Source of the DNA: a virus
IMG/VR virus record: IMGVR_UViG_3300031974_000948
Span: 1 to 23,902 of that record
Length of the DNA: 23,902 nucleotides
Direction: 5' to 3' (one strand)
In this document: piece by piece, positions 1 to 23,902 of the stretch
Layout of the letters: each line of letters begins with the position of its first letter
Numbering within the stretch: position 1 is the stretch's first letter
Notes under the pieces: generated by a model
What the model saw: the letters and a program-made list of their open reading frames with translations, nothing else
What the model was told of the DNA's origin: nothing
Databases searched by the model: none
Position numbers and translations under genes: made by a program

Positions 1-567
1 TATTTCTACAGCACCTTCATAATAATTCTCTGGTTCACAATTCCAAGTAGCATTACTGTTTCTTAAATTACTTCCAGTTTTTATATATGTGTTTTGATTT
101 TGATACTGTTCTCTTTCTGTATTAACAAGAGTTCCTGTATGATAATAGGCAAAATGTTGCCTAGGGGGAGAATGCATTTGTTGAGTAGTGCTTGTTATCG
201 AATGACTATTTTCTATTAGCGCTCCAGAAAAATGACTTTCCATATTTACTTCTCCGGGATTTCCTAACCAATCTAAATCTAATGAATATGTAATTCCTCC
301 TACATTATATCTTGTAACATCAACACTACTAGATGTGACTAAACAATATCCTTTTAACGTAATGTCGCCTTCATATGTAAAAGCTACTGGAACATTCATT
401 GCTGACATAGAAATTAATTCATCTCTAAGACTTTTCGCATCATCTAAATCATCAACAGCTAAAGTACCACTAAAGCTAACAGATTTACTCTGATCTAATC
501 CTCCGCCAAAACTTAATCTTCTAGGCGAAGTAAATGTAAGTCTGCCTACTGTTACCGTATGAGCCAT
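1..567 (-). CDS. tail-tip / distal-tail-like minor tail protein, partial (cut by window edge)
   Basis: This is an open frame of 189 codons with no stop before the left edge, so the C-terminus lies outside the window. It begins MAHTVTVGRLTFTSPRRLSF and continues as a beta-rich, Ser/Thr/Gly-rich sequence with a LDWLGNPGEV segment near residue 100, in the style of tail-tip proteins. The ATG overlaps the TAA of the 40-aa gene before it (TAATG), indicating translational coupling. Its place directly downstream of the tape measure is where siphophages put the distal tail or first baseplate protein that starts tail assembly. No catalytic motif is visible. The tail-tip role rests on synteny and protein style, not on a specific motif; another minor tail protein is possible. 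Confidence 0.6.
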   Translation of the reverse strand, partial: MAHTVTVGRLTFTSPRRLSFGGGLDQSKSVSFSGTLAVDDLDDAKSLRDELISMSAMNVPVAFTYEGDITLKGYCLVTSSSVDVTRYNVGGITYSLDLDWLGNPGEVNMESHFSGALIENSHSITSTTQQMHSPPRQHFAYYHTGTLVNTEREQYQNQNTYIKTGSNLRNSNATWNCEPENYYEGAVEI

Positions 568-689
568 TAGCACATATCCTTTGTTCTACATTGTTCACAG
601 TATCTATAATCTGGACCATAAAAATAGTTACCACATTTAAAATCTGATTTACAAGGTTTTAAAATATCTGTATCTGTGTTATCAATCAT
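567..689 (-). CDS. 40-aa four-cysteine (zinc-finger-like) small protein
   Basis: A short gene of 40 codons plus stop fits exactly between the tape measure and the tail-tip gene, with a TAATG overlap at both ends, which argues that it is translated. The product starts MIDNTDTDILKPC and has cysteines at residues 13, 19, 31, 34 and 40, with a CEQC knuckle at 31-34. A C-x5-C ... C-x2-C arrangement could hold one zinc ion. No family is recognised. It may be a small tail-assembly factor or an unrelated micro-protein. The exact stop/start overlaps are seen directly; metal binding is inferred. Confidence 0.6.
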   Translation of the reverse strand: MIDNTDTDILKPCKSDFKCGNYFYGPDYRYCEQCRTKDMC

Positions 690-3600
690 TATCTACCTAA
701 TACAGAAGAACTATTTCCTTCTTTTTCTAAATTGACTAAAGCTTTTCTAATTGACTGAGCTGCTTTTCTAGCAGATTGAGGATCTGAAGGAACACCTGTT
801 ACATTAACACTTAATTGATTTACAGTAATTCCTCCACCAGAACCACCACCTATTCCTGTAGGTGTTACTCTAACACCAGTAGGACTTGGAGAAATAATTT
901 CTGGTCCAAACTCTCCAACTAATGCTCTCTTTCCTACATTTAAAAATCCGCCTGTATGTAATACTTTATCCAACAGACTACCTTTATCTGAACCGGGTGG
1001 TGTAGTTGAAGGAGGTTGTATGTTTCTTAAATCTGGAAATGGCAGTTCCATACCAAAAGATTCAAAAATCATATTAACTTCACCTTGTACTCTTTTAATA
1101 TTAGCCATAGCTTCTGTAGTATCTATTGTAAGTTTCGCAGCTTCTCTTTCTACAAATATTGAATCAAACATTGTAGCAACTTCATCAAATTGTGATTTAA
1201 AGGTAGGTGCCATTGTATTTGCTGTATCAATTATGCTTTGTATTTGTTGCTCTGGCATACCTGCAGCTGCAGCTATCTTTTGAAATTGTTTTACACCTTC
1301 AGGTCCTGCAGCAATAATTCTATCTGCAAGTTCAAATAATTTGAGTTGAGTATTAAATTGCTCCATCTTAGCATCTGATATACCTTGTTGAGCTGCAACC
1401 TCAGCATCACTTTGACTTTCTATTTGAGATTCTAAATCTGCAATTCTTTCTTCCATTGCTGTTATTTCTGGAGCAATTAATGTAGCTTTCTCTTTTAATT
1501 CGTCAAATAAATCAGTTTGTATGTTTACTTGTTCTGTTAAAATATCTTTTTGTAAGTCGAGCATTTTTTGGAAATTATCTCTACCTTGAAAGCCATCAAT
1601 TCCTTGAGTTGTTCCTGTCATTTCAGCTAGTCTTTCTCTAGCTGCTTGTACTTCATCAGCAGTAGCGACACCTCTTTTCTCAGCTTGTTCTAAAAATTGT
1701 AACTCTCTTTTAGCGTCTTTAATTGCTAATCTTTCTGAAGCAGTATCTTTTTTATTAAGATTTGATTTCATTTGTAAAAGTCTTAATTCTGCTTGATTTA
1801 TTTTTAGTCTTTCAAATCCTGTTACTACTCCTTCAGCGCCAAACTTAGATTGAAGTTTTTCTAAATCTGCTTGTAAATCTACTTGTTCAGCTAAATTTTT
1901 AGTTCCTTCTTGAACCACTTTGTTGTATTCTTCTTGAGCTTTTGTTATAGCTGCTTGACTGTTTTGTATACTTTTAAATGTATTACTAAAATTAGTGAAT
2001 AAATCAAAAGTACTAATTAATCCAGTTTTAAATTCAGCTAAACCTGCTTTATAGCTATCGCTGGAAAATAAACTTTCCATATTTAATCTTCCAGCCATAT
2101 CTTTTTCGATAGATGCAATTTGACTGTTAGCCCATTCCATTAAGTCAGCTTGTTCTGTTATTGTAAAAGTACTTAAATCTTCTGCTGCTTTTTTAGCAGC
2201 GTTTAAAACAGCTACTGTAAATTTACCACCATTCTGTTCCATTCCTAAAGCAAGAGCATCAGCAAACGCTTGACCATAAGGTATAAACCTTCTAGCAGGA
2301 GATTTAATTCCAAATTCTAATATAAGACCTTTTTCACCATTTTCAACAGCAGCAATAATGGCTTGTTTTATTGCATCGCCATTTTCTCTTATTCCTTTAG
2401 AAAGACCATCTACTATGTCTCCACCAAACGGTTCAAACTTATCTCTTAACTCATCTCCACTCATTTCTATTTCGTCAGGAATACCTGCTAATTCTTTTAA
2501 TAAGTCTTCTCTCATAACACGTAAGTTAGATTCAGCTTCTTGAGCTAACTCAGGTGCGTTTAAAAAGTCTTTAGCAGCTGTTAAAGCAGCTGGACCTTCT
2601 TGAGCTAAAGTTGCAGCTAGTGCTTGAAATCCTTGAGCTTGAAGTGCTTGAATTGTAGCAATAAATTCAGCAGAAATAATAGCTTGATCTTGAAGATTTC
2701 TAGTCATCTCACTAGCAGACATCTTTATCTGCTCAGGTATATTGTTGAAAAGACTAACAATACTTCTAGCTGATTTTTGTGCTATTGATTCTATGTTTGC
2801 TGATATAGTCATTTGTTGAGTTATAATATCAAACTCTTTTTGCAATTGATCTGAAGCTAACTGATTACCTTCTTCTGTTAATTTATTCTGAAAAGCTTTT
2901 ATGCTTGCAGAAGTCTCCATATTTCTTATTTCTTCTTCTGAGTAACCTCTGTGTTCTAAAGCAATTCGTCCTCGTTCTCTCTCTTTAGCCAAGAGATTTG
3001 CTCTTTGCCCAATTTGTGTATCAAGAATATTTTTTTCACCTTCGTGTATAAGCATTTGTTCAGCAATTGCTTCAAGCTTTTCTCTTTCATTAAGAGCAAT
3101 TCCTTTACCTAATTCTGATTCTCCATCTGATAAATCTAAAATTCTTTGTTTTAACACTGCAATTCTGACTATTTCAGCTTGAATAGCTTGTTGTCTTTTT
3201 ATTTCATCTTGCTGATAGTGAGTAACCATTTCAAACTCTTCAGCTTGTTTATTAAGTTCTTTTGATTGTGCTTCCAATACTTCTAATAAAGGTATTGCTG
3301 CTGTTCTAGGATCCATACCATCTTGAAAAACACTTCTCATAAATTCTTCAGCTTCAGGTAAAGTACTTCGTAAATCATTTATAGTTGTAAAGAAATCACC
3401 TACAGCACCACCAGCACCAGTAATATTTTCTACAGCTTGTTCAAATACAAATTCAAGGCTGTTTCCTAAGTTTTCTACATTTTCATCTACTGTCTGTATG
3501 TATAATGCAGCGTTTAATATTTTAGATATTTCAGAATCATCTACTTTAATTCCTGCAGCATTCAAACTACTTTTTATGCTTTCTGCGTCTATCTTGTCTG

Positions 3601-5212
3601 AATCTGATAAAAGACTTTCAAAAGCTATTCCTGATATATCTAGAAACTCATCTTTAAGAATTTGAGAAGTATTTTTTAAATCTGCTAGAGATTTGTTAGC
3701 ACCACCGGCAAACTCATCTATATTTTGTAATGTATCTGAAAAAGCTACGGAAGCACCTGATGAAGCTATTTCTTTAAACTCTTTGTTAATTTTAGATAAA
3801 AATGCTAAAAAGGCAACACCTGCAGCTACACCAGCCATAGTTGAAAAAAGATTTCCTGTAACTCCGTTTAATATAGCTGTAGAAACAGCTACACCCTCTA
3901 AAGTTTTTTTCCATCTTAAAAATTCAATTATTAACAGTCCCATCATTGAAACTATTTTTGAACCAAAAAGTATTTTAAATAATGATTTAAATAACTGTAT
4001 AAAGTGATCTAAGCCAAAGTTTGTCTCAATTAAACCTTTTGCAAAACCTTGTAATCCAAATATTAGATTTCTAACCATTGGGAGTAATCCTTCACCAAGC
4101 TGCATAGCTGCTTCTTGAAATTGATTTTTAAGAAGTATTAACTGTTGTTTAGTAGTTGCGAATTTTTTAGCTGCTTCTACGTTTAAAGCTACATTAGCTT
4201 CATAAGCTGACCTAGATGTAACTAAAGCATCTCTTAATAACCCTTGAGCTGTAGCTAAACCATTTACAGCTAGCTGAGTTCTTCTCTGAGATAAATTAAG
4301 TTTTTGTAGTACATTTTGTAGACCGTTTACCCTATCTTCTGCTGTTGATAAACCTTCTATAAAAGTTACTACAGCTAAAGCTGCATCTTCTTGAAAATCT
4401 TTTTGAAATTGTTCTGCACTAGTATTTGAAATTGTAGAAAACAGTTCTAACTGTTCCCCACCTGTTTGTATTGCTCTTTGTATTTCTTGAAACACACGAG
4501 CTATAGCAGTACCACCAGCTTGAGCTGGAACACCAATAGCTTGAAGTGCTGTTGCAAAAGCTAAAGCGTCTTGAGTTGATGCACCTGATTGTTCAGCTGC
4601 TGTTGCAATACGTAAAACTGTTGTAATAATTTCGTCTTCAGTTGCTGCAAAGTTGTTACCTAATTCAACTATAGATGCACCAGTTCTTTCAAAGAAATCA
4701 TCTAATCCTGAATCAGGTATGCTTGCAATAGCTGCTAATCTAGCTAAAGCCAAAGCTGCATTCTCTGTAGATAAAACAGTAGCAACAGATAACTTAGTTA
4801 CAGTTTCTGTAAATGTTTCTATGTTTTGAGCTTCTATACCTAACTGACCACCAAGCTCACCAATTCTTGCAAGTTCTGTAGCAGCAACTGGTAATTCAGT
4901 TGCTAAGTCTCTTATGGATTGACTTAAACGTTGTAAGGTTTCTTCATCAGCATCTACAGTCTTTCTTACACCAGCAAAAGCATCTTCAAATCCCATTAAG
5001 CTAGTTACACCAGCTAGTGCAGCAACACCTACACCTGCAGCTGCAGCAGAAACACCAACAAATGCACCATTAACTACAGCATTAAATCTTCTAAAGTTTT
5101 TTTCAACGCCTTGAAATAAGGCATTAGCTTCGTTCTGAATGTTATCGGTGCCGGCAAGACCAGCCTCGATTACCATACTTATTACAGCATCAGCATTTTG
5201 TCCGGGACCCAT
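689..5212 (-). CDS. tail tape measure protein (TP901 type)
   Basis: This 1507-aa protein is the longest in the window. Tape measure proteins fill the growing tail tube, set its length and are usually ejected with the DNA. Residues about 70-300 carry the TP901-type core (SLMGFEDAFAGVRKTVDADE, then RIGELGGQLGI and Ala-rich helices). A hydrophobic stretch lies near residues 410-475, where such proteins often have membrane-active segments. Long coiled-coil stretches rich in Glu, Gln and Lys follow. Around 965-995 is a GIKSPARRFIPYGQAFADAL motif, and from 1421 the typical C-terminal GGFLNVGKRALVGEFGPE segment. The ATG lies two bases past the stop of the chaperone frame, with purine-rich GAGAGA upstream. 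At roughly 0.15 nm per residue (family rule of thumb) the tail could approach 220 nm. Identification is firm. Confidence 0.95.
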   Translation of the reverse strand: MGPGQNADAVISMVIEAGLAGTDNIQNEANALFQGVEKNFRRFNAVVNGAFVGVSAAAAGVGVAALAGVTSLMGFEDAFAGVRKTVDADEETLQRLSQSIRDLATELPVAATELARIGELGGQLGIEAQNIETFTETVTKLSVATVLSTENAALALARLAAIASIPDSGLDDFFERTGASIVELGNNFAATEDEIITTVLRIATAAEQSGASTQDALAFATALQAIGVPAQAGGTAIARVFQEIQRAIQTGGEQLELFSTISNTSAEQFQKDFQEDAALAVVTFIEGLSTAEDRVNGLQNVLQKLNLSQRRTQLAVNGLATAQGLLRDALVTSRSAYEANVALNVEAAKKFATTKQQLILLKNQFQEAAMQLGEGLLPMVRNLIFGLQGFAKGLIETNFGLDHFIQLFKSLFKILFGSKIVSMMGLLIIEFLRWKKTLEGVAVSTAILNGVTGNLFSTMAGVAAGVAFLAFLSKINKEFKEIASSGASVAFSDTLQNIDEFAGGANKSLADLKNTSQILKDEFLDISGIAFESLLSDSDKIDAESIKSSLNAAGIKVDDSEISKILNAALYIQTVDENVENLGNSLEFVFEQAVENITGAGGAVGDFFTTINDLRSTLPEAEEFMRSVFQDGMDPRTAAIPLLEVLEAQSKELNKQAEEFEMVTHYQQDEIKRQQAIQAEIVRIAVLKQRILDLSDGESELGKGIALNEREKLEAIAEQMLIHEGEKNILDTQIGQRANLLAKERERGRIALEHRGYSEEEIRNMETSASIKAFQNKLTEEGNQLASDQLQKEFDIITQQMTISANIESIAQKSARSIVSLFNNIPEQIKMSASEMTRNLQDQAIISAEFIATIQALQAQGFQALAATLAQEGPAALTAAKDFLNAPELAQEAESNLRVMREDLLKELAGIPDEIEMSGDELRDKFEPFGGDIVDGLSKGIRENGDAIKQAIIAAVENGEKGLILEFGIKSPARRFIPYGQAFADALALGMEQNGGKFTVAVLNAAKKAAEDLSTFTITEQADLMEWANSQIASIEKDMAGRLNMESLFSSDSYKAGLAEFKTGLISTFDLFTNFSNTFKSIQNSQAAITKAQEEYNKVVQEGTKNLAEQVDLQADLEKLQSKFGAEGVVTGFERLKINQAELRLLQMKSNLNKKDTASERLAIKDAKRELQFLEQAEKRGVATADEVQAARERLAEMTGTTQGIDGFQGRDNFQKMLDLQKDILTEQVNIQTDLFDELKEKATLIAPEITAMEERIADLESQIESQSDAEVAAQQGISDAKMEQFNTQLKLFELADRIIAAGPEGVKQFQKIAAAAGMPEQQIQSIIDTANTMAPTFKSQFDEVATMFDSIFVEREAAKLTIDTTEAMANIKRVQGEVNMIFESFGMELPFPDLRNIQPPSTTPPGSDKGSLLDKVLHTGGFLNVGKRALVGEFGPEIISPSPTGVRVTPTGIGGGSGGGITVNQLSVNVTGVPSDPQSARKAAQSIRKALVNLEKEGNSSSVLGR

Positions 5213-5215
5213 TAA

Positions 5216-5521
5216 CTATCTCTCTCTTGTTTGATTAATAAATTCATCCATTGAAACTTGTTGTCTCTCTTTGTTAGTCCTGCCTTTAAATTTATCCCTT
5301 TGCTGTTTGTACCAGCTTCTAGGGTTCTTTTGCTTTTGTTCTTCACTGATATACTCTTCTCCAGATCTAACAGCATTTACTAGTGGTAAAAAGAACGCAG
5401 AATCTTCAAAAGGTAGATTTGTAAGAAGTCTTACAAATTTTTTCCAACCTATTAAAAGGGCATCTTCAATTTGATAGTGTCTTAGAAAATCTGATTCTAT
5501 AGCACTCCATCTTTCTATCAT
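5216..5521 (-). CDS. tail assembly chaperone, downstream frame (T part, made by -1 frameshift)
   Basis: This frame encodes the C-terminal half of a lambda GT-like tail chaperone, which holds the tape measure while tube subunits assemble. The nominal ATG at 5521 gives 101 aa beginning MIERWSAIESDFLRHYQIED, but no Shine-Dalgarno sequence precedes it and it lies in the loop of a predicted stem. The frame is open upstream to about 5557, and a -1 slip at CCCAAAC (5548-5542) enters it at 5542. The fusion would be 120 residues of the upstream protein plus 108 residues of this frame, 228 aa in all. The segment IGWKKFVRLLTNLPFEDSAFF resembles C-terminal chaperone domains of actinophages and other siphophages. 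Independent translation from the ATG is possible but less likely. Confidence 0.85.
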   Translation of the reverse strand: MIERWSAIESDFLRHYQIEDALLIGWKKFVRLLTNLPFEDSAFFLPLVNAVRSGEEYISEEQKQKNPRSWYKQQRDKFKGRTNKERQQVSMDEFINQTRER

Positions 5522-5548
5522 TTCTGATGGAGAGTATGTTAGTTTGGG
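5505..5548 (-). promoter_or_regulatory. programmed -1 ribosomal frameshift signal
   Basis: In the upstream chaperone frame the codons read AGC CCA AAC TAA, giving a canonical X XXY YYZ slippery heptamer C CCA AAC (5548-5542) right before the stop. A slip by one base re-reads 5542 and enters the downstream frame as CTA ACA TAC. Nine bases after the heptamer a perfect 7-bp stem forms, CTCCATC (5532-5526) with GATGGAG (5511-5505), around a 14-nt loop; 5-9 nt is the usual spacing for a stimulatory structure. The signal sits between the major tail protein and the tape measure, exactly where lambda-like phages place it. Confidence 0.9.
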
Positions 5549-5901
5549 CTTTCTTCGTCACTTTCATCTATTGGACCTGCGTTTAACTGTTCACCTTGAG
5601 CGGTTATACCGTACTCTTCCAATAAAAAAGCCAAAAGTTTTTGTAACTTCTCCCAAGATGCTCCATTTTCAAGCATCTCGTCTAAGTTCTTTTGACCGAC
5701 TATTGTAGCAAGCCATTCTGGAATTTGCGCTGCAATTAACTGACCAGTGTCATCCATAAATCGCAGTTGACTCAATACTACCCTTGCAGGCAGTTCAGGA
5801 GGGAACTCATAGTTCTTTCCCGCTATTTTGACTTTAATCGATTCTTTGTCAGACTCTTCGATTGCAGCGTCAAAATCCATAAATCTACTCTTCTCACTCA
5901 T
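5539..5901 (-). CDS. tail assembly chaperone, upstream frame (G-like)
   Basis: This 120-aa acidic protein is the abundant short form of the tail chaperone pair. It contains KIAGKNYEFPPELPARVVL near residues 26-44, a pattern common to such chaperones in Gram-positive siphophages, followed by a helical region and an acidic C-terminus (DESDEESPN). The ATG has a good Shine-Dalgarno sequence (TAGGAGAAGTAT). The reading frame ends at a TAA directly after the slippery heptamer, so a minority of ribosomes should continue into the next frame to make the fusion form. The position between major tail protein and tape measure supports the role. Assignment combines position, size, sequence style and the frameshift signal. 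Confidence 0.85.
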   Translation of the reverse strand: MSEKSRFMDFDAAIEESDKESIKVKIAGKNYEFPPELPARVVLSQLRFMDDTGQLIAAQIPEWLATIVGQKNLDEMLENGASWEKLQKLLAFLLEEYGITAQGEQLNAGPIDESDEESPN

Positions 5902-5920
5902 ATACTTCTCCTATCTAATA

Positions 5921-6625
5921 TTACGGATTACTTGATCCACCTGCTCCGGCAGCGTTGGTGTTATCAACGATGTCGAATAGGTAGCTGTAACCGCTACTAT
6001 CTGAACCAACATTTAATGTTGAGTCAGGTACTAATATCTTGAACTCTGTTGCTAAAACAACTTTTTGTGGAGCTTTTGCGTGTTGCATAGAGAAAGACCC
6101 TACGCTTACAGCACGTGGAATCCTAACGTGTCGTGTTGCGACACCATTAGTTCCAGTTGGTCCATCAACAACTAATAACAAGGCATACTCGTTAAAAGCT
6201 GAAGATGTTGGAGGTACTAAGGTGTTGTAACCTGTAGCACTTGTTCCAGCAGCACCAGATGCACCGCTTCCGATTACATCGGAAGTTGATGATCCTCCAC
6301 CAAGGGCTATAACCAACTTTGCGTGTGATGCTTGTGAAAGCTCACCTGTTAGTCTAACTTCTTGGGAAGTTTTAATTGTTTTAATTGGATCTACTTCTTC
6401 AGCCACCATAATGTCTTCAAAAGTTTTATCCATTTCAAGAGTCCAACCATCTTCTGAGTAGCCTACTTCTTCCCAAGCAACAGTCATTGCTGTTGGGCTT
6501 TCAAAGGCTCCTGCTGTCCCAGAATCATCTCCCGGAAAAGCTAAAGAGGTTGTTGTTCTGTCCTTAAGATAAAGGACACCAGTACCTATCAATACTTCAG
6601 ATATTGAACCGCTTGTAGCTGGCAT
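5921..6625 (-). CDS. major tail (tube) protein
   Basis: This 234-aa protein is predicted to be the subunit that polymerises into the tail tube. It opens MPATSGSISEVLIGTGVLYL, has an EEVGYSEDGWTLEMDKTFEDI segment at about 51-71 like siphophage tube proteins, and is rich in Gly, Ser, Thr and Val with a Gly/Ala-rich loop at 110-130. It lies directly before the chaperone pair and tape measure, the standard place. Codon choice is less AT-biased than in neighbouring genes, consistent with a highly expressed structural protein. A strong ribosome site (GTAGGAGA) and a palindromic leader precede the ATG. The call rests mainly on position and style. Confidence 0.85.
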   Translation of the reverse strand: MPATSGSISEVLIGTGVLYLKDRTTTSLAFPGDDSGTAGAFESPTAMTVAWEEVGYSEDGWTLEMDKTFEDIMVAEEVDPIKTIKTSQEVRLTGELSQASHAKLVIALGGGSSTSDVIGSGASGAAGTSATGYNTLVPPTSSAFNEYALLLVVDGPTGTNGVATRHVRIPRAVSVGSFSMQHAKAPQKVVLATEFKILVPDSTLNVGSDSSGYSYLFDIVDNTNAAGAGGSSNP

Positions 6626-6644
6626 ATTACTCTCCTACTATATA

Positions 6645-6658
6645 TACTTATACTTCAA
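6645..6658 (-). repeat. 14-bp motif shared with the capsid-gene leader
   Basis: The minus-strand 14-mer TTGAAGTATAAGTA occurs here, 19 nt before the major tail protein start, and again at 15265-15278, 23 nt before the capsid gene start. In both places a TA-rich stretch and then an identical GTAGGAGA ribosome site follow. It could be a late promoter or an mRNA element. In DNA this AT-rich a 14-mer can recur by chance, so the matching placement carries the weight. Confidence 0.4.
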
Positions 6659-6686
6659 TTGTCGCGACAATTGACTTACGTCAATT
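6655..6686 (-). promoter_or_regulatory. 20-bp perfect palindrome and overlapping hairpin in the tail-protein leader
   Basis: Positions 6655-6674 form a perfect 20-bp palindrome, TCAATTGTCG/CGACAATTGA. Its outer six bases also belong to a second inverted repeat, AATTGAC (6669-6675) with GTCAATT (6680-6686) around a 4-base loop. As RNA the two hairpins are mutually exclusive. As DNA the palindrome could bind a dimeric repressor or activator, and the two halves contain TTGAC/TTGTC boxes that could act as a -35, with TATATA downstream. It lies between the end of the 100-aa gene and the major tail protein gene. No T-run follows, so it is not a standard terminator. Confidence 0.5.
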
Positions 6687-6691
6687 ACCTA

Positions 6692-6994
6692 TTACTCTTC
6701 TTCTGATTTATACCAATCTTCAGAAGGGTCTTCTTCCACGACTTCTTTGATTTCTACCTTGTCGGAGATATCAAAGCGCTCAACTACTTTTTTGGAATTG
6801 ATGACTTCATCTTCAGCAATGAAGACTTGTCCGTGCATATTGTCGCTCATTGGCTTCATATGCTTACTCATATCCTTCCAAGTAGATTCTGAGACTTCTA
6901 CCCAAGAATCCTTCTTAAAGAGAGTTTCTTTACCATTAACATCCCACCACACTTGTGTGAAACTCATTAATGGATTTACACTAACTTTTTTCAT
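6692..6994 (-). CDS. small acidic phage protein of unknown function
   Basis: This 100-aa protein begins MKKVSVNPLMSFTQVWWDVNG and ends in a strongly acidic tail (EEDPSEDWYKSEEE). It lies two bases after the tail terminator gene and before the major tail protein. Similar small proteins between terminator and tube protein are common in siphophages, usually without an assigned function. The N-terminal half (WWDVNGKETLFKKDSWVEV) looks like a small beta domain. A minor virion component or assembly helper is possible. No family is recognised with confidence. Confidence 0.75.
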   Translation of the reverse strand: MKKVSVNPLMSFTQVWWDVNGKETLFKKDSWVEVSESTWKDMSKHMKPMSDNMHGQVFIAEDEVINSKKVVERFDISDKVEIKEVVEEDPSEDWYKSEEE

Positions 6995-6996
6995 AT

Positions 6997-7467
6997 TTAC
7001 TCTTCAATCCTATACGTCATTGTTATAGTAATAGTATACAACCCCAAGCCAGTTTCTGTTTCCTCTATTCGTGAAATTCCTTCAATGATTTCCATACCAT
7101 AGATGAAAGCATTAGCACTTCCAGAAAGAGTGATTAAAGCATTGCCTTCGTTAAAAGCTGCTTGTTGTACTCCAGCTGCTAGTGAATAAGCTTGTGCATA
7201 ATCTGGTTGAGGATCTGAACCATTACCACCCCATCTACCTGCATAACAGTTGATTGGGATAACAGCTTCTTCTATTAAAACTTCAGAAAATTGATCTATA
7301 GGTATACCTCCAGCTCTATAATAAGTTAAAAAAGGTAATTCAGCATTTCTAGGTAATCTAGTTGCTATTCTTGTAGAACAAATATTACTTATAGGTGTTC
7401 TGTTTAAAGCCCAAGCTCTAAATACTACTTCTGCATCAGGTGCAGATTTTTGATCTCCGTATGCCAT
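6997..7467 (-). CDS. tail terminator / tail completion protein
   Basis: This 156-aa protein is the likely cap that stops tube growth and joins tail to head. It contains FRAWALNRTPI (residues about 16-26) and LPRNAELPFLTYYRAGG (about 38-54), resembling the LPF-type strand of terminator proteins, followed by a two-layer alpha/beta style sequence ending in GLGLYTITITMTYRIEE. Its place after the gp10-like neck gene and before the tube protein matches HK97 and lambda order. The ATG has an excellent ribosome site (TAGGAGATAAATG) that overlaps the end of the upstream gene. The role is inferred from order and sequence style. Confidence 0.75.
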   Translation of the reverse strand: MAYGDQKSAPDAEVVFRAWALNRTPISNICSTRIATRLPRNAELPFLTYYRAGGIPIDQFSEVLIEEAVIPINCYAGRWGGNGSDPQPDYAQAYSLAAGVQQAAFNEGNALITLSGSANAFIYGMEIIEGISRIEETETGLGLYTITITMTYRIEE

Positions 7468-7474
7468 TTATCTC

Positions 7475-10400
7475 CTATAAATCTTCAAATCTAATTATAT
7501 ACCCTTTACCCTTTTTGTACCCACCAACTCTATAACCTTGAAAATCTCTTTCTCTGTGTCTATATCTAATTCCATCTTCTTTAGCTTTTAATGCTGCTGT
7601 AAGTATTGCTATATCACTTAAAACACGCATTCCTGATTGTGGTTGCATTGCTAATGCTCTATTTAAGTCTGATGGATTAGCATTCATTAATATAGCTGCA
7701 TTGTCTGCAAACTGAGGACTTGTATTTGAAGCACCTGTTAATCCATATCTTCTTTGTTTTTTAGGAGCTATGTTGTCATTTATTCTAGCCATTCTTAGTT
7801 TTCCTTCGCCTTCATCAACAAACATAACACCAGTTCCTGTTTTTCTAGTTACATTTCTTACTTCTCCACCAGATTTTGTTGTAAGGCTTATTCCATTTTT
7901 TTGTATCTTTCCACTTTTTGTATTAACTTTTAGTGCCATCATCTCTGTAGGAAGAGCAGGATCGTTAAATTCAAATAAAACAGAGTTTTTACCATATTGA
8001 GTATTGCTTGCATAGATTCTTCTTCTAGTGTCTGTTCTACGATCTCTTGTTTGATTTACTCCACGTAGTCTAGGTTGTCTAACTTCTATATAATACCCAC
8101 CTGCTTTTTGTCTAAAGTTTAATTGTTGTGATTCATCAACTTTAAAACTTAACCTAACTAAACCACTGTCTGTACTTCTTGCAGATTGTCTATTCTTATT
8201 GCCTTGATTAGAAACTGCTTTTAATTTTCCAGATACAGCACTAACAGAAACATCTTTATCTACTGTTAAGCTATCAAAGTACCCCTTGTTTTTACCTTTC
8301 TCTAGCAATGCTTGATTAATTAATTTTTGTTGTAATCCACCACTAGTTCCCCTTCCACCAAAATACTGACCTCTTACTCTTCCTGTTTGAGCTTCTATAA
8401 TGTCTTGAACTTGTAAAAGTTGATCAGCTAAAGTACCTTTAGCTGCTGCTCCAGAACCTACAAACTGTCCACCAGCACTTCTTCCTAGAAATAAATTTTT
8501 AACATCGTCTATGTCAACAGCACCTTTATTTTTTGTAGTGTTTACAAGCCTGCCATTTTTTACTGTTATAAAATCTTCTGAATAGAATTTTTTACCAAAA
8601 AGCCTGTTGGTCTTTATATCAATTTGTCTTCTAGCTTCTTCTATTTTTATACTTATATCTAACTGTCTTTTACTTAAACTTCCTGCTGTATCACCTTGTT
8701 TTTGTAATCCAGCAAGTATTGTTTTATAATTAGATTTAGTAACAATATCGTCACCAACAAATATTGGATTTTCTCTAAATAATTGTTTTTCTCTTTCAAC
8801 TCCAAATTTATCTATATACTTTTCTACACCGGTAACATCTCTACTAACTAACATTCCTGAACTAGAGAATGATTTATCTCTAGCTAATCGTTCTATTAAG
8901 TTTGCTTGTGCTGCGGTAGCACCGCCTCCTCCACCGCCAGACAGACCACCAGCTTTAAACTGTTTGTTATATCTCCTTATATCTTTATCAAGTTTCAATA
9001 TTTCGCTTTGTAATGTTCTTGCAGTATTTGTCATATCTTCTAAATCTTTTGCAAAGCTAGAAGTTATAACAGGGTTTCCTTTTGAATCAACTTTATATGT
9101 AATATTATTTGAAATATTGTATTGACTAGTTGCAATATTGCCACCTTTGGTCGTTACCCATTTACCTTTAGAATCGTCCCAAACTCGCATATCTTTTAAA
9201 GTTATATCTCTCTCTACTTGACCCCTAAGTTGTTTATTAACTTCTGCAAGCTCTCTTTGTGTTAATCTAATTCCATCTTTTTTAAGTTGAGGTAACATAT
9301 TTTGTATTTGTTTATCTGAAAGATCTGAATAACCTTTTGCTCTTGCTGCGGTATACGTTCCACCAAGACTATACATTTGTCTTTCACCATATTCTATATC
9401 CATAATCCTTTCAAATCTTTTAAGGTCTAGAACTACTGCATTAGTTACTTTATTTCCTTTAAATTTAAAATCTATAACTCCTTCAGCTCTAGCATATTTC
9501 AATTGCTCTCTAGTCTCTTTAGTCATTTTTATCATTCCTAAATCTAATATATTATGTTCAGCAATTTTTACTTCAGCAGTATCTAGTACTGAAGATTTGT
9601 ATCTGTTACCTTTTCCAGCTATATACCTAGCTCTACCTTTATCAGAAGCTTTTAACATTCTCATATCTGCAACAATAGGTATTTGACCTGTGTCTAAAGA
9701 AACTCCGACATCATATTCTTTTGATCTAGTTCTTTTGTACTCTGAAACTTCTTCAGTTTTATACTTACCTCTAGGTCTGTAATTCTTACCTCTACGTTTA
9801 GAGTCTTTAGTCTTTTGAGGTGGTTTACGTTTGTAACCTTTTACTTTATGAGTTTCTTTTACTAAAGACTTACGACCTCCATATAAAAATTCCATACTGG
9901 CTTTTGCTCCTGCTTCTAAAGCTTCGTCATATGTACTTTCAGGTAGTCCATAGTATCCACCCATTTGTCTACCTTTATCACCTCTGTAAGTCATATCTGC
10001 AGTCTTTTTTCTTCTTCCGTCATATTTATTACCAGCTTTAATATTTTTTTGTTCAGTTCTACTTAACTTCCAACCAAATTTTGCAGACTTATCTTTAGTA
10101 AAACTCCAATTTAAAGCATTTTCTGTAGCAAATTCATCTTCAATAAAATTATCACCAACTGTTCTACCTTTAATGACTCTACCTTTACTATCTCTTTTAA
10201 CTCTTTCTGGTCTAAACTCTTGTTCTGCTTTAACACGTTCACCATCTTTAGAAAGCCAAACTTTATACATAGCTTTAGCTCTTTGACTTTCATTAATTTG
10301 TAAAATTGATTTAGTTGCTAAACTTCCTAATCCGTGAGGGTCTACTATTTCAGCAATTTTCTTTATTGCAGGAGCGTATAATTTTGCTGTAAACCTAAGA

Positions 10401-11191
10401 GCTTTTTGAGCAAAGAAACTAGGAGGATAGACTTTATCATTCTCTCCAGTCGTTGGATCAAAAAGTATACCACCATAGTTAGCAATCCATACATACGGTG
10501 CTTTATCGGCAACCATAACTCCGGGTGCAGAAGAACCAGCTGTAACTGTATATCTAGCAATAGTTTTACTATCTGGATTAAACTCTGGTTGTAACATTTG
10601 TACAGAACCAGCTAAGTTGTTTGGTGAAAATTGAATAGGATTTGTAGAACCTTTGAGTTGCATTGTAAAGCTTTCTCTAGGAGCTGTAGCTTGCATACCT
10701 AAAGCTAAACTTTTTTGCATCATTAGAAATACATTTCCTGAAGCATTTACATTAAAAAGCTTTTGATATTTATTTGTTGTTTTTCTTCCGAATATCCTCA
10801 TTGAAGGTTTTTTTTTGATACCGTGTATTTTTCTGTTCATCATACCTCCGATTCTTGCTCTTACTAATCTAAGAGCAATGTTGTTTGCTGGAGGTAATAT
10901 TAAGTTTGTAGCTAAACCAGCAGCTCTACCAAATGCACGATTAATTACACGTTTTTTTACATTTCTATTCATAACAGCATTAACGTCACGAGCTAGTCTG
11001 TTATATTTTAGAATTTCATTTCTAGCAGATCTTATACCGCCTGCATTTTTAGGAGCTAAAGCAATTACAAAACCTGATCTGCTAGATATATTTCTTGCAA
11101 TAGAAGATATTTTATTTGTTAAAGACCAATTGCCTTTTGTACCTTTTACTCTATGGTCGTTTTCGTTTTTAGTCCTGTATCCGAACACCAA
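7475..11191 (-). CDS. giant neck protein: HK97 gp10-like domain with a ~950-aa basic extension
   Basis: This 1238-aa protein sits where HK97-type phages encode a gp10-like neck protein of roughly 100-150 aa. Residues about 150-285 look like that domain: KSLALGMQATAPRESF, NNLAGSVQ, APYVWIANYGG and YPPSFFAQKALRFTAKLY follow the order of the family (helix, AP-R, L-SI, Y-W-E-G, PP-F--A). Residues 1-140 are very basic with an Ala/Leu-rich helix. The extension from 290 to 1238 is Lys/Arg-rich, has a clustered basic tract at 449-478, helical stretches at 712-746 and 835-865, and a SGGGGGG hinge at 751-757. The start is TTG with GGGAG eight bases upstream, itself overlapping the stop of the adaptor gene. 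No catalytic motif is recognised in the extension. An ejected or DNA-contacting virion protein is conceivable. Confidence 0.75.
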   Translation of the reverse strand: MVFGYRTKNENDHRVKGTKGNWSLTNKISSIARNISSRSGFVIALAPKNAGGIRSARNEILKYNRLARDVNAVMNRNVKKRVINRAFGRAAGLATNLILPPANNIALRLVRARIGGMMNRKIHGIKKKPSMRIFGRKTTNKYQKLFNVNASGNVFLMMQKSLALGMQATAPRESFTMQLKGSTNPIQFSPNNLAGSVQMLQPEFNPDSKTIARYTVTAGSSAPGVMVADKAPYVWIANYGGILFDPTTGENDKVYPPSFFAQKALRFTAKLYAPAIKKIAEIVDPHGLGSLATKSILQINESQRAKAMYKVWLSKDGERVKAEQEFRPERVKRDSKGRVIKGRTVGDNFIEDEFATENALNWSFTKDKSAKFGWKLSRTEQKNIKAGNKYDGRRKKTADMTYRGDKGRQMGGYYGLPESTYDEALEAGAKASMEFLYGGRKSLVKETHKVKGYKRKPPQKTKDSKRRGKNYRPRGKYKTEEVSEYKRTRSKEYDVGVSLDTGQIPIVADMRMLKASDKGRARYIAGKGNRYKSSVLDTAEVKIAEHNILDLGMIKMTKETREQLKYARAEGVIDFKFKGNKVTNAVVLDLKRFERIMDIEYGERQMYSLGGTYTAARAKGYSDLSDKQIQNMLPQLKKDGIRLTQRELAEVNKQLRGQVERDITLKDMRVWDDSKGKWVTTKGGNIATSQYNISNNITYKVDSKGNPVITSSFAKDLEDMTNTARTLQSEILKLDKDIRRYNKQFKAGGLSGGGGGGATAAQANLIERLARDKSFSSSGMLVSRDVTGVEKYIDKFGVEREKQLFRENPIFVGDDIVTKSNYKTILAGLQKQGDTAGSLSKRQLDISIKIEEARRQIDIKTNRLFGKKFYSEDFITVKNGRLVNTTKNKGAVDIDDVKNLFLGRSAGGQFVGSGAAAKGTLADQLLQVQDIIEAQTGRVRGQYFGGRGTSGGLQQKLINQALLEKGKNKGYFDSLTVDKDVSVSAVSGKLKAVSNQGNKNRQSARSTDSGLVRLSFKVDESQQLNFRQKAGGYYIEVRQPRLRGVNQTRDRRTDTRRRIYASNTQYGKNSVLFEFNDPALPTEMMALKVNTKSGKIQKNGISLTTKSGGEVRNVTRKTGTGVMFVDEGEGKLRMARINDNIAPKKQRRYGLTGASNTSPQFADNAAILMNANPSDLNRALAMQPQSGMRVLSDIAILTAALKAKEDGIRYRHRERDFQGYRVGGYKKGKGYIIRFEDL

Positions 11192-11196
11192 AGGTT

Positions 11197-11547
11197 TTAC
11201 TCCCTATAGAGACAACTTATTACAGTATAACAGTCTTCACTTTTAGCATTTCTTGCTGTATAAACACCTGTTATTTCATAATATTGTGAATTTTCTTTTA
11301 TTCTGTCATTAGCTTTTACATTTACAGTGTCATCAAAATAAATAGTAATAGACTCAATAATAGTGTTTCTTCCATCTCTGTCCTCAACACTACCATTTCT
11401 AATTACCCTACACTTTACATCTGTTTGATTATCTTGCCAGTCTGATGTTAAGTTACCTCTATCATCTACACCAGAAGCAGAGTGTCTTTGAATTGTTACA
11501 GTATCGTCTAAATAATGATTGTTAAGAGTCATATTGTAATGATACAA
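11197..11547 (-). CDS. head-tail adaptor (HK97 gp9 / SPP1 gp16-like stopper)
   Basis: This protein of 116 aa matches the phage head-tail joining family in size and pattern: LDDTVTIQRHSASGVDDRGN, a WQDNQTDVKCRVI segment, IYFDDTVNVKANDRIKENSQYYEITGVY and a C-terminal strand. The family forms a ring under the portal and connector that closes the DNA channel. The TTG start at 11547 lies five bases after AGAGG; an ATG five codons later is the alternative. The stop overlaps the ribosome site of the giant neck gene, so the two are likely co-translated. Location between connector and neck protein agrees, although three non-structural genes separate it from the connector. Confidence 0.85.
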   Translation of the reverse strand: MYHYNMTLNNHYLDDTVTIQRHSASGVDDRGNLTSDWQDNQTDVKCRVIRNGSVEDRDGRNTIIESITIYFDDTVNVKANDRIKENSQYYEITGVYTARNAKSEDCYTVISCLYRE

Positions 11548-11562
11548 TAAAACCTCTGTTGA

Positions 11563-11895
11563 TTAGAAGAAATCGTCTATGAAGATAGGTCCATATTCAC
11601 CATAAGACACTGAATATATACTATGACCAAAAAAATCTAACGCCATTTGCCAAGCTTGATCGTTCTTTGTCATACCAGTATCGTACTCATCTTCCCAATC
11701 AATACTTTTATCATCTATATATTCGTTAAATAAATTATTAACAATTATACCTTGTGAATAAGCAACACACTCACCTAGATTAGGAACTGATGCTATACCT
11801 AATATTGCATTGTCGTGTCCTTCTAAAAATTCTGCTTCAGGATTTGCATCCTGTATATATCTAATTACTTCCTGTATCTTTTCTTCTTGATTCAT
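11563..11895 (-). CDS. small conserved phage protein of unknown function
   Basis: This 110-aa acidic protein has the pattern GHDNAILGIAS ... CVAYS ... DTGMTKNDQAWQMALDFFGHSIYSVSYGEYGPIFIDD. It resembles a widespread small phage protein (D-A-I-G, then VAY, then MT-EEA-E-F-FN--GAYVGE-TP-F), recalled from memory and of no known function. The ATG overlaps the end of the HNH gene by 35 bases and has AAAGGA seven bases upstream. It is the last gene of a three-gene insert between connector and adaptor and has no evident structural role. Confidence 0.75.
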   Translation of the reverse strand: MNQEEKIQEVIRYIQDANPEAEFLEGHDNAILGIASVPNLGECVAYSQGIIVNNLFNEYIDDKSIDWEDEYDTGMTKNDQAWQMALDFFGHSIYSVSYGEYGPIFIDDFF

Positions 11896-12166
11896 TCCAT
11901 TTTCCTTTCAAATAAGCAGTAAGAAGCATCCTTACAGCATACGAGCTTCCCTGTTGTTTTCTACCATCGTAGATATCGTGATGAGTCATACATAACACTG
12001 CAACATTTTCAGGATTGTATTTTCTTTCTTCATTACCACCCATTCCTTTGCCGTGTATATGAGCCAACTGTAATTGTGACCTTGCTCCACACTCAGCCCA
12101 TTCACATTTATTACCCGCTCTCATAAATGCCATAAGTCTAAGTTTGGTCATACGTTCATCAGCCAT
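11861..12166 (-). CDS. HNH endonuclease
   Basis: From the ATG at 12166 the product is 101 aa: MADERMTKLRLMAFMRAGNK, then CEWAEC (C21, C26), LQLAHIHGKGMGG (H36, H38), NPENVAVLC (N54, C59) and THHD (H62, H63). This is a complete HNH beta-beta-alpha-metal nuclease. In many cos phages a small HNH protein works with the large terminase to cut DNA at cos, but this one lies far from terL and could instead be a free-standing homing-type nuclease. A GTG at 12181 would add five residues. No Shine-Dalgarno sequence is present for either start. TATAAT ends six bases before the ATG, so the mRNA may be leaderless. The gene overlaps the next one by 35 bases. Confidence 0.85.
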   Translation of the reverse strand: MADERMTKLRLMAFMRAGNKCEWAECGARSQLQLAHIHGKGMGGNEERKYNPENVAVLCMTHHDIYDGRKQQGSSYAVRMLLTAYLKGKWNESRRKDTGSN

Positions 12167-12172
12167 AAAGAC

Positions 12173-12178
12173 ATTATA
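12173..12178 (-). promoter_or_regulatory. candidate -10 box of a leaderless promoter for the HNH gene
   Basis: A perfect TATAAT on the minus strand is followed by six bases and ATG, so transcription starting at the usual distance would begin at the start codon itself. The gene lacks a ribosome site, unlike most neighbours, and a terminator lies just upstream, which would require a new promoter. No convincing -35 box is seen in the T-rich upstream stretch. Confidence 0.45.
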
Positions 12179-12185
12179 CACATAT

Positions 12186-12217
12186 AGAAAAGAAAAACTG
12201 GGTACTAGACCCAGTTT
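12186..12217 (-). terminator. rho-independent terminator
   Basis: On the minus strand a perfect 9-bp stem AAACTGGGT/ACCCAGTTT with a 5-base loop (arms 12209-12217 and 12195-12203) runs into a T-rich tail, TTTTTCTTTT. It lies after the HTH/zinc-ribbon gene and before the HNH gene. It would stop or reduce read-through from the head genes into the HNH and tail genes unless there is antitermination or a new promoter. Confidence 0.75.
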
Positions 12218-12249
12218 CTCTAATCAATTAAGGAGGCTACTTATGTTCT

Positions 12250-12369
12250 ATGAAAGGATTGGTTAAATCCTTAAGATCATTTATAACCAGATTTAATTAT
12301 AAGCATATAGTTTATTTTATGCCAAGCTCTTTTCTCGATTTGCTTTTCTATGACAAAGAGCGCATATAG
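12250..12369 (+). CDS. possible plus-strand 39-aa ORF (doubtful)
   Basis: The only plus-strand signal of note is a perfect AGGAGG (12231-12236) in the gap between the zinc-ribbon and HNH genes. It is followed by ATG at 12243 (seven codons only) and ATG at 12250 (39 codons, MKGLVKSLRSFITRFNYKHI...). The ribosome site is well spaced for the first ATG and far from the second. The ORF's 3' half is antisense to the end of the zinc-ribbon gene. Translation is uncertain. Confidence 0.2.
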   Translation: MKGLVKSLRSFITRFNYKHIVYFMPSSFLDLLFYDKERI

Positions 12370-12961
12370 ATTCTCTTTGGTTTTTAACTTTTTTAGATTT
12401 GTTAAATTTATTTAAAGGTTTTTCTTTTGCACAAAGTAAACAAGTTTTCATATTTTCTTCAGATTTTAAAACTTCTTTATATTGTTTTGTAGCTTCTCTA
12501 AGTGATACTAAACAAACTTTACAATACTGAGTGTAACCACTTTTATACTTTTGAGAAGGTTCAAAATCTGATACAGATTTTTCTTCTTGACATTCTAAAC
12601 ATTTTTTCCATTCAGGATTCCAAGATAATTTATCTGCTTTTGTTTTAGCTTCTTCTACTCTTTCAACAAGTTCGGGCATATCTTTCATCCAAGCTTTAAA
12701 CCGTTCATACCCAATAGGAAGTTCTTCGTATGTTTTAGAAGTCGTTAAAGAACCTTTACCTTGAGATATTCTGTCTAAAACAATTTGAGCTATTTCTGAA
12801 TTATAAGCTGACCTAGGAGCAATTCCTGCTTGCTCTCTTAATTGTCTAACTCTTTCGTCTGAGACTCCCCATTCTTCTGCCCATAATGATAATTTTTTAT
12901 GGGGATCTTTTAAGAAAAGTTCTCTTGCTTCTTCTACTGTAGGCGCTATTCTATTTGGCAT
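12317..12961 (-). CDS. HTH protein with two zinc ribbons (DNA-binding, function unknown)
   Basis: This 214-aa protein begins with a helix-turn-helix-like segment (LSLWAEEWGVSDERVRQLRE, about 24-43). A second helical unit follows at about 71-105. It then has two similar CxxC...CxxC modules: C121/C124 with C147/C150, and C174/C177 with C200/C203. Each has the spacing CxxC-x-EK-x(4)-F-x(n)-C-x2-C seen beside HNH nucleases in phages, but no HNH core is present. It may be a site-specific DNA-binding protein, a regulator, or the recognition half of a split endonuclease acting with the downstream HNH protein; a terminase small-subunit role is conceivable but unsupported. A strong AGGAGG lies before the ATG. 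A terminator follows the gene. Confidence 0.7.
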   Translation of the reverse strand: MPNRIAPTVEEARELFLKDPHKKLSLWAEEWGVSDERVRQLREQAGIAPRSAYNSEIAQIVLDRISQGKGSLTTSKTYEELPIGYERFKAWMKDMPELVERVEEAKTKADKLSWNPEWKKCLECQEEKSVSDFEPSQKYKSGYTQYCKVCLVSLREATKQYKEVLKSEENMKTCLLCAKEKPLNKFNKSKKVKNQRESICALCHRKANREKSLA

Positions 12962-12979
12962 TGTTCCTCCTAACTAACC

Positions 12980-13630
12980 TTACTCGAAAAATATCCTTTT
13001 ATAAGGCATTAAAGCTGTTATATCAAAAGCACTTAAAACAGGACTAAGTGTATTAGTAAGGGGATCTGAACCATAAGAAAGAGATAAGTCCCCTATTGAC
13101 TCACTTGTTACGTTATAAAAATTACCTTTATTGTCGGTAGCTGATTTGTGTGAATCTAATTGTTCATTTTTCTGTATAGCAGAAAGTTGTAAAGTATTGT
13201 TTACTAATCTTCCAGCCATTCTTGCTGCAGTGTATTTTATAACATCAGGCATAGTTTGATATCCAGCTGCATAAACAACTGTAATGTTTTGCATTCTAGC
13301 ATCAGACCATCTTGACTTACCTGTTTTAACTAGATATCCTTCTTCTAGATAGGCAACATAATCTCTACTGTTACCTTCTGCTAAAGTAAATCCATCTTCA
13401 GTTACAGAAGTCATACTAACTACAGGACTCACTTTTAAAAATAAATGAGTTCTTTCTTTACCGTCAAATGTTTCAGTTATTGAAGAATTATATTCAGGAT
13501 CATATCCTAAAAATCTCTTTATAGCTGACTCACAATAAGGGATATAAACATTAGTTATATCTGTCTTAAGTGCAGTTGAATAATCTAATTGAACTATTGA
13601 TTCAACATCAGATACAGTGCATAGAGCCAT
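12980..13630 (-). CDS. head-tail connector (HK97 gp6-like)
   Basis: This 216-aa protein is the likely first ring below the portal. It opens MALCTVSDVESIVQLDYSTA, followed by NVYIPYCESAIKRFLGYDPE, and has DGKERTHLFLKVSPVVSMTSVTEDGF, VVYAAGYQTMPDVIKYTAARMAGRLV: the N-terminal helices, central beta insertion and YxAGY...P..I..A helix typical of gp6-like connectors. It is longer than the minimal family, with a C-terminal tail (SYGSDPLTNTLSPVLSAFDI). The ATG has AAGGAG six bases upstream. It follows the capsid and 86-aa genes, as expected for this module. Confidence 0.85.
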   Translation of the reverse strand: MALCTVSDVESIVQLDYSTALKTDITNVYIPYCESAIKRFLGYDPEYNSSITETFDGKERTHLFLKVSPVVSMTSVTEDGFTLAEGNSRDYVAYLEEGYLVKTGKSRWSDARMQNITVVYAAGYQTMPDVIKYTAARMAGRLVNNTLQLSAIQKNEQLDSHKSATDNKGNFYNVTSESIGDLSLSYGSDPLTNTLSPVLSAFDITALMPYKRIFFE

Positions 13631-13640
13631 TTAGGACTCC

Positions 13641-13901
13641 TTACTTGTCTTCAGTATCTTTTGGCTTGACAGCCTTATTTTCTATTTCTTTTGATTCGGC
13701 AGCTTTTTTAGGTGCAGCTTTCTTTTTAGCAGGAGCTTTTTCTTTCTTACCCCAACCTTGCTCTTTTAACCAAGCTTCAGGATATTCTCTTCCTGCTTTG
13801 GCTACAAGTGCAGCATTACCTGATGGTGCATCTTGAAGATTACCTTCAAAAATTGTTCCATCTTCTAGCTTCCAAATATTTTTTTCTACTACTACGAACA
13901 T
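13641..13901 (-). CDS. small protein with a Lys/Ala-rich C-terminal tail
   Basis: This 86-aa protein has a compact N-terminal part (MFVVVEKNIWKLEDGTIFEG ... REYPEAWLKEQGWGKK) and a histone-like tail of lysine, alanine and proline from about residue 53 on (KKEKAPAKKKAAPKKAAESK). Small proteins with such a layout often sit just after the capsid gene and may bind DNA or the head vertex, but no family is recognised. The ATG has only a distant GAGG. A possible promoter, TTGAGA and TATATA spaced by 18 bases (13933-13904), lies right upstream, after the capsid-gene hairpin. Confidence 0.7.
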   Translation of the reverse strand: MFVVVEKNIWKLEDGTIFEGNLQDAPSGNAALVAKAGREYPEAWLKEQGWGKKEKAPAKKKAAPKKAAESKEIENKAVKPKDTEDK

Positions 13902-13939
13902 AATTATATATTACCTCATCTACTCAATTCTCAAATAGT

Positions 13940-13965
13940 AAAGCGGTAGATAAATCTACCGCTTT
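13940..13965 (-). terminator. hairpin downstream of the capsid gene (terminator-like)
   Basis: A perfect 11-bp stem AAAGCGGTAGA/TCTACCGCTTT around a 4-base loop lies 22 bases after the capsid stop codon. On the minus strand it is followed by a broken T-run (TTTACTATTTG), so termination may be partial. Such a structure would favour capsid mRNA over downstream genes or protect its 3' end. Confidence 0.6.
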
Positions 13966-13980
13966 GACTATACACTATTT

Positions 13981-13999
13981 ACAAACTTTAGAAGTTTGT
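13981..13999 (-). other. short hairpin spanning the capsid stop codon
   Basis: ACAAACTT and AAGTTTGT form a perfect 8-bp stem with a 3-base loop. The TAA of the capsid gene lies at the loop and second arm. It stands directly before the stronger 11-bp hairpin and may add to mRNA 3'-end protection. It could also be chance in AT-rich DNA. Confidence 0.35.
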
Positions 14000-15241
14000 T
14001 ATAGAACAGAAACTTTCAGCTCTATAAATAGGGAAACCTAATCTCATTGTCAATCTAATTGCCAATTGATTCTTCGCAAAGAAGTCACTATGGCTATCAG
14101 AGACAGCAAGATCTACCCCTTGTCTCATCACAACGTGTGCAGCTTCGCCACCACTGAATTTACCGACTAATGCGGTACCTTCAGCAATAACAGTTGATGG
14201 AACAACTTTTAGACCCCAAATTCTTGGAGCAGCATCAGCACCGAATCCACCTGCAACGACAAACAATGGGTTCTTAGAACCTGATGTTGTTATGTCAGAA
14301 ACGGATGTTACGATTTGGTACCAGTCTGAAGGATGCATCACAATAGCGTCTGCTTCTGTGAAGGCATCTTTTCTAATTTCTGTAATGGCTTGGTAAATCT
14401 GTCCAAGTCTTCCTAATTCACCAGCATATGGTAAAGCGTAATCAAATGTATTGATTCCGGATTTATTTAATATACCTGTTAGGTTTGGAGCAGAACCATC
14501 ACCATTAATAAGTTGATTGTCCATATTAAGCTTCATCATTGTTGAGAGACGAGAGTTTACATAACCTTGAACACCTGCTACATCTGCGAGCAATTCATCA
14601 GTAACTGGCAAGAATGTTGCCATTTTTCTGATGGATTCTGTTCTCTCAGTGAATGCTAAGGCACCTTCATTAGATGTACTAATGTCAGCAGCTTCAGCAA
14701 CTGATCCAGCATTGTTTGTGAAAGTGGTTTCTTCGAGATAGACATATGCATTTTGGTTTGTTTCGATTTGATCGAATAATCCAATAACGCTATCTGGATC
14801 TCTAAGAGCAGTTTCTAAAATGCCCGGAGTTCTGAGAGACTCTGGCGGATAACCAGTTGTGTTTAAAGTTGTTTTATACTCATATGGGGAAAAATCACCT
14901 TTAGAGTCAACACCTTTAACTCCCTGATTTGTATATGCATTATATGCATCTGAATCAGTTAGTTGTTCACCAATTGTTTTAAAGCCTTTTGGCTCTTCAA
15001 CTGGTGGAACAGGCATTGAGTTCACAGGTTGGTTTTCTATTTCGAGAGCTTTTGCGTTAGCACTTTTTGTTTCTTCGATTTTGAGATCTTCGACCATATT
15101 TGCTAGATCAGTATTAGCTTTCGCAATACTTTCTTTTTGATCAGCAGTATATTTGCCGTTTTCATCTGCACCCTCGAAGATACTTTTTAGTTCTTCACGC
15201 GATTTTACGATCTGTTCTTTCAGTTCGTTAACTTTACTCAC
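13988..15241 (-). CDS. major capsid protein (HK97 fold)
   Basis: This 417-aa protein shows the HK97-type order. An N-terminal delta-like coiled coil (residues 1-65, MSKVNELKEQIVKSREELKS) is expected to act as an internal scaffold and be cleaved by the protease. A linker with PVPPVEEP follows. Then come the capsid domains: YVYLEETTFTNNAGSVAEAA, RTESIRKMATFLPVTDELLAD, LNMDNQLINGDGSAPNLTGI, EADAIVMHPSDWYQI, APRIWGLKVVPS and a final AIRLTMRLGFPIYR. The start is GTG with GTAGGAGA upstream. The gene uses a richer codon choice than its neighbours, fitting high expression. It follows the protease gene and shares a leader motif with the major tail protein gene. Confidence 0.95.
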   Translation of the reverse strand: MSKVNELKEQIVKSREELKSIFEGADENGKYTADQKESIAKANTDLANMVEDLKIEETKSANAKALEIENQPVNSMPVPPVEEPKGFKTIGEQLTDSDAYNAYTNQGVKGVDSKGDFSPYEYKTTLNTTGYPPESLRTPGILETALRDPDSVIGLFDQIETNQNAYVYLEETTFTNNAGSVAEAADISTSNEGALAFTERTESIRKMATFLPVTDELLADVAGVQGYVNSRLSTMMKLNMDNQLINGDGSAPNLTGILNKSGINTFDYALPYAGELGRLGQIYQAITEIRKDAFTEADAIVMHPSDWYQIVTSVSDITTSGSKNPLFVVAGGFGADAAPRIWGLKVVPSTVIAEGTALVGKFSGGEAAHVVMRQGVDLAVSDSHSDFFAKNQLAIRLTMRLGFPIYRAESFCSITNF

Positions 15242-15264
15242 TATTTATCTCCTACGATAATTAT

Positions 15265-15278
15265 TACTTATACTTCAA
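15265..15278 (-). repeat. 14-bp motif shared with the tail-protein leader
   Basis: TTGAAGTATAAGTA on the minus strand, identical to 6645-6658. Here it overlaps the last codons and stop of the protease gene and lies 23 nt before the GTG of the capsid gene, with the same GTAGGAGA ribosome site in between. It may be a late promoter or an expression enhancer for the two main structural proteins. Confidence 0.4.
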
Positions 15279-16440
15279 GATCTACAGTCTCGGCTATAAG
15301 CCTTTGACCTTCAATCCATTCAGCGTCAAAATCTTCGTCAGTTGATTCGCTGTTATCCTCTGGTTCTTCGGATACTTCAGAAACAGGAGTTTCTTCAGTC
15401 TCTTCTTCCTCAGAATCGATGTCAGAGACATCTTCGTCATATTCGTTGACTACACCGTTATTCTCATCAACGTCTACATCGCCAGTTGGTTGCTCTTCTA
15501 CTTCTGACTCTGAAACTTCTTCATCACCGAACTCATCGACAAATGAGTCTAATTCTGCCCAAGCATCGCTAAGATCGTCCTGAACCGCGCGAAGAGCTTC
15601 AGTAGCTTTTACGCCTAATTTTCTACCGTCTTTTTCACGGAGGGACGAAATTGCTTTCGCCCTTGTAATAAGGTTTTCTAATGCAGCAAGCACATCTTTG
15701 ACCTCTTCGGAAAAAGTCTTATTGACCTTTTCTGAAACTTCTAATTCTTTTTGTTCTTCAGCATCTTCTGCTGGAGCTTCCTCTGCAGGAGCTTCTTCTG
15801 CAGGAGCTTCCTCTGCTGGAGCTTCCTCTGCAGGAGCTTCTTCAACTACTTCTTCTTCAGAAACTTCTTCAACAGGTTCCTCTTCAGGATCTGGTTGATT
15901 CATACTTTCTGTAGTCATAACAGCTTTTTCACCTGAAAGTTCTTCTAATAACTCAGTATTAGATTTAATAGCCATTGTGTATGTTTCTTGATTAGCACCA
16001 ACAAGTACTGGTGATACTTCGTAGACAGTTAGACCTTTAAGAAATCTAACATCTTCTTCTTCCTCAGAACCGTCTTTTTTAAACTTACCGTATTCAGAAT
16101 CATCAACTTTAAAACCGAAAGACCATTGTTGTAATTCACCCATAGCCTTTACTAAGTTGTAAGCTTCTCTTCCTGATTCTGTATCCATAAAGAACTGACC
16201 TTTGAATGTCGCTTTATTATCGTCTTGTTCTATTTGACCTTTACCAATTGGCATATCCCATTTGTGAGCCCATACCATAGGCACATCTCCTGATTTAAAA
16301 CCTGATTTAATAGAGCCTGCTTTTACAATGTCGCCATCTGAATCTATTTTATCGAATACCGAAAAAACCGCAGCGACTTCACCTTTTTCGTCATTCTTTA
16401 TTTCTAAGTCGATTGACTTGATATCAAAATTTTCTGACAC
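15268..16440 (-). CDS. prohead protease fused to an acidic scaffold-like domain
   Basis: Residues 1-165 are an HK97-family (U35-type) prohead protease that trims the capsid precursor: FSVFDKIDSDGDIVKAGSI, VPMVWAHKWDMPIGKG with the likely catalytic His59, QQWSFGFKV with the likely catalytic Ser107, and LTVYEVSPVLVGANQET. Residues 166-390 form an acidic extension. It has five EEAPA repeats at about 200-225, a predicted helix at 240-303 (EEVKDVLAALENLITRAK) and long Glu/Asp/Ser stretches to the end. No separate scaffold gene is seen, so the extension may serve as scaffold together with the delta-like N-terminus of the capsid protein. The start is GTG with TAGGAG six bases upstream. At 390 aa it is about twice the usual protease length. 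Confidence 0.9.
   Translation of the reverse strand: MSENFDIKSIDLEIKNDEKGEVAAVFSVFDKIDSDGDIVKAGSIKSGFKSGDVPMVWAHKWDMPIGKGQIEQDDNKATFKGQFFMDTESGREAYNLVKAMGELQQWSFGFKVDDSEYGKFKKDGSEEEEDVRFLKGLTVYEVSPVLVGANQETYTMAIKSNTELLEELSGEKAVMTTESMNQPDPEEEPVEEVSEEEVVEEAPAEEAPAEEAPAEEAPAEEAPAEDAEEQKELEVSEKVNKTFSEEVKDVLAALENLITRAKAISSLREKDGRKLGVKATEALRAVQDDLSDAWAELDSFVDEFGDEEVSESEVEEQPTGDVDVDENNGVVNEYDEDVSDIDSEEEETEETPVSEVSEEPEDNSESTDEDFDAEWIEGQRLIAETVDLEV
15770..15844 (-). repeat. five tandem 15-bp repeats coding for EEAPA
   Basis: Five in-frame 15-bp units (plus-strand form GCWGGAGCTTCYTCT) encode the EEAPA repeats of the protease extension. Units differ only at a few positions, mostly silent. This is a slippage-prone coding microsatellite. 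Copy number could vary between related phages. Confidence 0.9.
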
Positions 16441-16525
16441 TTAAACTCCTATATATATTAAATTGCCAATATCATATATAAGTTTATCAGCAGAACCTAT
16501 TTCTTAACGACTACTTTTAATAGAT

Positions 16526-19387
16526 TTATTTAGTGATGTCAGATATGATTCTTAGACTTGAAATAGGCATTGTTACTCTTCTGTCTGTTCTCTTATGTGA
16601 ACCGTCTTCCAAGATTTGCCAAACTTGCATAGTAGCTTCTTTATCTGTGTTATTTACAGAGACAACTACACCGTGAACTGTTGATGGTGGTTGTGGACTT
16701 TTATCTATGCTCCAAGATACGGATTGACCTGTTCTAACAGACTCTGCTTTAAGACCAGATTCAATTGCAGCTGTTAATACTGCATCTGAACTTTTACTAG
16801 AGTTAGGATGTCCTGATGGAAGTAAGTCTGTATCGTATGGTTTTCTTTTGAATTTACCATTTCTTAATGCGTACAAAAAGCCGTTAACTCTGGCTAACGC
16901 CCACTGGTCAGCACCTGAAACATTACCCCTAACTGAACCCGGATTTGTTCTATAAGCACCAACTCCTCTGTTAAATACTTTACCTAAAGTACCTGCAGAA
17001 GTTTTGTATTTAGCACTGCTTGCGTTATGATCAGAAGCTTTCTGTCTTAAAATTTTTCTTATTCTAGGAGAGATAGCTTTCATTACCATTTCTGCTTCTA
17101 GTTCAGCAGCTTTTTTTCTACGTTCTCTAACAAGTTTTTTTCTTTCATTAATAACAGCTTTCATAGCTGGAACACCTATGTTAAGAACTCCACCCCATTT
17201 GATAGCAGCAATGACACCGTTTAATCTTTTATCATTTTGATGTCTTCCCATATAACGTTCTCTTCTTCTTACCCAGTTAAGAACAGATTCACTTCTATCT
17301 CCTGATTGATATGCAGACCATCTCCTAAAAGCATCATTGCCTGTGAATGAAGTTGGAGGATTACCGCCATTGCCAGCCATTCTCCAGATTTCTCCCCAGT
17401 TCTCTTTTAGATCTTTTGCGTAACCATATGGAAATTGTTTATATTTTGAATTTGAAATTCTTACTGCTTGATTCATACCCGGACTTGGAAAGTTAGTATC
17501 GTCTTTTGCTTTGACAATTAATTTATTGTAATCTTCTTCACTTGAACAAGGCATATAAAATTTACCAGCAGGTCCTCTGTCTACTTCGTGATAACCATCG
17601 CATCCTAATTCTTTCGCTCTAGCTATAGCTTCTTCAGGAGTAGTGAAAGTATTTCTCATTAAAGCTGCTGGAGCTTTTTCTTCTGGACTGTGCAAGTCGT
17701 CACCTCTCTCGTACATTGCTTCTGCTTCTTCTAATGATACTTTAAGTTCCTCAACCATTTTGTCTATATAAGATTTTTTTGTACCTTCATAAGATTCGTG
17801 AGAAGCACAAGGCATATAATAAGTTATACCTTCTATTTCGTGTGGATGAGAACCTTCACAACCTATTTGTTTTGCTCTCTCTTCAGCAGCTTCTCTACTT
17901 ACAAACATATCCATACCTCTTGTAGGTGTTACAGATATAGCTTGTCTTGTGGATTCAGGGTTAGCGTCTCCTGTGTCCATAACATCTTTCTTTTCTAATT
18001 CTTCTTGACTAACAAATGTTTGATCAATTGTTGCAGCAGGTATTTCTAATGGATCATCTTCACCCACTGGTATTGATTCATCTTCTGCATCTTCTTGAGC
18101 AGGTTTACCAGTTGCTTCAACTTGTTGCATATTAAGTGGTCTTAAATAAACATTATGAGAATCATCAGCAGCTAAACCAACTGCATTTCTAGCTTCACCA
18201 ATTGTTGCCCAACCACCTGAAACAGCAGTGTTCATTCTTTTATAAAGTTCATCTTGGTCTTGAGATAATGCTCTTACGCTTTCAACTTCATATTTGCAAT
18301 AAATATTATCATTATCATCAAATTCAGGTAGTAGCTGATAAGTTAATTCTTCTGCAACTGTTCTCCATAGGGGAACAAGTTTTTGTTCAGTAAAATATTC
18401 TCTTAATTCTCTAGTATTACTATAAGTAGCTGAACTAAGACCAGCACCTAAACCAGCAAGTACAGCAGGAACTCCCATAACAGCTGAAACTCTTTCTTCT
18501 GGTAGTCTTCTAAGTTCTATCAAGTTCATATCTTGAGGACTAAAAGAAACAACATCTATGTTCATTGAACCAGTAAGAACCATTGGCATACCTCTATTAG
18601 CTCCACCAAATTTTGATTTATACATTTCAGATATAGCTTCTGCTTCTTCTCTTGTTGGTCCACCCATAGCATCAGATGAAGGAGAAAGTATAACTCCGGG
18701 TATTGCCATATTGTGTAACAAAGCAGTTGAGTATTGACCTGCTGCTTCATCTCCTAATATTTCTCGTAAAACTGTTTTTATTGGTGCGTAACCTCTTCTA
18801 TGATCATTTGGGTCTACACCTGTTCTAATATGAATTATATCTTTAGGGTCAATGTCAACTGTGTCTGTAGTTGGTGTGTACTCATACCTTGTAATTAATC
18901 TTTCTGTATCACCTTTTGGTTTAACAAAAGCAGGCATAAGAGGAACTAGTTGTACAACTTGTCCTTTATTATTTCTATTCTTAAAAAGATAAGCATCTCC
19001 CTCCACACTTATGGAAGAAACTAAATAGTGTGAAAGTATTGCACCGGACATAAAAGGATTTGGTCTTTTAAATAGTTTTGATACAGGATGTTTAGCAAGT
19101 ACAATATCTTGACCTACTTCATCTTCCTTCATAACATTTAGTTTTGGTTCAGCAAAAGCTGTAGCCAAAACAGAAAGACAAGCGGCAACTGCGGAGTTAC
19201 CAGAACCGTTGCCAATATCTTCTAATTTGTCAGAAGGAAAGTATCCTGATTGTGTGTTATATCCGTATACAGATCTATCTAGCGCTGATGCTAGTGATTG
19301 ATTAAAATTTAATCTTTTTAACTCGCTTCGTCCTGATGGAGTTAATCGTTTCGTAAATCTTTGAAACGCATTTAATTCGTTAGCCAT
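16526..19387 (-). CDS. portal protein with a ~530-aa multi-domain C-terminal extension
   Basis: Residues 1 to about 420 form an HK97-type portal: VAACLSVLATAFAEPKLNV, HPVSKLFKRPNPFMSG, GDAYLFKNRN, DIIHIRTGVDPNDHRRGYAP and ELRRLPEERVSAVMGVPAVL. The portal ring is the DNA entry and exit channel. After a linker there are two Cys/His modules, GCEGSHPHEIEGITYYMPC (509-527) and GCDGYHEVDRGPAGKFYMPC (595-614). Next is a Trp-rich domain (652-748: FPYGYAKDLKENWGEIWRMAG, RRRERYMGRH, GVIAAIKWGGV), then a helical domain (773-842, RGVGAYRTNPGS, DQWALARVNGFLYALR) and a beta-rich C-terminal domain (885-953) resembling small SH3-like phage domains. I recall similar pieces in marine phage head proteins, function unknown. 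The ATG has TAGGAGATAA upstream. Confidence 0.92.
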   Translation of the reverse strand: MANELNAFQRFTKRLTPSGRSELKRLNFNQSLASALDRSVYGYNTQSGYFPSDKLEDIGNGSGNSAVAACLSVLATAFAEPKLNVMKEDEVGQDIVLAKHPVSKLFKRPNPFMSGAILSHYLVSSISVEGDAYLFKNRNNKGQVVQLVPLMPAFVKPKGDTERLITRYEYTPTTDTVDIDPKDIIHIRTGVDPNDHRRGYAPIKTVLREILGDEAAGQYSTALLHNMAIPGVILSPSSDAMGGPTREEAEAISEMYKSKFGGANRGMPMVLTGSMNIDVVSFSPQDMNLIELRRLPEERVSAVMGVPAVLAGLGAGLSSATYSNTRELREYFTEQKLVPLWRTVAEELTYQLLPEFDDNDNIYCKYEVESVRALSQDQDELYKRMNTAVSGGWATIGEARNAVGLAADDSHNVYLRPLNMQQVEATGKPAQEDAEDESIPVGEDDPLEIPAATIDQTFVSQEELEKKDVMDTGDANPESTRQAISVTPTRGMDMFVSREAAEERAKQIGCEGSHPHEIEGITYYMPCASHESYEGTKKSYIDKMVEELKVSLEEAEAMYERGDDLHSPEEKAPAALMRNTFTTPEEAIARAKELGCDGYHEVDRGPAGKFYMPCSSEEDYNKLIVKAKDDTNFPSPGMNQAVRISNSKYKQFPYGYAKDLKENWGEIWRMAGNGGNPPTSFTGNDAFRRWSAYQSGDRSESVLNWVRRRERYMGRHQNDKRLNGVIAAIKWGGVLNIGVPAMKAVINERKKLVRERRKKAAELEAEMVMKAISPRIRKILRQKASDHNASSAKYKTSAGTLGKVFNRGVGAYRTNPGSVRGNVSGADQWALARVNGFLYALRNGKFKRKPYDTDLLPSGHPNSSKSSDAVLTAAIESGLKAESVRTGQSVSWSIDKSPQPPSTVHGVVVSVNNTDKEATMQVWQILEDGSHKRTDRRVTMPISSLRIISDITK

Positions 19388-19399
19388 TTATCTCCTAAA

Positions 19400-20629
19400 C
19401 TAATAAGCAGTCCATTGTCTACGCTCGTTCAAGTTCAGGACACCATATCCGAGTGCGTCTACCATATCATCGTGTGCTCCGACAGGAAAGGTGAATAACT
19501 CTCTTTCCATATCATCAAGCCATTGAGCGTCTAATTTAAAATAGACATCTCCAGACTCCATTCTAGCACTAAGTGTCAAAGCTCGCGCAACTTTATCCTT
19601 ATCTGGTCTGACTTCTTTTACACGCATTCCTTGACGTTTTGCCATCTGTATTAAAGAAAGTTGAAAACCCTGTCTTTCCATAGTTACCCATCCAGCTTTA
19701 TGTTTATCAATCATTCTTTTAATTGCACCCAGTATATCTGGTCCTTCAAACCTTTGTCTTAAACAATCTAACACAATCATCTTGTTGTCAGGTGTCAAAG
19801 CACAAGCTACAATTGCAGTATAGTCTGCATCTTCTTCAACTGAAGTAGCTATATCAGTTGCTAAAAATATAGTACAATCTTTTTTAAAATATGTTTCTCC
19901 ATCTAGTAAAAAATCACCATTGTCGGTATAAGACCAATATTTCATCCATTCAGGTTTAATCATACCTTGACCAGCCTCAACAAATTCAGCCATATATTCT
20001 TGAGCAAACACAATAGAACCTACTTCTGTTTTAGCTTGATCAACTTCATCAGGGTCTATTCTTGGATTATCGTAAGTTGAAAATCTAAATCTTTCCCAGT
20101 TATCTGCAGTACCAGCAGTTTCCCATAAGTTATAAAACCAGTTATTCATACCCATAGGTGTACTAATAAATAATGCTGAACCTTTTCTTTCAGTAAGTGT
20201 AGGTCTAAGAACTTCTTGCCAAACTTCTGGCTTAATAAAGGCAGCTTCATCCATAACAATAAAATCTAAACCTTCACCTCTTAGACGTTGAGGATTGTCA
20301 GCTGACCTAACAGCGATTTGACCACCATTAGCTAAAGTAAATTCCATATTAACAATAGATATATTGGGTTCTATTTCTTTAGGAAAGGATTGTGCTGTAG
20401 CTTGAATATCTCTCCAACCTACTCTAGCAATAGCAAAAGTAGGAGCAATCCACCAAGCTCTACCTCCTCTTAATGCAACTTCCATACACATTTGTACACC
20501 AAGTCTAGTTTTTCCAAATCGCCTACCAGCACAAAGTATTTTCCAACGAGCATCAGAATCAAATACTTTTTGTTGTGATGCGTGTAAGGGAGGTAGTTTA
20601 GGAATGTATAATTTTGATTCATTTACCAT
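19400..20629 (-). CDS. terL: terminase large subunit
   Basis: This 409-aa protein is the packaging motor and DNA-cutting enzyme. The ATPase shows Walker A AGRRFGKT (34-41), Walker B FIVMDE (123-128) with catalytic Glu128, and motif III STPMG (156-160). The nuclease shows LATDIA (Asp259), VTMERQG (Glu318) and HDDMVDALGY (Asp387/388), consistent with an RNase H-like active site. Length is at the short end for the family but all motifs are present. The ATG at 20629 has AGGA eight bases upstream, held within a predicted hairpin. No small subunit gene is recognisable beside it. It heads the head-assembly genes. Confidence 0.97.
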   Translation of the reverse strand: MVNESKLYIPKLPPLHASQQKVFDSDARWKILCAGRRFGKTRLGVQMCMEVALRGGRAWWIAPTFAIARVGWRDIQATAQSFPKEIEPNISIVNMEFTLANGGQIAVRSADNPQRLRGEGLDFIVMDEAAFIKPEVWQEVLRPTLTERKGSALFISTPMGMNNWFYNLWETAGTADNWERFRFSTYDNPRIDPDEVDQAKTEVGSIVFAQEYMAEFVEAGQGMIKPEWMKYWSYTDNGDFLLDGETYFKKDCTIFLATDIATSVEEDADYTAIVACALTPDNKMIVLDCLRQRFEGPDILGAIKRMIDKHKAGWVTMERQGFQLSLIQMAKRQGMRVKEVRPDKDKVARALTLSARMESGDVYFKLDAQWLDDMERELFTFPVGAHDDMVDALGYGVLNLNERRQWTAY

Positions 20630-20757
20630 ATGGCTATCCTGTTAAGGGACAGCCATTGATGGGAGGAAGTCGGAGTGGAAGACCGACTAATGTATGTTAC
20701 CATATCAAACCTGTTCTTACTGTATCTTTTAATTCTAATACTCTCCTCTACTCTCAT
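20623..20757 (-). CDS. possible 44-aa leader ORF overlapping terL start (doubtful)
   Basis: An ATG at 20757 behind purine-rich AAGAAGAG opens 44 codons (MRVEESIRIKRYSKNRFDMV...) that end in a TAA overlapping the terL start (ATGGTAA). Such an overlap would allow coupled translation and would open the hairpin that holds the terL ribosome site. The product resembles no family, and the stretch also encodes hairpins, so it may be non-coding. Confidence 0.25.
   Translation of the reverse strand: MRVEESIRIKRYSKNRFDMVTYISRSSTPTSSHQWLSLNRIAIW
20631..20655 (-). promoter_or_regulatory. hairpin holding the terL ribosome binding site
   Basis: On the minus strand TGGCTGTCC pairs with GGATAGCCA (nine pairs, one G-U) around the 7-base loop CTTAACA. 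The second arm contains most of the only Shine-Dalgarno candidate of terL (AGGA, 20640-20637) and ends one base before the ATG. Folding would limit terminase translation. The same inverted repeat could instead be part of a cos site. Confidence 0.5.
20668..20688 (-). other. second GC-rich inverted repeat upstream of terL
   Basis: AGTCGG and CCGACT form a perfect 6-bp stem around a 9-base loop, 12 bases from the first hairpin. Both lie in a locally GC-rich patch (20631-20688) in otherwise AT-rich DNA. Possible roles are part of a packaging site or leader RNA structure. Confidence 0.4.
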
Positions 20758-20789
20758 CTCTTCTTATCTTCTCTCCTCTTCTCTCCTCT
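20741..20789 (-). other. purine-rich tract with repeated GAGGAG
   Basis: On the minus strand nearly 50 bases are purines with only three thymines, including three copies of AGAGGAGAG. Repeated Shine-Dalgarno-like sequence without a gene start is unusual. It lies between the tandem 11-mers and the hairpins before terL. It may be a protein-binding or packaging element, or a ribosome standby site. Confidence 0.5.
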
Positions 20790-20790
20790 A

Positions 20791-20823
20791 GATGCGTTAG
20801 TGACGCGTTAGTAACGCGTTACC
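20791..20823 (-). repeat. three tandem 11-bp repeats upstream of terL
   Basis: Plus-strand units GATGCGTTAGT, GACGCGTTAGT and AACGCGTTACC lie head to tail. The last contains the palindrome GTAACGCGTTAC together with its neighbouring bases and includes the stop codon of the FmdB-like gene. Directly repeated short sites next to terL are typical of terminase or regulator binding sites. Confidence 0.6.
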
Positions 20824-21064
20824 ATTTATACTTTATTTTCTTGGCTTCGTTGTATTGTTGAAAAGATTTAGGGCTTAAATCACTAGGATCTCCGTCCCAT
20901 TCTACATCTACAGGTGTTTCAAACATAACATTTTTAGAAACTTGTCTTTTTGTAGGACTTTCACAAAGTATACACTTAATGACTGGATCTTCAGTTATCT
21001 TATGAGTTATCTCGAACATTTGTTCGCATTTACTACTTAGGCATTTATAATCATATCTAGGCAA
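20819..21064 (-). CDS. FmdB-type zinc ribbon protein
   Basis: This 81-aa protein begins MPRYDYKC, the signature start of FmdB-type regulators, with C8 and C13 and a second pair CILC (31-34) that would bind zinc. The rest is short and acidic, ending in an aromatic/basic tail (KKIKYKW). FmdB-like proteins are frequent near phage terminase genes, but their role there is not established; regulation or a structural part are both possible. The start overlaps the end of the glycosyltransferase gene by 8 bases, indicating coupled translation. Its stop lies in the tandem 11-mers. Confidence 0.85.
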   Translation of the reverse strand: MPRYDYKCLSSKCEQMFEITHKITEDPVIKCILCESPTKRQVSKNVMFETPVDVEWDGDPSDLSPKSFQQYNEAKKIKYKW

Positions 21065-21950
21065 GTTTTACTCCTGTGTATGTTTCTAATAATTTTACTC
21101 TATCTATATGGTTTAATTTGTAATCTTTCCAAATAGTTACATAATCTAATTGTTGATGTTTAATCAATTCATAAGGTTGTAAGTAATCAGTGTAGTTCCA
21201 TCTGCTCTGTCCGTTGTGTGTATGCAATATGGTTCTATTTTCATAAAGGTGAGCAATAGTTGGTTGATCGAATAAAGGAGTTAATAATGTATATTCCTTA
21301 CTAAGTAATTCTGCTGTTTGTATCCAATGTTCTGTATGCATTGGTAAATCTGATAAATCATTAAAAAAATTACTTTTACTAAAAGCAAAGTTACCATTCC
21401 AAAGTAGGCACTTCATTACACCTTTTTCGTCATATTCGTGTATGTCGATATATTCAGGATACATTGTGTAATATTCGTTACTTCCGTACTTATACATTTT
21501 ACCTGTAAATTTAGGGTATGCTAATTTTGATTGGTGTGGTGCAAAAGATCTATTTTCTCCATCTGAATAAAAATGACCTGCAAGACCAGTAAATATAACA
21601 TTAGTACTAAATCTTTCTATAGCTTCTTTTAGTAAAGTATCCCAATGCTTACCAAACAAACTATGCGAATCAATCGACATAACATAATCTTCTCCTTGGT
21701 ACATAGATCCAGCTTTTATTCTTCCTTTACCTATTCCTAAGTTTTGCCAACTAAGTTCATCAGTAAATAAAGACATATTGTGTTCTAAAGAAAAATCGTA
21801 TATCCTTTTTTCCCAAAATTCATTTTCACATAATGCATAAACACCAAAGTGTATATCACTAGGATTATCAGCTTGTTCTAAACAGTTTTCTATTGTATTA
21901 AAAAACTCTTGATCGTGTATTACTGGAATACCAATATAAATACTACTCAT
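21057..21950 (-). CDS. glycosyltransferase, GlcNAc-transferase-like (GT-A type)
   Basis: This 297-aa protein starts SSIYIGIPVIHDQEFFNTI, the opening strand of a GT-A fold, and has GIGKGRIKAGSMYQGEDYVMSIDSH (72-96). This matches the G-ARH...LY-GE-YYLQIDSH pattern of the UDP-GlcNAc transferases related to the Skp1 enzyme; DSH (94-96) is the likely metal/nucleotide-sugar site. KHWDTLL follows as expected. Similar enzymes in phages may decorate virion proteins, DNA or host surface; which applies here cannot be told. The ATG lies inside the end of the preceding 44-aa gene (8-base overlap) and the stop overlaps the FmdB-like gene, so it is coupled at both ends. Placement just before the packaging genes suggests late expression and a virion target. 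Confidence 0.8.
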   Translation of the reverse strand: MSSIYIGIPVIHDQEFFNTIENCLEQADNPSDIHFGVYALCENEFWEKRIYDFSLEHNMSLFTDELSWQNLGIGKGRIKAGSMYQGEDYVMSIDSHSLFGKHWDTLLKEAIERFSTNVIFTGLAGHFYSDGENRSFAPHQSKLAYPKFTGKMYKYGSNEYYTMYPEYIDIHEYDEKGVMKCLLWNGNFAFSKSNFFNDLSDLPMHTEHWIQTAELLSKEYTLLTPLFDQPTIAHLYENRTILHTHNGQSRWNYTDYLQPYELIKHQQLDYVTIWKDYKLNHIDRVKLLETYTGVKLA

Positions 21951-22077
21951 CAGTAAACAAAGAATAAAAATAGTTTAAATATTGATTCCTTTTTTCTCTA
22001 GGTATCCAACACATAATCATTGCTGCTGCGTGTTCTAAATTTCTTTTTATTTTTTTATCTGCAGCTTTCTCCGGCAA
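21943..22077 (-). CDS. 44-aa small protein, TTG start
   Basis: A TTG at 22077 follows a near-perfect AAGGAGGAG ribosome site and opens 44 codons (MPEKAADKKIKRNLEHAAAM, then IMCWIPREKRNQYLNYFYSL). The stop overlaps the glycosyltransferase ATG by eight bases. The product is basic and helical, with no recognised family. The strong ribosome site and overlap argue that it is a real gene. Confidence 0.6.
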   Translation of the reverse strand: MPEKAADKKIKRNLEHAAAMIMCWIPREKRNQYLNYFYSLFTDE

Positions 22078-22195
22078 TTTCTCCTCCTTCACAACAAGCT
22101 ATTGCTTTTTGTTTATAAACAATACATTCTTTATTATAGCAGTATAACCCAGCGTGGATTTCTATTAAGAGAATTTGACAGACAGGACAGTTCAA
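22055..22195 (-). CDS. 46-aa cysteine-rich putative zinc-binding protein, TTG start
   Basis: The frame begins at a TTG directly after the stop of the 35-aa gene and runs 46 codons (MNCPVCQILLIEIHAGLYCY ... CC ... SC). CPVC at residues 3-6 and C19/C24 form a ribbon-like set; three more cysteines follow at 34, 35 and 45. It overlaps the next gene by 23 bases. The start has no good ribosome site, so expression probably depends on coupling. Function unknown. Confidence 0.5.
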   Translation of the reverse strand: MNCPVCQILLIEIHAGLYCYNKECIVYKQKAIACCEGGEIAGESCR

Positions 22196-22303
22196 TTATA
22201 TTTTACAGGAATCTCCACAGTCATCATCATATTCGTGTGATGTATCTACGAATATAGGATTATCTGTAAACATATTTTCTGGTAGTGTAAAATCTTCTTC
22301 CAT
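22196..22303 (-). CDS. 35-aa acidic small protein
   Basis: The ATG at 22303 overlaps the stop of the coiled-coil gene (TAATG). The product is MEEDFTLPENMFTDNPIFVD followed by a short acidic tail with C29 and C33 (DDDCGDSC). It is coupled on both sides with no spacer. No family recognised; the case for translation rests on the exact overlaps. Confidence 0.5.
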   Translation of the reverse strand: MEEDFTLPENMFTDNPIFVDTSHEYDDDCGDSCKI

Positions 22304-22689
22304 TATCTGTTCGCTTCCAACCAACTAATTCTATCTTTGAGTTCTCTAATTTGTTGTAAATCTTGTTCTTGGTCAATAAGTTGTGATTCAAGACGAATAA
22401 TTTGTGTTTTCATATCATCCCATTCCCATTTTTCTATTTGAACATATTGGTTAGTATCATTAGTCATTTCTAATTTCTGAACTTTTTCAAACAAAACAGC
22501 TATATCGCCCTGTACAAATGTGCTTTCTTTAAGCATTTCAAAATCTACTTCAACTTGATTCATTCTGTCATCAATGTTTTGTAGTGTATTAACTATGTCT
22601 CCAGCAGTAGATAGACCTGCACCAACAGAACCCATAAGAGCTATAGCTGTTGCTATTAAACCTAGATTATCTTTTATTTTATCTAACAT
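22303..22689 (-). CDS. membrane-anchored coiled-coil protein (possible spanin/holin-type accessory)
   Basis: The frame could start at 22740, but the ATG at 22689 overlaps the stop of the preceding gene (TAATG), so that start is preferred, giving 128 aa. It begins MLDKIKDN, then a membrane helix (about 8-30, LGLIATAIALMGSVGAG), then a long coiled coil rich in Glu, Gln and Leu (about 35-128). An N-terminal anchor with a periplasmic or surface coiled coil recalls inner-membrane spanins, but no diagnostic residues are seen. It sits at the end of a run of small membrane proteins and is likely part of lysis or of membrane interaction during assembly. Confidence 0.7.
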   Translation of the reverse strand: MLDKIKDNLGLIATAIALMGSVGAGLSTAGDIVNTLQNIDDRMNQVEVDFEMLKESTFVQGDIAVLFEKVQKLEMTNDTNQYVQIEKWEWDDMKTQIIRLESQLIDQEQDLQQIRELKDRISWLEANR

Positions 22690-22880
22690 TACATAACCGA
22701 CTGAACTAAGACTACTAGTGCTGAAACTGCAACCACCCAACCACTTAATTCGGTTCTTGAAATTTTTGTATTAGTTTTTTCGTGTAGGTCATCAATTCTA
22801 TTGTTAATTTTATCTTGACCTTCAAGAATCATCACAAGCATTTCTTTTTGAGTGAATCCGTTACCTTTGTTCTCTGTCAT
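22689..22880 (-). CDS. tail-anchored small membrane protein, XhlA-like
   Basis: This 63-aa protein has a soluble, coiled-coil-prone N-terminus (MTENKGNGFTQKEMLVMILE ... INNRIDDLHEK) and one C-terminal membrane helix (about 45-63, LSGWVVAVSALVVLVQSVM). That layout matches XhlA-type proteins, which work with holins in host lysis. The ATG overlaps the holin-like gene stop (ATGA) and also has AAAGGA eight bases upstream. Function is inferred from topology and neighbours. Confidence 0.7.
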   Translation of the reverse strand: MTENKGNGFTQKEMLVMILEGQDKINNRIDDLHEKTNTKISRTELSGWVVAVSALVVLVQSVM

Positions 22881-23128
22881 AATTTTTTTCCTTTAAAAGC
22901 TTCATTTATTTCTTCTAGTGTAAGTTTACCATCGTCTAAAAAACCTCTAGCTAAAGATTCAGTTACCTTGGCGACACCCAAAGCACCGGCTAATAGCACA
23001 GAACTTAGGGTGTCAATACCGATTATGCTACCAGCACCAATAATAGCTAAACCATTGGCAACAAATACTGCAATCATTCTTGCAAATATCATTCTGATCT
23101 TTTCAGTGGTAGTTAAACCGTTAGGCAT
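22877..23128 (-). CDS. holin-like protein
   Basis: This 83-aa protein has two hydrophobic segments (about 12-36 and 40-58, ARMIAVFVANGLAIIGAGSI and LSSVLLAGALGVAKV) separated by a short turn. A charged C-terminus DDGKLTLEEINEAFKGKKL follows, with an EF-hand-like acidic loop. Size, two helices and a basic tail match small phage holins, which form the lesions that release lysin. GGAGG lies 10 bases upstream of the ATG. The downstream XhlA-like gene supports a lysis role, but no endolysin is present in this window. Confidence 0.7.
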   Translation of the reverse strand: MPNGLTTTEKIRMIFARMIAVFVANGLAIIGAGSIIGIDTLSSVLLAGALGVAKVTESLARGFLDDGKLTLEEINEAFKGKKL

Positions 23129-23131
23129 TAT

Positions 23132-23170
23132 TTAGTTGCCTCCGCAACAACCGCTTCCGCAGCATTCCAT
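23132..23170 (-). CDS. candidate 12-aa Cys/Gly micro-peptide
   Basis: Between two tightly packed genes an ATG at 23170 with GAGAG six bases upstream opens 12 codons, MECCGSGCCGGN, ending TAA. Four of twelve residues are cysteine and four are glycine. Its 3' half carries the ribosome site of the holin-like gene. It could be a metal-binding micro-protein or a leader controlling the next gene; size alone cannot prove translation. Confidence 0.35.
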   Translation of the reverse strand: MECCGSGCCGGN

Positions 23171-23171
23171 A

Positions 23172-23477
23172 CTAATCTCTCAATCTGATAGTAATTAACC
23201 AAATTATTGTAGATACCACTATCGCTATACCTACAATATCTTGTGCGGTTCCTGTCAACGTGAACCAAGCTATAAAAAAACCAAGCAAAGTAAATACTTG
23301 TGCTATAGATTCTTTTACAACATCTACAAGCCATTTCAAAATTTGTTTGAAACTTAATTTTTTAAACTGTCTCCAAGACCATTTAAAAGAAACCAAAAAT
23401 CCTTTTATAGATAATTTTATAAAATGATATGGTAAACCTAGCAGGTCGTAACCCCAGTTAAATAACTTTTTAATCAT
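23172..23477 (-). CDS. small membrane protein, function unknown
   Basis: This 101-aa protein has an amphipathic, basic-aromatic N-terminal half (MIKKLFNWGYDLLGLPYHFI ... WSWRQFKKLSFKQIL) and two adjoining hydrophobic segments (about 60-74 and 78-97, AQVFTLLGFFIAWFTL and IVGIAIVVSTIIWLI). The ATG directly follows the stop of the upstream gene, with AGGAG seven bases upstream. It precedes the holin-like gene and may be part of the same membrane/lysis group. No family is recognised. Confidence 0.75.
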   Translation of the reverse strand: MIKKLFNWGYDLLGLPYHFIKLSIKGFLVSFKWSWRQFKKLSFKQILKWLVDVVKESIAQVFTLLGFFIAWFTLTGTAQDIVGIAIVVSTIIWLITIRLRD

Positions 23478-23902
23478 TTAAAATCTCCTAGTAACAAGTG
23501 CACCCGCTTGTGCTATTATTTGTGACGCAAGAATTACAGGCACTACGACCTCCTGCGCCTTTTCTTTTTGGTCACTAGTCATATCATACCCTATGTTGCT
23601 AATTCTTATTTCTGAAAAATCTACATCAACTAAAGAACTTACAGGATTTTCTAAAAAGTTTTCTACTTGAACCTCTGTAACAACGTCAGCTAGCGTATAA
23701 TTCTCAACATTTTTATTTTCTATAGCTCTGTCTACATATTCATTAACAGCTTCAGCTACAGCAGGTTCTTTCTCTGCTTGCTTTGCAACTATCTCAACAT
23801 CTTCAGCAGCAGTTTCCTCATCTTTGAAACCTAATACTTTACCAACTTCTTTTTTTTCTTCAGTAGTTAATTGAGCTACAGTTTCAACTTTGGTAACTTC
23901 TT
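23478..23902 (-). CDS. acidic protein with hydrophobic C-terminus, partial (cut by window edge)
   Basis: An open frame runs in from the right edge and stops at 23478-23480, giving the last 140 residues. The visible part is rich in Glu, Val and Ala (KVETVAQLTTEEKKEVGKVL ... KQAEKEPAVAEAVNEYVDRA) and ends in a possible membrane segment (EVVVPVILASQIIAQAGALV) and TRRF. The N-terminus is outside the window. The stop abuts the ATG of the next gene, so they are probably co-transcribed. A membrane-associated or virion protein is possible; function unknown. Confidence 0.7.
   Translation of the reverse strand, partial: EVTKVETVAQLTTEEKKEVGKVLGFKDEETAAEDVEIVAKQAEKEPAVAEAVNEYVDRAIENKNVENYTLADVVTEVQVENFLENPVSSLVDVDFSEIRISNIGYDMTSDQKEKAQEVVVPVILASQIIAQAGALVTRRF

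Follow-up and report, generated by a model that had tools for sequence, protein, structure and literature searches.

Probable programmed −1 ribosomal frameshifting in the tail assembly chaperone region of an uncultured siphovirus-like marine phage

A slippery heptamer at the junction of two tail chaperone frames

In a siphovirus-like marine phage, sequence comparison indicates that programmed −1 ribosomal frameshifting very probably joins the two frames that encode the tail assembly chaperones. The slip site, its phase and its conservation, the many relatives that have no other start for the second frame and the covariation of a downstream stem are all seen directly in the sequences analysed, and the conserved heptamer and the often-conserved stem are the points of interest. 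The signal is well supported as a new example of the known lambda-type recoding event, with no new mechanism involved.

The stretch of DNA analysed, called the window here, is a linear IMG/VR virus record of 23,902 bases with a G+C content of 35%, whose minus strand carries the structural genes for terminase, portal, capsid, prohead protease, tail protein and tape measure. Two minus-strand ORFs, of 120 aa (5901-5539) and 101 aa (5521-5216), lie between the probable major tail protein gene directly upstream (5921-6625; PHROG 2175, an Ig-domain protein, E 3.6e-12; PHROG 476, major tail protein, E 4.1e-5) and the tape measure gene directly downstream (689-5212; PHROG 13339, E 2.9e-77), all on the same strand. 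The second ORF is in the −1 frame, as in the layout of the lambda G-GT type.

The 120-aa ORF ends in AGC CCA AAC TAA, in which the heptamer CCCAAAC (5548-5542, minus strand) is in slip phase (C CCA AAC) relative to ATG 5901 and is directly followed by the zero-frame stop TAA (5541-5539); the overlap thus holds an in-phase XXXYYYZ slippery site of the lambda G-GT type. The last upstream stop of the −1 frame is the TGA at 5560-5558, which leaves that frame open from 5557. From the slip site, the −1 frame (5542-5216, minus strand) would encode an extension domain of 7 + 101 aa before its stop, with the role of lambda T, and the predicted fusion is of 120 + 7 + 101 = 228 aa, reading SPN-LTYSPSE over the junction. 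An earlier note on this DNA had read the phase of the heptamer, the adjoining TAA, a −1 frame open from about 5557 and a 228-aa fusion from the letters alone, and all four were borne out, the last as a prediction.

When the 21 genes of the window were scanned, 42 in-phase XXXYYYZ heptamers (Y = A or T) were counted in 7100 codons, a frequency from which the chance of finding one in the short overlap is about 2.3%. CCCAAAC was in phase nowhere else among these genes. In the window sequence alone the heptamer is suggestive; its origin by chance is untenable because it is conserved in relatives. Among the 21, just one other gene (23128-22877, minus strand) has such a heptamer in phase no more than 15 nt from its stop, AAAAAAA 3 nt before it, likely by chance in A-rich sequence.

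Conservation of the heptamer in relatives

When the 120-aa protein was used as a query against IMG/VR, six loci were found with 74-79% best-segment identity, and all six had CCCAAAA or CCCAAAC followed by TAA. A profile of chaperone 1 (the 120-aa protein and its homologues) retrieved 26 loci, 20 of them new, and the heptamer was present in every new locus, abutting TAA in 17 and lying one codon before TAG in three. A wider chaperone-1 profile found 97 loci, of which 80 were kept; CCCAAA[A/C] was in phase in all 80, abutting the stop in 68 and one codon away in 12. In the set obtained with an extension-domain profile, 62 of 64 loci had CCCAAA[A/C] and two had other heptamers. Relatives lacking the heptamer, which the earlier note had named as grounds for rejecting its reading, were thus absent from the first chaperone-1 sets (26/26) and from the wider one (80/80).

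These sets overlap; pooling them gives 168 locus entries, among them the window, which reduce to 64 distinct sequences, 60 with CCCAAAA and four with CCCAAAC. As the pooled set was assembled from loci having CCCAAA[A/C], the claim of conservation rests on the counts within each set and on the codon that precedes the heptamer. This codon encodes any of six amino acids (S, D, N, T, A or P) and its third base is always C in the 64 distinct sequences, a count uncorrected for kinship; the background of C at upstream third positions was 12.6% in an earlier set of 25 distinct sequences.

In 54 of the 64 distinct sequences the heptamer runs directly into the zero-frame stop. On the 5' side, a stop of the −1 frame touches the heptamer in 16 of the 64 and lies 3 nt away in 17 more. 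Where it touches, the shift must fall on the heptamer, and where the zero-frame stop also touches the 3' side, the heptamer alone is left as the shift site.

More distant relatives were reached among 57 matches to the extension domain, which comprised the six nearest contigs again, 15 loci with CCCAAAA and 36 more distant loci. One of the latter, L065, was left out as it is cut by the contig end; the remaining 35 had other in-phase heptamers or, in L071, CCCAAAC. L087, L088 and L091 have a long overlap with an uninformative slip site, and many A-run sites of the distant loci could be due to chance in A-rich sequence. At the junction of some of these distant loci the A runs are long, and there slippage of RNA polymerase would be possible. 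Transcriptional slippage is generally known to need long homopolymer runs. At the slip site of the window the A run is no longer than three, and it is extremely improbable that this process, in place of ribosomal frameshifting, joins the two frames.

Searches of other collections gave no match in Rfam, no relative among genome contigs and no DNA match among phage records, where one weak protein match (MT836061) was obtained and neither the extension domain nor chaperone 1 of relative L053 had any match.

The internal ATG of the second frame

The 101-aa ORF begins with an ATG (5521-5519, minus strand) that lies in the loop of the downstream stem. Pairing of the region upstream of this ATG with the anti-Shine-Dalgarno sequence was calculated at +1.6 kcal/mol, compared with −4.1 to −7.7 kcal/mol for seven other genes, in agreement with the earlier claim that this start has no ribosome site and is placed in the stem loop.

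The second ORF might be translated independently from this ATG, by coupled re-initiation after the TAA, since an in-frame ATG stands 17 nt past the stop in the window and relatives L004 and L005 have one at the same codon. However, apart from the missing Shine-Dalgarno sequence and the position of the ATG within the stem loop, a scan for ATG, GTG and TTG showed that relatives do not retain this codon: of 44 distinct ones, 23 had none of the three within codons 1-30 of the second frame, and L003 has its earliest at codon 95. Moreover, the seven residues that precede ATG 5521 align with those of relatives. Independent translation is therefore very unlikely, and the possibility that the 101-aa protein is made exclusively from its own ATG, which would have spoken against the earlier reading, is contradicted by the relatives that have no such start.

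The two proteins

The zero-frame product matches PHROG 6959, 'tail assembly chaperone' (E 4.9e-7), as do 17 of the 26 aligned chaperone-1 members. Its predicted model (pLDDT 72) had tail assembly chaperones as its best BFVD matches (best E 2.2e-4), whereas among solved structures the matches were weak, with two VIA-align rows at Z about 4 and no convincing homologue. As in the lambda G-GT type, the first ORF can therefore be assigned as a tail assembly chaperone, with the putative role of lambda gpG.

The extension domain of the window had no match in Pfam, NCBIfam or PHROG, and one of its seven aligned relatives had a weak match to a PHROG of unknown function. When its profile was compared by hhalign with the −1 domain of chaperones annotated in Streptomyces phages, an E of 2.1e-9 over 42 columns was obtained, and the chaperone-1 profile matched chaperone 1 of the same phages with an E of 7.6e-13. 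The second domain is thus homologous to the −1 domain of known chaperones, as in the lambda G-GT type. Fold comparison of the extension model gave fused chaperones as weak matches (best E 0.065), and both models matched, weakly, a single 220-aa chaperone of phage Darolandstone.

A stem downstream of the heptamer

Nine nucleotides past the heptamer, the arms CTCCATC (5532-5526) and GATGGAG (5511-5505, both minus strand) can form a 7-bp stem with a 14-nt loop. The earlier note had described a perfect 7-bp stem nine bases downstream; its arms and spacer were confirmed, but folds of 80-100 nt retained only five or six of the seven pairs, because a neighbouring hairpin competes. According to PMC4066793, stimulatory stems start 4-10 nt past the motif and have an unfolding energy of at least 7.6 kcal/mol, and the window stem falls within these limits (offset 9, −8.0 kcal/mol). 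With offsets of 4-12 nt allowed, 34 of the 64 distinct sequences reach −7.6 kcal/mol.

The comparison of relatives that had been proposed as a check on the stem revealed covariation in two clades. In the clade of the window, a 9-pair helix has 96.3% of its cells paired, and one pair varies among G-C, A-U, U-A and U-G; in the window itself, the two outer pairs of this helix are absent or broken. In a second clade the register is shifted by one, 98.6% of cells are paired and two pairs are changed on both sides. RNAalifold recovered both helices unaided. The covariation score was reached by 2 of 500 shuffles in the first clade (six distinct rows) and by 28 of 500 in the second (eight distinct rows), kinship not being removed in either.

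When the stem was ranked against other local positions in 24 of the 25 distinct sequences (L034 being too short), it was among the best 5% in 21 of the 24, the window standing at 3.9%. Against a null that keeps the extension protein and resamples its codons, p<0.05 was reached in 19 of 24 and then in 37 of 64 distinct sequences, with p 0.024 and 0.032 for the window.

It could still be that the frameshift is real and the stem no stimulator of it, being incidental to codon choice or serving to hide the internal ATG. In 27 of the 64 distinct sequences p<0.05 was not reached, and some have no stem at all; the 3' arm covers conserved Trp codons; and certain tailed-phage shifts seem to lack stimulators, as stated in the review PMC5009743. 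However, the 37 sequences above beat a null in which the extension protein is itself preserved, covariation occurs in two clades with different pairing registers, and many stems are found in relatives that have no ATG to hide. A stem without stimulatory effect is thus rather unlikely, and on these comparisons the stem appears to be a common and selected accessory, not a universal part of the signal, which probably raises the rate of slippage.

Among the distant extension-domain relatives the stems are mixed overall. Five of these loci (L058, L062, L064, L072 and L089) have AAAAAAC or GGGAAAC with strong stems 5-6 nt later (−11.7 to −26.3 kcal/mol), which suggests that a strong stem is repeatedly combined with heptamers of other sequence.

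In the window, no SD-like sequence that could act as an upstream stimulator precedes the motif at a distance of 6-17 nt. Such an element is present in 21 of the 25 distinct sequences, a proportion not clearly above the protein-preserving null (p 0.07).

Proposed course of the frameshift and comparison with known systems

We infer from these features that slippage occurs, and the course, the rate and the roles of both products proposed here follow the same reasoning. Most ribosomes would translate C CCA AAC in the zero frame and terminate at the adjoining TAA, yielding the 120-aa chaperone. A minority would slip back one base, their tRNAs moving from CCA and AAC to CCC and AAA, and would thereby bypass the stop and yield the 228-aa fusion. 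This tandem slippage is the most likely course. Most relatives have AAA as the second codon, and re-pairing of its tRNA would be fully cognate, whereas the window has AAC; according to PMC4066793, AAC is a poorer ending in the A_AAA and G_GGA series in E. coli, which may not be the host. By analogy with lambda gpG and gpGT, the short form would act as a coat on the tape measure protein, with the extension recruiting the major tail protein, and the fusion is expected, as a lambda-type trait, to be made at a low fixed ratio and to be needed for tail assembly.

The stop next to the heptamer would also permit another timing, in which slippage takes place with the stop codon already in the A site. 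Because heptamer and zero-frame stop are kept adjacent (54/64 distinct), often with a −1-frame stop on the other flank and a covarying stem, one could suppose that competition between release factor and slippage at this point sets the ratio of short to fused chaperone. This proposal is improbable; if true, tail assembly would be sensitive to termination efficiency and not to the heptamer alone.

Frameshifting of the lambda G-GT tail chaperones is a known mechanism (Xu/Hendrix/Duda, as summarised in PMC5009743), and the earlier proposal that the site works as in lambda-like tails is supported. Both systems have overlapping frames between the major tail protein and tape measure genes and an XXXYYYZ heptamer close to where the first frame ends, with a −1 fusion and the shorter form expected in excess. 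In contrast, the lambda heptamer is GGGAAAG and not CCCAAAC, and in the window the zero-frame stop abuts the heptamer and a clade-conserved stem follows. The likeness to lambda G and T drawn here is one of gene order and signal.

The Streptomyces phages ToastyFinz, Austintatious, Raleigh and Picard share both domains, by profile, and the gene order, and their pair is annotated by the authors of the records as a joined CDS. The stretch common to both frames holds GGGAAAA in phase. The first base of that heptamer, however, lies 76-88 nt before the zero-frame stop and does not abut it. With the E. coli dnaX type (general features in PMC5009743 and PMC4066793), the window and its relatives share a heptamer with a downstream stem at similar spacing and, in many relatives, an SD-like element; the window has no such element, and its product would be an extension, whereas that of dnaX is a truncation.

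In literature searches judged by title, no CCCAAAC paper concerned phage frameshifting, the sole CCCAAAA paper among the matches listed was on another subject, and queries for tail-chaperone frameshifts with a stem-loop, hairpin or pseudoknot gave reviews, PRFect and unrelated papers.

For this uncultured marine phage group, the right annotation would thus be one 228-aa fusion plus a 120-aa protein and not two genes, with a second chaperone domain that Pfam and NCBIfam miss. The 64 natural variants of one frameshift site, with and without a stem, can be compared side by side, and could help to find out which elements other than the heptamer a tail chaperone requires.

Other genes of the window

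Four further genes of the minus strand were noted. A 1238-aa ORF (7475-11191) between the head-tail connector and tail genes matched nothing in Pfam or PHROG and nothing meaningful in NCBIfam. The 953-aa portal ORF (16526-19387) has, outside its portal domain, two DUF3721 stretches and a sub-threshold match to DUF5824, and the translation of the prohead protease ORF (15268-16440) contains a repeated Glu-Ala-Pro-Ala stretch. A glycosyltransferase gene (21057-21950; Pfam GlcNAc, E 1.2e-10; PHROG 24687) lies near the terminase gene.

Follow-up and report, generated by a model that had tools for sequence, protein, structure and literature searches.

Gene content of the locus

The DNA analyzed here (the window) is a 23.9-kb fragment of an uncultured virus with a G+C content of 35%. 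Its minus strand encodes the head genes in the order terminase, portal, protease, major capsid protein, adaptor, three small genes and head closure protein. These are followed by a 1238-aa ORF, a protein in the tail terminator slot, a small ORF, the major tail protein, a chaperone, another small ORF and the tape measure protein. The features that place the 1238-aa ORF are as follows:

7475..11191, minus strand: oversized protein of 1238 aa in the gp10 slot, resembling a tail completion protein; TTG start, intact homologs in the same slot, purifying selection
11204-11200, minus strand: ribosome-binding site (GGGAG), located 8 nt upstream of the TTG and overlapping the end of the head closure gene
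11197..11547, minus strand: head closure/completion protein, the upstream neighbor that fixes the slot; Pfam Phage_HCP, 3.6e-6, and PHROG_501 Hc1, 1.7e-7
6997..7467, minus strand: tail terminator-slot protein of 156 aa, the downstream neighbor; assigned by position and by synteny with HK97 and phage Aussie
5921..6625, minus strand: major tail protein; PHROG_476, 4.1e-5
689..5212, minus strand: tape measure protein of 1507 aa, net charge -73; PhageMin_Tail, 2e-15

Between 7475 and 11191 the minus strand is one open frame, while many stop codons interrupt the plus strand. The TTG start at 11191 lies 5 nt past the end of the head closure gene. An identical ribosome-binding site precedes an ATG in one related locus (L003), and similar sites are found in three others (L013, L015 and L029). 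The gene is located between the head closure gene and the tail terminator gene and upstream of the major tail protein gene. The terminator is identified by position, and family searches with this protein gave no match. In phage HK97, this slot is occupied by gp10, a tail completion protein (TCP) of 149 aa. To our knowledge, TCPs are near-universal in long-tailed phages. The 1238-aa protein has a net charge of about +102 and a pI of 10.1. Lysine and arginine account for 22% of residues 1-149, 9% of residues 150-285 and 19% of residues 290-1238, in agreement with the basic N-terminus of the original prediction.

Other head genes in the window have features of their own. The portal protein (16526-19387, minus strand) is also enlarged, as its 953 aa include a long C-terminal part with DUF3721 repeats and a below-cut-off match to DUF5824. 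The protein in the prohead protease slot (15268-16440, minus strand) contains a repeat of Glu, Ala and Pro (PAEEA) as well as a long acidic tail. Two Endonuclease VII/HNH-like genes (12317-12961 and 11861-12181, minus strand) lie within the head-tail module, between the adaptor and head closure genes, and the 214-aa protein of this type matches endonuclease VII and Lar-like families. A 110-aa acidic protein (11563-11895, minus strand), adjoining the fast-evolving neck gene, shows 74-93% identity across clade A phages and was not seen in class B loci.

Size classes and selection in related phages

Over 200 loci from related, uncultured phages were reached by scans with the capsid and major tail proteins; from the IMG/VR dataset numbers, we presume that the habitat of these phages is mostly marine or saline. 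Neither a tblastn search of isolate phages and plasmids nor direct pattern scans of viral and genome collections with the whole 1238-aa protein gave a match. All loci that cover the slot in full, broken-frame fragments aside, encode a protein of 310-1774 aa between head closure and tail terminator. These proteins fall into five size classes: S (310-352 aa), M (608-683 aa), A (1047-1238 aa, including the window), B1 (1108-1317 aa) and B2 (1670-1774 aa). The neighbors are constant in size, with nearly all head closure proteins at 110-126 aa, terminator-slot proteins at 145-165 aa and major tail proteins at 214-234 aa. In the isolate or circular phages that are nearest by portal and capsid, the slot protein has 142-161 aa, and in 80alpha it has 115 aa. 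The expansion had been put at roughly tenfold. Relative to the studied TCPs of known phages, which span 112-255 aa (PMC11099176), it is about 5-11-fold. Tenfold is too high within the lineage, where growth is about 4-5.5-fold because the smallest relatives found are the class S proteins of 310-352 aa.

The 1238-aa ORF is a real gene under purifying selection. About 25 independent contigs have an intact long ORF in this slot, so the window ORF is no assembly artefact, and ORF lengths in close pairs are near-equal (1179/1179, 1099/1098 and 1723/1729 aa). In close pairs, dN/dS is 0.18-0.33 for the slot protein overall, 0.12-0.17 for the core and 0.19-0.39 for the extension, compared with 0.02-0.25 for the neighbors. 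This indicates that the slot protein is functional and evolves faster than most of its neighbors. The TTG start, together with the broken frames in the slot region of one 56-kb contig (L162), might be taken as signs of an assembly artefact, a gene fusion error or a pseudogene. However, the adjoining genes of L162 are also broken, which looks like sequencing error, and intact homologs of near-equal length in independent contigs, with dN/dS well below 1, lead us to reject this explanation as having a negligible probability.

The related phages are mosaic. L028 has a capsid protein at 77% but the adaptor, neck, terminator and major tail proteins of clade A, which places a breakpoint relative to the window between capsid and adaptor. 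L016-L025 have capsids at 78-80% together with class B neck genes where these are covered. Capsid relatives in bacterial genomes were mostly below 40% identity, and no host was assigned.

A conserved arm and core, and a class-specific extension

The slot protein consists of a basic arm, a core and a long extension:

10745..11191, minus strand: basic Arg/Gly-rich N-terminal arm, residues 1-149; conserved across size classes from about residue 22
10322..10744, minus strand: gp10/TCP-like core, residues 150-290 (ATAPRE..NNLAGSV..ADKAPYVWIANYGG..PPSFFAQKA); alignment, HMM and AF2
7478..10321, minus strand: clade-specific extension, residues 291-1238; no library match, homologous within clade A only
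9362..9964, minus strand: better conserved module, residues 410-610; 28-33% mean identity over most of it in the clade A alignment
8921..8938, minus strand: run of six glycines, residues 752-757; window only, in a poorly conserved zone
7802..8284, minus strand: second conserved module, residues 970-1130; low-confidence prediction of beta-rich structure
7478..7498, minus strand: C-terminal tail IIRFEDL; conservation limited to clade A by alignment

Arm and core are homologous across classes S, M, A and B in the same slot. Residues from about 22 to 290 of the window protein are homologous to the 310-352-aa class S slot proteins of sister phages. In hhalign, clade A residues 1-330 match class S at 98.4% (E = 4.9e-15; reversed control, E = 0.08), and the class S HMM, built without the truncated class B fragment L077, matches the window protein with E = 4.5e-11 when the HMMER filters are off. 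Only residues from about 150 to 285 had been predicted to look like the usual neck protein. The core was correctly located, but since homology to the small relatives starts at about residue 22, the N-terminus is also part of the conserved unit. Arm residues R57, R81, G88, G92 and R108 are conserved across classes, and the arm is basic in every class, with a mean net charge of +9.7 to +17.7 per 100 aa. In class B, an insert of about 270-620 aa interrupts the core, each half of which matches clade A separately.

Class S carries a clear, near-textbook gp10 signature, APIxTGNLRxSI followed by ADQAPYWWKTVYGG. The general form of this signature, aP.xTGxLRxSI ... (E/x)(Y/F/L)G ... P(F/S), is partially retained in the window (NNLAGSV..APYVW..YGG..PPSFF). 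Among 7201 ORFs, the sole match to the class S HMM from outside the lineage was the HK97-gp10 homolog of phage KS9 (E = 0.012), which aligns on the TG-LR signature. The Pfam and PHROG gp10 families gave no match to the window protein, which therefore does not qualify as a member of PF04883. Class S scored below the cut-off against PF04883 (E = 0.17) and reached E = 0.021 against PHROG_5 Neck1; hhalign against an HK97-gp10 alignment was not significant (E = 0.085-0.27).

In the AF2 model of residues 1-330, the best part is residues 130-290, with pLDDT mostly 60-81 and a poor loop at about 231-260. The core is predicted to contain a long helix (152-169), a hairpin (203-213), a short helix (233-238) and a second long helix (259-283), an order that, at this pLDDT, agrees with the one published for 80alpha gp51 (PMC11661146). 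A Foldseek search against the PDB gave no TCP match, despite a deposited structure of the 80alpha TCP (9mu2). Weak fold matches in BFVD were to a 173-aa phage protein (prob 0.99, E = 0.011) and to a "Putative tail component" (prob 0.66). The TCPs of isolates are likewise basic, with pI values of 9.6-10.6. From the slot, the chain of homology and the predicted topology, we call the window protein TCP-like, without assigning it to the Pfam gp10 family. The original prediction of a gp10-like core within a large basic protein is supported, at about residues 150-290, by slot and class S homology, but not at the level of Pfam membership.

The extension had been described as having no recognized function, and no known family covers it: the window protein and 24 relatives gave nothing beyond chance in searches of Pfam, PHROGs, NCBIfam, PADLOC and PDB sequences. 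No Ig, lectin, fiber or other adhesion domain was found in 24 members, and no standalone copy of the extension was present among the 7201 ORFs. AF2 modeling of residues 290-1238 gave a mean pLDDT of 39.8; this model is not interpretable, and its Foldseek matches are meaningless. Across classes, extensions are about 250-950 aa long, and comparison of the extensions and inserts of different classes revealed no similarity above reversed controls. Uncultured relatives are extended too, but each class has a different extension. Lys/Arg richness does not hold for all extensions, which are basic in classes A and M only, and neutral to acidic in B1 and B2. The proposed poly-Gly hinge was not supported, as the glycine run is absent from other clade A members.

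Possible position and role of the extension

The window protein was compared with known systems. It shares with the HK97 gp10 family (PF04883; SPP1 gp16.1, 80alpha gp51 and lambda gpZ) its slot before the tail terminator, its basic character and, in the AF2 model of its core, the helix-hairpin-helix order; the gp10-like motif is clear in the small relatives. It differs from this family in its length (1238 versus 112-255 aa, a range that does not strictly define the family), its added basic N-terminal arm and its extension of about 950 aa. Proteins of the Phage virion morphogenesis family (PF05069, P2 gpS type; PHROG_26) occupy the same slot, with 148-161 aa, in MW202444 and, below the Pfam cut-off, in Aussie, which are among the nearest isolate or circular phages by portal and capsid. 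Their sequences show no detectable resemblance to that of the window protein. T5 p143, at 255 aa, occupies the same position, is larger than the usual slot protein and has low AF2 confidence, but is far smaller than the window protein and sits at the tail tip (PMC11784142). Thus, the slot alone does not prove a place in the virion. The 80alpha TCP gp51, reported in a 2024 preprint as the first TCP located in the neck, is a single copy inside the neck that caps the DNA end, forms a common beta-sheet with the tape measure and makes only slight contact with the outer neck rings (PMC11661146). SPP1 gp16.1 helps to load the tail terminator and is required to route DNA into the cytoplasm, as reported in 2024 (PMC11099176).

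Tape measure proteins differ in length between the classes, with 1186-1250 aa in S, 1422-1501 in M, 1416-1593 in A, 1587-2632 in B1 and 1876-3147 in B2. In one B1 phage (L309), the tape measure appears divided between frames of 1000 and 1790 aa, either as a genuine split gene or through sequencing error. Neck-protein size rises with tape-measure length (Spearman 0.90, n = 26, five clades), but the relationship loses significance once phylogenetic contrasts are applied (r = 0.33, p = 0.10), and no trend is visible inside classes. Class sizes that rise together would fit a coupling of the two proteins, though one that is not significant after contrasts. The window tape measure is strongly acidic (pI 4.6), as are those of nearly all relatives (-8 to -101), with one of 25 at +12; the corresponding charges in HK97, lambda, 80alpha, Aussie and Mwe-Yong1 are -15 to +45. 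Charge complementarity between the neck protein and an acidic tape measure was not supported as a general rule (rho = -0.02 across phages).

We tentatively favor an oversized TCP-like protein with an extension that would lie in the head-tail conduit, be ejected, and function during DNA delivery or directly after it. The conserved unit of about 270 residues, comprising the basic Arg/Gly-rich arm and the gp10-like helix-hairpin-helix core, would do the job of a TCP. By analogy with other phages, it would be placed in the lumen of the head-tail joint, where its basic surface may hold the end of the packaged DNA, and it would dock atop the tape measure protein. The class-specific extension, about 950 aa in the window, would be carried inside the conduit and, at infection, exit together with the tape measure and the DNA. 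Contact with DNA and ejection into the host, as originally suggested, may both occur; ejection and any function after it are inferred, and the extension might escort the DNA, cross the envelope or counter early defenses.

The extension might instead project from the virion as a collar or whisker, anchored at the neck by the TCP core and touching the host surface or other virions. Its rapid, class-specific divergence is typical of surface-exposed parts, its length of about 950 aa is large for the neck lumen, and beta-rich segments, predicted at low confidence, would suit decoration. However, the 80alpha TCP is internal and barely touches the outer rings (PMC11661146), and an adhesion domain was found in 0 of 24 members. 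We consider an external extension rather unlikely; the unusual collar originally proposed is less probable than an internal location, since 80alpha gp51, the only TCP whose place in the neck has been resolved, is found inside it, with DNA on one side and the tape measure on the other (PMC11661146). An extension that serves assembly only, acting as a co-tape-measure or as chaperone for the acidic tape measure protein, and that has no role after ejection, would be consistent with the joint increase in class sizes, with the opposite charges of neck protein and tape measure in nearly all relatives (about +102 and -73 in the window) and with the help that SPP1 gp16.1 gives in terminator loading (PMC11099176). 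The loss of significance after contrasts, the absence of a within-class trend, the uncoupled charges across phages and the neutral or acidic end of the class B extension argue against it, and we regard it as unlikely.

It is also conceivable that the slot protein is not a TCP homolog at all, but a lineage-specific virion protein that replaced the TCP and acquired a gp10-like motif by convergence. The failure of the window protein in the Pfam, PHROG and hhalign comparisons with gp10 families and the lack of a PDB fold match point in this direction. In opposition, class S proteins in the same slot contain the TGNLRxSI and YGG motifs in the correct order, a gp10 homolog is the only outside match to the class S HMM, the modeled helix-hairpin-helix order agrees, and the interval from head closure to tail terminator showed no alternative TCP candidate. 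A replacement of this kind thus appears quite doubtful.

If the TCP-like reading with an ejected extension is extended to the whole group, the slot protein might combine a fixed TCP core that plugs the DNA end with exchangeable payload domains of 250-950 aa that enter the cell ahead of or with the DNA. We put this forward as speculation of low probability. If true, it would represent a route for injected proteins via the tail completion protein instead of capsid internal proteins. We found no report of giant TCPs in the open-access papers searched. A TCP slot that is kept while its protein becomes up to about 5-fold larger, in discrete classes with unrelated extensions, provides a natural experiment on what the TCP position can carry, and on whether protein is delivered alongside DNA. 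The finding further suggests that marine viromes contain a large, unnamed group of structural proteins missed by current family libraries.
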